This document shows, one piece after another, positions 1 to 62,546 of a DNA stretch of 62,546 nucleotides (the first letter of the stretch is position 1; every line of letters begins with the position of its first letter). The DNA is from a virus. The translations under genes were made by a program, and so were the position numbers. The notes under the pieces were generated by a model that was not told where the DNA came from, made no database searches, and saw only the letters and a program-made list of their open reading frames with translations. The DNA lies in IMG/VR virus record IMGVR_UViG_3300025013_000127, positions 1-62,546 of that record; one strand, 5' to 3'.

Positions 1-995
1 TTATATACATGTGAGCTTGCCGTGGACCGTGAGCAGGTTGACGTCAAAATTAAAATCCCTCACCCGCAGTTGCTGGCACTCGAATAGTCGCAGGCCGCAC
101 CCGAACAGCAGGCTCACGAAGAGCCTGTACGGGTGGAGCAACTGATTTAGGATCGCATCAATTTCCTCGCGGGAAAGCACCATTGGTATATACAGCGACT
201 TCTTTGCCCGCGGCACGTCGGTCAGAATGCCGAAATCCTTTTTGAGGGCATGGCGGTACAAAAAGAGGAGCGAGTTGAAGGCCTGATTTTGAGTCGAAGC
301 AGCGACGTGACATTTGACTGCAAGAAAGGTAAGGTAGTCCTTCACATCGGCGGAGGACAAGGTATCGGGTGCTTTGTTCCGAAGAAACCTTTGGAATTGA
401 CGAGACCAGTTGGCATACGTTTCAACGTCTTTCTGGAGTAGTGCCGAACCTTTATCTCTGTGGCCAAGCGCTCCAGTACGGCATCCCACTCAGGGGAGTC
501 TGATTTTTCAGCGTATCCGGCTTCTATGTAGTTGGAGGTGCGAAGAAGTGAAAGTGTGGGCGCGAGTTCTGTTTTGGGAACAGAATGTGTCGCCGTGGAT
601 GCAGATATGGTAGATTCAGCGGGAGATTCTGCCCGGACAAAATCCGAAGTGTTGGCTTGAGCGGGTATAAGTGTTTCGGTGCAACAAGAGGATGCACACG
701 GGCCTTCATGTTTCAGCATCGCAAGATATAGCGATACTGCGTGGGCCGCACGATTTTGCTTTTCCGGTGTCTGATTTTTGTCTCTCAAATTTTCACAGAA
801 TAATCGAACCCGCTCAGACTTCGAATCGGGCAGTGAATACTTTTCACAAAAGTCGAGATAATACCTGAGCCATTGAAGATACTCGGAATGAGACGTTGCC
901 GGAATCCTCGACAACTTTAGATGGCTCACGAATTTTGACAGAAGTGAGTTTGGGATGCCGTCCATTGTTTCGCCTTTGACAAGAATAGAAGACAT
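1..995 (-). pseudogene. intI: Integron integrase (IntI-type tyrosine recombinase), frameshifted and truncated
   Basis: IntI enzymes recombine cassettes at attI and attC. The N-terminal half reads from 995 leftward (MSSILVKGETMDGIPNSL) to KVRHYSRKTLK. The homology then continues one frame over as TYANWSRQFQRF, so one A appears lost from an A run near position 420-422. The catalytic half shows FGCGLRLFECQQLRVRDF (box I region with the catalytic Arg), typical of IntI, but ends at LTVHGKLTCI and a stop at 1-3. The later H-x-x-R and Tyr boxes are absent or lie in another frame outside the window. The protein is longer at the N-terminus than class 1 IntI. As it stands the gene should not make an active recombinase. 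Confidence 0.85.
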
Positions 996-1004
996 CTATA
1001 TAGT
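976..1004 (+). promoter_or_regulatory. Candidate cassette promoter (Pc) overlapping the intI start
   Basis: A TTGACA box at 976-981, a 17-base spacer and TATAGT at 999-1004 form a near-consensus sigma70 promoter. It points rightward into the cassette array and overlaps the first codons of the leftward integrase gene, where integron Pc promoters commonly lie. No transcript evidence is available. Confidence 0.6.
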
Positions 1005-1079
1005 GCGGTCTAATTTACGGCAGCGCAATGCCTTTTCATGAGAGCATCCATCTATTCTAATTGATCAGGAAACGTTTAT

Positions 1080-1111
1080 GGGGGGATGGACAGTTTTCTG
1101 GCCATCCCCCC
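1080..1111. terminator. Strong 10-bp GC-rich hairpin between Pc and the first cassette
   Basis: GGGGGGATGG (1080-1089) is perfectly complementary to CCATCCCCCC (1102-1111) with a 12-base loop. No clear T run follows on either strand, so intrinsic termination is uncertain. The position between the candidate Pc and the first cassette would allow an attenuator-like role. The hairpin itself is certain; the function is not. Confidence 0.45.
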
Positions 1112-1236
1112 GATTGGAACCGTTTTCGGATATTGAGATTCTGACATATCAGCAACTTGCGTCAATGGGGTGTATAAGAATTTTTATTTCGGCGGCGCGC
1201 CGAGGGCGGATGGTGACAATTTCCGGTGAATAACGA

Positions 1237-1243
1237 GTTGGAG
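1237..1243 (+). other. Possible attI/first-cassette junction core
   Basis: GTTGGAG resembles the GTTRRRY core where an attI x attC junction lies. It sits between the integrase pseudogene and the first cassette gene. The rest of 1005-1356 shows no ORF: it holds the candidate promoter tail, the GC hairpin, and a ribosome site (GGAGGAC) just before the GTG at 1357. Confidence 0.3.
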
Positions 1244-1356
1244 GACAAAACCATTCAAAAGGTGGTGGTTGATAAAAGCTATGTGGCTGAATCAACAACT
1301 GGTGACTGGACGTAGCTTAATCACACCCTTCTAAAAGATTTGGATCGGAGGACATC

Positions 1357-2169
1357 GTGGGAAACGAAATTGGGGATGTTGTTGGCGCTGTGGCAGGTAT
1401 CGCAAAGGCAGTTCCTGTTTATCAAGACGCACTGCAACCTGCAGCCAAAGAGCTTGGCAAAGCCTTGGAAACGGTTGTTAAAACTGTCCATATTGCTCTT
1501 GCACCAATCAGTGCACTAGTCTGGGGCTACGACCAGATAAAAGATTTCATCTCAACAAAAGTAGCCGAAAGACTGAAAAATGTTCCCCCGGAGAATATAA
1601 TTTCACCAAAACCAAATATTGCTGGACCTCTGCTCGAATCTCTCCGTTATACTGGGCATGAAACGTCGTTGAGTGATCTTTATGCAAACCTACTTGCTTC
1701 CGCAATGGATAAGGCTACTGCAGCCGGAGCACATCCCGCCTTTGTCGAAATCATTAAACAACTCACTGCAGATGAAGCAAAACTAGTAGGTTTATTTGTA
1801 CATGACATGCCTTTTCCGACAATTAACGTTCGTTGGGATTACAAAAACGAAACTGCTGAAAAACGAGGTGGCCAGGCATTGCTTGTTAATTTTTCGCTGC
1901 TGGGAAAGCAGGCCGGTGTGGAGTACCCTCAATTAACACCAACGTATATAGATAATCTCTGCCGCCTTGGGTTGGCAGACGTACCTGCCATGGTCGAATA
2001 CACTGGAGTGGGCGTTTATGAGCCTCTCGAGATTGCACCTGAAGTTCAGAGTACTAGAGCTCATATTGAAAACAACCCTGAATGGAAATTCACCATCGAG
2101 CGTAGGAGTTTGATCGTTACGCAACTCGGCAAGCAATTTGCGGACTTGTGCGTTAAACTCAAACGCTAG
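1357..2169 (+). CDS. Cassette protein, Abi-alpha (DUF4393) family
   Basis: The 270-aa protein starts at GTG 1357 behind GGAGGAC. The N-terminal third (GDVVGAVAGIAKAVPVYQDA, then LAPISALVWGYDQIKDFI) and the central stretch with DLYANLLASAMD match my memory of the DUF4393/Abi-alpha family, named after a lactococcal abortive-infection protein. No catalytic motif is visible. It is the first gene of the cassette array and is followed by an attC-like site. A phage-defence role is an inference from family and context; biochemical activity is unknown. Confidence 0.7.
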   Translation: MGNEIGDVVGAVAGIAKAVPVYQDALQPAAKELGKALETVVKTVHIALAPISALVWGYDQIKDFISTKVAERLKNVPPENIISPKPNIAGPLLESLRYTGHETSLSDLYANLLASAMDKATAAGAHPAFVEIIKQLTADEAKLVGLFVHDMPFPTINVRWDYKNETAEKRGGQALLVNFSLLGKQAGVEYPQLTPTYIDNLCRLGLADVPAMVEYTGVGVYEPLEIAPEVQSTRAHIENNPEWKFTIERRSLIVTQLGKQFADLCVKLKR

Positions 2170-2172
2170 GGA

Positions 2173-2206
2173 GTGGATGGGGCCGGGTATTAATATATTG
2201 AGAACT
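2173..2206 (+). repeat. 34-nt direct repeat upstream of an attC, copy 1
   Basis: This 34-nt block, containing CCGGGTATT and ATATATTGA, lies between the first cassette stop and its attC. It recurs at 3704-3737 with four mismatches, again just upstream of an attC. The two intervening genes are unrelated, so the block belongs to the cassette tails. Confidence 0.75.
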
Positions 2207-2240
2207 TTGCCAGCCCTTATACTGGACGGACTTTAGAGAT

Positions 2241-2291
2241 CCCAACCAGGAAGTTAGACCGGCCTCGCCGGTCAACTTCCGGCCGTTATGC
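2241..2291 (+). other. attC recombination site 1
   Basis: The site runs from CCCAAC to GTTATGC and folds into a stem made of GAAGTTAGACCGG and CCGGTCAACTTC with a short loop. The imperfect palindrome flanked by AAC and GTT cores is the integron attC layout. It closes the DUF4393 cassette. Confidence 0.8.
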
Positions 2292-2308
2292 AGAATGGAA
2301 GGATGATT

Positions 2309-3094
2309 ATGAGTCTTGGATACGTGATTGCTTTACTCGGTGGATGGTCGGTTATTGCTATCGCTATAGTAACTTTTATCGGGAAACTCGCAAATGAAAA
2401 GGTGCTTTCGAATTGGCGAAGGGCTGAACAAAAAGAACTGGAACAGGTCAGACACGGGCTGCAAGAGAACCGGACATTGCTTGATAAAAGCCTGGCTAGT
2501 CTGACTAGCGGGCAAGATAAACTATATGAACGTCGGGCTGATGCTGCTGACAGGCTATGGGCAGCCGTACTCGAGTTGCGTGAGGACCTTTCAGGGCCTC
2601 CATTCTTCTACAGCATTTTACTTCCTGATGAGTACATGGATGTCCTGGAGAAAGGGAATGCAATTGCTGCATCGGTGTCATCGCTTACCGACCGCCACAT
2701 CATGGAGGCAATCGAGAAAACAAAGAAGATTGAAGCAGATAGACCATATTTAGGCGAAATGTTGTGGCTCCGATTTTTCATTTATCGCGCTTTCCTAAGC
2801 CGTGTGGCTCACTTAATAGTCGATGGAAAAGAGAAAGGTAAAATCATAAGCTGGCGAGAAGATTCAGGGATTCAGCAAATTCTTAGGAATGTCATTGAGA
2901 TAGAGCCGCTAACGAAAGTTCTTGGTGACAAGCCAAACCCATTCTCAATAAATATGATCATCCAAGAAATCGAAAATCAGATATTAAAAGAGATTTCACT
3001 CTCATTGACAGGGAAGCGATCAACACTTGAGAGCCTGGAAATTGCGAAGGACCTTCAAACGGCGGTAGCGGGGCTCAACCCTTTCGGAGCATAA
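2309..3094 (+). CDS. Membrane-anchored cassette protein, unrecognised
   Basis: An ATG at 2309 is preferred over 2288 and 2303 because GGAAGG (2297-2302) is well placed six bases upstream; the 2288 codon falls inside the attC. The 261-aa product has one N-terminal transmembrane helix (LGYVIALLGGWSVIAIAIVT), then a charged, probably coiled-coil stretch, then a helical cytoplasmic domain. This layout is common for integron cassette proteins and for some DUF4760-type proteins, but I cannot assign a family. The stop codon overlaps the next attC. Confidence 0.75.
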   Translation: MSLGYVIALLGGWSVIAIAIVTFIGKLANEKVLSNWRRAEQKELEQVRHGLQENRTLLDKSLASLTSGQDKLYERRADAADRLWAAVLELREDLSGPPFFYSILLPDEYMDVLEKGNAIAASVSSLTDRHIMEAIEKTKKIEADRPYLGEMLWLRFFIYRAFLSRVAHLIVDGKEKGKIISWREDSGIQQILRNVIEIEPLTKVLGDKPNPFSINMIIQEIENQILKEISLSLTGKRSTLESLEIAKDLQTAVAGLNPFGA

Positions 3095-3156
3095 CTACCG
3101 CCACGACCTGGCCGCCCAAACTGCGGGGCGGCAGGTCAGGCGGGCGCCCGTTGGAA
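3091..3156 (+). other. attC recombination site 2
   Basis: The site starts with ATAACTA, overlapping the stop of the preceding gene, and ends with GTTGGAA. In between, GACCTGGCCGCCC pairs with GGGCGGCAGGTC. It is longer than its neighbours but keeps the attC order of elements. Confidence 0.75.
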
Positions 3157-3197
3157 AAAACGGACGACAAAGTCGTGAACTGGTTTGGGAGTTCGAA

Positions 3198-3515
3198 TTG
3201 AGACAAAAGTTTCTGACGAGTATCTTCTTCATCTTATTGATCGTTTCGGTTGTCACTGTCACTAAAGCTGTACTAACCGCTTTTGACATTTACTCATCGA
3301 CAACGTACTCCATTACGTATTTTGCTTTCTTTGGGTGTGCCTTCATTTTCACTAAATATGTGTACCCTAATATGTTCAGGAGAAATCAGTATTTCGCGCT
3401 AATTATTTCAGCTGTTGCAAGTGGTTTATCAATCTGGTGGCTACTGAAAGGGCGCGGGGGGCAGGTCTTGGGAAATCACTTTTTCCGGTTGATCACTTTG
3501 CTGATGGTTGTGTAA
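3198..3515 (+). CDS. Small integral-membrane cassette protein, possibly truncated
   Basis: This hydrophobic protein (about 105 aa, start near 3198) has three predicted transmembrane segments: FLTSIFFILLIVSVV, the TYFAFFGCAFIF region, and YFALIISAVASGLSIWWLL. Its last 20 or so residues overlap, on the other strand, the remnant of a transposase gene. The original C-terminus may therefore have been replaced when that element inserted. No family is recognised. Confidence 0.6.
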   Translation: MRQKFLTSIFFILLIVSVVTVTKAVLTAFDIYSSTTYSITYFAFFGCAFIFTKYVYPNMFRRNQYFALIISAVASGLSIWWLLKGRGGQVLGNHFFRLITLLMVV

Positions 3516-3667
3516 TGCAGGTCAAGAGTTACTGCAATGTCCTTCAGCGAGTAGCCATATTTTATATGTGTTGTTTGAATAATTTGATCCCTCTGCAGCT
3601 TTTCCCTTCCACTCTGCGGTAAAAGCTCGACCAGTGAGGGGCGACGTTCGAGGGGGACAGGCACCAT
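3476..3667 (-). pseudogene. C-terminal fragment of a REP-associated (Y1/RAYT) transposase
   Basis: The leftward 63-aa reading frame contains HIKYGYSLKDIAVTLDLHYT and then TISKVINR. This is the helix-turn-helix tail that ends many RAYT/TnpA-REP proteins. The N-terminal HUH catalytic domain is missing. The flanking GGGACAGGCACC is typical of the borders of such genes. It is an element remnant inserted at the 3' end of a cassette gene. Confidence 0.6.
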
Positions 3668-3703
3668 TTAATATACGGTAGGTCCACCTAAATGGTAAGG
3701 ACC

Positions 3704-3737
3704 GCGGATGGGACCGGGTATTTATATATTGATAACT
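3704..3737 (+). repeat. 34-nt direct repeat upstream of an attC, copy 2
   Basis: Second copy of the block at 2173-2206, with 30 of 34 bases identical. It again lies a few bases upstream of an attC. Confidence 0.75.
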
Positions 3738-3747
3738 CGACGGAGGT

Positions 3748-3798
3748 CCCAACCAGCGGCAGGACCGGCCATCGCCGGTCAGCCTTGAGACGTTGGTC
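3748..3798 (+). other. attC recombination site 3
   Basis: The site runs CCCAAC to GTTGGTC with a core stem of GACCGGC and GCCGGTC. A second small palindrome, CGCGACA/TGTCGCG, follows at 3798-3814, inside the next cassette. Confidence 0.8.
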
Positions 3799-4340
3799 GC
3801 GACACGATGTCGCGTGATTATATGTTCTTGATATCAATAATGTTTCACGGATAACAAGAACCTGAAGTATCCCCTTCAGCGCCCTAAGCGGCGTGCTGGG
3901 TACGCGCTGTGTACTTGGTACGAAGCCCGCTGACAATGTACCGAATTGGGTTCGAATGGCGACAGGAGAACCCCTCCGGATAACTCCATCCGGTTAAGGG
4001 CTAGGGCTGGGCAATATGGTGAAATTAGATGAATGGTCGTTGACGCGCCGTCAGAAGGGAACCACCCTACCGGAGTCAACAGGGTGTAGGCATGTTTCCA
4101 AGTGCTTACATGCGTGGACAGGCTGCAAGTCGCCAACATGCTTGCACGGGATCGTTGAGCCACCGGCGTTCAGACCGCACCTAAGTTGTCCGTCAAGTTA
4201 ATCACGCGGAACGTGGAAATGTCGCCACTCCGCCCTGTCTCGCGATGCAGGGCAAGCCGACCGTAAGGCAGGCAGATGGAGGGGCGAAATTGAGAGGTCG
4301 GAAAAAGCGAATGCCATTTCTGTAACGGGATGGATAGAGC

Positions 4341-5993
4341 ATGAAACATGGCTTAGCGCGAAAACCGGGGAACGTCCTTCCACAACCCCGGCGAAACGGC
4401 GCGCCCACGTCCGACTGGTGTTCCGTTGCGAGATCATTTGGAGAACCTCTGAAGATGGGAAAGCAAATGGCGGCTTCGGCCGGTGCGCCCAGAGACAAGA
4501 CCGGATCATGGGGCAAGATCGATTGGATCAAGGCCCGCCGGGAAGTCAGGAGGCTGCAAATCCGTATCGCGAAGGCTGTGAAGGAAGAAAGGTGGAACAA
4601 GGTGAAGTCCTTGCAACACCTGCTGACCCACTCGTTCCACGCCAAGCTCTTGGCTGTCAAACGAGTGACCTCGAACAAAGGCAAGAAAACCCCTGGCGTC
4701 GACGGTGTTCTCTGGAAGACCGCCAAGGCCAGATGGCTGGCTGTTCGCAGCCTGCGCCGACGTGGCTACCGGCCGCAACCGCTGAAAAGGATTTACATTC
4801 CGAAGAAGAATGGACGGAAAAGACCGCTTTCGATTCCCGCGATGTCTGATCGGGCAATGCAGGCGCTGTACAAGCTGGCACTGACACCGGTGGCGGAGAC
4901 CATGGCCGACGGCAACTCCTACGGGTTCCGGGAAGGCCGCAGATGCGCCGACGCTACCGCGGCAGCTTTCAACGCACTGGGCAAACCGAACTCCGCACCG
5001 TGGGTTCTGGAAGCGGATATTGCGGGTTGTTACGACAACATCTGTCAGAACTGGTTGTTGACAAACATCCCAATGGACCGCGAAATTCTTCGCAAGTGGC
5101 TTGAGGCGGGGTATATCGAAGATGGCATCCTATACCCCTCGCACAAAGGAACTCCGCAAGGTGGGATTATCAGCCCCACGCTCGCGAACATGACACTCGA
5201 CGGATTGGAGCGGGTCATCCGCAATGCAGTCCCCCGGCGGTGTCGTATCAACTTCATTCGCTACGCTGACGACTTCATAGTGACGGGCAAATCACGCCGT
5301 CTCCTGGAAAAGTCCATCAGACCGGCGGTTGAAAGGTTCCTGGCCGATCGCGGGCTCCAGCTAGCACCGGAGAAGACCGCAATCACGCACATAAAGCACG
5401 GCTTCACGTTCCTCGGGCAAACCTATCGCAAGACCGGCAATGTACTGCACATCACCCCGGCCAAGGAGGGAGTCCTCGCCCTCAAACGAAAGGTGGGAAC
5501 GTTAATCCGCAAATACGTCAGCGCGCCATTGCCGATCCTTGTCAGGAAGCTGAACCAAACGCTTCGCGGCTGGGGGAACTACCACCGCCATGTGGTGGCA
5601 GGGGAGACTTTTGTAATTGTCGACAAGTATGTCAAGGAACAACTCAGGCGCATGGTGTACCGCAGACACCAAGGAAAGTCCCGGAGATGGCTGGATCGCC
5701 AATATTGGCGGGTTCCCGGACACGAACGGGCGTTTACGGTCGCCTCTAAAACCGCCAAGGGGGAACTACGCAATTATGAGGTATTCCGCCTCAAGTCCCT
5801 GAGCATACGACGACACGTCAAGATCAAGGCCGACGCCAACCCCTACGTGAAGGAAGAGGGGAGGTACTTTGCACGGCGCAAGCTCAACAAAGAATCTATG
5901 GGCGTAGTGGGCAATTCAGCCCGCGAGCGCAAGGCCATGGTCGCCGACAAAAGAGGTAACAGAGCCGGGGCGTCCAACAAGGGCGTCCTTTGA
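4341..5993 (+). CDS. ltrA: Group II intron reverse transcriptase/maturase
   Basis: The 550-residue frame shows the N-terminal RT region (residues 56-130, with KKTPGVDG at 116-123), the finger motif RPLSIPAMSDRAMQ, GTPQGGIISPTLAN (270-283) and the catalytic YADDF at 308-312. A maturase/thumb region follows, ending with KADANPYVKEEG. No HNH endonuclease domain follows, so mobility would be endonuclease-independent. The protein copies the intron RNA and helps it splice. The first about 38 residues may be intron RNA rather than protein; ATG 4455 is an alternative start. The frame looks intact. Confidence 0.93.
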   Translation: MKHGLARKPGNVLPQPRRNGAPTSDWCSVARSFGEPLKMGKQMAASAGAPRDKTGSWGKIDWIKARREVRRLQIRIAKAVKEERWNKVKSLQHLLTHSFHAKLLAVKRVTSNKGKKTPGVDGVLWKTAKARWLAVRSLRRRGYRPQPLKRIYIPKKNGRKRPLSIPAMSDRAMQALYKLALTPVAETMADGNSYGFREGRRCADATAAAFNALGKPNSAPWVLEADIAGCYDNICQNWLLTNIPMDREILRKWLEAGYIEDGILYPSHKGTPQGGIISPTLANMTLDGLERVIRNAVPRRCRINFIRYADDFIVTGKSRRLLEKSIRPAVERFLADRGLQLAPEKTAITHIKHGFTFLGQTYRKTGNVLHITPAKEGVLALKRKVGTLIRKYVSAPLPILVRKLNQTLRGWGNYHRHVVAGETFVIVDKYVKEQLRRMVYRRHQGKSRRWLDRQYWRVPGHERAFTVASKTAKGELRNYEVFRLKSLSIRRHVKIKADANPYVKEEGRYFARRKLNKESMGVVGNSARERKAMVADKRGNRAGASNKGVL

Positions 5994-6001
5994 GAATGCC
6001 T

Positions 6002-6077
6002 GAGCCGGATGAAGCGAAAGTTTCAAGTCCGGTTCTTAGGGGGGGGCGGGAGCCGCAAGGCTCCCCTCCTACCCGGT
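6002..6077 (+). ncRNA. Group II intron domains V and VI
   Basis: Domain V (6002-6035) begins GAGCCGGATGAAGCGAAAG and ends AAGTCCGGTTC, with the AGC catalytic triad and tetraloop expected of the ribozyme core. Domain VI follows as a GC-rich hairpin (GGGAGCC GCAA GGCTCCC). It has an unpaired A in CTCCTACCC that is the likely branch point. Confidence 0.85.
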
Positions 6078-6101
6078 GCGCATTAAAAAGGAGGAAGATG
6101 C

Positions 6102-6905
6102 ATGAAGGCCATAAAAGTCAGTTCAATTCTTCTCCTTGTTTCACTGATGGTCTCATGTGCTTCGCTTCCTTCATCTTCCGGCCCCCCAGAGCAAGGCGCG
6201 ATCTTGTTCCCCCGCGCCATCGTTGGAATCAAAGATATTGATGTAGCGATCGAATTCGAACAAAACCTCAAGAAACGTTACAACGAAGATCCTCCCGCTG
6301 GTGCGTCATGGTTTGAGGTAATTGATGGTAGCACGCCAGTCCTAATCAGTGCCCCTCACGCTACCACGCCTACGAGAGAAGGAGGCGCCCACCAATTTGC
6401 GGATGCTGGAACGGGGGCGCTAGCAGAGGCGCTAAATCGACTGACGGGTGCGACTGTGATTTACACGACGTACAAGAGCCCATCGGATCCCAATTACTAT
6501 GATAACAATGCCTACAAGGCGAAGTTAGAAGATCTTCTTGCCTCCAAGAAACCGCTGCTAGTTCTTGATCTTCATACCTCCCATTGGCACCGCCCATATG
6601 ACGTTGACTTTGGAACCATGGGCGGACAGTCGCTGATAGGCCAACTCTCTCTATTTCGCCTTCTTGCGGAGGATCTACGGGCCGCCGGGCTCGCCAACTT
6701 CTCCCAGGACTACTTCTCCGCCTCGAAAAACGCGACCGTTACAAAGTGGGTGTCAGCCCGTGGGGTACCCTGCATTCAACTGGAGATCAGTTCCACGTGG
6801 ACGAATACCTCCGGCGAGTTGAATGTCCATCGTTTCGCTCAGTTACTGGAAGCGCTTACAAGATTCGTTCGATATGTCGGCGCCGCCCCAGGCGCCCAAC
6901 AATAG
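6102..6905 (+). CDS. Lipoprotein, N-formylglutamate amidohydrolase-like
   Basis: The 267-aa cassette protein starts at ATG 6102 behind AAGGAGG (6088-6094). A lipobox is clear: SILLLVSLMVSCAS, with Cys19 as the likely lipidated residue. The mature part has PVLISAPHATTPTREG, VLDLHTSHWHRP and a late CIQLEISSTW. These resemble the metal-binding SxPHxx / DxHS / E pattern of FGase-type hydrolases (PF05013), which cleave N-formyl or amide substrates. The true substrate is unknown; lipidation suggests an envelope location. The ribosome site lies just after the group II intron, so splicing would join it to the upstream cassette leader. Confidence 0.65.
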   Translation: MKAIKVSSILLLVSLMVSCASLPSSSGPPEQGAILFPRAIVGIKDIDVAIEFEQNLKKRYNEDPPAGASWFEVIDGSTPVLISAPHATTPTREGGAHQFADAGTGALAEALNRLTGATVIYTTYKSPSDPNYYDNNAYKAKLEDLLASKKPLLVLDLHTSHWHRPYDVDFGTMGGQSLIGQLSLFRLLAEDLRAAGLANFSQDYFSASKNATVTKWVSARGVPCIQLEISSTWTNTSGELNVHRFAQLLEALTRFVRYVGAAPGAQQ

Positions 6906-6991
6906 GGCATAAAGGGGACGTTCCGTTTTCTCTTAAGTGGTTACAAAGAGGACAACGGAGACGTTGAGTCAGAAAATTTGAGGGAGCGTGA

Positions 6992-7043
6992 TCCTAACAA
7001 GGAAGTTTGACCGGCCACGAGTCGGTCAACTCCCGGGTTGGGC
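6992..7043 (+). other. attC recombination site 4
   Basis: TCCTAAC opens the site and GTTGGGC closes it. GAAGTTTGACCGG pairs imperfectly with TCGGTCAACTCCC. It separates the lipoprotein cassette from the next gene. The 6906-6991 stretch before it shows no other feature. Confidence 0.8.
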
Positions 7044-7070
7044 ACAAAGAAAAAAGGAACCATTAGTTGC

Positions 7071-8603
7071 ATGGATCACATTGCTATTAGAGTTCGACCT
7101 GCACCCGCAATTCAGGTGGCTTCGGACGAAGCTATTCTCGGCGACGCTACGTTCCCAGCAGCACACGTTGAACGTGTCCGTTCCTACACCTGTCATGAGC
7201 GGCGGCAGCGCGCCGAGTACCATTCGCGCCGTTACCTACGGCATCTTTCGGAGGAGGCACTGCGCCGTCGAGCGGGCGACCTCATCTGCAATGTCGTCTA
7301 CGTCTCACGGCACAACCGATATTCCGCCAACACACGCTATATCCACTACTGGCGGGATCGACTTGCGCACACCGTTGAAGAATTAACCATCCGCGGCGCG
7401 AGCACCGTGATTGAGGAGGGTGTGCTGGACCACCTGCCCCCTCTTGGCTTTTCAACCCCACGAGAGTTAGCCGGGGTTACGCGCGGGCGGGAATTTTACC
7501 GGTACGACAAGCTGAGCTACATCGAATCTTTACGTTCTAAAGGAGAAATCTTCTTGCGGTGCGCGTCAACTACGGACCTTGTACTCGACGCCGCCCGCAG
7601 CGACTCAAACGAGCTGTGTATCCGCCTGTCGCTGCTTGCCGAGGATTTGATCATTGAAAACGATGCATCGGTGCGCCCATGGTCTGGGAACCCAGATGTT
7701 GTAGACGTTAATATCCATCAGAAAACGGACTACTTGATGTTCTGCTTGTCATGCGTCTATGACTGGCGACTGTTTGGTAACTTCGGAGGTGAGGCTGCGG
7801 ACGGTGGCACAGGGGAACCTATGGCCTGCCTCGTCATTACGGACCAGGACGAGTTCTCGCGGCGTTTTGCCCGGGGGGTTGCCAATCTCGTGCCACAGTG
7901 GCGTGACCAAGCCGATGAGATCGAGATTAGCGAGGGAAGAGCCCACTACTACGACCCCTACGACGCACGTGAGTGTAACGCTCTATTCACAAACTCCGGG
8001 ATCTTGCCCTTCGCCAAGCGCCGGAGCTACACGTATCAGCATGAGTATCGGTTTGTCATTCGCCCCTGCCTACCAGAGAACTTTGTTCCCAGTTACTCCC
8101 CAGAGGCAATGCCTCAATTTAGTCGTGATTTTATTTACTTAGATAGCTTGAAAGACATTTCAACAATCATCTACTCAGATCCAGCGCGATTGCATCGGAG
8201 TCGATTTTACCTCTCTAGGAGGGAAAGCAGCATACTGGCGTCTGCAATCGGAGTGACTCTTGATGATAGCTCCGACCGAGTCCGCTTCACCTACTCCGTC
8301 GAGATTAAAGAGCGTGGACGAACCAATCCGGTTGATCTAATGACTCCCATGCGATATGAGCGCGGGGCAATAGGGATTCATCAGCAAGAAATCGACATCC
8401 CAGCGGACCCGTTGTCGCGGGACATCATTTCCTTGGTCGCTAGCTTCTACAAGGTCTTCGATGTGCGCGAACATGGTAATTACTTGATCCAGTTTAATGC
8501 CGAAGCAGCTAGGTTATCGGCGAGGTGTCGGTATCGCGTGTTCTTGCCTTGTGCTGAGCCTGGTGACAAGGGGGGTGGGATAACTAACTCCTCAGAATCT
8601 TGA
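7071..8603 (+). CDS. Large cassette protein, unrecognised (DUF2971/AbiG-like segment)
   Basis: The 510-aa protein is read from ATG 7071 (MDHIAIRVRPAPA); the frame is open from a TTG at 7038 but that codon lies inside the attC. No signal peptide or membrane helix is seen. A central block (TDYLMFCLSCVYDWRLFG, then SYTYQHEYRFVI) recalls the YQxEYR region of DUF2971 and AbiGi-like proteins, which often occur in defence contexts, but the match is from memory and weak. This is the last cassette gene before the prophage, and no attC follows it on this side. Confidence 0.7.
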   Translation: MDHIAIRVRPAPAIQVASDEAILGDATFPAAHVERVRSYTCHERRQRAEYHSRRYLRHLSEEALRRRAGDLICNVVYVSRHNRYSANTRYIHYWRDRLAHTVEELTIRGASTVIEEGVLDHLPPLGFSTPRELAGVTRGREFYRYDKLSYIESLRSKGEIFLRCASTTDLVLDAARSDSNELCIRLSLLAEDLIIENDASVRPWSGNPDVVDVNIHQKTDYLMFCLSCVYDWRLFGNFGGEAADGGTGEPMACLVITDQDEFSRRFARGVANLVPQWRDQADEIEISEGRAHYYDPYDARECNALFTNSGILPFAKRRSYTYQHEYRFVIRPCLPENFVPSYSPEAMPQFSRDFIYLDSLKDISTIIYSDPARLHRSRFYLSRRESSILASAIGVTLDDSSDRVRFTYSVEIKERGRTNPVDLMTPMRYERGAIGIHQQEIDIPADPLSRDIISLVASFYKVFDVREHGNYLIQFNAEAARLSARCRYRVFLPCAEPGDKGGGITNSSES

Positions 8604-8682
8604 TAAACGTGTTTGGGGGTTCTTGGCAGATGCTTTACACTGGGGGCAAATCGACCACGCATCAAGAAAATGTTGATGGCGT

Positions 8683-8694
8683 TCGACCGTTGAA
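8683..8694 (+). other. Left subterminal motif of the prophage (possible MuA-type binding site)
   Basis: TCGACCGTTGAA near the left end is matched, in inverted orientation, by TTGAACGGCTGGA near the right end (48971-48983), with one base gap and two mismatches. Mu ends carry inverted transposase-binding sites, so this is a candidate pair. Confidence 0.4.
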
Positions 8695-8718
8695 AATTTA
8701 TTGATTTCCGGGTACCGG

Positions 8719-8743
8719 GGAGGCGCTAGCCTCCTTTTCTTTT
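8719..8743 (+). terminator. Rho-independent terminator at the left end of the prophage
   Basis: GGAGGC GCTA GCCTCC (8719-8734) is followed by TTTTCTTTT. On the plus strand this is a good intrinsic terminator that would stop transcripts entering from the cassette array. It overlaps the stop codon of the leftward gene ending at 8726. Confidence 0.7.
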
Positions 8744-9052
8744 ATCGGCGAGGTCGGGGGGTTGGGTGAGCGCTTCTGATGAACCGAAAACGAGCTTTGC
8801 GGTGGACGGGGGAGCCGCGGACTCAGCCCCCCAGTACTTAAGTATGATATCCATGGCACAGGCGGCGGCCGTGGGGGAGAAGTAGAGGTTTACTGTTTGG
8901 TCGTTGACGGGCGAAGAGTAGACAGCCCGTGACGGATCGGCGTCGAGAAGTCGGAAAAGGTCTTGGATCTCGCCAACCAGACGATCGGCCTTGCCTCTCA
9001 ATTGATCATCTCGCGTAATCCTTATGCTGTACCAGTTCATCGTTTCCATCAC
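8726..9052 (-). CDS. Small lysogenic-arm protein, unrecognised
   Basis: This leftward frame of up to 108 aa starts at GTG 9052, ATG 9049 or ATG 9040; MNWYSIRITRD from 9040 looks natural. It directly follows the exported-protein gene upstream and is likely co-transcribed with it and the repressor. The sequence suggests a small soluble alpha/beta protein with no motif I recognise. The location in the leftward arm suggests expression in the lysogen. Confidence 0.6.
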   Translation of the reverse strand: MMETMNWYSIRITRDDQLRGKADRLVGEIQDLFRLLDADPSRAVYSSPVNDQTVNLYFSPTAAACAMDIILKYWGAESAAPPSTAKLVFGSSEALTQPPDLADKRKGG

Positions 9053-9637
9053 CTACTCTCCCCAGGCAATTACACGGCCTTTTTTTACATAGAGCCAGAG
9101 GCCGCCTCTTCCGTACTGGTCGACTATGCCGTTTTTTGTTTTAACCTGGCCACGGAGAAAGACCTCGCCATAGCATTGTTGTACCCGCGACAGCTTCATC
9201 CCCACTTTTATATTTTGATAATCATCCCCGCAGACATCGTTCATATATCGTTCACTTTTTACTATCGAGCCCTCTATAAACCCATCCATGTATTCAGAAA
9301 AAAGGAGGGGGTCTGGTAGATGGTTGTAACAATTTACCAGTGGCGCATAAGCCGCTATGGCTTCAGATGTTTTGCCGGGCGCTGACACAAGTGAGCGGAA
9401 CGACTCTAGCGCTTCGAAATAGGATATAACGTCATTAATATCCGCATCCCGTTGCCAGTTACTGCCAGGTAGCGAGTTGACTAGCTTTTTGGCATTATCA
9501 AAGTCCTTGGCTAAAATTTTAGCTTCGATTTCAGCCATCAATGCCCCGCTGGGCGTGTCCATTGTCGCTGCGTCTGAATGAGCGATGGCAGGCAGGAATA
9601 GCATCAGAAAACATGTTACCAATATAAAACCTTTCAT
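9053..9637 (-). CDS. Exported protein of the lysogenic arm, unrecognised
   Basis: The 194-aa product starts MKGFILVTCFLMLFLPAIA, a clear Sec signal peptide with cleavage near AHSDA. The mature part is mostly helical in its first half; the C-terminus holds VGMKLSRVQQCYGEVFLRG and ends GRVIAWGE, resembling small periplasmic DUF proteins. It sits between the repressor and the left end of the phage, a usual place for lysogenic-conversion genes. Its role in the host envelope is an inference. Confidence 0.7.
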   Translation of the reverse strand: MKGFILVTCFLMLFLPAIAHSDAATMDTPSGALMAEIEAKILAKDFDNAKKLVNSLPGSNWQRDADINDVISYFEALESFRSLVSAPGKTSEAIAAYAPLVNCYNHLPDPLLFSEYMDGFIEGSIVKSERYMNDVCGDDYQNIKVGMKLSRVQQCYGEVFLRGQVKTKNGIVDQYGRGGLWLYVKKGRVIAWGE

Positions 9638-9667
9638 GTCTGTCCCTCCCCTGTAGATCTTTGATGG

Positions 9668-10240
9668 CTATTGCTGGAACACCTTCCATGACATAGTGCG
9701 CTTCCTTGTGAGCTCGATGAATGCGATCGGATTTTGGGCTACGCAGGCTAGGAAGGAAAAGAACCATTTCGGCTGCTGGCGAAGCAGTTCTAGGGCTGTT
9801 GGGCCGCTAAGCTGGCTGTAAGCTACCAGCGCCAGGATTATCAGGGTCGGGAATATCATTAAGGTTACCAGGTTGATCGCGACCCAGCCAGCCTCTTTAT
9901 CTAAAACCAGCCTTTTTAGCCGTCCTAGCAGTTTCTTTTCCTCAGTGTATTTTAGAACCTCTCTCTGTGTCTCCTCATCCATGTCTTCAAGCACCTGGTC
10001 GATCAGTTTCACGACAGGGCTCGCCTTCCTCTTTTCTGTTAGCTCCTCGCCTGTTAGTAGCCAATCTAAGTTCACTCTTTCGTTTATTGCCCATTCAACG
10101 ACCACGGGCAAAAGGGTGCCTCTCTTCTTTCGGTTGCTGAAGTCTTGAGGCGAGATTCCAAGGGTTTTAGCAACATCCTTTTCGCTTCTCAGGCCCTTGA
10201 GTTTCATGATTTTATCTACCACTAAAACAAAGTTCACCAT
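9668..10240 (-). CDS. CI-like phage repressor with C-terminal membrane anchor
   Basis: The 190-aa protein has an N-terminal HTH of the phage CI type (residues 6-45, with KDVAKTLGISPQDFSNRKKR) and the WLLTGEE turn typical of Bacteriophage CI HTH proteins. Instead of a LexA-like peptidase domain, it has a linker (70-115) and a hydrophobic helix at 118-141, followed by a short tail. It is therefore probably membrane-tethered. It should bind the palindrome at 10263-10281 and hold the early promoter off. Induction by RecA-dependent self-cleavage is unlikely because no S24 domain is present. Confidence 0.8.
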   Translation of the reverse strand: MVNFVLVVDKIMKLKGLRSEKDVAKTLGISPQDFSNRKKRGTLLPVVVEWAINERVNLDWLLTGEELTEKRKASPVVKLIDQVLEDMDEETQREVLKYTEEKKLLGRLKRLVLDKEAGWVAINLVTLMIFPTLIILALVAYSQLSGPTALELLRQQPKWFFSFLACVAQNPIAFIELTRKRTMSWKVFQQ

Positions 10241-10255
10241 TCGTGTATTTTTCTC

Positions 10256-10283
10256 TTGATTAAATAAACGATTCGTTTATTAT
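10256..10283 (+). promoter_or_regulatory. Early rightward promoter with embedded repressor operator
   Basis: TTGATT (10256-10261), a 16-base spacer and TATTAT (10278-10283) form a plausible promoter for the early operon. The spacer holds most of a perfect 19-bp palindrome, AATAAACGA-T-TCGTTTATT (10263-10281). Related half-sites occur on either side (CGTGTATTT near 10242 and CGCGTTTATAA near 10284). This is where a CI-type repressor would act. Confidence 0.7.
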
Positions 10284-10332
10284 CGCGTTTATAAGTTTTA
10301 CTTCTAAGTTTCGGAAAGTCAAAAAAAGAAGA

Positions 10333-10518
10333 TCAATCCTGGTCGGCGTCCTTGCAAGAGGAGTCGGCGAACTCGGGAAGACAATCGGTGACAGGCGGCT
10401 TCTTTGGCTTTCGATATTTTTTGATTAAAAATTTGGCAAGCAAGAACGTCCCAGTGACAGTGCCGGCACCAAGCGTTTCCCAAGCGGCTTCAGTAAAGCT
10501 TTTAGGAGGAAAGTTCAT
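10333..10518 (-). CDS. Small leftward membrane protein, tentative
   Basis: From the ATG at 10518 (leftward) a 61-aa frame reads MNFPPKSFTEAAWE, then a short hydrophobic stretch GTVTGTFLLAKFLI and a lysine-rich tail. Its start codon overlaps the rightward start at 10517 within the palindrome CATG. GAGG lies seven bases upstream. It would be transcribed toward the repressor. The alternative is that 10284-10516 is simply the early leader. Confidence 0.35.
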   Translation of the reverse strand: MNFPPKSFTEAAWETLGAGTVTGTFLLAKFLIKKYRKPKKPPVTDCLPEFADSSCKDADQD

Positions 10519-10732
10519 GTCAAACCTCGTGAGAAATGTATTGCGATTAGTATTGGCGGCTATCGTGGGTAGTTTTTTGTGGGCCGCCATACTAATTGTC
10601 TGTGGCATTAACCGCTCATACGAACATTGGTGGCAGGATTTGATTGCCTTTATGGGTCCCTACTTCTACATGAAATCTCTGGAAAAGATTGCCGAACCAA
10701 TAGTTAAAGAAGCAGAAAAGGAGCTGTTATGA
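10517..10732 (+). CDS. Small early membrane protein
   Basis: ATG 10517 follows AGGAGG (10504-10509), a strong ribosome site that decides the start; the longer upstream frame has none. The 71-aa protein has one N-terminal transmembrane helix (VLRLVLAAIVGSFLWAAILI) and a short soluble tail. Its stop overlaps the start of the Ner-like gene, so it is the first gene of the early operon. The function is unknown; phage small membrane proteins in this slot often act in exclusion or host takeover. Confidence 0.65.
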   Translation: MSNLVRNVLRLVLAAIVGSFLWAAILIVCGINRSYEHWWQDLIAFMGPYFYMKSLEKIAEPIVKEAEKELL

Positions 10733-11037
10733 GTGCAAATCACAAGGCCCGTGCTGACTGGCATCCGGCTGACATCAAGGCTGCGCTGGCTAAGAAGGGG
10801 TACACCTTTGCCAGGGTTGCCCGAGAAAACGGGTATGTCCGGAACGCCCCTAACTCCGTACTGCATAAGCCCTGGTCACAGATTGAGCGGATAGTGGCCG
10901 AGATCATTGGGGTGCGTGCTGCCGAGATCTGGCCCAGCCGCTACGATCGGCGCGGCCGGCCGCTTAGGGAGCGGACTGCTAGGGTGACATGTAAGGACGG
11001 CAGGTTAGCAGAGATGAAGGTTGTTCGCAACGGCTAA
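10729..11037 (+). CDS. ner: Ner-like (Nlp family) transcriptional regulator
   Basis: This 102-aa HTH protein begins MSANHKARADWHPADIKAAL and continues KKGYTFARVARENGY, the pattern of Mu Ner and Nlp regulators. In Mu, Ner lowers early and repressor transcription to favour lytic growth. The gene overlaps the previous stop by four bases and lies near the early promoter, as expected. The basic C-terminal extension (residues 70-102) is longer than in Mu Ner. Confidence 0.85.
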   Translation: MSANHKARADWHPADIKAALAKKGYTFARVARENGYVRNAPNSVLHKPWSQIERIVAEIIGVRAAEIWPSRYDRRGRPLRERTARVTCKDGRLAEMKVVRNG

Positions 11038-11057
11038 ATAGCTAATGGAGGCAGGTT

Positions 11058-11249
11058 ATGAGTGCGAAAGAGCTGGCGGAACGGGAGCAGGCGGTGCGGT
11101 ACGGTATTGAGTCGTTGTCGAAGAACTTCTGTATGCAGAAATGGTATGCCTTGCTGGCGCTGCGCACTGTTTGTTTCCACTTGGGCCTGGTCGAACTCCA
11201 CGCGGAGATCAACGTATTACTGAAAGACTCGTTGGAGGTGCCTAAATGA
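11058..11249 (+). CDS. Small early protein, unrecognised
   Basis: A 63-aa helical protein starting at ATG 11058 behind GGAGGCAGG. It has two cysteines and a central amphipathic segment (WYALLALRTVCFHLG). Its stop overlaps the next ATG by four bases, so it is translated as part of the early operon. No family is recognised. Confidence 0.6.
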   Translation: MSAKELAEREQAVRYGIESLSKNFCMQKWYALLALRTVCFHLGLVELHAEINVLLKDSLEVPK

Positions 11250-11542
11250 CTAGAAAGACTTACAACGCCGTTCAGTCGAATTACAAGTTCATCGACATTA
11301 TGGAGTTCCTGCATCAGCAGATGGGGCCGGTTTCCGGGACCGCGATCGCGAAGGCGCTGGATCTGCCTCACGGGACGGTGATGAGCCATCTGCAGCCGGC
11401 GATCGAGCGCAAGTGGGTGCGGGTGACCGGGGAGCTGTTCGAGGCGGGCGGCCGTATCAGTGGGCTGTACGCGGCTTATCTACAGGGGCTGAAGGATCGG
11501 AAGGTTTGCATCGAACGTGAAATTACAACACTGGAGGTTTGA
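11246..11542 (+). CDS. Winged-helix DNA-binding protein (IclR-like HTH)
   Basis: The 98-aa protein contains FIDIMEFLHQQMGPVSGTAI and AKALDLPHGTVMSHLQPAIE, a winged-helix arrangement as in IclR/MarR-type N-terminal domains. There is no ligand domain. It lies between ner and the transposase genes; a role in early gene control is likely but unproven. Confidence 0.7.
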   Translation: MTRKTYNAVQSNYKFIDIMEFLHQQMGPVSGTAIAKALDLPHGTVMSHLQPAIERKWVRVTGELFEAGGRISGLYAAYLQGLKDRKVCIEREITTLEV

Positions 11543-11543
11543 G

Positions 11544-12467
11544 ATGGGCGGCAAGAGAGTTCGGGATTTGGAGGTGGTGAGCGATCAGGCTGTTTTGGAT
11601 ACAGCCAACCGCCAGGAGCGCGTTACGGGATTGGAGATCGCCACTCTCCAGCATGAGCGCGAGGTGGAGGACAACCGGGCGGTGGAGCAGGTTGAGAGGG
11701 AAAAGCGGATCGCGGAGTGTCACGAGGTTATCGGCCGTATCCAGGGCGTCAAGATGGTGGCCGATTTCGCCAACGTTGGCGGTTTGCTCTGGATCAAGCA
11801 GGTAAGGGAAACCAAGATCTATAAGGATCTTCCCAACGTCGGGACTTGGGATAAGTTCTGTAAATATATAGGTTCATCGAGACAGAAGGTGGAGCTTGAC
11901 CTTGATAATCTGGCGATTTTTGGCGAAGCATTTACGACAACGGTTGGCGCTTTTGGCGTCGGCTACCGGGATTTGCGCAAGTTGCGCCAACTCGCTATTG
12001 ACGGCTCGGTGATCATCGACGCGGAGTGCATCACCATCGGGGAGGAGACTATCCCGATCAACGAGGAGCATGCCGAGGATCTGCAGATGGCGATCGAGCG
12101 GGTCCTGGAGAGCCGGACCAAGCTGACCGAGCGGGTGGAGAGGCTGGAGAAGGACGTGAAGGGCGTGGTTGATGAGGAGACCAAGGGGCTTAAGGCTGAG
12201 GTCAAGGCGCTGGTGAAGGAGGTGCGCAGGCTTAAGCCGTTTGACCCGGAGGAGAGGGATATCTCTTTCGCTACCGAGCAACTGGAGGGGATCAAGGATG
12301 CGGTGCTCTCCTCGGTGGCTCTGATATCGAGCTTTATTGTGGATGAAAGGGTCCAACAGGAACCGATCATCATGGGTCAGGTTGAGGGGCATTTGCAGAC
12401 TATCGAGCTTGCTCTCTCCGATCTCCGCACCCGCTGGGAAAGGGCCGTTAATCTCTTCGAGGCGTGA
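11544..12467 (+). CDS. Early coiled-coil phage protein, unrecognised
   Basis: The start at ATG 11544 is fixed by GGAGG nearby; the reading frame is open upstream but overlaps the previous gene. The 307-aa product has an acidic N-terminal helix, a conserved-looking block NVGTWDKFCKYIG (about residue 100), and a long coiled coil (about 185-240). It resembles helical early proteins found just before transposase genes in related Mu-like phages. No enzyme motif is visible. Confidence 0.7.
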   Translation: MGGKRVRDLEVVSDQAVLDTANRQERVTGLEIATLQHEREVEDNRAVEQVEREKRIAECHEVIGRIQGVKMVADFANVGGLLWIKQVRETKIYKDLPNVGTWDKFCKYIGSSRQKVELDLDNLAIFGEAFTTTVGAFGVGYRDLRKLRQLAIDGSVIIDAECITIGEETIPINEEHAEDLQMAIERVLESRTKLTERVERLEKDVKGVVDEETKGLKAEVKALVKEVRRLKPFDPEERDISFATEQLEGIKDAVLSSVALISSFIVDERVQQEPIIMGQVEGHLQTIELALSDLRTRWERAVNLFEA

Positions 12468-12468
12468 C

Positions 12469-14067
12469 ATGGCAAAAGCGATCGATCCGGCCGTGCTGGC
12501 CATGATGAATGCTGATCTCGCTGCTTCCCCAAAGGGCGGCCGCACTAGGGTGGTGGCTGATTGGGCTGAGCGCCTCGGTATGAGCTACCAGACGCTGTAC
12601 CGCTCGATTCCGGCCAGCGGTAAGCGGACCGGCAAAAAGCGGGAGGGTAAACGCCAGATCGAGGATATCGAGAAGGCTGCGCTCCTGGTTGCCCAGGTGA
12701 AGAATCGGCCGCCTGAACACCGCGGACAGATCACGACGAAGGATGCGGTGCAGATCGCCGTGGCTAATGGGCTGATCCCCCTAGGGATGGCGCATGTGGC
12801 GACTTTCGACCGGGTGATCAGGGAGATCGGCGCGAACAAACAGCGCCGCCGGATCGAGCGTTTTCAGGCAGACCGCCCCAACGAGATGCACCATGTGGAT
12901 GCGTCGTCTTCCAACTGTTTCTATGTGCACCGGGAACTCCCCGGTGGTGATTTCATGCTCCGGATCTACGGGGGCACTAAGGATTACAAGAACAAGCCGG
13001 TGCCGATCCGGCTGCGCCCGTGGATCTACGGGGTTGTGGATGATTATTCGGGGTTCCATGTGGCGCGTTATATCGCGGCCCTGGGCGAGAGCGCGGGAGA
13101 TAACTTGGACTTCCTTTGTTGGGCCTGGTCACAGAACGCTGACAAGGAGCTTTTCGGTCTACCGGAAAAGATCAAGGGCGACCACGGGCCGATGATGAGC
13201 TCGGACGGGATCCCGGAGTGGTTCGAGCGGTTGGGGATCGAGATTGCCCCTTCGGAGGTGCTGAACAAGGATGCTCACGGCAAGATCGAGCGCCCCTGGC
13301 GGACCATGTGGCAGCGTTTCGAACTGCCCTTCTTTGCCGAGAGCGACTGGAAGAAATTCGAGATTCCGCTGTCGGAGCTGAATGAGCGTTTCCGGCGCTA
13401 CCAGCGGGATTACAACGAGATGAAGCACCGCTACGAGCGCACAATCAGCCGGCGCCAGGCGTGGCTCAAGATCAACCAGTATGGCGGCGCGATCGGTTTG
13501 CCTGAGGACGCGATCAAGACAGTGGTCAAGCGTTGGTCGCGCAAGGTTGGCCAGGACGGCTGCTTCTCCCTGGACAACGTGATTTACGAGGTCAAAGGGC
13601 TGCACGACGCATGGGTCTGGGTCTATCAGGGGATGTTCGAGAACAAGACGGTGGTGGTGTCCCAGGCGACGGGCGAGAAGTACGAGGTTGAGGACTTCAC
13701 GCCGAACAGGTTGGGCGAGTATTCGGAGGCTCCGGAGAGCGGTTATCAGCAGGTACGCAAGGCGGCTGTGGAGCTGCAAGGGCTGAAGAATACGCTTTAT
13801 ACGGAGGACAGGGCGGCGCCGGTGAATGTGCTGCAGATTCCTACCAGGGTTAAGGAGGTGAAACCGCTGCAAAACCCGCTCGATTTGGATTCTTACTGCT
13901 CGCTGAAGGAGGCGCTTGCCGACTTCCAGTGTTTGTCAGGGGTCATCCTGGAAGAGGGAAACAGTGAGGAGGTGGCTGCGCTCATTCGGGAAAACGGATT
14001 GTCGCGGCGGTATGTGATCGGCTTGGCGGCAGAAGTACAGGCAGAACAGGCAAGTGTAGCGATTTGA
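12469..14067 (+). CDS. A: MuA-type DDE transposase
   Basis: The 532-aa protein (start ATG 12469, two bases after the preceding gene) has an N-terminal HTH region, an integrase catalytic core and a Mu-type C-terminal beta domain. The candidate DDE triad is D144 (in MHHVDAS), D238 (in KGDHGP) and E274 (in HGKIERPW); VVDDYSG at 189-195 is the usual strand between them. It inserts and replicates the phage by transposition together with the MuB-like ATPase encoded next. The frame looks complete. Confidence 0.93.
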   Translation: MAKAIDPAVLAMMNADLAASPKGGRTRVVADWAERLGMSYQTLYRSIPASGKRTGKKREGKRQIEDIEKAALLVAQVKNRPPEHRGQITTKDAVQIAVANGLIPLGMAHVATFDRVIREIGANKQRRRIERFQADRPNEMHHVDASSSNCFYVHRELPGGDFMLRIYGGTKDYKNKPVPIRLRPWIYGVVDDYSGFHVARYIAALGESAGDNLDFLCWAWSQNADKELFGLPEKIKGDHGPMMSSDGIPEWFERLGIEIAPSEVLNKDAHGKIERPWRTMWQRFELPFFAESDWKKFEIPLSELNERFRRYQRDYNEMKHRYERTISRRQAWLKINQYGGAIGLPEDAIKTVVKRWSRKVGQDGCFSLDNVIYEVKGLHDAWVWVYQGMFENKTVVVSQATGEKYEVEDFTPNRLGEYSEAPESGYQQVRKAAVELQGLKNTLYTEDRAAPVNVLQIPTRVKEVKPLQNPLDLDSYCSLKEALADFQCLSGVILEEGNSEEVAALIRENGLSRRYVIGLAAEVQAEQASVAI

Positions 14068-14126
14068 TGGCGCGGCCCCCATGGCGGCAACCATGAGGGC
14101 CCTAAACGGGAGGAAAGGAGAACAGT

Positions 14127-15020
14127 ATGGATATGTCACGATTGGAACTTTTTTGCAACCTCGGATACAAGGTCGACCCGCTCAAGGGGCATAACTTCGA
14201 GACCGGGGACAGCCTCAGGGTGCGGCGGATCCTGACTATGGCGGTGGAATCGAACGCCATGGTGAGCATCGTTGGCGAGCGAGGGTTCGGCAAGACTGAG
14301 GCAGTCAAGGCGGCGCTGCGCAAGATCGGCGCCAAGGTGGTCATGGTTGCCAAATTGGACAAGAGCGCGGTGAAGATCGGCGACATAGAACGCGCCCTGG
14401 TCCTCGACTTGAGCCAGGAGCTTCCTAAGTCTAACGGGGAGATCCGCGCCAGGCAGCTCCGCCCCATTATCGGGGAGTCCGGGAAGAAGCGGAAGGTCGT
14501 TTTGCTGATCGAAGAGGCCCAGCGGATGCACTCCGCCACCCTGAAGAGTCTGAAAACGCTCCGAGAGATCGACTGGTGGGGAGAGCGCGAGCTTTTCACC
14601 ATCGTCCTGGTGGCGCAGAGCGACCCGATGGCCCGGGCGGGGGTCTCGGAGGTGGCGCTTCGCTCCGACACCGTCCGCATGCAGGGGCTTTCCAGCCAGG
14701 AGGCGGCGTCGTACATAAAGGCCACCGTCGGCCGGCACTTCGAAGAGGAGGCCCTCCAGGCCATGGGGGAATTCCCAGAGGCGGCAAACTGGCTGGAACT
14801 GCAGGCGCTGATCGTCCGGGTCCTGAACCGTGCCGTGGCCGATGGACGGAAAGAGGTAACCCTCCAGGACGTGCTCCAGGTGGCTGAGCAGAGCGTTTCG
14901 GCACTGCCGAAGAGCCTGGCTAAGGCCGCGGCGGCTCCGATCTCCGGCAAGCAGGCGCTGGCGAGCGTGCTGAACCGCAAGAGCGGCAAGGATGATGAGA
15001 AGGAGGCCGCCGCATGCTGA
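14127..15020 (+). CDS. B: MuB-type AAA ATPase, transposition target activator
   Basis: The 297-aa protein has a Walker A motif at residues 50-57 (GERGFGKT), Walker B at 124-130 (VVLLIEE) followed by AQ, and a C-terminal helical domain. MuB-like ATPases bind target DNA, activate the transposase and give target immunity. GGAGGAAAGGAG precedes ATG 14127. The order A then B matches Mu. Confidence 0.92.
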   Translation: MDMSRLELFCNLGYKVDPLKGHNFETGDSLRVRRILTMAVESNAMVSIVGERGFGKTEAVKAALRKIGAKVVMVAKLDKSAVKIGDIERALVLDLSQELPKSNGEIRARQLRPIIGESGKKRKVVLLIEEAQRMHSATLKSLKTLREIDWWGERELFTIVLVAQSDPMARAGVSEVALRSDTVRMQGLSSQEAASYIKATVGRHFEEEALQAMGEFPEAANWLELQALIVRVLNRAVADGRKEVTLQDVLQVAEQSVSALPKSLAKAAAAPISGKQALASVLNRKSGKDDEKEAAAC

Positions 15021-15496
15021 GACTCAAGGCTGCAATGAAGGATTGCGGGCTCGCCCAGGCGGAGCTGGTGCGCTTCACCGGTTACAGCAAGGCTTTGGTG
15101 TCCAGGGCGCTCAGTAACGGCGAGTTGCCGGTTGATTTCGACCGGTTTTATGCGGGGGTGACCGGGTATGTGGAGTCCCGGGAGTCGCTTGGCGACTGGC
15201 TCCGGCAGCGGGGTTTGATGGTGTCGGCGCTTTTCGAGGTGATCGGCGAAGACGGCCGGGAGATCTCGGTCCGGCGCACGGTGCCGCGCAACCTGCCGGT
15301 TGAGATCGATGTCGCGATCTTCGGCATCGCGGGTCGGGCGGTGACTCGCGGTGTCCCCCAGGAGGAGACGGTTTCCATTGCGAAGGTGGCGCTTTTCCTG
15401 CTGGAGCAGTTGCGCAATCAGCCTATGAGCATGGATGAGCTGGGGGAGATCGAGGTGGCTGCTGGGCGGCTTTTGCAGGCCGGTGCGGGCTCATGA
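15014..15496 (+). CDS. HTH regulator of the early operon
   Basis: The 160-aa protein begins with a lambda-repressor-like HTH (AMKDCGLAQAELVRFTGYSK, then ALVSRALSNGELP). The C-terminal half (about 75-160) has no recognised motif. The gene overlaps the end of the MuB-like gene. It may tune early or middle transcription. It is too small to be a classical S24 repressor. Confidence 0.7.
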   Translation: MLRLKAAMKDCGLAQAELVRFTGYSKALVSRALSNGELPVDFDRFYAGVTGYVESRESLGDWLRQRGLMVSALFEVIGEDGREISVRRTVPRNLPVEIDVAIFGIAGRAVTRGVPQEETVSIAKVALFLLEQLRNQPMSMDELGEIEVAAGRLLQAGAGS

Positions 15497-15741
15497 AGCT
15501 GCTCGCGATCGGGACACATGTGAAGCCTGGCGCGGCGACGTTAATCATGGGAGGGGCTGCTATGTTGAAGGGTGGGCACGAGAGGCTGAAGATCTGGTTT
15601 CGCAAGCATGTCAACTACAGGGGCCCCCGGAAACAGTCGGATTATCGGGCGGTGAAAAAGGCGCAACGGCTGATCTATTTCGGGGGGATGGTGGACGGCA
15701 GGATGACTGGGTGTCCGCTCCTGGAGAGGGGTGGCAAGTGA
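15493..15741 (+). CDS. Small basic early protein, unrecognised
   Basis: An 82-aa, strongly basic protein overlapping the previous gene by four bases (ATGA). An internal ATG at about 15562 (MLKGGHERLK), after GGAGGGG, could be an alternative start. The sequence RLKIWFRKHVNYRGPRK suggests nucleic-acid binding but no family is recognised. Confidence 0.55.
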   Translation: MKLLAIGTHVKPGAATLIMGGAAMLKGGHERLKIWFRKHVNYRGPRKQSDYRAVKKAQRLIYFGGMVDGRMTGCPLLERGGK

Positions 15742-15776
15742 ACGCGGTGGACAAACAAAATGGAAAGGAGAAGGGG

Positions 15777-16634
15777 ATGAATTTTTACAGTTATTCGGAT
15801 GTAGGCGGCATGCAGTATCACACGACCGGCAAGGAGGCCAAGGAAGCGGCGGACCAGGGAATCCGTACTTTCGTGCACAATGGTGTCACCGATGCTGAGG
15901 TGCTGGGGCGTATCACCTGGGGCGAGGTTACTGAGCGGGCTGCTTCTCCGGCCGGGGTGGGTTGGGTGCTGAAAAACAGCCTGCGTCTTGCTTACGAGGC
16001 GGAGTTCCCGCAGGTGGTGGACGGTAGGATGAAGAACGGCAATGACGACCTTGTGCTAGTCAGAAACATCCACGAGACGGAGCTGCTCTATCACGACCTG
16101 GTGCTGGGGGTCGCGGTGATCTGGAAAAGCCTGGCCGGCAAGATCGAGCGCTTCAAGGGGTACAACTTCCGGGACGTCCAGACGGTGCTGGCGCTCTTGA
16201 ATGAGAAACACGGGATCAAGCGCGGCGGGAAGGAAGGCAACATGTCCTTCTTCACCATCGACAAAAAGTTCAAGCTGATCATCGCGATCCAGAAGAAGCT
16301 CGACTTCGGGCCGGAGCTGCAGATGGCGGAAAAGAAGCTGGGCGAGGCGCTGGACGATATGGCGGCCTCCAACGGCAACGAGGAGCTGGACAGTAATGCG
16401 GCGGATCTCCGCACGCTCCTCTCGGCCGCATTCAAGCTGGTCGACGGAAAGATCCGGGTCAGCGAGGTGCTGAGGCTCAGGGGCTTCAAGATCACCAATC
16501 CGCTCTGGAATGAGGGGATGGATATCGTTGACGCGGCGCTGATCGTGACGAGCAAGAAGCGGCAGATCCGGCTCTACGAGAGGAATGAGACCGGCGCTTA
16601 CGTGGCTATACCGCTGGATATCGCGGCGCTGTAA
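15777..16634 (+). CDS. DUF3164 protein with an extended N-terminus
   Basis: The start is ATG 15777, behind GGAAAGGAGAAGG; the long frame upstream is a shadow. Residues about 145-285 match the DUF3164 pattern of Mu-like early proteins: KLIIAIQKKLDFG, RVSEVLRLRGFKITNPLWNE, then RLYERNETGAYVAIPLD at the end. The first 140 residues are not part of the usual DUF3164 protein and have no recognised motif. The role in Mu-like phages is unknown. Confidence 0.8.
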   Translation: MNFYSYSDVGGMQYHTTGKEAKEAADQGIRTFVHNGVTDAEVLGRITWGEVTERAASPAGVGWVLKNSLRLAYEAEFPQVVDGRMKNGNDDLVLVRNIHETELLYHDLVLGVAVIWKSLAGKIERFKGYNFRDVQTVLALLNEKHGIKRGGKEGNMSFFTIDKKFKLIIAIQKKLDFGPELQMAEKKLGEALDDMAASNGNEELDSNAADLRTLLSAAFKLVDGKIRVSEVLRLRGFKITNPLWNEGMDIVDAALIVTSKKRQIRLYERNETGAYVAIPLDIAAL

Positions 16635-16644
16635 AGGGGGCATC

Positions 16645-16938
16645 GTGTTTACTGAAAACGTTAGTTTTAAGGTGTCGGAACGGGACCGGATGTTGATTAC
16701 GGTTATCGTAGAGAGAGCCATACTGGAAGGCCTTTACCGCCGGACAAATGCGAGGGAGCTTAGCATGGATATCACGGCCGTGCATGCCAACGGGTGCCCC
16801 CTTGATTTGCCCAAGCTTGCTGTTGCTAGAATAAGTGATTTCTCCCACGATCTGGTGGGAATCAACGCGTACATAGACTGTAGAACTGGGGGGTTGAAAA
16901 ACGGCTTCTCACCTCGCGCGGCGCGGCACGATGTTTGA
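16645..16938 (+). CDS. Small early protein, unrecognised
   Basis: GTG 16645 lies four bases after a G-rich ribosome site (AAAGGGGG); the frame is open further upstream inside the previous gene. The 97-aa product (VFTENVSFKVSERDRML...) is a mixed alpha/beta protein with no motif I know. A GC-rich hairpin follows it. Confidence 0.6.
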   Translation: MFTENVSFKVSERDRMLITVIVERAILEGLYRRTNARELSMDITAVHANGCPLDLPKLAVARISDFSHDLVGINAYIDCRTGGLKNGFSPRAARHDV

Positions 16939-16950
16939 CCAGTGAACGCA

Positions 16951-16977
16951 TAGGGCGGAGCCTGGCTCCGCCCCTTA
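16951..16977. terminator. Perfect 10-bp GC-rich hairpin in the early operon
   Basis: GGGCGGAGCC and GGCTCCGCCC flank a single T (16951-16971), followed by CTTATT. The T tract is weak, so it may attenuate rather than stop early transcription, or protect mRNA ends. Confidence 0.5.
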
Positions 16978-17008
16978 TTCCAATCGTTAAATTACTCAGG
17001 GGGATATC

Positions 17009-17329
17009 TTGCGAAATTCTTTCGATTTGAGCAAAGAGGAACTGGATGCAACGGTGAATGCTTTGTTTGAGAGGCTTAAGGGCTTTGATTCTCAGGCGCT
17101 GGCAATGGGGCTGGCAAATGTGGTTGTCGGGGTCGGATTTACCGATGTCATTATCGAGAAAGTGTTTGAGGAGGTAAAGGCGAACTCCTCGATCGCACGT
17201 AAGAACCGGCAGATCAAGACCCGAAACAACAAGCTTGCCCGGCTGAAGGTCTTGCATGCCAAGAAGAAGCTTACCGCGGTTGAGCGTGCTGAGGCTAACA
17301 AGTTGATAAAGGATCTGGGGCTGTTTTAG
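17009..17329 (+). CDS. Small early protein with basic C-terminus, unrecognised
   Basis: A TTG start at 17009 follows AGGGGGATA. The 106-aa protein has an acidic helical first half and a lysine/arginine-rich second half (ARKNRQIKTRNNKLARLKVL). No family is recognised. The product may bind nucleic acid. Confidence 0.6.
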   Translation: MRNSFDLSKEELDATVNALFERLKGFDSQALAMGLANVVVGVGFTDVIIEKVFEEVKANSSIARKNRQIKTRNNKLARLKVLHAKKKLTAVERAEANKLIKDLGLF

Positions 17330-17368
17330 GGCTGATTGCTGATTTGCCGGACTGATCAGGAGGGGATT

Positions 17369-17656
17369 ATGGATCACACGAAAGGAACTATCCATTACGC
17401 GCTTTACCGGAACAGTGAGCGGCTGCAGCGGTTTCTGGCGCTGATGCTGGACGGCAAGGAGCGCTCTACGATGGAGATCATTAGGGGTGCCAATATCTGT
17501 GCGGTCTCCTCAGCGGCTTGCGAGCTGCGGGAGAACGGGTTCCGCTGCGAGTGCGTCAAGAAGACTTCTCCGGCTTTCTACCGGCTGTTCGACATCGAGG
17601 AGGCTAAGGCGCTCTCGGCCCGCTTGCTTGCTCCCCGGGAGGTGGCCAATGGGTAG
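17369..17656 (+). CDS. Small winged-helix-like early protein
   Basis: ATG 17369 is chosen over the upstream frame because AGGAGGGG precedes it. The 95-aa product has the layout of a compact winged helix (RSTMEIIRGANICAVSSAAC, then ELRENGFRCEC and a beta wing with FYRLFD). It is probably a DNA-binding regulator; the family is not certain. Confidence 0.6.
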   Translation: MDHTKGTIHYALYRNSERLQRFLALMLDGKERSTMEIIRGANICAVSSAACELRENGFRCECVKKTSPAFYRLFDIEEAKALSARLLAPREVANG

Positions 17657-17822
17657 AATGGTGAAGAATCCCAGGTACCAGGTGTTCACTTTCCGCACGG
17701 ATGATGGGATGGCGGAGACGATCCGGACGGCGGCTAAGGGGCATTTGTCGGTTAGCGAGTTCCTCCGGGAGGCGGCTATTTGGTGGGCTGAGCGCCTGAA
17801 GGAGGGGACGGATGAAAGGTAA
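17649..17822 (+). CDS. Ribbon-helix-helix-like small protein
   Basis: This 57-aa gene overlaps its neighbours on both sides. GGGAGGTGG precedes ATG 17649. The sequence YQVFTFRTDDGMAETIRTAA followed by HLSVSEFLREAAIWWAE fits a MetJ/Arc (ribbon-helix-helix) fold: one strand and two helices. It is a likely small DNA-binding regulator. Confidence 0.65.
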   Translation: MGRMVKNPRYQVFTFRTDDGMAETIRTAAKGHLSVSEFLREAAIWWAERLKEGTDER

Positions 17823-18069
17823 ACCTGCCAGCTATGTTGAAGTCGTGGGGGAGTGTTCCGTTCATGGGCGCTTCCAGGTGCGGCGAAAGCCGAATAAGTA
17901 TCGGTCTGATGCCGGCGGGGCTCAGGACGGCCTCTATTGCGCGGTGAAGTGTCCCGTGTGTCCTTTCTATGCAACCATTGTGAGCCAGGTGCTGGTATCG
18001 CCTGATAGGGCGAAGGGAGCTGATTCTCAAGAGAGCATGCTGTTGCCGCTGGAGGTAACGAATGCTTGA
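17812..18069 (+). CDS. Small putative zinc-ribbon protein
   Basis: The 85-aa product has CSVHGRF near residue 15 and CAVKCPVCPF near 43-52, a possible zinc-binding Cys/His set. It overlaps the upstream RHH-like gene by 11 bases. The role is unknown. Confidence 0.55.
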   Translation: MKGKPASYVEVVGECSVHGRFQVRRKPNKYRSDAGGAQDGLYCAVKCPVCPFYATIVSQVLVSPDRAKGADSQESMLLPLEVTNA

Positions 18070-18232
18070 GCCGCTTACGACTTTGGAGGCTTGCCAAAGG
18101 AGGGAAATCCGAATGCTCTCCGAGGAAAATATGGATTTAAAGATCTTGAACGCACAGCAGTTGGGCGAGATGCACAGGCTTCGGGCGACGATCGAGGAGC
18201 TCCAGGCTCTGACTGCCAGGGTGGCGGCTTAA
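18062..18232 (+). CDS. Short coiled-coil early protein
   Basis: A 56-aa frame runs MLEPLTTLEACQRREIRML to RATIEELQALTARVAA. It overlaps the previous gene by eight bases. A strong AAAGGAGG at 18096-18103 precedes an in-frame ATG at 18112, so a 39-residue form is equally likely. The second half is a heptad-like amphipathic helix. It fills the gap before the GemA gene. Confidence 0.5.
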   Translation: MLEPLTTLEACQRREIRMLSEENMDLKILNAQQLGEMHRLRATIEELQALTARVAA

Positions 18233-18252
18233 TATTGAACGGGGGTGGGCTT

Positions 18253-18831
18253 ATGTTGAAACAGTGCAGCTATCGCAAGTTTAAGGATCTTCCGATCAAC
18301 GGCAAGCAGAAGACGGTCATCAAGATGGCTTGCGCGAAGATCGGGATCGATCGCGAGACCGAGCACGACATGCTCGAGGAGCGCTTCGGTGTACGGTCTT
18401 GCACCAAGCTCTCTTTCAACCAGGCCAGCGAGTTCATCAAGGAGCTGGAGGGTAAGGGCTTTACGCTGCTCCCCGGGAAAAAGCCTGCCAAGGTTGCCCC
18501 GGCTAAGCCGTCCCGCAAGCCGATCAGCCGGACGGATGACAAGATCGTGGGCTTGGCCACCAGGGGCGAGCTGGAAAAGGTGGACCAGGTGGCGCAGCTG
18601 ATCAAGTGGCGCGAGGAGAACGGCTTGATGCTCTTCCTTGAGATCCGGATGGGGATCAAGGGCGGCAGGATCCGGACGTCCAGGGAGGCTTACCTCGCCA
18701 TCGAGGGGCTGAAAAAGATGTTCGAGAACGGGATGAAAAAGGCGTACGGCGAGGGTTGGTGGATCATGCCCTACACCGATCAGGGAATCACTGAGTACAT
18801 CCGGATGCATAAACCGGCTGAGTGGAGGTAG
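18253..18831 (+). CDS. gemA: GemA (Mu gp16, DUF1018) regulator
   Basis: The 192-aa protein starts at ATG 18253 behind GGGGGTGGG. Its N-terminal half (KTVIKMACAKIGIDRETEHD, LSFNQASEFIKELEGKG) and C-terminal half (DDKIVGLATRGELEKVDQV, REAYLAIEGLKKM) together match the GemA family. In Mu, GemA affects host gene expression and DNA topology during the early phase. A basic proline-rich linker (about 80-100) joins the two parts. Confidence 0.82.
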   Translation: MLKQCSYRKFKDLPINGKQKTVIKMACAKIGIDRETEHDMLEERFGVRSCTKLSFNQASEFIKELEGKGFTLLPGKKPAKVAPAKPSRKPISRTDDKIVGLATRGELEKVDQVAQLIKWREENGLMLFLEIRMGIKGGRIRTSREAYLAIEGLKKMFENGMKKAYGEGWWIMPYTDQGITEYIRMHKPAEWR

Positions 18832-18833
18832 GG

Positions 18834-18992
18834 GTGGATTCGGGTCATGTTGTTATCGTCTGCCTTTTCTTGATCGCCGCCCTCTCCTACTCGTTCCGTG
18901 ATGGCTCTGATCCCTTCACGGCTGCATGTTTCATCAGTGCCTTGATCCTGGTCGGCAAGGCTTGGGCCTGGCTATTTGGAGGTAGCTCTTGA
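18834..18992 (+). CDS. Very small membrane protein
   Basis: GTG 18834 directly follows GGAGGTAGG at the end of gemA. The 52-aa product (MDSGHVVIVCLFLIAALSYS, then FISALILVGKAWAWLF) has two transmembrane helices. Its stop overlaps the next gene start by four bases, which supports translation. The function is unknown. Confidence 0.6.
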   Translation: MDSGHVVIVCLFLIAALSYSFRDGSDPFTAACFISALILVGKAWAWLFGGSS

Positions 18993-19297
18993 GTGCTGAG
19001 GATAAGCTGAGGGGGATGATCGCAGCGGCGGGCTTGCCGATGCGGGGGAGCTACCGGTCGAGCGAGGTGCGCACTCTCCTCGGCATCAGCGAGGCTTCGT
19101 TTTGGCGTTTGGTCAACCGCTGCGAAAAGGGGGAGGACGGCAGTCTGGTTCATCCGGATTGCCTTGATTCGTTTTCGCTGAAACGGGAACGCCGGGTTTG
19201 CTACACGGAGCTGGTGGCTTTCTTGACCAGGAATAACAGCTACACCAGGCAGCATGCGGTTGATCCTAAGCAGATGGGGCTTTTCGAGGAGGGGTGA
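18989..19297 (+). CDS. MerR/excisionase-type HTH protein
   Basis: A TTG start at 18989 follows GGAGGTAGC. The 102-aa protein contains YRSSEVRTLLGISEASFWRL, the helix-turn-helix of excisionase-like proteins, and a beta-wing region (RRVCYTELVAFL). It is a probable DNA-binding protein of the early operon. Confidence 0.65.
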   Translation: MSAEDKLRGMIAAAGLPMRGSYRSSEVRTLLGISEASFWRLVNRCEKGEDGSLVHPDCLDSFSLKRERRVCYTELVAFLTRNNSYTRQHAVDPKQMGLFEEG

Positions 19298-19575
19298 TGG
19301 GTAACGAGCGAGATACCTGTGAACTGGAGCGGCTGGCGCATGAGATAGCGTACGGCGCGGCGCGCTCCGATATCGAGTGCTACTGCGAGGGCCAGGCGGA
19401 AGCCGGGGCGCGGCTGTCGTGGTGGTACGATACGACAAGCGCCGAGTCCAGCGAGGAACAGGAATGGGTGGTGATGGCGGTCCGGTATCTGGAGTTGCGC
19501 GGGCTGCTGAAGCGTAATCCTGAGAATGCCGCCCTGGTGCGGCCGATGGATGAAGACGGCGGGCAACTGACATGA
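19297..19575 (+). CDS. Small early protein, unrecognised
   Basis: ATG 19297 overlaps the previous stop (TGATG) and follows GAGGAGGGG. The 92-aa acidic protein includes two cysteines (IECYCEGQ) and a C-terminal helix (AVRYLELRGLL). No family is recognised. Confidence 0.55.
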   Translation: MGNERDTCELERLAHEIAYGAARSDIECYCEGQAEAGARLSWWYDTTSAESSEEQEWVVMAVRYLELRGLLKRNPENAALVRPMDEDGGQLT

Positions 19576-19784
19576 GCGCCGCGTTCTGGTTAGCGACGTA
19601 CATTGTGGCGGGAGTCTTCACCTCAAGCGTGCTTTATCAGCCTGCGGAGAGCGGCCACTTAGATCAGACATCTCCGCTGGAGTCTTTGGCCATCATGGCG
19701 TTTTGGCCGATTGTTTGGCTGTGCTTCCTATTTCTGATGCTGGCGTTTCTGGCTGACATGATCTGGCAGGGCATTAAGGGATAG
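19572..19784 (+). CDS. Small membrane protein
   Basis: A 70-aa product with two transmembrane helices (AAFWLATYIVAGVFTSSVLY and WPIVWLCFLFLMLAFLADMI) overlapping the previous gene by four bases. No function is assigned. Confidence 0.6.
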   Translation: MSAAFWLATYIVAGVFTSSVLYQPAESGHLDQTSPLESLAIMAFWPIVWLCFLFLMLAFLADMIWQGIKG

Positions 19785-19849
19785 GTGCAACGGAACCAAG
19801 TTCTGCGGAGCAGAAGCGCCGGGTTAAACCCCTGGCAAGGGGGGGAGAG

Positions 19850-20368
19850 GTGGAAAAGAAAGAGATCGTCATCAATCCGAAAGCGCCGGATGAGCATTGG
19901 GTCAGTCCTTCCGGTAGTGATTGCTGGTGCACCGTAGGCCAGTTGAAGGGCCTCATCGCTGAAGTGTGCCGCTCCAGTAATGAGGTTGTGCGGCTGAAAG
20001 CGATGGTGGAACTGGACTGCACGCAACCCGGCGTCTGCCCCGATGTCTGTACCATGTGCATCGCTACCAAGCGCGGGCCGTCGCGGATTCGGCATGACGA
20101 GGCAGTCGGGGCCGAATACCTGGAGTTGGAGGATGGCAGCGGGATCGGGACACACGAGGCCAATCTGTATGCGCATGGGATGAAGCATGGCCGAGACGAG
20201 TTCACCAGCCTGGAGCGCTCCTACACCCAGCGTCTGGGCGAAATGGCCCGGCTCTCCTACATCGTCTGTACCTGGACGCTGGAGCACGGCAACCTGGATG
20301 AAGAATCGCCCGAGGTCAAAGCCGCTGCCGAGGAAATCATGGAGTACGTCGAGGCGGTGCGGCCATGA
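19850..20368 (+). CDS. Early protein with cysteine cluster, unrecognised
   Basis: GTG 19850 follows GGGGGAGAG. The 172-aa protein has several cysteines in its middle (ELDCTQPGVCPDVCTMC), a possible metal site, and a helical C-terminal half. The segment between it and the previous gene (19785-19849) shows no ORF. Confidence 0.6.
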   Translation: MEKKEIVINPKAPDEHWVSPSGSDCWCTVGQLKGLIAEVCRSSNEVVRLKAMVELDCTQPGVCPDVCTMCIATKRGPSRIRHDEAVGAEYLELEDGSGIGTHEANLYAHGMKHGRDEFTSLERSYTQRLGEMARLSYIVCTWTLEHGNLDEESPEVKAAAEEIMEYVEAVRP

Positions 20369-20568
20369 GCAGAGGCAACCCCTACGACTACTGCCCTGAG
20401 TGCAATTCCCAAAACGTGGAGCGCGCAGCGCGAATGATCGACGGTGCGGCAGTTTCAACCATCCACTGCTACCATTGCGGCGGGGATTTCCGCAAGCAGC
20501 ATCAGTTGCGACCTGTAAAGCATCAGCCCGGATTCGAGACGACTGGCGTCAAGTGGACCCGGGTTTAA
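20365..20568 (+). CDS. Zinc-ribbon protein, Lar-like
   Basis: The 67-aa protein has YCPECNSQNVERAARM and IHCYHCGGDF, two CxxC pairs spaced as in Lar-type restriction-alleviation proteins. Lar proteins modulate type I restriction; the assignment here rests on the CxxC spacing and small size only. Confidence 0.55.
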   Translation: MSRGNPYDYCPECNSQNVERAARMIDGAAVSTIHCYHCGGDFRKQHQLRPVKHQPGFETTGVKWTRV

Positions 20569-20612
20569 CGGAATCGATGGGTGCCGCCGCCGGTCGGCAC
20601 CAGGGAGGGGTT

Positions 20613-21101
20613 ATGGCATATCCAAATGATCCATCACCATACAATGGCCCGATTGAGCGGATAGACGGCGTCCGCCCGTACAATCACTATCTGTGGGACA
20701 CGGAAAGTTGGTGGGCTAATAGAGACCTCGACTTCCGTATTGACTCCCGCTGGCATTTCGGGATTGTGGCCCTTGCTGACGGCCGGTTTTCTGTAAATGG
20801 CTGTGTGTTCTCTATCGAGAGAAACGAGTACGCCAAGAAGCCGATAGTTTTTGTTTCTCGTACGGTGGCGATCCGCACGGCGGCCGCGAGGATGATCAGA
20901 ACTGCTCGGCACTCGAAAGAATGGCAGGGGCTGCTTTACGGTGGTTTAAAAGGTAGCCGTCTCGCAACTGTGATCAACTGGGCTCGCGGTGTGGTGGCTA
21001 AAGAGACCGGAAAATCTGAACCGAGGCCGGTGCAGATAAAAGAGCCGCCACCGCCGTACCGCCCGACAGGGTTACCACTTTTTGACTTTGGACAGAAATA
21101 A
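20613..21101 (+). CDS. Early protein, unrecognised
   Basis: ATG 20613 follows AGGGAGGGG; the frame upstream is a shadow of the zinc-ribbon gene. The 162-aa product has a beta-rich N-terminal half (WHFGIVALADGRFSVNGCVF) and helices around 85-130, then a proline-rich tail (EPPPPYRPTG). No family is recognised. Confidence 0.6.
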   Translation: MAYPNDPSPYNGPIERIDGVRPYNHYLWDTESWWANRDLDFRIDSRWHFGIVALADGRFSVNGCVFSIERNEYAKKPIVFVSRTVAIRTAAARMIRTARHSKEWQGLLYGGLKGSRLATVINWARGVVAKETGKSEPRPVQIKEPPPPYRPTGLPLFDFGQK

Positions 21102-21116
21102 CAACTGGAGGAAATT

Positions 21117-21410
21117 ATGGACTCAAAAAAACTTGCAGATGCAGTTCGGAATCTGAAGGCGAAGGTTGACGAAATCACCGATGAGGATGTCTTCGAGTCT
21201 AGCTCAGAAAATTACGATGCTCTCAACGACGCCAAAGACCTGTTGGGCGTGCTGGCACATATCATTGACGGGAAATCAGTTGCGCAGGCGTTCGGCTCCC
21301 CTGGTGATTGGGGTTACGGCACACCGATCGGTGACGCGCTCAGGTCCGCAAGCATCTTCAGTAACGTGAAGAACCCGCCAAGACCTGAAGGTGACAACCC
21401 GGTAGCATAA
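21117..21410 (+). CDS. Small early protein, unrecognised
   Basis: A 97-aa acidic helical protein starting MDSKKLADAVRNLKAK behind TGGAGGAAA. Part of the early operon, with no family assigned. Confidence 0.6.
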   Translation: MDSKKLADAVRNLKAKVDEITDEDVFESSSENYDALNDAKDLLGVLAHIIDGKSVAQAFGSPGDWGYGTPIGDALRSASIFSNVKNPPRPEGDNPVA

Positions 21411-21469
21411 CGAATTTAGCTCAGCCGTAAGGCTGGAGCGGGTGTTAAACCCGCGTAAGGAGGGGGGCA

Positions 21470-21967
21470 GTGAGGGATTTGAAGAGACAACTGGGGATGA
21501 TAGGGGAGTGCCTGCCGTCCTCGCCGTATAAGGACACGGTGGTCAAGGTGGCCTCAGCCGCCATTGATGAAATTGAGCGGTTGACGCGACTGAACGCCAA
21601 CCTGATGGACGGAGAGATGCCCGTCTGCGGTGACTGCGACGGCACTGGCTGGCTCTACAACAGGATTGATGGCCGCTACGCCTGTACGTGCATGACGGAG
21701 GCTGAGCCGTACCAGCTTCTGGAGTCCGATCGTGACAAGCTTCAGGTCGAGGTAGACGCAGCAAGAAAGCAGGGTGCCAGGTACTACATGACCGAGAAGT
21801 TCATACCGATTGAACGCCACAGGGTCGAGATCCTGGACGGCAGGAAGAACGCTTTCAGGGAGGCGGCACAAATAGCCTACAGCATTGGCAAGAAGCACGA
21901 CGCTGCAGGCCAAGAGTTTGATGCTGCTGGCGCCTACGAGGTTATGACAGCTATCGAGTCGGTTTAA
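21470..21967 (+). CDS. Last early gene, putative zinc-binding protein
   Basis: The GTG start at 21470 follows AGGAGGGGGG. The 165-aa product has CGDCDGTGWLY and YACTCM near residues 53-76, a DnaJ-like or rubredoxin-like zinc pattern. A helical C-terminal half follows. In Mu this position is near the mor/C regulators, but no Mor-family HTH is visible. It ends just before the regulatory segment at 22.0 kb and could be the middle regulator by position. Confidence 0.55.
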   Translation: MRDLKRQLGMIGECLPSSPYKDTVVKVASAAIDEIERLTRLNANLMDGEMPVCGDCDGTGWLYNRIDGRYACTCMTEAEPYQLLESDRDKLQVEVDAARKQGARYYMTEKFIPIERHRVEILDGRKNAFREAAQIAYSIGKKHDAAGQEFDAAGAYEVMTAIESV

Positions 21968-22001
21968 CTCCTTACTATCCAGGCCGCCAATATTAGATGG
22001 T

Positions 22002-22031
22002 TTGACAAAAAACACGGCTTTGGGTTATAGA
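22002..22031 (+). promoter_or_regulatory. Consensus sigma70 promoter before the late operon
   Basis: TTGACA (22002-22007) is followed 18 bases later by TATAGA (22026-22031), or 17 bases later by TTATAG. It needs no activator by sequence. It lies directly after the last early gene and faces the late genes. Confidence 0.75.
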
Positions 22032-22036
22032 ATCAG

Positions 22037-22121
22037 CTTCACTCCCCGCAGTAAATCGTTGTAAGCCCCCACAATCACTCTCATGACCAATCACCTGAAC
22101 GCGCCAAACGGCGCGTTTTTT
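22037..22121 (+). ncRNA. Candidate short leader RNA between late promoter and terminator
   Basis: A transcript from the promoter at 22002-22031 would start near 22037 and stop at the intrinsic terminator ending near 22121, giving about 85 nt. No reading frame with a ribosome site lies in it. It could be a stand-alone small RNA, or the short leader of a regulated read-through switch like lambda 6S RNA at pR'. Confidence 0.55.
22098..22121 (+). terminator. Rho-independent terminator ahead of the late operon
   Basis: AACGCGCC AAAC GGCGCGTT (22098-22117) is followed by a run of T. It is a strong intrinsic terminator, on the plus strand, between early and late genes. Confidence 0.85.
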
Positions 22122-22156
22122 CGTATTGTCCAACCTACTTGATTCACCCCCCTAAA

Positions 22157-22191
22157 GGATCGTCCCGGTGCTGGTCGCGCCGGGGCGATCC
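22157..22191 (+). other. GC-rich hairpin in the late leader
   Basis: GGATCG and TCCCGG pair with CCGGGG and CGATCC across an 11-base loop. No T run follows. It is a structured element of the leader or regulatory segment. Confidence 0.5.
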
Positions 22192-22240
22192 ACCTCAACT
22201 CTCAACTTACATGCTTTCGCTTTCGTTGATCGATTGTCGA

Positions 22241-22263
22241 GTTGTCCGAAATCATCGGACAAC
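22241..22263 (+). promoter_or_regulatory. 23-bp perfect palindrome, likely operator of the late region
   Basis: GTTGTCCGA and TCGGACAAC are perfect inverted repeats around a 5-base centre. Related half-sites TTGTCCAA (22124) and TTGTCGAG (22234) lie upstream. The spacing suits a dimeric HTH regulator. It stands 55 bases before the endolysin start. Confidence 0.6.
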
Positions 22264-22317
22264 TGCCATTACGGGGTCTCGGCGTATCGGCGCGCATATT
22301 TGCTTACTGGAGGTTTC

Positions 22318-23001
22318 ATGTCTGCGGACTTTTTGACGGCTCATCGGTTGACCATGGGCGAGGAAGGGGGCTTTGCAAATAACCCCGATGATAAGGGCGG
22401 CCCTACTTACAAGGGATGCGCCAAGAAGTTCTGGGGTCATCTGCCGCTCTGGAAAATCATCGACTGGCACTTGTCCCAGGTACCGCCCCAGCCGCGCTAC
22501 AGCTTCAAACCGGGCGCTGCTTACCGTGGGTGGGTCGCCAACTTGAACGCACGGCTGGCGGCTGATCGGGAGCTGCAGGCGAAGATTCTTTCCTTCTATC
22601 GCGAGGTGTTCTGGAAGGCTAACCGCTTGGACCAGGTGAACGATCAGCGGGTGGCGAACTGGATTTACGACCATGCGGTGAACGGCGGCGGTCGCGGCAT
22701 CGGCTGGATGCAGACGGCGGCGGGCGCCAAGCCGGATGGGGTTATCGGCCCGAAGACTGTCGCGGCGATCAACGCGGCTGATGCGATCGCGATTCTGGGG
22801 CGTGCCGAGGATGAGGCTGCTGTCTACCGGCTGGTCCGGGCGCACAGGGACCCCAGCCAGATTGCCTTTCTCCCCTCCTGGCTGAAGCGGGACGGGCTGT
22901 CCGAGAGTGAGATCCGCGCGGTCATGTTCGCCGCGTCCGATGGGGAGCTTTCCATGGCTGAGTTGAAGGAGCTGACCGCGCTGATCATCGCGACGGCTTA
23001 G
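22318..23001 (+). CDS. Endolysin, glycoside hydrolase family 108
   Basis: ATG 22318 follows GGAGG. The 227-aa protein has the GH108 N-terminal motif GEEGGFANNPDDKGGPTYKG with the catalytic Glu in EGG (E16). RVANWIYDHAVNGG and a C-terminal peptidoglycan-binding-3-like part (GVIGPKTVAAINA) follow. It cleaves peptidoglycan at lysis. No signal peptide is present, so it needs a holin. It is the first late gene. Confidence 0.9.
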   Translation: MSADFLTAHRLTMGEEGGFANNPDDKGGPTYKGCAKKFWGHLPLWKIIDWHLSQVPPQPRYSFKPGAAYRGWVANLNARLAADRELQAKILSFYREVFWKANRLDQVNDQRVANWIYDHAVNGGGRGIGWMQTAAGAKPDGVIGPKTVAAINAADAIAILGRAEDEAAVYRLVRAHRDPSQIAFLPSWLKRDGLSESEIRAVMFAASDGELSMAELKELTALIIATA

Positions 23002-23027
23002 CTGAACATATTCCTAGGGGGTGCGGC

Positions 23028-23666
23028 GTGTTTCACAAAAACAGGATAGCGGCGGTGCTGGCGATGATGGCGATGGCGGGGTTTCTCCTGATGTTCGGGG
23101 TGCTTGCCTTTTTGCGGGTGCCGCCCGAGAACAAGGATTTTTTCAACATGGGGTTCATCGCCCTGATCGGGTTCGTGAGCACCGCTTTCGGCTACTACCT
23201 GGGGAGCTCGCTGGGCTCGGCTCATAAAAACGAGCTGTTCGGCCAGACCGGCACGCTGCTTATTCCGGGGCATGACGCGGAGGATACCAGGCAGGCGGGT
23301 TTCGCCCGGCTGCCGGCGATGGCGCTTTTGGTTCTGGCGGCCGGGCTAATGCTTTTTGCGGGCTGCGCGACGGTCCAGAAGGACGGGCCCCAGGTGACAG
23401 CGGGAAAGTCTCTTCTGGCCGTCAAACAGACGATTGTCGCGGCTGCGAATACTGCAGATGTGCTTTGCAGGTCCGGCCAGATGTCGGCTGATAAATGCAC
23501 TCAGGCCAAGGCCGCTTACGAGATCTCCAAACCGGCTTACGACTCTGCCGTGGACGCGTATTTGCTGATGTCCGAAGGGGGTGATCCTGCCGCCTTCGGG
23601 GCGGCGATGACGCGGCTGCAGGGGATCGCCGGCAACATGGCGCTCTTGGCGGGAGGTGCCAATTGA
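23028..23666 (+). CDS. Holin-like protein fused to a lipoprotein-like domain
   Basis: The GTG-initiated 212-aa protein starts with two transmembrane helices (AAVLAMMAMAGFLLMFGVLA and MGFIALIGFVSTAFGYYLG), as in small phage holins. After about residue 95 a second signal-like segment MALLVLAAGLMLFAGCA contains a lipobox with Cys113. There is no ribosome site at the internal ATG (23319). It therefore looks like a fusion of holin and spanin-like lipoprotein. The lysis role follows from its position after the endolysin. Confidence 0.65.
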   Translation: MFHKNRIAAVLAMMAMAGFLLMFGVLAFLRVPPENKDFFNMGFIALIGFVSTAFGYYLGSSLGSAHKNELFGQTGTLLIPGHDAEDTRQAGFARLPAMALLVLAAGLMLFAGCATVQKDGPQVTAGKSLLAVKQTIVAAANTADVLCRSGQMSADKCTQAKAAYEISKPAYDSAVDAYLLMSEGGDPAAFGAAMTRLQGIAGNMALLAGGAN

Positions 23667-23848
23667 ACGCCGCTCAGATTGCTCAGCTAGTTATCATACT
23701 GGCTCCGATTGCCAAGGATATCGCGGTGGAGGGTAGCAAGATCGTGGCCACCATGCGGGACGACATCAGCCAGGATGAGTTGAATCTGGCGCTGGAGCTT
23801 TCCAAGTCCGTTTCGTGGCCGGCGCTTGATTTCAAGGTGGGTGCCTGA
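23663..23848 (+). CDS. Small lysis-region protein
   Basis: A TTG start at 23663 follows GGGAGGTGCC and overlaps the previous gene. The 61-aa product has a hydrophobic N-terminal helix (AQLVIILAPIAKDIAV). The function is unknown, probably connected with the lysis cassette. Confidence 0.55.
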   Translation: MNAAQIAQLVIILAPIAKDIAVEGSKIVATMRDDISQDELNLALELSKSVSWPALDFKVGA

Positions 23849-24567
23849 TGAGGTGGCACAGGAGGCCGGATAAGGGCGCGCCCCTGGTGAACCTGCAGAG
23901 GATGGCGCTTTTGGTGCTGTTGATACTGGCGGTGTACGCGGCGGGTTGGATGTGCTTGATGCCGCCGGTGGCGGAGCCGGTTGAGGTGGAAAGGCTGGTG
24001 GTGGTCCAGGTGCTGATGCCTGCGCAGTTACCGGTGGACGAGCCTGAGGTTGTGCGGGCTCCGGCGGTAATTGCCGAGAGGTCCGGGGTCGCTCGGACTG
24101 GTGCGATTGGCCCGCTCAGCTCGACGCTGGAGGCTGGCGTCGGTGATGTCCTGGTGGGGTTGGAGGAGAAGGTGGTGCCGGCGCGAGAGGCTGAGGAGTT
24201 GGAGCCTTTGATGGAGGAACTGGAGCGGGCTTCCATCGAGGCTCCGGTCGAGCGGTCGGTTGCTGCTAAGGAGCCGGTTGTGTTCTACCGCCCGGCTGCC
24301 GTGTTCGACGGCGGCACCGGGATCTCTATACTGCCTGCTGAGGTGCCGGCTGCCAACGGGGCGCGCTGGTGGGAGCTACGGGACAACCTGGGCGCGGGAA
24401 TCCGCTACGGTGTTGCGCTCGGAAACGGCGAGCCGAAGGGCACCGGGACGGCTTACGGGTTCTGGGAGTTCCTCCGGGTGAAGGATGCATTCTTCACCGG
24501 CTACGTGGAAGGCAATACGGACCGCCTGGGGAAGGCGCAGGTGGATATGCAGTGGCGCAAGCGGTGA
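23848..24567 (+). CDS. Membrane-anchored periplasmic protein of the lysis region
   Basis: The 239-aa protein has one transmembrane helix (MALLVLLILAVYAAGWMCL, residues 19-37), a valine/proline/glutamate-rich stretch (about 45-140), and a C-terminal globular part (WWELRDNLGAGIRYG). It starts one base before the previous stop. The layout suggests an envelope-spanning accessory lysis or surface protein; no family is recognised. Confidence 0.6.
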   Translation: MRWHRRPDKGAPLVNLQRMALLVLLILAVYAAGWMCLMPPVAEPVEVERLVVVQVLMPAQLPVDEPEVVRAPAVIAERSGVARTGAIGPLSSTLEAGVGDVLVGLEEKVVPAREAEELEPLMEELERASIEAPVERSVAAKEPVVFYRPAAVFDGGTGISILPAEVPAANGARWWELRDNLGAGIRYGVALGNGEPKGTGTAYGFWEFLRVKDAFFTGYVEGNTDRLGKAQVDMQWRKR

Positions 24568-24605
24568 CGATTTAGATAGTAACTCATCCACTTCAGGAGG
24601 TTGTT

Positions 24606-25022
24606 TTGGAAACCATTTCTCTCCCATTCGCCAGCTTCGTGTTTCAGACCCTAGGGCTACCCGGACTGATTTTTATCATCTGGTGGTGGGACCACAAGGT
24701 CCAGATCACCCAGCGTGAACAGGCCGAGTTACAGCATCAGAAGGATCGTGATGCCAACACGAATCAGCGTGAGTCGCATGAAAAGGAGATCACGGCAATC
24801 CTGGCTCAGTATCGGGAGGATGTTTCCAGCATCAAGCAGTTGTACCAAAACAACGCGGAGCTGGTGCGCAATTACGACCGGTCACTGGAGCGGATCGAGA
24901 AGCTTTATCAGGAGACCTTGAACGTGATCGGATTGAATACCCAGACAGCTACCAAGCTGGTTGTGGCCATCAACAACAACGATTATTGCCCGGCGGTACG
25001 GGCTGCGGGGCCGGGACGATGA
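24606..25022 (+). CDS. Membrane-anchored coiled-coil protein, possible inner-membrane spanin
   Basis: TTG 24606 follows CAGGAGG. The 138-aa product has an N-terminal transmembrane helix (TLGLPGLIFIIWWWD) and then a long coiled coil (about 33-110). This is the architecture of Rz-type i-spanins, though they normally overlap an Rz1 gene. Alternatively it is a generic membrane-tethered coiled-coil protein. Confidence 0.55.
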   Translation: METISLPFASFVFQTLGLPGLIFIIWWWDHKVQITQREQAELQHQKDRDANTNQRESHEKEITAILAQYREDVSSIKQLYQNNAELVRNYDRSLERIEKLYQETLNVIGLNTQTATKLVVAINNNDYCPAVRAAGPGR

Positions 25023-25264
25023 GCACGGAACGCGCCGCGATGCGCGGCAGGCTGGCGGAACTGAACGCCGAACGTGTACGGCTGCGCAACCGAATCCAGG
25101 GTGAGGCGACGGCGATCCGCGCCGCGCTCAACACGACGCTCACCCCTATTGATGAGCTGGACGTGCCGGTGATCGATGAGCAGTGGGACGGGCTGAAAAG
25201 CGCCTGGGCCGAGCTGTTCGGGGTGAACCAGGACATCAGGCGGCTGGAAAGGGAGTTGGCCTGA
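25019..25264 (+). CDS. Small coiled-coil protein before the terminase genes
   Basis: ATG 25019 overlaps the previous stop. The 81-aa product is helical (MRGRLAELNAERVRLRNRI) with a central hinge. Mu-like phages usually carry a small helical gene here, just before the DUF1804 gene. The function is unknown. Confidence 0.6.
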   Translation: MSTERAAMRGRLAELNAERVRLRNRIQGEATAIRAALNTTLTPIDELDVPVIDEQWDGLKSAWAELFGVNQDIRRLERELA

Positions 25265-25737
25265 TGGCTGAGAAAGGGGTGCGGGCGGAGCTGGAATCTT
25301 TGGTGCGTCAGAGCTACCTGGACACCGGTAACCTGTCCAGGGCGGCGGAGCTGCACGGGGTGTCGCGCCAGACGGCGGGCGAGTGGAAGCGTCGGGCCGG
25401 TGATGAGTGGGACAAGGCCAGGGAGAGAAAGGCAACTTTCGGCCTGCGCATGGAGAAGCTCCTGGATCGCGAGCTGACCTTTGCGGAGGAGTGTGCGGCG
25501 GGCGAGGTCGGCGGCGGCACGCTGGACAACCTCTCCAAGCTCGGTTCGTTGGTGGTGAAGTTCAAGGCGGTGGAGGCTACCGGTGGACCGAGTTACGACA
25601 AGGCGGCCGTCTTCCTGGAAAACTTGAAGTGGATGGTGGGCTTTCTGAAGGAGCATGACCAGACGGCGCTTGAGCTGCTGTCGGAGAGTTTCGAGGAGAT
25701 GGCCACGGCCTACAAGGAGCAGTGTCTAAGTGCGTAA
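25264..25737 (+). CDS. DUF1804 protein, putative terminase small subunit (Mu gp27-like)
   Basis: ATG 25264 overlaps the previous TGA. The 157-aa protein begins with an HTH region (GNLSRAAELHGVSRQTAGEW, then DEWDKARERKA), as in DUF1804, followed by a helical part. Small terminase subunits recognise phage DNA for packaging. It lies directly before the large subunit, as in Mu. Confidence 0.8.
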   Translation: MAEKGVRAELESLVRQSYLDTGNLSRAAELHGVSRQTAGEWKRRAGDEWDKARERKATFGLRMEKLLDRELTFAEECAAGEVGGGTLDNLSKLGSLVVKFKAVEATGGPSYDKAAVFLENLKWMVGFLKEHDQTALELLSESFEEMATAYKEQCLSA

Positions 25738-27244
25738 GAAGATCAACCTCACTGAAGGCCAGTATGACAAGCAGGTGGACGAACTCAAGAAGTGGATCCG
25801 CGAAAGCGTCTCCCCCTTCGAGAACGATACGCCTGCCAAGAAGAAGGCGCGCAAGGAGCGCGGCCAGGTTGATCTGTTGTTTTTCTTCCAGACCTACCTG
25901 CCGCATTACTTCAGTTGCGAATTCGGCGAGTGTCATCCGGAATGGCAAGAGGTGACCGAGCTTCAGGATAGCTTTGCCGTGGTCGGGGCCCCGCGCGAGA
26001 TGGCGAAGTCGACCTTCTTCACCCTGGGTAATCCGGTGCATAAGATCTGCTATGCCCTGAAACGCTTTATCTGGCCCTGCTCCGATACGCATGAGCAGGC
26101 GGCCGGTTTCAGTCTGCAGATAAAACTCGAACTGGAGGAGAACCCGCGCATCAGGCACGACTTCGGAAACCTGAAGACGAAGAACTGGAGCGATGACGAT
26201 TTCGAGACGTCGAACGGTGTGAAGGTCTTGGCCCGGGGGCGGGGCGACAAAGTCAGGGGCATCAGGTACCGCCAGCATCGTCCGGACATGGCGATCTTTG
26301 ACGACATGGAAAACGATGAGACGGTGGAGAACCCCCGCACCACCAAGAAAATCTTGAACTGGATGCGCGGCGCGGTGCTGGGCTCCCTGGGCAAGGGCTA
26401 CTCTGCGATCATGGTCGGCAACCTGTTTCATCCGCTCTCCGCGATCTGCCAACTGATCGCGGACGTGGATGATGAGGGGAACAAGCGCTACTTCTCCCGG
26501 GTCTACCATTTGATCATTGATGAGGGTGGACCTGAGGAGCGATCCCTTTGGCCGGCGAACTGGCCCATGGAGCGCATCCTTCAGAAGAGGCACGATGTCG
26601 GCTCGTACACCTTCAACAAGGAGTATATGAATAAGGTGGGGACCGAGGACACGCCTTTCCCAGAGGACCTGGTGAAGTACCACGGCCGGATCGAGATGGT
26701 GAACCGCAAGCTGCTCTTCGTGACGGCGATCGATCCCTCCGCTACCGCCACCAGCGGCTCGGACTTCAAGGCCGTGGTTACTTATGGCTTCGACCCGAAG
26801 GACATGCTTTTCCCCTGCATGCACGCCTGGATTAAGCGCCGTTCCATCAACGAGATGCTTGCCGCGGCTTATCAGCAAAACGACCAGTACCCGGGCGTGG
26901 TGGCCATAGAGGACAACATGCTGAAGGATTTCCTGCACCAGGCTATTCACAACTATGCCAAGGAGGTCGGGCGCTATCTCCCCTGGGCGCCGATGCAGCA
27001 CAGCACCAACAAGATCGGCAGGATCGTGGGTACCTGCTCTTATCTCTGGGAGCACGGCAAGATGCTGTTCGAGAAGGGACAGAGCGACCAGGCCAAGCTG
27101 ATCGAGCAGTTCGTCTACATCTACAACGCCACGGTGAACGATGACGGGCCCGATGCCGCCGAAATGGCGATCAGCAAGCTGATGGGCGGGATGGGGATTA
27201 AAACGACCGATGCTTTACCGGCATTTACGGAGGCGGCTGCATGA
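25730..27244 (+). CDS. Terminase large subunit (Mu gp28-like)
   Basis: The GTG-initiated 504-aa protein has an ATPase domain with a Walker-A-like GAPREMAKST (86-95) and Walker B IFDDMEND (189-196). A nuclease domain follows, with the first acidic residue in VTAIDPSA (D335). It drives headful DNA packaging into the capsid. It overlaps the small subunit by eight bases. Confidence 0.92.
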   Translation: MRKKINLTEGQYDKQVDELKKWIRESVSPFENDTPAKKKARKERGQVDLLFFFQTYLPHYFSCEFGECHPEWQEVTELQDSFAVVGAPREMAKSTFFTLGNPVHKICYALKRFIWPCSDTHEQAAGFSLQIKLELEENPRIRHDFGNLKTKNWSDDDFETSNGVKVLARGRGDKVRGIRYRQHRPDMAIFDDMENDETVENPRTTKKILNWMRGAVLGSLGKGYSAIMVGNLFHPLSAICQLIADVDDEGNKRYFSRVYHLIIDEGGPEERSLWPANWPMERILQKRHDVGSYTFNKEYMNKVGTEDTPFPEDLVKYHGRIEMVNRKLLFVTAIDPSATATSGSDFKAVVTYGFDPKDMLFPCMHAWIKRRSINEMLAAAYQQNDQYPGVVAIEDNMLKDFLHQAIHNYAKEVGRYLPWAPMQHSTNKIGRIVGTCSYLWEHGKMLFEKGQSDQAKLIEQFVYIYNATVNDDGPDAAEMAISKLMGGMGIKTTDALPAFTEAAA

Positions 27245-29526
27245 AGTGGAGAAACCCGTTCGCCAAAGTACGCCCGGAGGTCCGACCGGGTCAGGAGTCG
27301 GTCTCTGAAGACGGTATTAACGGCATTATCGGCAAGCTGTCGGGGTTCTACAACTTCAGCGCAGCGCCTTTCGATTTGCGCTCGTTGGAGGTGCTTGAGC
27401 TTCTAGGGATGCTCAATCCGGATGTGTCCCAGGCGCTCTCGATCTGGGTCAACCTGGGCAATACGGGACACGAGGTTGAGGTTGAGGCGCGGAACCCTCA
27501 GGTCGTGCTCGACCGGCTCAATGAGCTGGCGGCCACCGTGTACCAGACGGGTGGCGGAGTGGACGGCATGGTTAATCATTTTCTGCGCCAGATCCCGCTA
27601 ATGGGGGCGCTCTCCGCGGAGTGGGTGGTTGCCGATCGGATTCAGGACGGGCTGGTGGATTGCGCGGTGGTGCCGGTAAAGCGAATCCGCTGGCAGCGGG
27701 TTGACGGCAGGTGGGCTCCCTTCCAGGTTACCAATATGATCACCGGCGGCAACATGGGCCATATCGCGCTCAATCCGGTGACATACAGTTGCATGCCGCT
27801 GATCACCAATGACGGCTCACCCTACCCTATTCCTCCGTTTCTGGCCTGCCTGAAGAATATAGAGGTCCAGCTGGATGCGACGGACAATATCGGCAGCATC
27901 ATCCGCAAGATGGGGATTTTGGGTTTCATTGACGTCTCGATGAAGATCCCGGATCAGAAGCCCGGCGAAACCGATGAGGCGTACCAGGTTCGAATGACTG
28001 CGCGGCTGCAGGCGTACGCCAAGGCTTATAAGACGAACCTCGCTAAGGGGGTCAGCGTTCATTACGATGACCAGGAGATCAAACACAACGCGACCAACGC
28101 CGGCGCGGCGGGCGGGGCTAAGAGCATCTGGGAGATGAACGAAGAGCAGATTTTCAGCGCCTTGGATATCCCTCCCAGCATGTGCGGCCGTTCGTATTCA
28201 TCGACTGAGACCTATGCCGCCGTGGATTTCGAGCGTCTGGGCACCAAGCTGATCAATGCTCGGCGCATCATCAAGCGGTTCCTGGAGAAAGGCTACATGC
28301 TGGATCTGCTGCTGCGCGGGATCGATGCCAAGGTGTGTGTATCGTTTAACGCTCAATCCTCCTTCAAGGAAAAGGAGAAGGCGGACGCGGAGAAGATCCG
28401 GATCGAGAACGTGCTGGCCAAGCGTGACGGCGGGATCATCAACGATGATGAGGCGGCTCAGGAGTTGGGGTACGAGAAGGCTACCGGGCGGCTCCCGGGG
28501 GACTCGGCGCCGGATGGGTTCTTCGGGGAGGCCAAGCGGTTCAGTTTCAACCGGGTGAAGGGCAAGTACGAGTTCGTTCAGGAGCGGATCGTGGTGCTGG
28601 AGACTCCGGAGGACGATCGCAGGGATCAGAGCTATCAGGCTGCGCTGGAGAGTGTGCTGGTTGGGGCGGAGGAGGCGGCGATCGCGGCGGCGTTGACCGC
28701 GGCCGAGAAGGAGTACTCCTCCGCACAGGCGTTCGCGAAGGCAGTCTATGCGGCCTTTGCCGGGACGCTACGTGCGGAGATCGCCAAGGCTCCGGTGATG
28801 AGGGTGTGTAAGAGGTTTGTCGGCGATGAGTGGCGCCGCTGGAGGTACGAGGACAAGAATCATTTGACGGTCGGACCTCGGACCAGTCTGGCTGGTGGGA
28901 CCGGTCTGGCTGGTCGGACAAGGCGGGCCGCACTTGAGGGAATCGACATCGGCTTGGTCGACAAGAACGCGCTGCGCTACATCACAAATGTGGAGGAGTT
29001 CTACTTCGGACGGGGCAACTATCTCGCCCAGGACGATGTGACGGGCCGGCAGTTCGTCTCCTGGCTCCAGGAGGAGTACATCGCGAAGGGGCTCAATATC
29101 CGGGACGAGGCTACCTGGGATGAGTTCAAGGGGCTCTTCACGAAGCTGGTGGAGGAAACCAGCTACCAGAAGATCGAACAGATCGTCTCGACTACGATGG
29201 GACGCATCCAGAACATGGGCCAGACTCTGTCGCTCTACGAGGCGGGGATCAAGACTTATCAGATCGTGGGGCCCCGCACGGCTCCGATCTGCAAATACTG
29301 CCTGGCGATGCTGGGACGGAAGTTCAGCGTGAAAGTGGCGGCGCAACGCTTGGCGCAGGTGCTGGATAAGGGTTTCGAGAAGCCGGAGGATCTCCCCCCT
29401 TTCCTGAGCTCGAAATATCATGTCGAGACGGTGGAGGAGATGAGCGACAAGGAGCTCCAGGATGCCGGTTTCGAGACTCCCCCCTTTCACCCCAAATGCA
29501 GGCATCGGAAGGCGGCAGTGGAGTAG
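27241..29526 (+). CDS. Portal protein (DUF935) fused to a MuF-type head morphogenesis domain
   Basis: Residues 1 to about 440 are a DUF935 portal (MNEEQIFSALDIPPSMCGRS is a characteristic stretch). Residues about 600-761 match the minor head/MuF domain (GRIQNMGQTLSLYEAGIKTY, then APICKYCLAMLGR and the final FHPKCRHR). In Mu these are separate genes, gp29 and gpF. The link region (480-560) holds a short tandem nucleotide repeat. The portal forms the DNA channel; MuF joins the early head. Confidence 0.88.
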   Translation: MKWRNPFAKVRPEVRPGQESVSEDGINGIIGKLSGFYNFSAAPFDLRSLEVLELLGMLNPDVSQALSIWVNLGNTGHEVEVEARNPQVVLDRLNELAATVYQTGGGVDGMVNHFLRQIPLMGALSAEWVVADRIQDGLVDCAVVPVKRIRWQRVDGRWAPFQVTNMITGGNMGHIALNPVTYSCMPLITNDGSPYPIPPFLACLKNIEVQLDATDNIGSIIRKMGILGFIDVSMKIPDQKPGETDEAYQVRMTARLQAYAKAYKTNLAKGVSVHYDDQEIKHNATNAGAAGGAKSIWEMNEEQIFSALDIPPSMCGRSYSSTETYAAVDFERLGTKLINARRIIKRFLEKGYMLDLLLRGIDAKVCVSFNAQSSFKEKEKADAEKIRIENVLAKRDGGIINDDEAAQELGYEKATGRLPGDSAPDGFFGEAKRFSFNRVKGKYEFVQERIVVLETPEDDRRDQSYQAALESVLVGAEEAAIAAALTAAEKEYSSAQAFAKAVYAAFAGTLRAEIAKAPVMRVCKRFVGDEWRRWRYEDKNHLTVGPRTSLAGGTGLAGRTRRAALEGIDIGLVDKNALRYITNVEEFYFGRGNYLAQDDVTGRQFVSWLQEEYIAKGLNIRDEATWDEFKGLFTKLVEETSYQKIEQIVSTTMGRIQNMGQTLSLYEAGIKTYQIVGPRTAPICKYCLAMLGRKFSVKVAAQRLAQVLDKGFEKPEDLPPFLSSKYHVETVEEMSDKELQDAGFETPPFHPKCRHRKAAVE
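28881..28916 (+). repeat. Tandem 18-nt repeat inside the portal-MuF gene
   Basis: GACCAGTCTGGCTGGTGG is followed directly by GACCGGTCTGGCTGGTCG (16 of 18 identical). The pair encodes TSLAGGTGLAGR in the linker. It stays in frame and resembles GGACC/CGGAC repeats elsewhere in the late region. Confidence 0.7.
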
Positions 29527-29612
29527 TTGCATTAGCAAGGGGGCGATACCCCGTTCATGAACTAGATTTCGGCGTCTCAGGGCGCTATTGAGTGGTCATC
29601 AGGGAGGCGGTT

Positions 29613-30719
29613 ATGGCTGGAGAGGATAGAAAACAGTTTCAGGTGATCAAGGAGGGGTTTGCCCGGGCTACTTTCGGCGGGGCGCTTTCGGGGTGCAGTA
29701 CCGCTTCGGTGGGTGGCGCTATCAAGCTGGCGGCGCTGGAGGATAACGGAGGGTTGGACCCGGCGGAATTTTTCACCACCAACTCTAGGTTGCTCTCGAT
29801 GGCGGTGACGCCTTACCGGAAATTCGACTTTACCCAGGACGGGGTGCTGAAGTCGGCGGTCGGGATGTTCGAGGGGTTGACGCTGTACGCGAACCATCGG
29901 GCGGACGTGAACGACTGGAAGGGGTTGGTCCAGGACTGCGTATGGGACGACAAGAACGACCCCCCCGGGATCAACGCGATGCTGGTGATCGACAAGACGG
30001 TGGACCCGAAGCTGGCGCGCGGGGTTGAGATAAAGGCGCTGCGCAGCGTTTCGGTGACCATCTGGTTCGAGTACCAGCGCTCGCATCCGGATCTCGCCAA
30101 CTTTTACGACCGGCTCGGTGAGGTCGTGGACGGCGCCATGGTGCGTTTTATCGTTACCAAGATCACCCAGGCCGGGGAGGTTTCGATTGTTTGGGAGGGG
30201 GAGGATCCTTTCGCGAAGACGTTTTCTGCGGGGGCTCCGGACGGATCTGACGGATTGGACCGATTTGGAAAATCACAAATTACGGGGGACGAAGAAATGA
30301 AGTTAAGCGCGGGGGTATTGGCGGTGCTCGGCATCGCGGCGGGTGTGGAGCTGACGGGGACGATGATCGAGGAGAAGGTGCTGGCTCTCGGCGCCAGGGC
30401 TGACGCTCTGAAGGCGGACGCGGCGGTCGGGGTGCTTACCTTGAAGGAGGCGCGCGAGCGGGCGGTGACGCTTTACAAGGCCGGCAAGGGGGAGAAGGCG
30501 GTGGAGTCCTTCGTGACTTCCGTGCTGGAGAAGGCGGACCTGGTCACGGCGCGGGCATACTGCCTGGAGTACGAGGGCGAGGTGGAGAAGAGCGTGCCGC
30601 TGGCTTGCCCGAAGTGCGGGGAGAAGCTGAGCCGGCGGAGTTCGGTACCGGAGCCCGCGGGCGGGGAACTCGGCGCCGGCGCCGGAGGCAAGAGGATTGA
30701 GGATTTCAAGGTCGCTTAG
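29613..30719 (+). CDS. Putative head maturation protease/scaffold
   Basis: ATG 29613 follows GGGAGGCGG; the frame upstream is untranslated. The 368-aa protein has an N-terminal domain resembling prohead proteases (VGMFEGLTLYANHRADVNDW, then LRSVSVTIWFEY) and a helical scaffold-like second half after about residue 225. It ends with a CPKCGEK motif and glycine-rich tail. Its place between portal/MuF and capsid genes matches Mu gpI. The catalytic residues are not certain. Confidence 0.7.
   Translation: MAGEDRKQFQVIKEGFARATFGGALSGCSTASVGGAIKLAALEDNGGLDPAEFFTTNSRLLSMAVTPYRKFDFTQDGVLKSAVGMFEGLTLYANHRADVNDWKGLVQDCVWDDKNDPPGINAMLVIDKTVDPKLARGVEIKALRSVSVTIWFEYQRSHPDLANFYDRLGEVVDGAMVRFIVTKITQAGEVSIVWEGEDPFAKTFSAGAPDGSDGLDRFGKSQITGDEEMKLSAGVLAVLGIAAGVELTGTMIEEKVLALGARADALKADAAVGVLTLKEARERAVTLYKAGKGEKAVESFVTSVLEKADLVTARAYCLEYEGEVEKSVPLACPKCGEKLSRRSSVPEPAGGELGAGAGGKRIEDFKVA
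30238..30264 (+). repeat. Three degenerate 9-nt repeats inside the protease gene
   Basis: CGGACGGAT, CTGACGGAT and TGGACCGAT stand in tandem and encode PDGSDGLDR at the junction of the protease and scaffold parts. The same 9-mer is duplicated at 31503-31520. Confidence 0.65.
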
Positions 30720-30781
30720 CTGATGGGCTGAATGGACTTCGTGGACTGCATGGGCCTGAGGGCCAATAAAAGGAGCTTCGT

Positions 30782-31495
30782 ATGTGGGATGTCGGTTTTG
30801 ACGGGATAGGGGTGGAGGTCGCTACGCTGCTTATCGCCGCAGGGATCGTGGCGGCGGATCTGGGCAAGCTGGTGAAGCCGAGCGCCAACGGGACCGTGGA
30901 TCTTTGCGCCGCGGAGGATAACTTCTACGGCGTGATGGTGGGGGTGGACCTGGACGGCAGGATGAACTCGGCTTCGGTGCAGCGAAAGGGTTTCAGAGAG
31001 CTGGCCTACACAGGCGCTCCGGGGCTCGGGTACCAAGAGTTGGTGGCGAACGGGCTGGGCGGCGTGAAGCCGCCGGCGGCGGCGGTCAAGGCGACCTTGC
31101 TCACCGGCGTGGTGGCGAACAATAACGCCCTTACCTGGCTGGCGAAGTGGGCCGGGCTGCCGGGTAACGAGATCAGCTTGACGCTGCTCGACCCGGCGGG
31201 GAATGACCAGGCGCTTTCGGTGGACGTGGTCGGTAGGGACATCATCGTGAGCCTGGCCACGAGCGGCGCCGGTGCGATCGTCTCCACGGGTGCCGAGGTG
31301 ATCGCGGCCATCGAGGCGAGCCCGGCGGCGGATCTGGTGACGGTGGACAATACCGGGGTCTCGACGGGCGCCGCGGCGGTTGTGGCGGTTGCCGAAACGG
31401 ATCTGGCGGGGGGCGCGGACGGCGGCGAGGGGCGCATGCTCTGGGTCGTGAGCAAGGATGCGGGCGCGGGCACGCTGGTGGTGGATCTGGGGTAA
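30782..31495 (+). CDS. Capsid decoration-like protein (DUF2190-type) with C-terminal extension
   Basis: ATG 30782 follows AAAAGGAG. The first about 100 residues (VAADLGKLVKPSANGTVDLC, MVGVDLDGRMNSASVQRKG) resemble small DUF2190-like decoration or stabilisation proteins. The remaining about 130 residues form a glycine/alanine-rich beta domain (NNNALTWLAKWAGLPGNEIS). The same fold recurs in this phage as inserts in the sheath protein. It sits just before the major capsid gene. Confidence 0.65.
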   Translation: MWDVGFDGIGVEVATLLIAAGIVAADLGKLVKPSANGTVDLCAAEDNFYGVMVGVDLDGRMNSASVQRKGFRELAYTGAPGLGYQELVANGLGGVKPPAAAVKATLLTGVVANNNALTWLAKWAGLPGNEISLTLLDPAGNDQALSVDVVGRDIIVSLATSGAGAIVSTGAEVIAAIEASPAADLVTVDNTGVSTGAAAVVAVAETDLAGGADGGEGRMLWVVSKDAGAGTLVVDLG

Positions 31496-31502
31496 CCCTT
31501 CC

Positions 31503-31520
31503 CGGACGGATCGGACGGAT
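31503..31520 (+). repeat. Perfect tandem 9-nt repeat before the capsid gene
   Basis: CGGACGGAT occurs twice in direct tandem in the intergenic space ahead of the major capsid gene. Confidence 0.7.
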
Positions 31521-31558
31521 TTTTTCAACTTGCTTCTTTTCGAGTTTAGGAGACTGAC

Positions 31559-32557
31559 ATGGCCTTTAAATTGGCAAAAGAGATGTACCAGCAGGCGAGG
31601 CTGAAGGGGATGACCTTCTCCGAGCTGCTGGCAGTGGAAAGCCCTTCACCCCAGGCCGGCCTGGATGCATTCGAGTTCGCGCTGTTCGACAGGGACATCA
31701 ACTTGAAGCGGGACACGGTGGAGAAGTTCTACCGGACAACCGAGGATTCCATCCTCTTTCCGGAGTTCATCAACCGCAACGTGCGCATCGGGATCGCCGG
31801 GCTTGGCCGCATGGACCTGACCCTGGATGAGATCATCGCGACCACCACGACCATCGACTCCGGCGTCTATGAGTCGGTCAACGCCGAGTTCGATGCCAAG
31901 AAGATCGACTTCAGGCGGGTCACCGAAGGGGCGCCCTTCCCTACGGTCACGATCTCCACCGGCAAACAGTCCATCAAACTGGCGAAGATCGGCATCGGGA
32001 TGGATGTGACCTACGAGGTGCTGCGCCGGATGAAGCTTCCGCTGCTGGCCATTCACATGCAGTTGATCGGCCAGCGCCTGGCCAAGCGCAACGTGGCCTA
32101 CGGCATGTACAACATCATCAACGGCGACGGCAACGACAACGCGGCTCCCCAGACCGATCCGACGGCGCTCTCCTACGACGCCTTGCTTGATTTCTACCTG
32201 GACATGGAGAACTGGGAGGCGACGGTCTGGGCCGGAAAGAAGGCGCTGCTCAAAGAGGTCTACAAGCTGGACGAGTTCAAGGATCCGCTGCTGTTCGACA
32301 CGGCGAAGACGGGCGATCTGGCCAAGGCGTTCGGCTACAACATCAAGCGTTTCAACTGGACCGAGACCGCCCTGGGCGACGGCATGCTGGTCGCGGTGGC
32401 CAAGAATGCGGCGCTTGAGCTGGTGAAGGAGTCCGGCGCGGAGCTGGTGGAAACGGAAAAGATCATCGACCGGCAGTTCGAAAAGACGGTGATCAGCCAG
32501 GTGATGGGCTTCAGCCGTATCTTCAAGGACGCGGCCACCATCTTCAAGAAGCAGTAG
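31559..32557 (+). CDS. Major capsid protein
   Basis: The 332-aa protein has the pattern of an HK97-fold capsid of the Mu-like/Geobacter phage type (EFINRNVRIGIAGLGRMDLT, KLAKIGIGMDVTYEVLRRMK, RNVAYGMYNIINGDG). It is preceded by protease and decoration genes and followed by neck genes, the standard order. TAGGAGAC is placed well before ATG 31559. Confidence 0.85.
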   Translation: MAFKLAKEMYQQARLKGMTFSELLAVESPSPQAGLDAFEFALFDRDINLKRDTVEKFYRTTEDSILFPEFINRNVRIGIAGLGRMDLTLDEIIATTTTIDSGVYESVNAEFDAKKIDFRRVTEGAPFPTVTISTGKQSIKLAKIGIGMDVTYEVLRRMKLPLLAIHMQLIGQRLAKRNVAYGMYNIINGDGNDNAAPQTDPTALSYDALLDFYLDMENWEATVWAGKKALLKEVYKLDEFKDPLLFDTAKTGDLAKAFGYNIKRFNWTETALGDGMLVAVAKNAALELVKESGAELVETEKIIDRQFEKTVISQVMGFSRIFKDAATIFKKQ

Positions 32558-32560
32558 GCC

Positions 32561-32935
32561 GTGGCTTCGCTCCTGGACATGGTTACGGACAGGCTTCCGG
32601 ATGAGGCGGCGGTTTTCGCCGCCTCACTCGCGAGGAAGATCGAGGAGGCCCAGGCGGACGCGGACCTGGAAGGGACTCCAGAGGATCAGCTCTCTATCCG
32701 GCAGAAATCGCTGGTCGCGGATCTGGCGGCTAAGGCGCTGATCATGCCGGCGATGTCGAAGTACAAGAAGTCGCTGGAGGAGGCCGAGGGTGATGACGCG
32801 GGCAAGGTCAAGTTCACTGACAAGCTGAAATTCCTTCAGGTTATGAAAAAGGATCTGGAGGCATCGATCGCTGAGCGCCGGGCTGCGCTTTCTCAGGCGG
32901 CTGATACGGGCGTGGCGATGATCGTGGTGGAGTGA
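32561..32935 (+). CDS. Putative head-tail connector
   Basis: GTG 32561 follows the capsid stop by three bases. The 124-aa helical protein (DRLPDEAAVFAASLARKIEE) lies where Mu-like phages carry a gp36/DUF1320-like connector. The assignment is by position. Confidence 0.55.
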   Translation: MASLLDMVTDRLPDEAAVFAASLARKIEEAQADADLEGTPEDQLSIRQKSLVADLAAKALIMPAMSKYKKSLEEAEGDDAGKVKFTDKLKFLQVMKKDLEASIAERRAALSQAADTGVAMIVVE

Positions 32936-32936
32936 C

Positions 32937-33350
32937 ATGGCGGACTTGCTTGATCAAGAGAGTGTTGATGAGTTCCGGGCGGCGATGAGGGACGTGACGG
33001 ACACGTTTCATCAAAGCCCGGTTAAGTTGCTCCGGGCGAATGGCGCTGAGGTGGATCTCCTCGCCGGTGTGAAGGGTGACGATGGCAGCTCGGACGGCGA
33101 GGTCAACGGAGAGCTCCAGGTGCGACAGGAGCGATCGGATCTGGTTGAACGCTGGTCGCTCTCCTTTAACCGAGATTATCTGCTGGAGCGCGGGCTTATC
33201 GATCTGGAGGCGGAACCGGCCCGGCAACTGTTGATCACGATGGAGGATGTGGTGGTTATGAAGGGTCGCCGGTTCGCCATCCTGGCTCTGGTCGACAAGG
33301 GGCTTTTCCGCGGCGTACCGATCCTGGTGCGGTTGCTGGTGGCCAGGTAA
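32937..33350 (+). CDS. Putative head closure/neck protein
   Basis: The 137-aa beta-rich protein (MADLLDQESVDEFRAAMRDV, then RWSLSFNRDYLLERGL) starts one base after the previous stop. Its size, fold impression and position suggest a head closure protein. No direct family match is recognised. Confidence 0.5.
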   Translation: MADLLDQESVDEFRAAMRDVTDTFHQSPVKLLRANGAEVDLLAGVKGDDGSSDGEVNGELQVRQERSDLVERWSLSFNRDYLLERGLIDLEAEPARQLLITMEDVVVMKGRRFAILALVDKGLFRGVPILVRLLVAR

Positions 33351-33359
33351 GGGGGCGCC

Positions 33360-33842
33360 ATGGCCAAGTCGGTGCAGTTTTCGGGTGACTGGAAAAGGCT
33401 TCAGGGGGTTTTGGAGCAGGCTGCGCCCAAGCTCAAGAAGGCGAGCCGCCGCACTATCGGACGGCAATTGAAACTGGTCGAGGCTGCGGTGCTGAACCAT
33501 CTGGACAATGATGATCTTGGTTGGGAGGAACTGAGCCCGGCTTATGCTGCAAAGAAGGAGCGGGCCGGGCTCTCCCCGGACACGCTGCGCGCTACCAACC
33601 AGATGTACTCCAACATTACTACGGCACAGGAGTCGGATTACAGCGGCGCCGTGGGGGTGATGAGGGGGGTTAAGACCGCCGACGGCGATGATCTGACCAA
33701 TATCGCCCTGATTCATGAGCAGCCTGAGGACGACGGCAAGGTGATGCCTGCCAGGAAGCTCTGGAAGCCTACTTTCGATGAGATGAAGCCGGGGATCGAG
33801 GCGGCGCTTAAGGGTATTGCCATTGAGGTGTTTACGAAATGA
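33360..33842 (+). CDS. Virion morphogenesis/tail completion protein (Mu gpG-like slot)
   Basis: The 160-aa product (FSGDWKRLQGVLEQAAPKLK, LGWEELSPAYAAKKERAGLS) resembles phage virion morphogenesis/HK97-gp10-like tail completion proteins. The W-x-x-L-S-x-x-Y-A-x-x-K pattern is typical. It overlaps the next gene by four bases. Confidence 0.7.
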   Translation: MAKSVQFSGDWKRLQGVLEQAAPKLKKASRRTIGRQLKLVEAAVLNHLDNDDLGWEELSPAYAAKKERAGLSPDTLRATNQMYSNITTAQESDYSGAVGVMRGVKTADGDDLTNIALIHEQPEDDGKVMPARKLWKPTFDEMKPGIEAALKGIAIEVFTK

Positions 33843-34495
33843 AGCCTGCGTGCATGACATTTTTGGCGGCGCGCCTTGAGGAGCTGACCTTGAGCGGCGG
33901 TTTGATCCACCCCTTCTCCGCTGATGACGAGGACAGGACGATCTTCTTTAGGGAGTTGCCTACGGATTTCCTGCACGACAGCGACTATGCGGTTTGCTGC
34001 CTGCCGCTGATCGATCGCACGACGAAGCATGGCGCCCTGGTGAAAGCTTCCCGGGACCAGGAGACGAAGTTGTTGTCGACGGTGCGCAGGCGCTACAAGC
34101 GCGAGATAGTTTTTCGCTGCCTGATCTACGGCGCGGCTGACGAGCTTTACGGCACGGAAAACTCCGTCGGGCTGGTTGACCGCTTTGTCGCGGGGGTCGC
34201 GCAATACCACCACATCGCGTCCAGCGACAATTATGCGATCTTGGTCAACCCCCAGGATGCGGCCCCTCCCTGGGACGCGAGGACCGAGATGGACCGCAAG
34301 CTGAAAAAGCCGGCGCTGGCTATCGTGCGTATCCAATTCCAGGGCGGAGTGCAGGTCACCAAAACGATCCCGCTGATCCCCAGTTTCACTATCGTAGAGA
34401 GCGTGTCGAACTCGGTCAGAGATCCACGCCAGGCCATAACCTTTGAGGGCGTTGAGGTTACTTTTGGGGAGGAGGAAGTCACATGGGGAAAATGA
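33839..34495 (+). CDS. Putative minor tail/neck protein (DUF1834-like slot)
   Basis: A 218-aa soluble protein (MTFLAARLEELTLSGGLIHP) overlapping the previous gene. In Mu-like phages a gp37/DUF1834-type tail terminator lies here, and this product could fill that place. The sequence gives no firm family. Its 3' end overlaps the next gene by 13 bases. Confidence 0.5.
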   Translation: MKPACMTFLAARLEELTLSGGLIHPFSADDEDRTIFFRELPTDFLHDSDYAVCCLPLIDRTTKHGALVKASRDQETKLLSTVRRRYKREIVFRCLIYGAADELYGTENSVGLVDRFVAGVAQYHHIASSDNYAILVNPQDAAPPWDARTEMDRKLKKPALAIVRIQFQGGVQVTKTIPLIPSFTIVESVSNSVRDPRQAITFEGVEVTFGEEEVTWGK

Positions 34496-36465
34496 CATTT
34501 CGTGCAAGTTGCTTGATCGTGTTTTTGATCTGTTCGGCATTTCCGGCTTTTGCTGTGGAGCCGACACCAAAGGTTGACCTGGTGGATATTTTCATCGGCA
34601 GACCTACTGCCTCTACGCCTCTTAATTCAACCGACACAATCCCAATTATACAGGGCGGTGCGCTGAAAAAGATCCGGCCGGCAAACCTAGGTATTGGAAG
34701 TACCGTCACGGGGGAGACGGTTACGACGTTCACCGGTGCCCTGGCAGGCTACGGCGGAAAAATCCAACAGGCCACATCCGCCGACCTCCCGTCTCACAAG
34801 TCCAGGCATGCGACGGGCGGCACGGATGAGCTGACAGCGGCAGACGTCGGGGCTGCTACGGCGGCCCAGGGTGGGAAGGCCGATACGGCTTTGCAGCCCG
34901 CGGCAGCGGCGGCAGCCTATCTGCCTAAAAGTAATCCGGTGGTAACCGATGCCATTACCTCGCCTGATTTTATCAGTAGCGCCCCGGACGGAGCACATTA
35001 CGTGCTGCCGTATAACTCTGTGGCATTTTCCGGCACTCCCGCAGAGGGGATGATTCAGACCACGCCGACCGGCCTCGAGGTCTACCTCGACGGAGCATGG
35101 GGGGCTGTGAGCGGGACGCCTTATGACGATACGGCGCTTTGGGATGAGTTCCAACTCTACCTGCTGACTACCGACTTCCAGGCGCTGGAGCTTGAACAAG
35201 CTGCGCGGTTCACCAACTTAAGTACGTCCTATTATGACTATAAAGCCGCAACGACTGTGAGCTTCAGCAACATGTCGTCAATGCTGAATAACTTGAAGGT
35301 TGCCATGAATAACTATGGCGTCGACACAACGCCTCCGGTGCTTACGCGGGTCTCGCCCGTGGATCTGGCGGCGACATCATTCGAGAACGCGCTTATTTTT
35401 GAGTATGTGGTGGCGGATCCCCAGGGACTCCATGAGCTGACGCCTCTCACCTATGCTTTCAACGGTGGTCCTGCTACCGCCCTGGTCTCCGGTTTGCCCA
35501 GCGCCCCGGAATCGGCACCTGAAGCGAATACCGCTTATCCTTGGACCGTCACGGCGCTTAACGCGGCTGGTATGACGACAACGGAGAGCGGAACATTTGC
35601 TTACATTACACCTGTCGCTTCGGTCGACCCCGCAACGCTTGCATTCGGCAATGTCTCAACCGGCAGCACTCGCATACTGACCGCGTCGCTTTCCAATGCG
35701 GGGATGGCTGATCTTGTCGTTGGAACTGCCGAAATCACTGGAACAGATGCCAGCTATTTCAGTCTCTCGGCCGATGCTTGCAGCGCGGCTACTGTCGCGC
35801 CGGCTGGAGAGTGTTTGACAAGTGTCATGTTCACGCCTGGCGTTGTTGTTGGGGGGCCGTACTCCGCGCAACTTGAGTTCCCTCATAACGCTGGGGCGCC
35901 GACTATGGTTGCGTTGAGTGGCACGGCAATACTTGGTGCTGTTCTGTACTCAGATGATTTCACCAGAGCCGACGCAAACCCGATTGGCGGTAACTGGGCG
36001 ACGCTCGGCACGTACGCCGGACTTCAACTGCTTAACAACTCCGTTGTTTCTGCTACGGTCGCAGCAGACGGCGTGGCGTATTACAACCAGCCAGTATCCG
36101 ATGATCAATTCTCTGAGTTCACGTTCGGGACGGCTACCGGAGGTTATACATACACCGGTCCTATGATCAGGTCAGGATCAAACGCAAAAGCGCACTATAA
36201 AATGTATTACAACGCCTCCACGGTATTCGTCCAATACATAACTTCCACAGGTTCGATAGGCGCGACGTTGTATTCTGCGGCCCATGCAGCACCGTCAACT
36301 GGTACAAAATACAGGCTTGAGGCTACGGGCAGTACTATTTCTGCTTACATAAATGATGTGCTGTTTTCCAGTTCGACAAGCACAGCGCTTACCACCGGGT
36401 ATCCGGGCATTCATCTGTACTCCACCACCAACCCCGGCACGTATTGGCGCGGAGGTAACCTGTGA
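34483..36465 (+). CDS. Exported fibre-like surface protein
   Basis: The 660-aa protein opens with a Sec signal peptide (ASCLIVFLICSAFPAFA). The next about 200 residues carry tail-fibre hallmarks: SRHATGGTDELTAADVGA and GGKADTALQPAAAAAAYLP. Then come an Ig-like domain (about 285-365), an ASH/HYDIN-like choice-of-anchor domain (VDPATLAFGNVSTGSTR, about 375-480) and a lectin/LamG-like C-terminal domain (about 485-660). A fibre-type module behind a signal peptide is odd for a virion protein. It may act at the lysogen surface or be a captured host gene. Confidence 0.65.
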   Translation: MGKMTFRASCLIVFLICSAFPAFAVEPTPKVDLVDIFIGRPTASTPLNSTDTIPIIQGGALKKIRPANLGIGSTVTGETVTTFTGALAGYGGKIQQATSADLPSHKSRHATGGTDELTAADVGAATAAQGGKADTALQPAAAAAAYLPKSNPVVTDAITSPDFISSAPDGAHYVLPYNSVAFSGTPAEGMIQTTPTGLEVYLDGAWGAVSGTPYDDTALWDEFQLYLLTTDFQALELEQAARFTNLSTSYYDYKAATTVSFSNMSSMLNNLKVAMNNYGVDTTPPVLTRVSPVDLAATSFENALIFEYVVADPQGLHELTPLTYAFNGGPATALVSGLPSAPESAPEANTAYPWTVTALNAAGMTTTESGTFAYITPVASVDPATLAFGNVSTGSTRILTASLSNAGMADLVVGTAEITGTDASYFSLSADACSAATVAPAGECLTSVMFTPGVVVGGPYSAQLEFPHNAGAPTMVALSGTAILGAVLYSDDFTRADANPIGGNWATLGTYAGLQLLNNSVVSATVAADGVAYYNQPVSDDQFSEFTFGTATGGYTYTGPMIRSGSNAKAHYKMYYNASTVFVQYITSTGSIGATLYSAAHAAPSTGTKYRLEATGSTISAYINDVLFSSSTSTALTTGYPGIHLYSTTNPGTYWRGGNL

Positions 36466-38417
36466 TTCGGCTGGTTTGCGCGGTACTTCTCACGCTGATC
36501 CCCCTGGTCTCTTGGGCAGACCCTTTGGTCAAGGGCAACAACATGGTTTATCAGGGGGCGTTCAGGATACCCGTTGGAGATTTCGGGAGCCCGCTCTATA
36601 CAGGTTTTTCGTATGGTGGCGGAGCTATAGCGTTCAACGATTCGTCACTGTTCATGACCGGCAATATCCAGAAGCAGCTTGTTGCTGAAATCAGCACACC
36701 CACGCCGAAAATACCAAACAGCCCTACGGATCTCAGCAACTTGAACTATGCGACCGTAATGCAGAATTTTTCCGACATAACCGAGGGAAACAGGACAAAA
36801 ATAGGCATTGATGGCACGGCGGTCACCGGTGGGGAGGCTTACATCGGAGGTCTGTTGAAATACGGCAGTAAGTTGATAGGGACAGTTTATACCTACTACC
36901 CTGGAACCCATGCCTACCTGTCGCACTTTACATCGGGGACGGCTCTCGCCACGACAGGCGATTATGCCGGGATGTACGCGGTCGGAGAGTCGCCGTCAAC
37001 CCCTACTGCCAGTTTCGTCTCTGGATGGATGACGAAGGTCCCGGGCGATCTGCAGTCGGCTCTAGGAGGCCCAGCCTTAACGGGGAACGGTTCCTTATCT
37101 ATTTTGAGTCGGACCTCCTATGGCCCTGCCGCGTTTGCGTTTGACCCAGACAGGCTCGGCATTGATACACCTGTCGCAGCGACACCCTTGATTTATTATG
37201 ACCAGTCTCATCAAACATTTGGCACAACCTCTACGAGTGGAGTTTGGAACGACACGACCAAAATGGCTGGCATCGCCATGGTGGAAGGCAGCCGAAGCGT
37301 TCTCTTCTTCGGCTACCACGGAACGGGCCCGCGAGAATATGGCCAGTGGGCTACAGACCCGATTTTTGCCGACACATGCCGTGCTCCAGATGAGTGCATT
37401 ACAGGCCCGAAGGGATGGCCTATATGTGCCGACATGAACAATTGCACGACAGGGCGCAAAGGCATCCCCTATGATAATGACCCTAGATGTGCTGCATCTG
37501 GGAGTGATGGCTGCTATTACGATCCAACAGGTATGGGAGCGAAGGGCCCCCACGCGTATCCTTATGTTTATCAGGTGTGGGCCTATGATGCTGATGAGTT
37601 GGCTCTGGTCAAAAACGGCACCAAGCAACCATGGGAGGTTCAACCCTACGCGCAATGGAATCTGCCGTTTGAAGTTGTCCCTACCAACCTGTTCGGAGGG
37701 GCCGCCGCGTATGATGCTGCAACCGGGAGGTTGTTTATTGTGCAACCTCAAGGTGACACTATAGGTACGAACAAGATGCCCTTGGTCCATGTGTTCCAAA
37801 TGGACATGGCAGCATCGATTGCTGCTTCATACCAGATAAAAGCTAGAGTCATGCTGCTCAAGGGCTCGCTGACGCTGCAAAATAATGCCGGTGGCAGTCT
37901 TGTTGTAAGCGCCGCGAATCGATCAACAACACAAATAGTAACACTGCCATCCACTGTCGCTCCTTCAGGCACTTATAGTGTTACCGTCGCGGACCAGCCT
38001 GCCAACCAAACCTGCACCGTCCTCAATGGTTCCGGAACCGTGGACGCAAATACGGATATAACGAACATCGTGGTTACCTGTGAAGGTTCGGGCGAGACGA
38101 CGGCAGCCGATACCACCGCCCCTGCGACAACAGCATCCCCGGTAGGCGGCACGTACATCCTCGCCCAATCCGTAACTCTCTCGGCAAATGAGCCTGCGAC
38201 CATCTACTACACCATGGACGGCAGCACTCCGACAACATCCAGTTCTGTCTATTCCGCTCCGCTCGTTATAGCGGCGTCGACCACGATTAAATATTTTGCC
38301 AGGGACACGGCGGGGAATAGTGAGGCGGTCAAGACGACAACATATTTTATTGGTCTGGGCCCGACAGTGGGCGCGACAGTGGGCGCGGCTGCTAGGTTCA
38401 GTGCCGGGATGAGGTAG
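36462..38417 (+). CDS. Exported surface protein with chitobiase-type C-terminal domain
   Basis: The 651-aa protein overlaps the previous gene by four bases and has a signal peptide (LVCAVLLTLIPLVSWA). The large middle domain (about 25-450) looks like a beta-propeller-type secreted domain with several cysteines in ADMNNCTTGRKG. It is followed by an Ig-like part and a CHB_HEX_C-like domain (PATIYYTMDGSTPTTSSSVY, about 580-630). No enzyme is recognised. Lower GC than the flanking structural genes suggests a separate origin (a moron). Confidence 0.65.
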   Translation: MIRLVCAVLLTLIPLVSWADPLVKGNNMVYQGAFRIPVGDFGSPLYTGFSYGGGAIAFNDSSLFMTGNIQKQLVAEISTPTPKIPNSPTDLSNLNYATVMQNFSDITEGNRTKIGIDGTAVTGGEAYIGGLLKYGSKLIGTVYTYYPGTHAYLSHFTSGTALATTGDYAGMYAVGESPSTPTASFVSGWMTKVPGDLQSALGGPALTGNGSLSILSRTSYGPAAFAFDPDRLGIDTPVAATPLIYYDQSHQTFGTTSTSGVWNDTTKMAGIAMVEGSRSVLFFGYHGTGPREYGQWATDPIFADTCRAPDECITGPKGWPICADMNNCTTGRKGIPYDNDPRCAASGSDGCYYDPTGMGAKGPHAYPYVYQVWAYDADELALVKNGTKQPWEVQPYAQWNLPFEVVPTNLFGGAAAYDAATGRLFIVQPQGDTIGTNKMPLVHVFQMDMAASIAASYQIKARVMLLKGSLTLQNNAGGSLVVSAANRSTTQIVTLPSTVAPSGTYSVTVADQPANQTCTVLNGSGTVDANTDITNIVVTCEGSGETTAADTTAPATTASPVGGTYILAQSVTLSANEPATIYYTMDGSTPTTSSSVYSAPLVIAASTTIKYFARDTAGNSEAVKTTTYFIGLGPTVGATVGAAARFSAGMR

Positions 38418-38466
38418 TACACGGGGCATATTAACAAATTAACAATCATGATTAAGGGAGGACGCT

Positions 38467-38715
38467 ATGAGCGCCAATGGGAAAAAAGGGTTAGATGAAA
38501 AACCGATCAACATGATGGCTCCTAGGGCCGCGGCAAGGGAGGTCCAGCTGCAGCCGTTGGAGGAACTGGCGCGTGAGCGCGGGGTGCCGGCGCATGCGCT
38601 GGCGGGCATGTGCCGGGCTTATGGCTGGGCCGAGGGGAAGCAAGTGAGCGCGGAGGAGTTCGACGCGAAGGTGATCGCCTACCGCGTGCGTCCCATGGGG
38701 AGCGGCAGAAGCTAA
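38467..38715 (+). CDS. Small protein before the sheath gene, unrecognised
   Basis: ATG 38467 follows AAGGGAGGA. The 82-aa product contains RERGVPAHALAGMCRAYGWA and EFDAKVIAYRVRPMG, suggesting a small helical fold. In related phages a small ORF precedes the tail sheath gene. The function is unknown. Confidence 0.6.
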   Translation: MSANGKKGLDEKPINMMAPRAAAREVQLQPLEELARERGVPAHALAGMCRAYGWAEGKQVSAEEFDAKVIAYRVRPMGSGRS

Positions 38716-38755
38716 GGACGTGCAGGGTCAAGGGTGAATTCTAGGAGGTTCGGCG

Positions 38756-40438
38756 ATGAGGGATGTTTTCGAGTATCTGGTTGATGGCACGTCCGGGTTG
38801 GCCCCGGGCGGCGTGGAGGGGACTTGCATTGTGGTCGGGGTCTGCTCGGTTGGGGAGGTCGGCAAGGGGTACCTGCTGGGCAAGTCCTCCAACCTGGAGG
38901 CGTTGCTCGGGGTTGGGCCGCTGGTGGACCGACTGCGCGACCTCTTTGCTACGGCTGGCCAGGGGCCGGTGGTGATTGCCGTGCCGGTCGAGGGGCTTGC
39001 CGGAGGGTACATTACGCCGGTGGAGCAGATCGGCGAAGGGCCGGCAGGGTCGGCAAGTGGTGTGGCGGGCGCGAATGCCACGGTCAAGGTGACGGTCGTG
39101 GCGTCCGGGGCCCCGGGCGTGGCGACGGCCAAGGTCTCCCTGGACGGCGGGGACACTTACGGGGCTACGGAGGCCGTGCCGGTGAGCGGGCAGATTGTCA
39201 TTGGAGCCACGGGGGCGATCTTATCATTAGCCGCTGGGGACCTTGTCGCTAATGATACCTACAGCTTTCTGGTACATGCGCCGATCGGGCCGATAGCAAA
39301 GATCGGGGTTGGGCCGGATGTGACTGCGGCCGGGACGGTGAAGGGGGCGGCTCAGGTTATCCTCCTTGTAACCGGGAGCGGCGGGCGCAATGTCGGGACG
39401 TACCAGCTGACCCTGGACGGAGGGGATTCTTGGGGACCCATTAGGACCATCCCGGTGGACGGGCTGATCAGCGTCGGGAGCACGGGAGTCGTTATCACGT
39501 TCCCGGTGGGCGAGGCGGTGGCGGGCAACAGTTACGCGTTTGACGTGATGGCGCCCGTCCCCTCGATATCGGCTGTCGTGGAGGCGCTGGAGACGCCGCT
39601 GTCGCTTTACGATATCGAGTTCGTTTATGTGGCTGGGCCTTCGGACAGCTCGGACTGGGCGGCGATGGGGGTGCAGGCGGATCTCCTTTGGAACCTGCAC
39701 CGGCCTACCTTCTTCCTGGCCGAAACCCGGCTCCCTTACGGTAATGAGACAATCGATGACTGGGTCGCCGTGCTGATGGCTGAGCGGCAGGGATTCGCGC
39801 ACCGGTTTGTCTCGGTCTGTTCGGCTTATGGGGAGATCTCTGAGTCGACCGGCCGCCGCTACACCCGCAATGCGGCGGGGCTTGCGGCGGGGCGCTTGAT
39901 GGCCATACCGGTGATGAGGGCACTGGGGCGGGTCCGGGACGGCAACATCGGCCAGCTATCGCTGCCGACGCTTTATACGGAGTCGCACCAGTCGGTGCTG
40001 GAGGGCGCCGGGTACCTGACTGCGCGGCATTATGCGGGGCTTTCGGGGATTTATTGGGGGGATGAGAAGACGATGGCGGACATCGTGTCCGATTACCAAT
40101 ACCTGACGGTGCTCCGGGTGGTGTTTAAGGCGGTCCGCAAGGCGCGCATCGCAGCGCTCAAGTCGATGTACGATGAGGCGGGGGATCTGGCGATGGGAAG
40201 CAATGCGGCGGGGCTGGCTTATCTGCAGGTCAACATCGAAAACGCGATCGACACCATGGTTTCGGCAGTGCCTAAGGAGTTGGCAGGTCGGCAGATAAGC
40301 ATTCCAGACGGTCAGGATATCGTCAACAACGGAGTGGCGGTGGAGATGATGCTGATCGGGATTCCGATCATTCGCACCATCAAGTTGTTCGCCAGCTACG
40401 TGTACGCCGGCGGCGCATTTGACCCACGCCTGAAATAA
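38756..40438 (+). CDS. Contractile tail sheath protein (DUF2586-type) with duplicated beta insert
   Basis: The 560-aa protein starts MRDVFEYLVDGTSGLAPGGV. It has the sheath core in its C-terminal half (ETIDDWVAVLMAERQGFAHR, DEKTMADIVSDYQYLTVLRV, then GVAVEMMLIGIPIIRTIKL). Between about residues 100 and 275 are two copies of a beta module. They are recognisable from KVSLDGGDTYG with DTYSFLVHAP, and QLTLDGGDSWG with NSYAFDVMAP. Sheath proteins form the contracting tube around the tail. The inserts probably decorate the outer surface. Confidence 0.85.
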   Translation: MRDVFEYLVDGTSGLAPGGVEGTCIVVGVCSVGEVGKGYLLGKSSNLEALLGVGPLVDRLRDLFATAGQGPVVIAVPVEGLAGGYITPVEQIGEGPAGSASGVAGANATVKVTVVASGAPGVATAKVSLDGGDTYGATEAVPVSGQIVIGATGAILSLAAGDLVANDTYSFLVHAPIGPIAKIGVGPDVTAAGTVKGAAQVILLVTGSGGRNVGTYQLTLDGGDSWGPIRTIPVDGLISVGSTGVVITFPVGEAVAGNSYAFDVMAPVPSISAVVEALETPLSLYDIEFVYVAGPSDSSDWAAMGVQADLLWNLHRPTFFLAETRLPYGNETIDDWVAVLMAERQGFAHRFVSVCSAYGEISESTGRRYTRNAAGLAAGRLMAIPVMRALGRVRDGNIGQLSLPTLYTESHQSVLEGAGYLTARHYAGLSGIYWGDEKTMADIVSDYQYLTVLRVVFKAVRKARIAALKSMYDEAGDLAMGSNAAGLAYLQVNIENAIDTMVSAVPKELAGRQISIPDGQDIVNNGVAVEMMLIGIPIIRTIKLFASYVYAGGAFDPRLK

Positions 40439-40470
40439 CCCTTAAATTTAGGTCACAGAAGGAGTTTGTC

Positions 40471-40917
40471 ATGATTAACGGGTCTCTGTATGACTGGGAA
40501 TCGGTGGAGATACTGCTGCCAAGCGGCATCGTGGTCGGTATCACCAACATCGATTACGAAGATGAGCGACAGATCGAAGAGCGTTACGGCAAGGGGAGCC
40601 AACCCCGCGGCTATGGCCGTAAGAACTATAAAGCCACCGCGAAAATAGAGGTGGACATTGACGCGGCCGAGTTGCTGGCGACCGCACTCGCGGCATCGGG
40701 CGGCGGCGGCATTTACGACAGCCTTCCGTTCCCGATTACCATCTGCTACGCGCCGCCGGGGCAACCCGTCATCACGGATGTGCTCCCTCTGTGTAAGATC
40801 GTCAAGGCAAGCACAGGCGCGAAGCAGGGTGACGATAACGTCGGGATCAGAAAATACGACCTCAAGGTTTTGGCTCCGATCGTCTGGGGAGCGATCCCGG
40901 CGCTGATTCCGAGATAA
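40471..40917 (+). CDS. Tail tube protein (Mu gpM-like)
   Basis: The 148-aa protein (SLYDWESVEILLPSGIVVGI, then YGRKNYKATAKIEVDIDAAE) fits Mu-like tail tube proteins and directly follows the sheath gene. GAAGGAG is upstream of ATG 40471. Confidence 0.8.
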   Translation: MINGSLYDWESVEILLPSGIVVGITNIDYEDERQIEERYGKGSQPRGYGRKNYKATAKIEVDIDAAELLATALAASGGGGIYDSLPFPITICYAPPGQPVITDVLPLCKIVKASTGAKQGDDNVGIRKYDLKVLAPIVWGAIPALIPR

Positions 40918-41008
40918 TCACCCGCGGCGGCATCTTCCTTTTTATTTAATTATCGGCGGCGGCAAGAGCTTGCCCTCGCCTCACCACAGGGGTCAAAGGA
41001 GTTTTGAT

Positions 41009-41326
41009 ATGTCTGAAAAGTTGCCACAGTCCGTCATCGATGCGCAGACAGCACAGAAAACAGTCCTGGTGCTGACCGGAGACAACGAGGAGAAGTATTA
41101 CTTCCAGAAGCCGGGGTCGAAGGATATCGAGCGCTACATCGCCACGGCGACCAAGGGTAAGCCGGTCCAGGCGGTGCGCAACCTGGTTGTGGAGTTGGCG
41201 ATCCACCCGATAGGTGTTGAGCTGGCCAAGGAGTTCGTCGAGAATCCCGGCCGTATGGTGGCGCTCAATTCCGCGCTGCAGGCCTCGGTTGGCATGAATG
41301 AGGATTTCACCGCAAAAAAGTTGTAG
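41009..41326 (+). CDS. Tail assembly chaperone, short (zero-frame) product
   Basis: ATG 41009 follows AAAGGAG. The 105-aa product ends soon after a slippery sequence (TAKKL-stop). It lies between tube and tape-measure genes, exactly where Mu gp41 and lambda G-like chaperones stand. These bind the tape measure during tail assembly. Confidence 0.8.
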   Translation: MSEKLPQSVIDAQTAQKTVLVLTGDNEEKYYFQKPGSKDIERYIATATKGKPVQAVRNLVVELAIHPIGVELAKEFVENPGRMVALNSALQASVGMNEDFTAKKL

Positions 41327-41517
41327 AGCTTCGCGAGGAGCTGAGGGGTAACGGCCTCCGGCAGATGGCGATCCTGATCCGGCATTTCCTTAGGGTGGAG
41401 CCGGATCAGGATCTGGACGTCATGCTGGAGCAGTACGCGGAAGCGCTTTGGATTGAGGATCGTATAGCATCAGCCATGACGAATTCTATGGCCAAAGCAT
41501 TCAATGCCAACAAGTAA
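41009..41517 (+). CDS. Tail assembly chaperone, predicted -1 frameshift fusion product
   Basis: The zero frame reads GCA-AAA-AAG then TTG-TAG. A -1 slip on A-AAA-AAG would continue as VVELREELRGNGLRQMAILI to SMAKAFNANK, stopping at 41515-41517, for a 169-aa product. The -1 extension is open over 65 codons and has a natural helical composition. This matches the conserved G/GT frameshift of long-tailed phages. Confidence 0.8.
41314..41320 (+). promoter_or_regulatory. Slippery heptamer A-AAA-AAG for -1 frameshifting
   Basis: The heptamer is in the correct phase relative to the chaperone frame (X-XXY-YYZ), two codons before the zero-frame stop. The following GC-rich sequence could form a stimulating stem. 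Confidence 0.8.
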
Positions 41518-41538
41518 CGGCTATCGGGGAAGGTTGCA

Positions 41539-43656
41539 ATGGAATCGCTTTTCAAGCTGGGCATATTGATGCGGCTGTCCGATATGGTTTCCGGCCCGGC
41601 CACCAGAATTGGGAGCTCGCTCGCAGATCTGAGGACCAGGGCGGAGGCGATGGAGCCGATCTTCGAGAAATTCAAAAGTGTCGGCGTGCCCCTTGTTGCT
41701 GCCGGTGCGCTTATGCTCGGCGTGCTGACAGGAACGGTTATGGCTACCGCCGAAACACAGAAGGCTCTTGGCGAGTTGGCCTCGGTTGGCATAAGGGATA
41801 TGGCTGCGCTCGAGCGCGCCGGTACGGACTTCAGTAATCGCTGGTCCGGCACCACCAAGGCGCAATTCATCGCCGCGGCTTACGACATCAAGAGCGGGAT
41901 ATCTTCTCTTACCGATACCGGCGTGGCCGAGTTCACCAAGCTAGCGGCCTTGACCGGCAAGGCTACCAAGAGCACCACGGCGGAGATGACCAGTCTCTTC
42001 GCCACTGCCTACGGTATCTACAAAAGCCAGTACGATGGGCTTAGCGACATCCAGTTCGGGAATGTTTTTTCCGGCGGCATTGCCGCTTCGGTAAGGGCTT
42101 TCAAAACCACGGGCGGCGGCATGGCCCAGGCGATCTCCACCCTGGGCGCCACTGCCGCCACCGCCAAAGTGCCCATGCAGGAGCAGCTCGCCATAGTCGG
42201 GATGCTGCAGTCGACAATGGCCGGCGGTGAGGCGGGCACCAAATACAAGGCTTTCATGCAGGCGGCGGCCGGCGCCGGTCAAAATCTGAAGATTTCGCTG
42301 CTTGACACGAACAACCAGTTGCTGTCGATGCCGGAAATACTGACCAAATTGAGAGGCCGCTTCGGTGACACTCTTGACGCTGTGGAGAAAATGCAGATCC
42401 AGAAAGCTTTCGGCACTCAGGAGGCGGTCGCGGTCATCGACCTTTTGTACAACAAGGTTGGAGATCTGACCGGCAATATCAAGATTGTTTCGGATGCGAT
42501 GAGCCAGGGCACTATCTATACGGAGCAGATGGCCAATGCGATGAACCAGGACATCGGAGCAGGGATAGGGTTGCTGCGCCAGCGCATGCACAATCTGGCT
42601 GAGACACTCGGCAATCGACTGATCCCCATTCTGGCGCCGATGTTTGCTTTTGTGCTCAATATCGTGCTGGCTTTACAGCGGTTCGCCGAGAAGCACGATA
42701 CGTTGACCCGGGTGGTCATGGTGAGTTTGGCTGTCATCGCCGGGCTGGCATTCGCTCTGGGTGGAGTGGCGACGGTCATCGGTGTGATCGGTCTGGGCTA
42801 TCCCGCGGTGGTGACGGGCATCGGCCTGATCACCGGGGCTTTCAATATAGCCACAGCGGCCACATGGAGATTCACCGCGGCGCTGTTGACGAATCCTGTC
42901 ACAGGGATCGTGGTCGCGATTGTCGCCGCTGCCATGCTGGCCGGCAAGGCGTTTTTGTGGATGTACGGCAATGTCACCTGGTATAAGGCGGCGGTTGACG
43001 GGCTGCTTTACGGGTTGGGCTTTGGATTGGGCCGGATGGTCAAATGGCTGGGACAGATGGCGGGAGTGGTTGCCGCTCCTTTCCGGGCTGTATGGTCCAT
43101 TTTTTCCCAACTGATCGCGGCTCTTCCGCAGATTGAGGTGGCTGTTTCCACAGCCATGGTGGGCATGCTTAGCGCGTTTCCAACCATATTGAAGGGCATG
43201 TGGAACTCTGGCCGCTCGATAATCTCCACGCTGGTCTCCGGGATCAAGTCCAGGGCGTCCGGGCCGGTGGATGCCGTTAAGGAAATCTTTAGCAAGGTGC
43301 GCAACCTGCTTCCTTTTTCGGATGCCAAGGAGGGGCCGCTGTCTCAGTTGACGCTCTCCGGTTCGCGCATCATGTCCACCCTGGGGGAAGGCATCGCAGG
43401 CGGAGCCGCGGGGTTGCATAGGACTATGGCTGCGGCGCTGGCCGGGGCTGCACTGACTACCTCGATCGCCGTGGCGGCTCCTTCGGGGAGCGCTAAGGCT
43501 GCTCTTGGTGGCGCGGCAAGGGCGGAGAAGTCAGCGACCGTGCAGGGGAAATCTTTTGCTATCCACATCGAACGGCTGGAACTCCCGGGGGTGAGTAACG
43601 GGGCGGACTTCGTTAAGCAGTTGCAGGCTATGGTGGAGGCTTTTGATGCAGAATAA
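41539..43656 (+). CDS. Tail tape measure protein
   Basis: The 705-aa protein has a TP901-type core (ALGELASVGIRDMAALERAG, AAAYDIKSGISSLTDTGVAE) and a hydrophobic central part with several membrane-like helices (about 380-500). A helical C-terminus follows. It sets tail length and is ejected ahead of the DNA. It follows the chaperone gene as expected. Confidence 0.9.
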   Translation: MESLFKLGILMRLSDMVSGPATRIGSSLADLRTRAEAMEPIFEKFKSVGVPLVAAGALMLGVLTGTVMATAETQKALGELASVGIRDMAALERAGTDFSNRWSGTTKAQFIAAAYDIKSGISSLTDTGVAEFTKLAALTGKATKSTTAEMTSLFATAYGIYKSQYDGLSDIQFGNVFSGGIAASVRAFKTTGGGMAQAISTLGATAATAKVPMQEQLAIVGMLQSTMAGGEAGTKYKAFMQAAAGAGQNLKISLLDTNNQLLSMPEILTKLRGRFGDTLDAVEKMQIQKAFGTQEAVAVIDLLYNKVGDLTGNIKIVSDAMSQGTIYTEQMANAMNQDIGAGIGLLRQRMHNLAETLGNRLIPILAPMFAFVLNIVLALQRFAEKHDTLTRVVMVSLAVIAGLAFALGGVATVIGVIGLGYPAVVTGIGLITGAFNIATAATWRFTAALLTNPVTGIVVAIVAAAMLAGKAFLWMYGNVTWYKAAVDGLLYGLGFGLGRMVKWLGQMAGVVAAPFRAVWSIFSQLIAALPQIEVAVSTAMVGMLSAFPTILKGMWNSGRSIISTLVSGIKSRASGPVDAVKEIFSKVRNLLPFSDAKEGPLSQLTLSGSRIMSTLGEGIAGGAAGLHRTMAAALAGAALTTSIAVAAPSGSAKAALGGAARAEKSATVQGKSFAIHIERLELPGVSNGADFVKQLQAMVEAFDAE

Positions 43657-44212
43657 CCTGCTTACTTGGGCGGATGGCGAGGTGAAGCTGGGGGGCGAGT
43701 TGCTCCCCGGTATATTCCTGGACCAGAGCGTCCGCGGTTCGGTGCGGTTCGACCAGTCGGAAAAAGATGCGCAATCGGGTAAGCACAAGGTGCCGCTGGG
43801 GTATCAGGATGCGGACATCTCGATTACGCTGGAGCTCGTTTGCGATGAGAGCGGCGACTGCTACAGCAAGCTGACCCAGATCAACAAGGTTTTCCGGGCG
43901 GACCAAAAAGCTAACCCTCAGGTTTATTCGGTGGGAAACCGGCACTGTCAAGCGCGGGGAATCCGCAATGTTGTTTTCTCAGGGCTGGATTCGTTCGAGT
44001 CTAGTGAGGAGGATGTGATAACGGCAATACTGTCGTTTGTCGAACATCTGCCGCCGGTGATCAGGCGGGAAAAACAGGTGACCGCCGCCAAGTCGGCGGC
44101 TGCCAAGGCGGGGACGGCGCCGGCTGTGAAGGCTACACCGGCGCCGGCGCCGGCGGTGGTTTCTGATCCGGACAGCCCTTTCATGGCTGGATTTCAGGCG
44201 GGCTCTCAGTAA
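43646..44212 (+). CDS. Baseplate/tail protein in the Mu gpN slot
   Basis: ATG 43646 is preferred to the TTG three bases earlier; GGAGG is near. The 188-aa protein (KLGGELLPGIFLDQSVRGSV, then QVYSVGNRHCQARGIRNVVF) has a beta-rich domain and an alanine/proline-rich linker at about 145-175. It overlaps the tape-measure gene. Mu carries N (a circularisation/baseplate protein) here; homology is uncertain. Confidence 0.55.
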   Translation: MQNNLLTWADGEVKLGGELLPGIFLDQSVRGSVRFDQSEKDAQSGKHKVPLGYQDADISITLELVCDESGDCYSKLTQINKVFRADQKANPQVYSVGNRHCQARGIRNVVFSGLDSFESSEEDVITAILSFVEHLPPVIRREKQVTAAKSAAAKAGTAPAVKATPAPAPAVVSDPDSPFMAGFQAGSQ

Positions 44213-45015
44213 TGGATATAAATGGAATTAACCTTGAAATTACGGTGGGCGACCTGGAGGTATATCGCGCGCCTCGCTGGTGGATCGAGTCACTGCGGCA
44301 CCATCCTCTAGGGCGGGCCGGAATCACGCTACCGGACCCGAAGGGGGAACTTTACCAGGCCGTCTCAGCGGGTAATGCTGTGTCGATTAGCGTCGGGTAC
44401 CGGGACCAGGCGCTGTCGACCTGGAGAGGCACGGTGACGGCCCGCTACCCCGGGGAGACTCCCGATCAGCTGGAGATCCGGGCGACAGATGCATCTTTGG
44501 CTCTGTCCCAGCTCGACAGGCGCGTCAAACAGGCATGGGAAAACGAGACTCCGGAGGCGCTGGTGACGTGGGCCATTGGGCAGTGCGGGCTCCCGGTCGG
44601 CCGGGTCGGCTCTACCGGGGTGGTGCTCCCCAGAGTGTCTGCTGCAACCATCCCAGTCTGGCAGCTTGTCCGGCAGGTCAGGCAGACCTGCCAGGACGGG
44701 TTTGGTATGGATATGAGCCGGTGGGCTCTCTGGCTGGGTGCTGCGGGGGTTAACTGGGGCGATTTCGACGAGCCGGGGGAGACGGTGACTATCGCCACGG
44801 GGGACAACCTGATCGACCATGAGCCGAACGACTGGAGGAGCGGCATGGGGCTCATCGAGACCTATCTGCTGGCGGGTCTGAGCCATTCCCGTTTGGTGCG
44901 TCTGCAGGATGATCTACGCGGCATCAATGCAGTACACCGGGCGCTGAGGGTGAGGCACGAAGGGACACCGGAGCGGGTGAGGAGTTATGTCTGGTATGGG
45001 GTGGAGCATGGCTGA
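44212..45015 (+). CDS. Baseplate hub protein (Mu gpP/gp44-like)
   Basis: The start shares one base with the previous stop (TAATG). The 267-aa protein has the gpD/VgrG-like hub pattern (WRGTVTARYPGETPDQLEIR, then ETPEALVTWAIGQ). The hub lies at the centre of the baseplate under the spike. Confidence 0.8.
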   Translation: MDINGINLEITVGDLEVYRAPRWWIESLRHHPLGRAGITLPDPKGELYQAVSAGNAVSISVGYRDQALSTWRGTVTARYPGETPDQLEIRATDASLALSQLDRRVKQAWENETPEALVTWAIGQCGLPVGRVGSTGVVLPRVSAATIPVWQLVRQVRQTCQDGFGMDMSRWALWLGAAGVNWGDFDEPGETVTIATGDNLIDHEPNDWRSGMGLIETYLLAGLSHSRLVRLQDDLRGINAVHRALRVRHEGTPERVRSYVWYGVEHG

Positions 45016-45577
45016 GGTGGACCTTAAAAAGCTGATGCAGCGGGTGGTGGAGTTGGTGATGCCGAACTTACGAGGCTATTACCGAGTGCCGCGCAAGGGC
45101 CGCGTGGTCAAAGCTTACGCCTCCGGAGGGGATTACTGGGCGGACGTGCAACCGCTGAGAAATGACGACAGCGATGACGACAAGGAGCCGGTGATTACCA
45201 GGATCGAGATACCTATCCTGTGGGGCGGGCCGGAGCGCGGCGTGGTCTGTCCGCCGACCGTCGGGACACTGTGCGACATCACCTACTACGATGGGGATCC
45301 GGACTATCCGCGGATCAGCAATTTTCGATGGGCCAAGAATAAGGCGCCGGCCTGCGCAATGGGGGCGTTTGTGATCCAGCAGAGTCCGGATGTCTATTTT
45401 TTGATTACGCCCGGTGGGAAGCTGGAGATCAAGGCCAATACCTCCGAAATGAATATGGTCCAGCTGGACATCATAGCAAACGTGAGTATCACCGGAAACC
45501 TTGATGTGACCGGCAATGTAACGGCCACCGGCACGATTATCGACGCCGCCGGTAACACGAACCATCACTCGCACTGA
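45008..45577 (+). CDS. Baseplate spike protein (gpV/Mu gp45-like) with HxH apex
   Basis: ATG 45008 overlaps the hub gene. The 189-aa protein has an OB-fold region (RVVKAYASGGDYWADVQPLR, then RGVVCPPTVGTLCDITYYDG). A beta-helix follows (NVSITGNLDVTGNVTATGTI) and the very C-terminus is NHHSH. The HxH in P2 and Mu spikes binds an iron ion at the membrane-piercing tip. Here it ends the protein at H187 and H189. Confidence 0.9.
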   Translation: MAEVDLKKLMQRVVELVMPNLRGYYRVPRKGRVVKAYASGGDYWADVQPLRNDDSDDDKEPVITRIEIPILWGGPERGVVCPPTVGTLCDITYYDGDPDYPRISNFRWAKNKAPACAMGAFVIQQSPDVYFLITPGGKLEIKANTSEMNMVQLDIIANVSITGNLDVTGNVTATGTIIDAAGNTNHHSH

Positions 45578-45584
45578 GGCAATC

Positions 45585-46022
45585 ATGGATGATGTTTTTG
45601 GGCAGGATATAAAGCTGGGGGATGATGAGACGGCGCTGGTGGCTGCCAATGGCGAGTTGCTGTTGACTGTGGGGGCGGAGACTGGAACCCAGGATATCCG
45701 TTTGAGGCTTTTTACCCGTCTGCATGAGCTGTTCTACGACTTCGATTTCGGGGCCTTGGTGCATGATTGGATTAAGGAGGAGCAGACGATATCCAATTCC
45801 CATGGTTTCGAGGCGGAGGTGGAACAGCGCATCGAGGCGGACCCGCGGGTGGTTATCGGCACTGTCTCTTGTAAGGTTGTCGCCTGGGACAACGGGAAAC
45901 TCACCGCACAGGCGGCGTGGGAATTCATCGATGAGACGCACCCCTTTAACCTGATCATCGCGTTCAATAGCGCGAATAAGGAGCTGGTGATAAAAGATGT
46001 CAATCCAAGACCTGGTCTCTAA
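45585..46022 (+). CDS. Baseplate wedge protein (GPW/gp25, Mu gp46-like)
   Basis: The 145-aa product (LRLFTRLHELFYDFDFGALV, VEQRIEADPRVVIGTVSCKV) fits the gp25-like wedge family. It overlaps the next gene by 26 bases. Confidence 0.8.
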   Translation: MDDVFGQDIKLGDDETALVAANGELLLTVGAETGTQDIRLRLFTRLHELFYDFDFGALVHDWIKEEQTISNSHGFEAEVEQRIEADPRVVIGTVSCKVVAWDNGKLTAQAAWEFIDETHPFNLIIAFNSANKELVIKDVNPRPGL

Positions 46023-47169
46023 GTCGCTCGATGCGATCCGCCAAGAGATGTTTGATAACCTGTCGGCAAAACAGGAGGAGTATGTTGCCGCCGGGTGGCT
46101 CCCTATCCGGCTGAACCTGAACAAGGGGGTGGTGCGCGGGCTGATCGAGCTCTGGTGCTGGGGCCTCTGGCAGTTGTACCAGTTTTTGGCGCTGATATTG
46201 AAACAAGCGACGCCGGCGGAGGCGACCGGGGCATGGCTGGATCTCTGGTGTCTTTCGGTCTCAGTGAGCCGCAAAATGGAATCTAAAGCCGCCGGGACTG
46301 TCTATTTTGTGCGTGAGGGGACGGTGGGCAACGTGCGCATTCCAGTGGGGCGCATCGTAAGGACACTGCCGGACGGTACCGGCACCGTTTACCGTTATAC
46401 GACCACTGAGGAGGTGATTCTCCTGGCGGGGACGTCGGAGATCGCTTGTCCTGTGGTCGCGGAGGAATATGGCAGCGCCAGCAACGCGACGGCTGGTCAG
46501 ATCTGCGAGATCGTCACGGTCATCCCCGGCATTGACGGGGTGGAAAATAGGGCCGGGTGGCTGTCATCGGAGGCGACGGATCGTGAGACCGATGAGCCGC
46601 TGCGCAGTCGGTATGTCCTGGCTTGGCAAGGGTTGAGCGGCTGCACCAAATACGCATACGAGTCGTGGGCTATGTCGGTGACCGGAGTGGTGTCGGTCAA
46701 GATCCTCGACCAGCACCCGCGGGGCCAGGGCACGGTGGACGTGGTGGTGGTAGGTGCTGCCGGTATCCCGACCCAGGCGCTGCTGACCGCGGTTGAGGGC
46801 AAGATCCTGGGGACCGGTGCCAATGATGACCTGGCGCCGCTTAATGATGACGTGGAGGTTAAGGCTCCGACTCCGGTTAATATCGCGATTGTGGCCGAGC
46901 TGGTCCTTTTGTATGGCGATCCGGAGACGCTTTTGGCTGAGGCGGAGAACGGCGTACGGGCTCTATTTAATACGTCATCGCTGTATAGCGTCGATCCGTT
47001 GGCTGTGGGGCATGATGGCACGCTGGATCGGATCAGGAAACCGATGATGCTACCAGGGGTCAAGAAGGTCAATATTGCCAGTCCGTTGGCCGATGTGCCG
47101 GTTGCTGCGGACGGCCTGGCTGTGCTGCAGAGCCTAACCCTGACCACATCGTGGGCCACCGAGGAGTAA
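45997..47169 (+). CDS. Baseplate J protein (Mu gp47-like)
   Basis: The 390-aa protein has the baseplate J pattern (EATGAWLDLWCLSVSVSRKM, NVRIPVGRIVRTLPDGTGTV, ETDEPLRSRYVLAWQGLSGC). It forms the wedge that links the hub and the fibres. Confidence 0.9.
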   Translation: MSIQDLVSKSLDAIRQEMFDNLSAKQEEYVAAGWLPIRLNLNKGVVRGLIELWCWGLWQLYQFLALILKQATPAEATGAWLDLWCLSVSVSRKMESKAAGTVYFVREGTVGNVRIPVGRIVRTLPDGTGTVYRYTTTEEVILLAGTSEIACPVVAEEYGSASNATAGQICEIVTVIPGIDGVENRAGWLSSEATDRETDEPLRSRYVLAWQGLSGCTKYAYESWAMSVTGVVSVKILDQHPRGQGTVDVVVVGAAGIPTQALLTAVEGKILGTGANDDLAPLNDDVEVKAPTPVNIAIVAELVLLYGDPETLLAEAENGVRALFNTSSLYSVDPLAVGHDGTLDRIRKPMMLPGVKKVNIASPLADVPVAADGLAVLQSLTLTTSWATEE

Positions 47170-47172
47170 GAG

Positions 47173-47745
47173 ATGAGCATTTTCACCGACTACTTCAGGG
47201 AGACTTTGCGCTTTCGGCCGGTCCTGGCCGGCGGCCCTCTGGCTATTTTGGCGTATGGCGCGGCGCTGTTGCTCGATGCGGTGCGGGAGGTGATGCTGGT
47301 CTTGCGGGACCAGTTCTTTGCTGAGCGCTGCGAGATCAATCGGCTTTCCAAATTTGCCAAAGCACGCGGCATTACCCGCCACCCGCTTGAGACCACGGAA
47401 GGGTTCCAATCGAGGGTACGGCTGGCGTATTTGTGGCACAAGCGAGGCGGCCGGCCGGAGGGGATGAGTCATATCCTTAACGACTATTTCGGGTTCGGCG
47501 GTGTGGTGGTCGAGAGCCTGAGGAGTGAGGACCCTACGCGGTGGGCCGAGTTCCGTGTCATGGTGCTTTCCCTGGGGACGGCGGAGAGTTTTGATGAAGA
47601 GGCAGTGCGATGGGTTATTAACGAGATCAAGCCGGCGCGGTCCAAGATCGGGGTGATCGCGCCCAATGGGGCGCCGAGGGTGTTCCGGGTCAATAGGGAG
47701 CGCGTGGGCGACAAGCTGCTTTACTGGCCGGTGCCTGTCGATTAG
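47173..47745 (+). CDS. Baseplate/tail protein in the Mu gp48 (gpI-like) slot
   Basis: The 190-aa protein (SIFTDYFRETLRFRPVLAGG, then RWVINEIKPARSKIGVIAPN) lies directly after gpJ. The last part matches the conserved end of P2 gpI/Mu gp48-type proteins. Confidence 0.75.
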   Translation: MSIFTDYFRETLRFRPVLAGGPLAILAYGAALLLDAVREVMLVLRDQFFAERCEINRLSKFAKARGITRHPLETTEGFQSRVRLAYLWHKRGGRPEGMSHILNDYFGFGGVVVESLRSEDPTRWAEFRVMVLSLGTAESFDEEAVRWVINEIKPARSKIGVIAPNGAPRVFRVNRERVGDKLLYWPVPVD

Positions 47746-47804
47746 TAGCTGTTGGGGATGATAAGAAAGTCTGGAGACGGTTTGAGAGGGATTGACAGAT
47801 AAAT

Positions 47805-48926
47805 ATGGGAGGGATGATGAAGACTGTATTTGATCCGGGTAACGTGGATTTGGGCATCGAAGGCACTCAAGTAACTGCGGATTTTATGAATGGTTTACAG
47901 AATCACCGCCACGACGGAGGTGATGAAGACGGCGGTTTCCCCAGTAACTATGCAGTGGACACTGGCATAGCTAACGCCTATGTCATCACTCTGGCCCCGG
48001 CGTTGACAGCACACGTTCCCGGCATGCCTATACTTTTCAAGGCTTCTGCCTCCAATACTGGTGCTTCCACTATAGAGATCGACGACCTGGCTGCGGTAGC
48101 TATTAAACAGCCCGATGGCGCTGCGCTTGCCAGCGCTCATATCTTGGCGGGGGCTATCTGTGAAATCGTCTATGACGGGGAGAGCTACCAGCTACTCACG
48201 GCGGCTTATAGGTCCACTGTTTATGCCGTGGACACGGGAATTGCTAATGCCCACGTCATCACTTTGCCGGCACCGTTCGCCGCTCATGTCGCCGGGTTGA
48301 AAATTTTGTTCAAGGCACTGTTTGCCAACACGGGACCCGCCACGCTGAACATCAACGGTTTGGGGGCTGTTGCTATCAAGCAGAATAACGGAAAGGTGCT
48401 CTGTGGCGGGCATATCGCGGCAGGGCAGATCTGCGAGATGGTCTACGATGGGGTCAATTACCAGTTCCAGAACCCCAACCTGGTATCACGGGGCTGCCTG
48501 GTGCACCATGTCGGCAATATGACCCTGCAACCCTACGCCTGGACCAAAGTGCAATTCCTGGATGCGAACAAGGCCTATGATACTGATGGCATCCATAGCG
48601 ATGCAAACAATACACGCCTTGTCGTGCCTGGGGGCATAACAAGGATACAGTTGATCGGCCAGTTTAGCTTTTCCATGACCGAGAACGAAACCTTCGCTGT
48701 CACCTTCCACAAGAATGGTTCGGCGGAGGCATATGCCGGGATGCCGATACAGTCGGGCGAACAGGAATCGTCCGGAATCATGGCCAAGTCGGTTAATGCT
48801 ACGTCGCCCGTGCTTGTTGTTGCGCCTGGGGATTACTTTGAAATGGTGATTGCACAGGGTTGTAACGCCGCGCACTCAACCACGGGCGATGTCAGGACTT
48901 GGGCCTGGATGAAGATTATTGATTAG
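47805..48926 (+). CDS. Tail fibre protein
   Basis: The 373-aa product is the last late gene. It has an N-terminal attachment motif (LQNHRHDGGDEDGGFP). Two repeats follow (AVDTGIANAYVITLAPALTA and AVDTGIANAHVITLPAPFAA) of a module common in Geobacter phage fibres. The C-terminal domain is C1q/TNF-like (about 230-373). It probably binds the host receptor. ATGs at 47814 and 47817 are alternative starts. No separate fibre chaperone gene is seen. Confidence 0.75.
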   Translation: MGGMMKTVFDPGNVDLGIEGTQVTADFMNGLQNHRHDGGDEDGGFPSNYAVDTGIANAYVITLAPALTAHVPGMPILFKASASNTGASTIEIDDLAAVAIKQPDGAALASAHILAGAICEIVYDGESYQLLTAAYRSTVYAVDTGIANAHVITLPAPFAAHVAGLKILFKALFANTGPATLNINGLGAVAIKQNNGKVLCGGHIAAGQICEMVYDGVNYQFQNPNLVSRGCLVHHVGNMTLQPYAWTKVQFLDANKAYDTDGIHSDANNTRLVVPGGITRIQLIGQFSFSMTENETFAVTFHKNGSAEAYAGMPIQSGEQESSGIMAKSVNATSPVLVVAPGDYFEMVIAQGCNAAHSTTGDVRTWAWMKIID

Positions 48927-48970
48927 GTTGATAGCGAGCGCTGGTGGAATGCTGCTGTGAGATGCGGTGA

Positions 48971-48983
48971 TTGAACGGCTGGA
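48971..48983 (-). other. Right subterminal motif of the prophage
   Basis: TTGAACGGCTGGA is the inverted counterpart of the motif at 8683-8694. It lies about 21 bases inside the proposed right end (CA at 49003-49004). Confidence 0.4.
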
Positions 48984-49010
48984 TGGCGGATTAACTGATG
49001 GACAAAAGTG

Positions 49011-49050
49011 TTGAGCCATGGCATATGATCTTGCCATGGCTCAAACTATT
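49011..49050 (+). terminator. Perfect 13-bp inverted repeat with T-rich tail at the prophage right boundary
   Basis: TTGAGCCATGGCA (49011-49023) and TGCCATGGCTCAA (49032-49044) flank an 8-base loop, followed by ACTATTTTT. It is terminator-like but also covers candidate start codons at 49018 and 49036 of the next gene. It could therefore also hide that gene's translation start. Confidence 0.6.
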
Positions 49051-49413
49051 TTTGACGTGCTCAATAGAATGGGCGCGGGGTATTATCACGCTTTTGGGCG
49101 GCTGGTTATCGCACCGCGCTTGTGTGGCGACGAGCTGCAAGTTCAGCCGCAATCGTTTGTAGTGAGATATACCACGCATTCACGAGACAGCGAAATCCAA
49201 CACCAAGAAGAAACGATCACAGTGGAAGCGGAGACATATTGGAAGCAGTACAACGGTGTCGGCCCTCTTCATCTTCATCCCACCTACCGGTCTCTGCTTC
49301 TTGCGGAAATGGAATTCCTCGATCGGCTGTCCGTCCGAGGACTCGGCGGTCTATACAGATACGAGGTGTTCCACGACGAAATGGGGCGTTGCTCGGAATT
49401 CGTCGTCGACTAA
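49018..49413 (+). CDS. Cassette protein, unrecognised
   Basis: The frame is open from ATG 49018; ATG 49036 (MAQTIFDVLNRMGAG) may be the true start because the first lies in a perfect hairpin. The product of up to 131 aa has aromatic-rich segments (YYHAFGRLVIAPRLCGDELQ) and HLHPTYRSLLLAEMEFLDRL. It is followed by REP-like GGGGTCAGCCCCTGAC and an attC, so it belongs to the array right of the prophage. No family is recognised. Confidence 0.55.
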   Translation: MAYDLAMAQTIFDVLNRMGAGYYHAFGRLVIAPRLCGDELQVQPQSFVVRYTTHSRDSEIQHQEETITVEAETYWKQYNGVGPLHLHPTYRSLLLAEMEFLDRLSVRGLGGLYRYEVFHDEMGRCSEFVVD

Positions 49414-49520
49414 CATGATCGGCTACGGTACGTCGGATTGCTAATAAAATCGAAAGAATTCAGAGGAATTCAGAGGGGTCAGCCCCTGACACGAGACAAA
49501 AGCGAAACGGGAAGTGCGAT

Positions 49521-49573
49521 TTCCAACCAAGCAGGAGGACCGGTGAGCCCGGTCACCCGCTGACCCGTTGGTC
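49521..49573 (+). other. attC recombination site 5
   Basis: The site runs TTCCAAC to GTTGGTC, with GGACCGG opposite CCGGTCA in the stem. It is the first attC right of the prophage and has the same orientation as those on the left. The 49414-49520 stretch before it holds a GAATTCAGAG direct repeat and a short REP-like palindrome. Confidence 0.8.
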
Positions 49574-49627
49574 CAAAAAGGAATGGCAGACTATGACTTC
49601 ATTTCAGATTAGAAAAAAGGAGAGAAA

Positions 49628-50242
49628 ATGCAATTAAAAGACTGGGCTGATATTGCAACAATTGTTGGGTCCACTGCCATTATTGGAGTTCTCGCTCAAG
49701 CCTACTTCATATTCAAACAGATAAAAGCCGACCATGAAAGATCGCGACGGGAGAAGTCGGTAGAATTATTGATAGAGTGGACTAAGCGCTTAGGCGCAGA
49801 TAGCGCATTTGCTAGAAAAGTAGTGGAAAGCTTATCCGAAGAGCAATGTAGAAATCTATACAATAGCGAACCTGTAACTATACCTGCTAAATTCGTGTCA
49901 GACACTAAACATTTCCTAGGTTTAAATATTGATGATACACAGCACGTTAACGGCAGCATAATTATTAGCACCGAGCAAGCTTCAAAACTCAGATGGTGCG
50001 TAACGTCTTACCTGAACATGCTTGAATCTATCCTGGTTGCATGGCAATACAGTGTTGTGGATAGAGTAATAATTGAAAAGGAATTCTCCTATCTGTTCTC
50101 AGTTGAAAAAGGACATGCAGCATTAAAGCATTTCCGTGCTGCTGCTGGCGGTGAAAGTTCATTTCCTGCAATAGAAATATTCGCGAATCACATCAATGAA
50201 GTTCGAAGAAAGTCACTGATTGAAAAATCCAATGTTGCATGA
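49628..50242 (+). CDS. Membrane-anchored cassette protein, DUF4760-like
   Basis: ATG 49628 follows AAAAAAGGAGAG. The 204-aa protein has an N-terminal transmembrane helix (IATIVGSTAIIGVLAQAYFI) and a helical cytoplasmic domain. LNMLESILVAWQYSVVDRVI matches the general look of DUF4760 proteins, small membrane-tethered helical proteins common in integrons and defence regions. The function is unknown. Confidence 0.65.
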   Translation: MQLKDWADIATIVGSTAIIGVLAQAYFIFKQIKADHERSRREKSVELLIEWTKRLGADSAFARKVVESLSEEQCRNLYNSEPVTIPAKFVSDTKHFLGLNIDDTQHVNGSIIISTEQASKLRWCVTSYLNMLESILVAWQYSVVDRVIIEKEFSYLFSVEKGHAALKHFRAAAGGESSFPAIEIFANHINEVRRKSLIEKSNVA

Positions 50243-50494
50243 GTTCAAACTATACATGAGGAAAGTCTCGGGGTCAGGCATGCAATCGTGCAATTGGGAC
50301 AGCCACGGTCCTGAGCAAAGCCATGAGGCTCACAATACAGGCATCACACCGCTTACCAAGAAGTTAGCGAAGAGTACGGAAGCCGGTGTAAGTGGTCGTA
50401 AGGTGATCAAGTTTGCGTAAGTGATCGAAGCAGCGGTATCTAAGCCTGATTGTGCCAAGAAAGTCTGATTGGTGAAGGGTGAAAGCCCATGGAT
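50243..50494. other. Gene-poor cassette tail
   Basis: No convincing ORF is seen. The stretch has a REP-like palindromic segment (CGGGGTCAGGCATGCAATCG, then TGCAATTGGGAC) of the type bordering RAYT transposase genes. It precedes attC site 6 and is unusually long for a cassette tail. Confidence 0.4.
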
Positions 50495-50543
50495 TCCCAA
50501 CAAATCGCCTGGACCGGTCAAGCCGGTCAGGCGAGCGTTAGAG
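50495..50543 (+). other. attC recombination site 6
   Basis: TCCCAAC opens and GTTAGAG closes the site. CGCCTGGACCGG and CCGGTCAGGCG form a near-perfect stem with a very short loop. This is the clearest attC in the window. Confidence 0.88.
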
Positions 50544-50562
50544 ACACAAAAAGGACAGCATA

Positions 50563-51351
50563 GTGCACAAGAATTTGGCCGAAAAACTTGACTCGCTTCA
50601 AAGTAAGCAACTGTTGATAGTTCTTTCGCGGATACTCGTGATCGCCTCTGTGCTAACCGCCAGTACATTTTTCGCATATATCACGCAATTTCATTCAGGA
50701 TTCAGCCTAGATCAAGGCGTGTGGGGTCAGTTCGGAGACTTCCTAGGTGGAACGCTGAGCCCGATCCTAAGTTTTCTTTCCCTACTCGCGCTCGTGTTTA
50801 CTGTGGCCCTACAAGCCAGGCAACTGGAGTTAGCTCACGAAGAACTACAGAACTCTAAAGCCGGACTCGAAGCCATGCGTGAAGCTACACAGAAAGAGAT
50901 CAAGCAGGCGAGAGAGACAGCTGAACTGCAGGCAAGGCAATTTAAGGAAGAAATGATCAAGGCTGAGCTATTCGATATGATCAGATTTGTTCACTCGGAG
51001 TTAGAGGATCGTTTTAAAGAAAAGGCTGACTTTTCGCCTTCAAACAAAAATTTTGGCTACTATTTTTCATATTCTGCCCCATCAGCCGGACTGGCACAGA
51101 TACCTGTTAACGGAGATCCTGTGTCAGAAAATGACCGCCCCGTCCTAGCCGACCTATGCGAATTAATTGTGGAACTTAATGGTTATCTTGCGCAGTATGA
51201 AGCCAAATTTCAATCTTCAGCCCGAACTTATTTCTACAAGAAGCGCTATGCGACGGCAGTAAGTAGACTTATTGAGAAAAAATTTCTTTTGACGGAAATG
51301 CTTCCTACATTCAAATCAATTGGATATGGATGGACTGCAAAAAGCCTCTAA
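50563..51351 (+). CDS. Putative abortive-infection membrane protein (putAbiC-like)
   Basis: The GTG-initiated 262-aa protein has two transmembrane helices (VIASVLTASTFFAYI and ILSFLSLLALVFTVALQ) separated by FSLDQGVWGQFGDFLGGTLS. A long coiled coil (about 85-130) and a C-terminal helical domain follow. The WGxFGDFxGGTLxPILSF segment is characteristic of the putative AbiC family. A phage-defence role is an inference from that family. Confidence 0.75.
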   Translation: MHKNLAEKLDSLQSKQLLIVLSRILVIASVLTASTFFAYITQFHSGFSLDQGVWGQFGDFLGGTLSPILSFLSLLALVFTVALQARQLELAHEELQNSKAGLEAMREATQKEIKQARETAELQARQFKEEMIKAELFDMIRFVHSELEDRFKEKADFSPSNKNFGYYFSYSAPSAGLAQIPVNGDPVSENDRPVLADLCELIVELNGYLAQYEAKFQSSARTYFYKKRYATAVSRLIEKKFLLTEMLPTFKSIGYGWTAKSL

Positions 51352-51397
51352 CAAGCCCGTGGAGCGGTAGACCCGCTTACCGGCCAACCCGTTGGCG
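51346..51397 (+). other. attC recombination site 7
   Basis: The site runs CTCTAAC to GTTGGCG and overlaps the stop of the preceding gene. The stem pairs GGAGCGG with CCGCTTACC imperfectly. It is the last attC visible in the window. Confidence 0.78.
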
Positions 51398-51431
51398 GCT
51401 CGGCACCCAAAATCCAATAGGAGTCAGTTAG

Positions 51432-51980
51432 ATGCTTTCTCAATTGGTTGCACTATCGGCAAAGGATCTTCTCGGTCTCACTGTGCTGGGATCCTTGATC
51501 ACTGCGGTGGGCACTCTGGTTGGACTAGCGCTCAAAGAGCACTTTTTCGCCCGGTCATTCGAACTGTGGAAATCACGCCGTATACTTGAGGCCCTCTTTC
51601 AGAAGTATAGGGATCCACTGTTACTTGCTGCAGATGAGTTGAGCATTCGTCTAAAAGAAGTCTGTGACGGATATGGCGCTGAGTATTTATCTTCATCTTT
51701 ATTGGAGAAGATTCCCAATCGTATGGAGGTTACCTGGGCAAGCGACTCCTATTACCAGCGTTACAAACTCGAAAGCACTGTATATCGGCTCTGTGCTCTT
51801 TTTGGTTGGTTCGAGCTTTATCGACAGGAAGTAGTTTTCCTTCGAAGTAGCAGAGCCAGGCACAATCGTCGATTAGAATCTGCTATTTCAGCTATCCGAG
51901 AAGTGATTGCTGATGGACAAATGAATGCATCTGAAGATTGGCTCGACTGGGCAGATGTTACGTCCTTCCCTCAGCCATGA
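51432..51980 (+). CDS. Membrane-anchored cassette protein, unrecognised
   Basis: ATG 51432 follows AATAGGAG. The 182-aa product has an N-terminal helix (LLGLTVLGSLITAVGTLVGL) and a helical soluble domain (FELWKSRRILEALFQKYRDP, YKLESTVYRLCALFGWFELY). It ends just before an IS-like element and no attC follows. The cassette end may have been removed by that insertion. Confidence 0.65.
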   Translation: MLSQLVALSAKDLLGLTVLGSLITAVGTLVGLALKEHFFARSFELWKSRRILEALFQKYRDPLLLAADELSIRLKEVCDGYGAEYLSSSLLEKIPNRMEVTWASDSYYQRYKLESTVYRLCALFGWFELYRQEVVFLRSSRARHNRRLESAISAIREVIADGQMNASEDWLDWADVTSFPQP

Positions 51981-52087
51981 AGACCAAGGCGGTTTGTCCC
52001 GAGTTCCGTCAGGGTGACTGTCGGAACGGTCCCCGGAACAGCACGGAACGATTACCCCTGTAATGAGCCACGTTATCCTTTAGTATC

Positions 52088-52682
52088 GCGGAACGGTTTT
52101 GGCCGATCACGACGCTGAAGGAGACATGCATGACCCTCATCCTGCCAGGTATTCTCTCTCTTGCCCAACACCTCAAGAGTCTGCGGATGGACCCCGAGTC
52201 GTACCGGCCCCAGAAGTGTCCCTGCGGCCATGGCAGAGTCTGGTGCCACGGTTGCTACACCAGGAAGGCGGATCGCCAGGACCTTGGCCAGACCTGCCTG
52301 GACATCCAGATTCCTCGCTTCTATTGCCCGGAGTGCCGTTGTACCTGCTCGGTATTGCCGGAGTGCATCCCGCCGCGCAGTTGGTACTTGTGGGAAGTGC
52401 GGCAGGTCATCTTTCTGCTCCTCCTGGCGGGCACCTCCATCAGCCGCACCCACGCCTCCAACGGCTGCAGGGCATCTCGCAAGACCATCAAGCGCTGGTG
52501 GCGGCGCTTCCGCGACTGCTTCCTCACCCACTCGTTCCACCTGCGCCTGCGCTTTCCCTGCCTGGGAAGGCGTCAAGAGTTCGCCGACTTCTGGAGGATT
52601 CTGCTGGGGCTGCGCCCCCTGTCGTCAGCAATGTGTCTGCTGCATCGCGAACGGGTAACCGTCCCATGATGCACCGTTCCGC
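52088..52682 (+). mobile_element. Small IS-like element with DUF6431-type gene
   Basis: GCGGAACGGT (52088-52097) and ACCGTTCCGC (52673-52682) are perfect 10-bp inverted repeats bounding one zinc-ribbon gene. A third copy of CGGAACGGT lies at 52022-52030. No DDE transposase follows. The element is therefore a non-autonomous derivative or depends on a partner elsewhere. Confidence 0.6.
52130..52669 (+). CDS. Zinc-binding transposase-associated protein (DUF6431-like)
   Basis: The 179-aa product has CPCGHGRVWCHGCYTRKADR and then IPRFYCPECRCTCSVLPECI, two zinc-binding knuckles. A helix-turn-helix region follows (ISRTHASNGCRASRKTIKRW). This arrangement is typical of DUF6431 proteins, which often lie beside IS481-like transposases. 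It likely binds element ends. No catalytic core is present. Confidence 0.65.
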   Translation: MTLILPGILSLAQHLKSLRMDPESYRPQKCPCGHGRVWCHGCYTRKADRQDLGQTCLDIQIPRFYCPECRCTCSVLPECIPPRSWYLWEVRQVIFLLLLAGTSISRTHASNGCRASRKTIKRWWRRFRDCFLTHSFHLRLRFPCLGRRQEFADFWRILLGLRPLSSAMCLLHRERVTVP

Positions 52683-52917
52683 AAGTAGGGAGGGGGGGAG
52701 AATCAGTAAGAGAGTCCATCGAGGTGGGGCAGGGGGGTGCGAGGAGGGTGGATTGCAGGTGCGTTCACTTCGGTGGAAGCGCCTGCCTGAAAGCAACACT
52801 TACTTCAGCGTTTGGGTGACCCCCTTCTTTTGCAAAGCCAAGAGGCGAAGCCTCGCTGAGGGAGCCCCAAATATAGACATGAGATAAAATAATTCAAAAG
52901 ACGTGCTATATGCATGT
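52683..52917. other. Gene-free segment between two elements
   Basis: No coding frame with support is visible. The stretch is G-rich at its left part (GGGAGGGGGGGAGAATC) and contains GAGGCGAAGCCTC, a small palindrome. It is probably IS debris. Confidence 0.4.
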
Positions 52918-53371
52918 CACCGCCGATGAAGTTTGAACCCACCCACCACCGATAAATGAACCCACCTGATCGTTGGGCGAGACTCTTGTTGCCTGGTGGA
53001 AGTCGTATCAACGAATCGTTGTGGCGAATTGAAATGAAAGTTGCGACGTCGCAACTGCCTTGACATTATCTGTCGTACTTTCAGCTAGTTACATGCTTTA
53101 ATTGGTATTTACACATATTACCTTTTTCGCTCTTTCAAGTTTTTTCGACGGCCTCCTCAGTTTGTGAACAGCCGCGAAATAACCGCGGTTGCCCACAAAC
53201 CGAGGGTTTAGGAGAAAACCCGACTTCTTCATCTCACTCTGAAGAAGACTCCGCCTGGGTGACACTCCAGCACTGGCTAACTCCTCTGTCATGGACCCAT
53301 TTTTTAATATTCTGCAACTTCAGGGTGGGTCCCCGTGGAGTGGAAAATGGGTTCATTTTATATCGGCGGTG
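52918..53371. mobile_element. MITE-like 454-bp element with 24-bp inverted ends
   Basis: The left end CACCGCCGATGAAGTTTGAA plus CCCA (52918-52941) is the inverted counterpart of 53348-53371 (TGGGTTCATTTTATATCGGC plus GGTG), with about 21 of 24 positions matching. A second GAACCCACC copy lies near 52958. The inside has only a 64-aa leftward frame (53098-53292) of doubtful meaning. The lack of a transposase and the short length suggest a MITE or solo deletion derivative of an IS with GAACCCA ends. Confidence 0.65.
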
Positions 53372-53430
53372 GCATATATGCAAAACGCGGCCTTAGCCTA
53401 ATCGCACCACCCCCAACATGAGACAAACCG

Positions 53431-53731
53431 ATGGAAGAGCGCAAACACCTTGTTGCCATCGAGGTAGACAAGCTCATTACAGCGAGGCAGCCGGAACGCA
53501 GCCCGCGACCGTTGCCTTTTGCTCCTGATGTATCGTCATGGCCTACGCGTATCGGAAGCGTGCGGCCTTAAGCTGTCCTAGGTGGATACTGAAAGCCGGG
53601 TGCTACACGTTGCCCGACTGAAAAAGGGTTTATCGACAACTCACCCGCTACGCTCTGACGAACTTAAAGCAATCAAGGCATGGTTAAGCTGCGCATGGCT
53701 TGTCATATTTGGAGAGCACGTAAAATTCTGA
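53431..53731 (+). pseudogene. Tyrosine recombinase fragment (FimB/XerD-like), broken
   Basis: Reading in two frames gives MEERKHLVAIEVDKLITA, then MYRHGLRVSEACGLKLS, a TAG in place of a likely Gln codon, and VDTESRVLHVARLKKGLSTT followed by HPLRSDELKAIKAW. The box I Arg (GLRVSE) is present; box II and the catalytic Tyr are absent. A frameshift and a stop show it is dead. Its 3' end overlaps the HTH gene on the other strand. Confidence 0.75.
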
Positions 53732-54020
53732 TAGATACCCGTTTCGTATGATCATCCATAAGTCCAAAGATTCGGAGGGCTTCTTCTGCTAAATTTTCTT
53801 TGGGTGTCAGGTGATGAAAATCGAGAAGGTCTTTCATCTCTACATTAAGAGCTACAGCAATAGATTCCAGGGTGTCCATGGAGGGGTAACTCTTACCGCC
53901 TTCGATGCGGCTTATTTGTTTTGGTTCCACTCCGACCTTTTCTGCCATCTTTTCCTGTGATAGCTGCCTCAACTTCCGAATTTCCCGAATTCTCGCACCG
54001 AGCAGGTCCTTGGTTTGCAT
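53703..54020 (-). CDS. XRE-family HTH regulator
   Basis: The 105-aa protein has a standard HTH_3 domain (RIREIRKLRQLSQEKMAEKV, then GVEPKQISRIEGGKSYPSMD) at residues 8-62 and a short helical tail. It starts at the ATG at 54020 behind GGAGGGAG. It may control neighbouring accessory genes. It stands alone between mobile remnants. Confidence 0.85.
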   Translation of the reverse strand: MQTKDLLGARIREIRKLRQLSQEKMAEKVGVEPKQISRIEGGKSYPSMDTLESIAVALNVEMKDLLDFHHLTPKENLAEEALRIFGLMDDHTKRVSIRILRALQI

Positions 54021-54184
54021 ATACTCCCTCCAGCAAATGTGGAGAGTATCATCAGATTTTTAACTTTAAGTAACCCCTTTGAACGGCCTCTTATAGCCAA
54101 ATGTTGGACATCTAATGTCTGCTATGGTATAGATGAGGGGCTATTAGGTGCCATAATAGTCTCATAGAATGTCTGGGGGGCCGT

Positions 54185-54601
54185 ATGCAAAGAAGATTGA
54201 CCAAGCCCGCACTAAATGCTGAAACTCTGAAAAGTAAAGCACCCGGAGTTCCTGTCTGCGGTACATGTCCAGCCATGTGTCCTGCCGGCGTCTCCTCTTG
54301 TTTAGCAGGAGAGTCGGTCATCACAGCGCAATCCACATTTCCGCCTGCTCCTCAGGAGGTTTACTCACTTGTTCACAGAGTTGTTTGGCCAATTACTGTC
54401 ACCGAGGAGCCGCTGCTATTTGACGGAAGAGCGGACGTTGACAAACCTTTCCACATGCGGTTAAAGGAGAATTTTTGGCTTTCGATCGAGAACCATTGTG
54501 CAGCCCTTGGGGTGTCAAAAAGTGAATGGGTGAGGGTAGCGATGTCAAAACTGTTAGCCGAGGAACAGAGGTGGTTTTTAGATAGGGATGGGCAATTGTA
54601 G
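54185..54601 (+). CDS. Accessory protein with cysteine-rich N-terminus, unrecognised
   Basis: The 138-aa product has CGTCPAMCPAGVSSC near residues 25-39, a possible metal-binding cluster. The C-terminal segment FWLSIENHCAALGVSKSEWV resembles a ribbon-helix-helix or MobC-type DNA-binding helix pair. The GC content is lower than in the phage. No family can be named with confidence. Confidence 0.5.
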   Translation: MQRRLTKPALNAETLKSKAPGVPVCGTCPAMCPAGVSSCLAGESVITAQSTFPPAPQEVYSLVHRVVWPITVTEEPLLFDGRADVDKPFHMRLKENFWLSIENHCAALGVSKSEWVRVAMSKLLAEEQRWFLDRDGQL

Positions 54602-54640
54602 GGGCGAGAATGGGAAGACAGTTCACGGATTTAAAAACCA

Positions 54641-55850
54641 TCATGGCAGCATAAAATCCGGTGATGAGCAGGGCTGTTTCTGGTGAATCTTTCTCGCTCC
54701 CATCGGGTACAACTCCGAGAAGAGATGGCTGGCCAGGTGTGTCGGGAACGCCAGCCGGACAGGGCTTTTCGGCATGCTTGATACCAAGATCCCCTCGGCA
54801 GCCAGTTGGGCGAGTACCTCTCTCCCCATCCTGGGAGTCGTTGCCGCTGCAGCAACGTCACCACGCCCCATTTCCCCCCTCAGCAGACCTTCCTGAAGCA
54901 TTTTGACAGCGTCCAGTTTCATCCCCGGCTCATATCCGGACGGTGGTTGAGCCGTTTGCCGTGCCTCGCATGAACATATCCCTCGATCCGGTCGAGGAAA
55001 TCCTGCAGCCTCAGCATATCCGTCATGTAGTCGATCTGGTCGAGGCAGGTCTTCAGAAAGAAGTCGCAGAAGCGCACCAGCGCCCGGTTCGACAGATTCC
55101 CACTGCCATCCAGGTCACTCTGTCTGTGTGAGTCCGCCTCATCGAGGTACTGCATATATTGATCGCGGCTTCGCGCGAGTACGCCCTTCGACAGGCAAGG
55201 TGCGGAAGCAGGTATCGGTGTAGAGGCGCGCCACCCTGCCGTTGCCGTCGAGAAAGGGGTGGATCCACATCAGGCGGTGATGCGCGGCAGCGAAGGCAAT
55301 CAGCGGCTTCACACCATGGAATACCCCCCTCCGGTAGTGGTGGTGGAAGTTGCAGAGGAAGTCCGCGAGGAACCTGGTGCTCCGGCGGTTGATGACGACC
55401 TACAGCTACATCGCGCTCTCTGAACTGGCCACCCACCACCTCTGTATACGCTCACCGGTATCTGGGTTTTCGACCCCGAGCAGCTCCTCTGGAAGTTGCT
55501 CGTAGAACAGACCGTGGATCCACGCCAGGAACTCAGGCGTCGAAGGGGCAAGGTCGGGCGCCTTGCCAGGCGATAGTCTATCTCTTTCTGACAGTGGATA
55601 TGGCAAGGCATTCCTTCTGTAGGTTACGTTTTGCTGGATCGGCCGAGTAGTGGGAAGGCATCGCCCCACTCGATCTCCGCAGGGTTAGTGTTTCGGCCTC
55701 GATCCGATTGGAGTAGTAGCTGCTGATCAGGCGGATCAGCTTGATGACGCCGATCTGCGACTTCGGCGCGAGCATCCCACTCAATTTCGCAGAGCGAGCA
55801 AGGACATCCCGGGCAAGGTCTTCCTGGACGTCGTCGCCGGCAGGCATCAT
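54641..55850 (-). pseudogene. Fic family AMPylase-type gene, frameshifted
   Basis: Three leftward frames carry consecutive parts of one Fic protein. The N-terminal part is SAKLSGMLAPKSQIGVIKLI with YYSNRIEAETLTLR (55578-55850). The middle is TPEFLAWIHGLFYEQLPEEL (55406-55669). A frame over (55230-55290) the Fic motif reads HPFLDGNGR, preceded by AAAHHRLMWI. The C-terminal winged helix LAAEGILVSSMPKSPVRLAF lies at 54641-54922. At least two frameshifts separate them. Fic enzymes transfer AMP to target proteins; this copy should be inactive. Confidence 0.8.
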
Positions 55851-56139
55851 CGGGGTCCTGTGAAAGGTGTCATAGTCATGGCGGCAATGTTAACGTCAAT
55901 TTTATAAAAGTTAAGTACCTGTATATGAGATCTTTTTACGTCAAATGGAGGCATTGTGGTGGTGAAAATGTCAATATTAATGTCAATCTAATCCCGATGC
56001 CGAGACCTCCCCTCCAACCGGAAGTGTTTTTTATAGCAGTCTACGGTTTTTGCAACCACAATGATGCCAAATACGATACATTCGGATACAACCTGGCTGG
56101 AGGTTCAGAGGCGGCGAGGCTCAACAGAGAGGCAAGACC
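55851..56139. other. Intergenic stretch without clear gene
   Basis: An AT-rich segment upstream of the DUF2442 gene. A frame from 55925 is open but has no ribosome site and unnatural composition. Nothing else is recognised. Confidence 0.4.
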
Positions 56140-56379
56140 GTGTATTTTTCAGTTAAAGAAGTTACCCCACTCGATGACTATATCCTCGCCATTGTCTTTG
56201 AAAATGGCGAGAGGGGTTTCCTAGACATGAAACCGATCCTTAATTTTGGTGTTTTTCAAAGGATTAAGGAGTATGGGGCTTTTAGGGGAGTCCGAGTCGC
56301 ATTTGACACAATCGAATGGGAATGCGGAGTCGATCTGGACCCAGAATATATCTACAAACACGCCAGAATCGAGGTTTAA
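56140..56379 (+). CDS. DUF2442 protein
   Basis: The 79-aa GTG-initiated protein (VKEVTPLDDYILAIVFENGE, then RGFLDMKPIL and DTIEWECGVDLDPEYIY) is a clear DUF2442 member. These small proteins often pair with DUF4160 proteins in toxin-antitoxin-like loci; no DUF4160 gene is seen here, so the partner may be lost. Confidence 0.85.
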   Translation: MYFSVKEVTPLDDYILAIVFENGERGFLDMKPILNFGVFQRIKEYGAFRGVRVAFDTIEWECGVDLDPEYIYKHARIEV

Positions 56380-56392
56380 CAAAAACTAACAC

Positions 56393-56408
56393 GTTAACCC
56401 GGGCGGTG
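56393..56408 (+). repeat. 16-nt motif upstream of phosphoesterase A (copy 1)
   Basis: GTTAACCCGGGCGGTG lies just before the phosphoesterase start and recurs with one mismatch at 57303-57318, downstream of the same gene. The pair brackets the gene, recalling the edges of a mobile cassette. Confidence 0.5.
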
Positions 56409-56414
56409 AGGATA

Positions 56415-57218
56415 ATGGCTATAGTAATTGGAGATATTCACGGAGACTTAACTAAGGCAAGAGCTTTCCTTGATCTTGAACCGGCAATAGAGCATGTCGT
56501 GTTGGGGGATCTTATCGACTCCAGGAAAAGGGCAACCTTTGAGGGTGAGCTGGCGTGCCTAGAGCTGCTACTCGAATCCGATGCAATTCTGATCTGGGGT
56601 AACCACGATCTAGCCTACCTACCGGAAGAGCCATGGAGAATCTCCAGCGAACATGCCGAACTCTCTCGTGATCAAGCATCATGGTATTCTGCCCAGAGCC
56701 AATTTCTCGATGACCTTTACAACGAAAATGGGGCGCTTTACGCTAAGGAAGTTTTCCGGGATCGGTACTTGGCGAACCTAAATCGCTTTGTGGCAGCTCA
56801 TGCGGCGAATGGCTGGCTTTGCACCCACGCAGGTGTTTCACCTCGCGTGGCGGAACTTATCCCACCTGAAGTAAAAACCTCCGGCACAGAGTCGATTGCA
56901 GATTGGCTAAACAAAGAATTCGGTCTGGAATTGAAAATACAACAGCACCAGACTTCTAGATATAGGCGTTTTGGAGTTGGCCCGTTGTTCCAAGTCCCCA
57001 TATGCCGAGGGGGGGGAGAACCTTTCGGGGGTATTTTTTGGTATGACTACCTCGGTGAGATGGTTGATCCGGACCCTTCTGTTGGGAACCAAATCTTTGG
57101 GCATACTCCTGTGCCTTACCCTGATCAAGGGACAACGTGGATTAACTTGAACGCTTCTGATGAAGGTATGTGGGTGTATGACACAGAGACAAATCTAATA
57201 TTCGATGCATACAGATAA
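56415..57218 (+). CDS. PPP-like metallophosphoesterase A
   Basis: ATG 56415 follows GGTGAGG. The 267-aa protein has the metal-binding set GDIHGD (6-11), GDLIDSR, WGNHDLAY, CTHAGVSP and FGHTPVP, as in bacterial PPP-type phosphatases and diadenosine-tetraphosphatase-like enzymes. It probably hydrolyses phosphate esters of protein, nucleotide or RNA; the substrate is unknown. It is clearly paralogous to phosphoesterase C at 59669 but has an extra segment after about residue 70. Confidence 0.85.
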   Translation: MAIVIGDIHGDLTKARAFLDLEPAIEHVVLGDLIDSRKRATFEGELACLELLLESDAILIWGNHDLAYLPEEPWRISSEHAELSRDQASWYSAQSQFLDDLYNENGALYAKEVFRDRYLANLNRFVAAHAANGWLCTHAGVSPRVAELIPPEVKTSGTESIADWLNKEFGLELKIQQHQTSRYRRFGVGPLFQVPICRGGGEPFGGIFWYDYLGEMVDPDPSVGNQIFGHTPVPYPDQGTTWINLNASDEGMWVYDTETNLIFDAYR

Positions 57219-57302
57219 AGGGCGGCACACTGCCAGCTTGCTGCCTGGTTGCATTCCAGATCACCATGGTCACAGGCAATTTCAATAACTTGCGATTTTA
57301 AA

Positions 57303-57318
57303 GTTAACCCGTGCGGTG
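57303..57318 (+). repeat. 16-nt motif downstream of phosphoesterase A (copy 2)
   Basis: GTTAACCCGTGCGGTG, one mismatch from 56393-56408. The rest of 57219-57430 shows no gene. Confidence 0.5.
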
Positions 57319-57430
57319 CTTTTCTGTGGTCGTGGCTTCAGGTGGCCCCCTAGTGATCTGGATACTTTAAAGGGTGTCTCCTAAAAGGGTGTTGCCCATT
57401 TATATGCATACTGTTTTGGAGGTAAACGAT

Positions 57431-57484
57431 ATGCTAGTACAAGCTGATACAAGACGAAGAATAACCCTGCCGCCCCAAGAACAA
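57431..57484 (+). pseudogene. N-terminal remnant of an AbrB/MazE-like antitoxin
   Basis: MLVQADTRRRITLPPQEQN reads like the first strand of an AbrB-type domain (VQADxKRRITLP), then the likeness stops. The frame continues into the antisense of the Xre gene. It is short, so the call is tentative. Confidence 0.35.
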
Positions 57485-57487
57485 AAC

Positions 57488-57888
57488 TCAAAGGCCCCCA
57501 AGGTGGCAATCGAGATAATGTGCCACTCTGGCCATACCTGTAATCCCCTGTTCCTTCATGACCATCAACGGAGTAAGGTTGTGGAAGGCGTATTGCGTCG
57601 GTTGACCCAGGAATATCGGATTTCTGGGTTTTGAGGGTAGAGTAGCCGTAGCGCCTTGTGTATCGAAAGTAACCAGCAAATCCGGTCAAGAGATTCACGT
57701 GTTTGCGGCAATGCCTCCCCTTTGGCATACCTCGAAAGGAGATTGCGGCTCTTGGTGCTAAGGCCAAGGAGTTCTAGTTGGTCGGATTCCGACAGACCCC
57801 AATGTGCAAACAGCCGGATGACCATTTTGGTTAACGCTCCGCGCGCTTCTGGCCCGTCCATATCTTTTTCCGAACAGCCGGCTGACAT
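57488..57888 (-). pseudogene. Xre/MbcA/ParS-type antitoxin, frameshifted
   Basis: The leftward frame from 57888 has the N-terminal HTH region (LFAHWGLSESDQLELLGLST) and KALRLLYPQNPEIRYSWVNR. The conserved C-terminal part NLTPLMVMKEQGITGMARVA and HYLDCHLGGL follows only in another frame (57488-57679). One frameshift near 57595 separates them. Normal members neutralise a RES-domain toxin encoded next door; no RES gene is visible. Confidence 0.7.
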
Positions 57889-58707
57889 TCAATGACCTCT
57901 CTCGTTGGATTGGGACAGTTTCTTAAGGATCTGAACTTCAACGTGTGTCAGTTCTTCGTCCATTTGAGTGAATGGGGGCATGAACTCATGGATAGATATC
58001 CATTGGTTTCGCTGCCCAGGCAGTATGTAGGCCTCTTGGTCATCAACTAGCCATACATCACCAGGTGGCCCTATTCGCTCCAGATCTTTCTGCATATGGC
58101 GCTCGCAGACAAAGAGTTCCAGATCGGCAAACCATGCTGGCGCGCTTCCCTCTACCGCGAGGATACCCATTATCCTTCTCGCCGCGGTTTCAGGCACAGA
58201 TGTGAAAATTACCACACGGTCGAAGGTCTCCCTACAGAAAGACAAAAAATCCAAAAGGCCCGGGCGGGGGAAGGCGCTCACGGCGTTGCTGATTAACGTC
58301 CCCTCCAGATCCAGGGCGAGAGTATGGTGTTTCATGCTAGGACTGAGATCGAGTTCGACTTCGAGAAGCGGCGACTGGTTGAAGACAAAGGACAGTTTAC
58401 CAGTATCCCACCACCGATAGTTTTCCGCTGGAGTTGGCCCCCGATCGTGCAGCACCTCGAGCCACTTCCGCATTTCAGGTGGCTGCACCCGCCATTCTCT
58501 GTCTTCGTGTCCTACCAGGGCGCGCTTTTTCAAGGTGCGAAGTCCACTCGCAATCCCTCCTGAGGTGAGCTGGTAGCGGGCCATGTAATCCTTCGAATAC
58601 AAATGGGCCGTCGGTTCCCGGGCAATGGCGTTCAAAAGACGCCGCTGGGAAGGTGACAAATTGGTGATCCGTGCCTTCCAAATGTGTTTCAGATCGATCA
58701 ACGCCAT
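57889..58707 (-). CDS. Winged-helix / HAD-like phosphatase fusion
   Basis: The 272-aa protein joins an N-terminal winged-helix region (LSPSQRRLLNAIAREPTAHL, then LTSGGIASGLRTLKKRALVG) of the sort seen at the C-terminus of AAA ATPases to a HAD-like domain (about 130-255). HAD motif I reads ALDLEGT, with Glu at the second Asp position, and motif III/IV reads DVWLVDDQE. VVIFTSVPE is motif II-like. The altered motif I could change catalysis. It lies 11 bases after phosphoesterase B, in one operon. Confidence 0.65.
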   Translation of the reverse strand: MALIDLKHIWKARITNLSPSQRRLLNAIAREPTAHLYSKDYMARYQLTSGGIASGLRTLKKRALVGHEDREWRVQPPEMRKWLEVLHDRGPTPAENYRWWDTGKLSFVFNQSPLLEVELDLSPSMKHHTLALDLEGTLISNAVSAFPRPGLLDFLSFCRETFDRVVIFTSVPETAARRIMGILAVEGSAPAWFADLELFVCERHMQKDLERIGPPGDVWLVDDQEAYILPGQRNQWISIHEFMPPFTQMDEELTHVEVQILKKLSQSNERGH

Positions 58708-58718
58708 ACGCCCTCTGT

Positions 58719-59516
58719 TCAGACCTTGATTTTCAAACGGTAATCGAAATCCGGATTTTCCTCATGGCTCAGGTACCCAAAGGGGTTGCAGACCACCCTA
58801 GTTGAGCCGATCCGGTAATCAAATGAGTTGTGGGTATGGCCATGCAGCCATAGATCGGGACCATTTAATGTAATTTCTTCCGTTAAGTCTGTGAAAAACG
58901 CGGCGTTCAGCGGATTCCCGGCATATTGATAGTGGACACTCCAGGGAGAAATACAATGATGGGAGATCACGACCGATTTTTCCGTCTTGGTCTTGGCTGC
59001 CTTGATCTGGCCGAAAATATATCGTTTGCATATCTCATGCATATCCACAGTTTGAGCTGGGGTGAGCGTTGATCCATCCTTATGCGAAATCCGGCGAAAA
59101 TCGTTAATTCGGGCGGCTGCATACTCCATCACGGCTGATCCTCGGCCATAGAACGATGTCCACAGAGTCCCCCCTATAAATCGGACACCATCGATCATTG
59201 CCGAGCTGTTAACCAAAAAATGGACGTTCGCCGGCAGGTCGTATACTTTGGCCAGCTTCTTCTCCTCACCTAACATGCAGTTGCCATAAAACTCATGGTT
59301 TCCGGCAACAAGGACCACGGCTCGGAACCGGCTTGCAAGTACTTTCAGCGGCTCGATCCAGGTCCTCGAGATGTGAAGCACTCCCAGGTCCCCAGCGATG
59401 CAGAGGATCGACGCAGACTTTTTCACGCCGGCGGTCAGTTGGTCATAGAACCAGTCAAAGTCTTCGCTTACCACGAACTTCTCAAAATGCATATCGGATG
59501 CTACCTGTATTTTCAC
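58719..59516 (-). CDS. Calcineurin-like metallophosphoesterase B
   Basis: GTG 59516 follows AGGAGGGC. The 265-aa protein shows the full metallophosphoesterase set: SDMHFE (7-12), IAGDLG, AGNHEFYG, ISHHCISP and HGHTHNS. It resembles YkuE/UDP-pyrophosphatase-like soluble enzymes. It is the first gene of a leftward pair with the winged-helix/HAD fusion, which suggests a joint pathway. The substrate is unknown. Confidence 0.85.
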   Translation of the reverse strand: MKIQVASDMHFEKFVVSEDFDWFYDQLTAGVKKSASILCIAGDLGVLHISRTWIEPLKVLASRFRAVVLVAGNHEFYGNCMLGEEKKLAKVYDLPANVHFLVNSSAMIDGVRFIGGTLWTSFYGRGSAVMEYAAARINDFRRISHKDGSTLTPAQTVDMHEICKRYIFGQIKAAKTKTEKSVVISHHCISPWSVHYQYAGNPLNAAFFTDLTEEITLNGPDLWLHGHTHNSFDYRIGSTRVVCNPFGYLSHEENPDFDYRLKIKV

Positions 59517-59668
59517 CTGAATGCCCTCCTGCCGTCACTTTACCCCAGCACAAACAGTCACACCACATTTTTGTGTGAGTTTCAATTCCTTTTATTTCCC
59601 CGAACGAGAATATGCTATAGTCCTGTCCAATTTATGCATCTGTAAGCAGTTATCTAATAGGAATACGT

Positions 59669-60439
59669 ATGGCGATAGTTATAGGGGATATTCATGGCGA
59701 TGCGGCCGTGGCACGGGCATTTTTAAACTATCACCCCCAAGAGGCGCATATTGCTTTGGGTGATTTGGTGGACAACCGGAAAAAAGTTGACCTGAAGGAG
59801 GAAATGACATGCCTGGATCTTCTGTTGGAGTCATCTGCGGTGCTGATCTGGGGCAACCATGACCTTGCATACCTTCCCGAACGACCTTGGCGATGTTTCG
59901 GTAACTTCAGCGAGTTCACATTTCGAGACAAGTACCAAGCGAATAGAGGTCGATTTGCTGCCGCCTATGCTGTCGATGGTTGGCTGTGCACCCATGCCGG
60001 TGTTAGCCCGCATGTTGCCAAACTGATGCCAGCAGAAACTATAGCCAGTGGCGTGGAGGCAATCGCAAACTGGATAAATGTCGAATTTGCAAAGCAGCTG
60101 CTAATTATGAATACTGACTTAGTTGCAGGAGATCCACGGTATGGATTCGGCTCATTATTCAAAGTCCCCTTGTGTCGTGGAGGCCATGATGGTTTCGGCG
60201 GGATCTTCTGGTGTGATTTTGAAGAAGAACAGACCCAGCCAGCTCCTGCTGTTGGGAGACAAATTTTCGGCCATTGCCCGGTTCCTTATCCCGAACGGGG
60301 TAACAGCTTCGTATTACATGGCAGCGAAATTTTGAAAGGGCCGTCATGGCTGAACATGAACACCATTGAAGGCGGGGCCTGGATCTACGATACAAAGACA
60401 GACGAGATCGTCGACGTTGCAACGGGGCGTCCCCGCTGA
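59669..60439 (+). CDS. PPP-like metallophosphoesterase C
   Basis: The 256-aa protein carries GDIHGD, GDLVDNR, WGNHDLAY, CTHAGVSP and FGHCPVP. It shares with protein A the identical start MAIVIGDIHGD and the segment FKVPLCRGG.DGFGGIFW-like (FQVPICRGG in A). It lacks the extra segment of A. ATAGGAATA precedes ATG 59669. It is divergent from the B/HAD operon, with about 150 bases between them. Confidence 0.85.
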   Translation: MAIVIGDIHGDAAVARAFLNYHPQEAHIALGDLVDNRKKVDLKEEMTCLDLLLESSAVLIWGNHDLAYLPERPWRCFGNFSEFTFRDKYQANRGRFAAAYAVDGWLCTHAGVSPHVAKLMPAETIASGVEAIANWINVEFAKQLLIMNTDLVAGDPRYGFGSLFKVPLCRGGHDGFGGIFWCDFEEEQTQPAPAVGRQIFGHCPVPYPERGNSFVLHGSEILKGPSWLNMNTIEGGAWIYDTKTDEIVDVATGRPR

Positions 60440-60570
60440 TCTAGATTGTGAACCGGCGTGGAACTTTGACCCAGCATCGGCGCCCAAGGTTGACCCATCT
60501 CATGGTGTCAGGATCGTAAAATTAGTGAGTTAGAGATTGAGGTGGGTCAGGGTTCGACGCCGATAGCGGG
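60440..60570. other. IS end remnant between phosphoesterase C and transposase fragment
   Basis: The stretch contains TTTGACCCAGCATCGG, GTTGACCCATC and GGTGGGTCAGGGTTCGACG, inverted and direct copies of a GACCCA/TGGGTC end motif. It fits the border of the IS481-like fragment. Confidence 0.45.
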
Positions 60571-60954
60571 TCAATCTTCGAAGCCGACTCACATCTTGCG
60601 CCGACGCTCAAACGCAAGGAACGAGTTGGCCGTTATGAGGCCGGTCGGCCCCGTGAATTGTATCATCTGGATTTCTACCACTTCTTCATCCACAAGCAGA
60701 AACAGTGCGTGCTGTTCATCGAAGACGACCATTCCCGTTTCATAGCAGGGTGGGCAATGGTCCCGACCGAGCAAGCCGATCCGGTGATCGAGAGCTTCGA
60801 ACTGGCAGTACGGGGCCGCCCTGAAGGAGTGATGAGCGACAGAGGCTCTGCCTTTCACTCATGGAAAGGGTTGTCCCGCTTCGAGGCCTTGTTGGAGGAG
60901 TACGAAGTCAATTATTACCTGGCGAAGGGGTGGTCCCGGCATGGTGGATTTTAG
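60571..60954 (+). pseudogene. IS481/rve-type transposase fragment
   Basis: The open frame reads HLAPTLKRKERVGRYEAGRP, RELYHLDFYHFFIHKQ and FIEDDHSRFIAGWAMV. These are the N-terminal and first catalytic part of an rve-type transposase with D of the DDE set in the LDFY and MSDRG segments. It stops at YLAKGWSRHGGF before the catalytic Glu. It is an inactive remnant. Confidence 0.7.
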
Positions 60955-61089
60955 TTTGGCGACTTAATATGCCTCACCAACCACCCTTTTCCCTACCACT
61001 ATCCCAATATTTTCTGCCCCATCAGCCAGATTTGCGGTTTCCCTCCGTAGGAGACCACCCGGAACAGTTCCAGCCCGCGGCTATCCGGG

Positions 61090-61803
61090 TTAGTTATGTC
61101 TGCCCTGCGCAATCTGCTCGCGTTCATATGGGTTACGGTGGGGTAGGCTCTTTTCCAGCGTCTGAGCCATAACCACCTTCGAGGATTCTCTAAGCCAATG
61201 TTCACTAGGGATCATTGCGTCGGGTTCAGCCCCTTCGACGATCATAAGTCCGAAAACCTTTTTCCCGCAGCTTATTTCCCATGCTGCGTCCATGTGCCTA
61301 AGCATTTGACTGCGGGAAGGCATCCAGGTGGTAGTCGTGGTTGCTGTCCTCTCGGTACGTTTCCCCTCGACGGCCAGAATGAAGTCTTTGGCCTCTAGGA
61401 AAACATCTGGCTGCGATCTTCCCTCAAGAACGTACCAGGCGCTCTTATAAGGTCCCTCTAGAAGAATAAGCGCTTCTGCAATCGTGTCAGGATCTTTCGC
61501 CACGAGAAGCTCTCGCTTTTCGCGTGTGGCCGGAGATCCCCAAAGGGAATCATTTGCTGGGGCAGTGACATTTTGTACCAGCCACTTAAGAAGGGAAGAA
61601 GGAGGAAGAAGGCGACGCTCCTTGTCCCCCCACCAGCAGACATGGTTATCCGCCAAATGGTCCGAAAGGCCTTTTAGCTTCCCTTTTGAGCTGGAACCTA
61701 ACTTGAGCAGAGGTAACAGCCACTGCCTCCCCCCCGGATCCTTTTTTAAGAGGGCATCGAATACTGGGACGACTCGTGTTAGAGATGAATTATATTTTCC
61801 CAT
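61090..61803 (-). CDS. Unrecognised protein with a possible PD-(D/E)XK nuclease core
   Basis: The 237-aa protein contains QPDVFLEAKDFILAVEGKRT, which fits a PD...ExK nuclease core (PD, then EGK after a strand). HMDAAWEISCGKKVFGLMIV follows as a further strand. The N-terminal third is helical and basic. The family is not recognised; a role in DNA cleavage is only suggested. ATG 61803 is preceded by a weak ribosome site. Confidence 0.5.
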   Translation of the reverse strand: MGKYNSSLTRVVPVFDALLKKDPGGRQWLLPLLKLGSSSKGKLKGLSDHLADNHVCWWGDKERRLLPPSSLLKWLVQNVTAPANDSLWGSPATREKRELLVAKDPDTIAEALILLEGPYKSAWYVLEGRSQPDVFLEAKDFILAVEGKRTERTATTTTTWMPSRSQMLRHMDAAWEISCGKKVFGLMIVEGAEPDAMIPSEHWLRESSKVVMAQTLEKSLPHRNPYEREQIAQGRHN

Positions 61804-61898
61804 TGAGTCATGACTCCATCAGCCTGCGGCGTCTTTGCCCTTTCGGGCTCCTATCCCTGACGAGAAAACCCTCGGGCGGGATTTTCAATTGTCGCTGA

Positions 61899-62546
61899 TT
61901 ACCTTTCTCTGGCGTTAATCTGTAGTAAATCAGGATCGGCCTGTTTAAGCGCTGTCTCTACCTTTTGCTTCGCCTTGTTCGTTTTGCCGGATAGCTCAAT
62001 CGCATCCTGCAGGCTATCGAAAAGCTCCTCAATTTCTGTTTTTTGCTCAATGGTGTAAGGCAGCGGGTGCGCCTCGTACCCCGTGAAAAACCGATCCAGA
62101 CGAGGGGTGTTGCTGCGGAGTTGTATTATCCTGTCACACCAACGGTCCAGGTGATCATCCTTCACCGGCTGGATCAGGCCCTGGTCAATCAGCCTTTGCT
62201 GTATATCCGCTGCGTCTTTCTTTATGCGTTGCAACTTATCATCGGTGGTGGACGACTGAAACTGCGAGATAAACTCCTTCGAACCTGAAAAGGTACTTCT
62301 GAGCGTCTCCCAAGAAGCCGTAGGACACCAGCGCCCCCAGTATGTCTCGATGGTGAAGCCGTTTATGAAGCTCTTTGGCACCTCTTTTGCCGGCAGGTCT
62401 TTCAGGTCCAGGACCTGCCGGGTAAAGGTCTCGCCGGCTTCAAATCCGACCGCAGCCAGCTCCTTAGCAATAGAACCTTTTTCCTTGGCCAGTGCAGTAA
62501 GTGCGTACTTGATGCCTGTGTGCTGTTGAGTGGACCCTATAGTCAA
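61899..62546 (-). CDS. Unrecognised protein, possibly incomplete at the window edge
   Basis: The leftward frame of 215 codons begins at a TTG touching the window end, so the true start may lie outside. It is mostly helical and charged (DKLQRIKKDAADIQQRLIDQ, EIEELFDSLQDAIELSGKTN). It stands 95 bases upstream of the putative nuclease gene and is probably co-transcribed. The spacer holds a small palindrome (GAAAACCC/GGGATTTTC). Confidence 0.55.
   Translation of the reverse strand: MTIGSTQQHTGIKYALTALAKEKGSIAKELAAVGFEAGETFTRQVLDLKDLPAKEVPKSFINGFTIETYWGRWCPTASWETLRSTFSGSKEFISQFQSSTTDDKLQRIKKDAADIQQRLIDQGLIQPVKDDHLDRWCDRIIQLRSNTPRLDRFFTGYEAHPLPYTIEQKTEIEELFDSLQDAIELSGKTNKAKQKVETALKQADPDLLQINARER

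Follow-up and report, generated by a model that had tools for sequence, protein, structure and literature searches.

In the region that we analyzed, the early genes of a Mu-like phage, which infects Geobacter-type bacteria, give way to the late ones. The late genes are probably expressed from an activator-dependent promoter of the Mu Pm type (we put the probability at about 0.6): An HTH protein would serve as the activator, its QxxLF motif may tie it to the clamp, and an additional promoter-terminator unit, headed by the promoter P1, would stand in front. If so, the phage has a late switch like that of Mu but without Mor, whose part an unrelated HTH protein appears to play. A promoter-into-terminator unit has been kept before the late promoters of many phages. 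The window is the 62,546-bp IMG/VR record IMGVR_UViG_3300025013_000127, and the phages or prophages most closely related to it come from Geobacter and other Desulfuromonadales.

In the course of events that we propose, P1, a promoter of the sigma70 type, would make an RNA that ends after 84 nt, and the intrinsic terminator would stop both early and P1 transcription short of the late genes. A late promoter of the Mu Pm kind, consisting of a -10 box alone (22124-22129) and starting transcription near 22136, would then need an activator whose binding site covers the terminator DNA and extends upstream of it; this activator would most likely be the HTH protein (18989-19297), replacing Mor. Its C-terminal QxxLF may tie the activator to the host beta clamp, such that late genes would fire on replicating DNA. 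The likeliest role for P1 would be to keep polymerase passing over the activator site, helping to keep the late promoter silent until enough activator is present, although this holding role, which we propose with low confidence, is the weakest step of the explanation.

The boundary and its recurrence in related phages

Loci of related phages were gathered through homology to the transposase, terminase, HTH protein, endolysin or Mor. The common order across their boundaries is TTGACA-N17/18-TANANN, a short leader and an intrinsic terminator; about 20 related transposable phages have this arrangement of promoter, short leader and terminator where early genes meet late genes, and it persists when the terminator sequences differ. 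Many Mor loci have other arrangements. A GenBank search returned no phages near-identical to the window at the junction, and a search by the terminator and late-box pattern for closer relatives returned no new ones. In some phages (L088, L111, L018), the leader that follows a TTGACA promoter, downstream of mor or close to it, is of another kind, longer and structured (TTTTTGTGCCC...).

The initial annotation of this DNA had described a promoter, an intrinsic terminator about 85 bases after the start point and then a run of co-directional late genes, and these elements are present (Table 1). The predicted transcript of 84 nt ends at 22121, within the T-run (22116-22121) of a terminator whose hairpin, GAACGCGCC-AAAC-GGCGCGTTT at 22097-22118, has a folding energy of -14.8 kcal/mol (z -3.9) and which is the best-scoring terminator between positions 8001 and 27000. 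From the endolysin (22318-23001) onward, the terminase, the portal and further late genes follow on the same strand. Relatives keep the GCGCC...GGCGC form of the terminator, with other stems in L034, L060, L064 and L072 and in the phages of the Mor type. Elsewhere in the window, a group II intron lies at 3861-6077 (Rfam D1-D4 and D5-D6 matches) and encloses a 550-aa ORF (4341-5993).

Table 1. Positions, strands and supporting evidence of features at and near the early/late boundary of the window.
Feature	Position	Strand	Evidence or remark
gemA homologue	18184..18831	+	PF06252; marks synteny with Mu gemA-mor
102-aa HTH_17 (Xis/AlpA-like) protein, C-terminus ...VDPKQMGLFEEG; candidate late activator	18989..19297	+	After gemA, in the position of Mu mor
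P1, sigma70-like promoter (TTGACA-N18-TATAGA) that reads toward the terminator	22002..22031	+	Unique in window; same place in relatives
Predicted P1 RNA, 84 nt; leader C/A-rich and G-poor (11% G), ending in the terminator	22038..22121	+	Sequence, fold, composition
Place matching the activator repeats of relatives	22079..22098	+	Not recognisable in window; best score p 0.22
Intrinsic terminator at end of early region	22097..22121	+	9-bp stem; fold and terminator scan
TATTGT, -10-like box of the proposed activator-dependent late promoter; start inferred at ~22136	22124..22129	+	Conservation, spacing
15-bp hairpin near 5' end of predicted late mRNA	22157..22191	+	-32.4 kcal/mol, z -6.8; loop with conserved TNGTC
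23-bp palindrome GTTGTCCGAAATCATCGGACAAC, late-leader hairpin before endolysin	22241..22263	.	Folds; relatives have unrelated hairpins about there
First late gene, GH108 endolysin	22318..23001	+	ATG 22318, SD GGAGG

The proposed late promoter and its candidate activators

A -10-like hexamer, TATNNT, comes immediately after the terminator in every representative junction, usually with CCC behind it. These hexamers are short and were chosen partly by eye, and with that proviso the A at position 2 occurs in 21/21 and the T at position 6 in 20/21 representative junctions. The late box has no -35 hexamer; in the window, the bases at the -35 place read GCGCCA. We infer that late transcription depends on an activator.

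The closest known parallel is Pm of phage Mu, where Mor is bound at -43.5 and the promoter has a -10 but no -35 (Ma and Howe 2015, PMC4390567). The -10 of Mu Pm is TATCCT, a hexamer that also occurs in two of the relatives (L009, L010); one terminator is annotated inside Pm and a second abuts Plys. The junction in the window follows the gemA-mor position, its late box likewise stands without a -35, the terminator overlaps the promoter as in Mu, and sister phages of the Mor type have their dyad near -43. The window differs from Mu in three respects: It has an Xis/AlpA-like HTH protein instead of Mor, it has an extra TTGACA promoter pointing at the terminator, and its late promoter would drive the endolysin and the late operon directly, with no C stage seen.

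The initial annotation had likened the boundary to the late switch of phage lambda (pR'-6S RNA-tR'), in which, in the lysogen, the RNA of a constitutive P1 would stop at 22121, and read-through into the late operon would depend on a Q-like factor of the phage. The resemblance in layout is real: Promoter, short leader and intrinsic terminator precede the late genes in both systems, the layout is conserved over about 20 phages, P1 has outlasted exchange of both the activator and the terminator sequence, and several phages have small HTH genes immediately upstream, which is where Q lies. However, we consider antitermination of this kind unlikely. Two loci without P1, one in which it is degenerate (L003) and one in which it is absent and only the late box is kept (L074), still retain the late -10 box. 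The layout is common to Mor-bearing sisters, which, besides the same P1, carry beyond the terminator a Mor site of the Mu type, and whose leaders, at about 10-20 nt, share no sequence. Moreover, the scan of early ORFs against Pfam and PHROGs found no antiterminator family, Q included. Among the features of the lambda system described in PMC7171158 are a sigma-dependent promoter-proximal pause and a Q binding element. A second conserved promoter box behind the terminator distinguishes the window from lambda. Because the terminators of Mu overlap Pm and Plys, a terminator at such a place is no lambda signature. The conserved box behind the terminator, its persistence where P1 is lost, and the Mor-type and HTH-type sites of sister phages together point to a start downstream of 22121 at an activator-dependent promoter as the better-supported reading.

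The sites that such an activator would bind divide the junctions into two classes, Mor-type and HTH-type, with each activator co-occurring with its own type of site. In phages of the Mor type, the Mor gene ends at or near P1 and lies directly upstream of the junction (L007 and L037; by reading, also L028, L019 and L004), and a dyad of the form TTTTG...CAAAA (e.g., TTTTGTGCACACCGCAAAA), read by eye, has its centre some 43 bp before the inferred start. Phages of the HTH type have a pair of ACAAA direct repeats with a 10-bp period (lag-10 identity of 0.52 vs. 0.33 ± 0.03). The distance from the start of these repeats to the late -10 downstream is exactly 45 bp in L012, L013, L008, L009, L010, L034, L036, L040, L047, L060 and L072, a spacing that holds across three unrelated terminator stem sequences; the best repeat register differs in L063 and L064. 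No further copies of the repeat operator were found elsewhere in the HTH-type loci. We rejected the GCGCC palindrome as a general activator site: The stem changes in L034, L060, L064 and L072, and the repeats stay at 45 in L034, L060 and L072.

Repeat scoring did not recognise the repeats in the sister locus L003 or in the window (p = 0.22 in the latter), and therefore the link between the window and its presumed activator rests on synteny and orthology. The protein encoded at 18989-19297 matches HTH_17 weakly. Its AlphaFold model is of moderate confidence (pLDDT 73); the core is an HTH, and the tail is predicted with low confidence. PF08765 (Mor) has no match in the whole record, which agrees with the earlier statement that the early genes include no Mor or C, and a comparison of profiles gave no relation of the HTH protein to Mor (probability of 1.6%), so that we rejected a divergent Mor. 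In the phages of the HTH type, a protein of 102-110 aa with the HTH_17 fold occurs in place of Mor, and orthologues with the tail lie directly upstream of the junction in L009, L010, L034, L047, L060, L063, L064 and L072. Tandem short HTH paralogues that lack the clamp-like tail (L035/L080, L066, L075/L081) belong to phages without the junction; the exceptions are L074, which retains no more than the late box, and L065 and L067, which have tailed HTH proteins, yet no such junction was found in them. In light of its position and orthology, the protein of the window is most likely the late activator that stands in for Mor.

The promoter that points at the terminator

P1 combines a -35 of TTGACA (22002-22007) with a -10 of TATAGA (22026-22031) across an 18-bp spacer, with an inferred start at about 22038. 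As the earlier description claimed, this promoter is present, and it is the only exact copy of TTGACA-N18-TATAGA in the window (expected number, 0.00). That it is a strong promoter, as was also claimed, is not borne out: Its -10 has no T at the last position, which leaves strength unproven and would allow for slow opening, and it was for want of this T that a generic promoter scan did not list P1. The same position is never T in the 19 of 19 phages that could be compared, and, by reading, the -10 boxes of early promoters in these phages do end in T. P1 may thus be built to open slowly. No operators for a repressor were seen at P1 in L034, the one locus read for them.

In 17/21 representative junctions, a TTGACA without mismatch is followed by a -10 at a spacing of 17-18 bp, against 0.05 expected from shuffles, a figure that is indicative because the set of junctions was chosen partly by layout. 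Junctions reached independently of layout tell the same: P1 is present in all four of those found through the HTH search that have terminator and late box in the expected place (L060, L063, L064, L072), and in each of the three endolysin-first junctions to which the endolysin led (L135, L138, L143). L004 has only a weak candidate for P1. P1 and the late -10 lie 111-143 bp apart across relatives even though the intervening DNA differs, and P1 is therefore probably tied to the late promoter. This conservation in most relatives counts against a pure Pm model, which does not need P1.

It might be argued that P1 is weak or non-functional, its TTGACA being a decaying relic, and that only the early terminator and the late promoter matter. 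The -10 without its final T in every case, together with the degenerate P1 of L003 and the missing P1 of L074, would be expected of a relic; however, the recurrence of a perfect TTGACA in the representative junctions is unlike decay, and we give this view very little credence.

Another view holds that P1 makes a short regulatory RNA that acts in trans and ends at the terminator, the late operon being a separate matter. An RNA of about 84 nt with its own promoter and its own terminator would fit this description, as would the leaders of the HTH type, which share C-runs and are poor in G (3-11%). Nevertheless, the conserved bases of the leader overlap the activator repeats, the junction region has no match in Rfam, and in phages of the Mor type almost nothing but the terminator hairpin is left of the RNA. 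Its body is not conserved between the HTH and Mor types, such that a conserved short RNA was rejected as a candidate, and a regulatory RNA is on this evidence improbable. As a separate observation, the leader before the terminator (22038-22098, and likewise in HTH-type relatives), being C/A-rich with 3-11% G, resembles a Rho loading site.

C-terminal tails and the late leader

The tails of the HTH proteins read QMxLF (QMGLF in the window), and the Mor-family proteins of sister phages likewise end in QxxLF. The motif is QPDLF-SPETPK in Mu C and QPSLL in Mu Mor, and phages of Vibrio, Shewanella and Pasteurella have QPNLF, QPDLF and QRDLF. In its relaxed form, the motif occurs in 14/16 HTH tails and 23/36 Mor/C tails vs. 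23/801 control ORFs. A set of 12 diverse Mor/C proteins has only eight invariant columns, and the Q and L of the motif are two of them. For comparison, the consensus for binding to the beta clamp is QxxL(x)F or QL(S/D)LF, at a flexible C-terminus (PMC5371812, PMC4549789).

Because the HTH and Mor/C proteins both end in QxxLF, their tails suggest that late transcription is coupled to replication. We entertain, as a tentative proposal that is somewhat more apt to fail than to hold, that Mor/C and, convergently, the unrelated HTH protein bind the host clamp through this motif, so that late genes would be on only when phage DNA replicates. Late transcription in T4 offers a precedent, with co-activators (gp33/gp55) tethered to a sliding clamp (gp45) at promoters that have only a -10 (PMC2988020). 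The systems would have in common a -10-only late promoter and a C-terminal clamp-binding tail; they differ in that the tailed protein is here a DNA-binding HTH or Mor protein, and both sigma and the putative clamp partner are those of the host. If the proposal is true, a T4-like logic would have been assembled from the sigma70 and the clamp of the host together with an activator bound to DNA. Transposases with C-terminal beta-clamp motifs (e.g., that of IS1634) provide another case of QxxLF in the flexible tail of a mobile-element protein (PMC4549789), whereas the proteins considered here are proposed activators of transcription. We found no paper that connects Mor to the clamp in the literature searched, which was largely without subscription journals. 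The clamp-like tail of Mor/C makes the timing of Mu-like late transcription after replication testable by a few point mutations.

Among the Mor/C proteins as collected here (L113, L057, L115-L124, L084-L112), a C-terminal QxxL(F) resembling the beta-clamp-binding motif is nearly invariant.

Beyond the late box lie the hairpin at 22157-22191 and the palindrome at 22241-22263, which had been suggested as possible parts of the control. Both elements are present, and we assign them to the late leader rather than to a terminator switch. In the hairpin, 8/12 pairs have changed on both sides across nine phages, with 86% paired and no slid register coming close. This covarying hairpin, with its TNGTC loop, is common to the HTH-type relatives.
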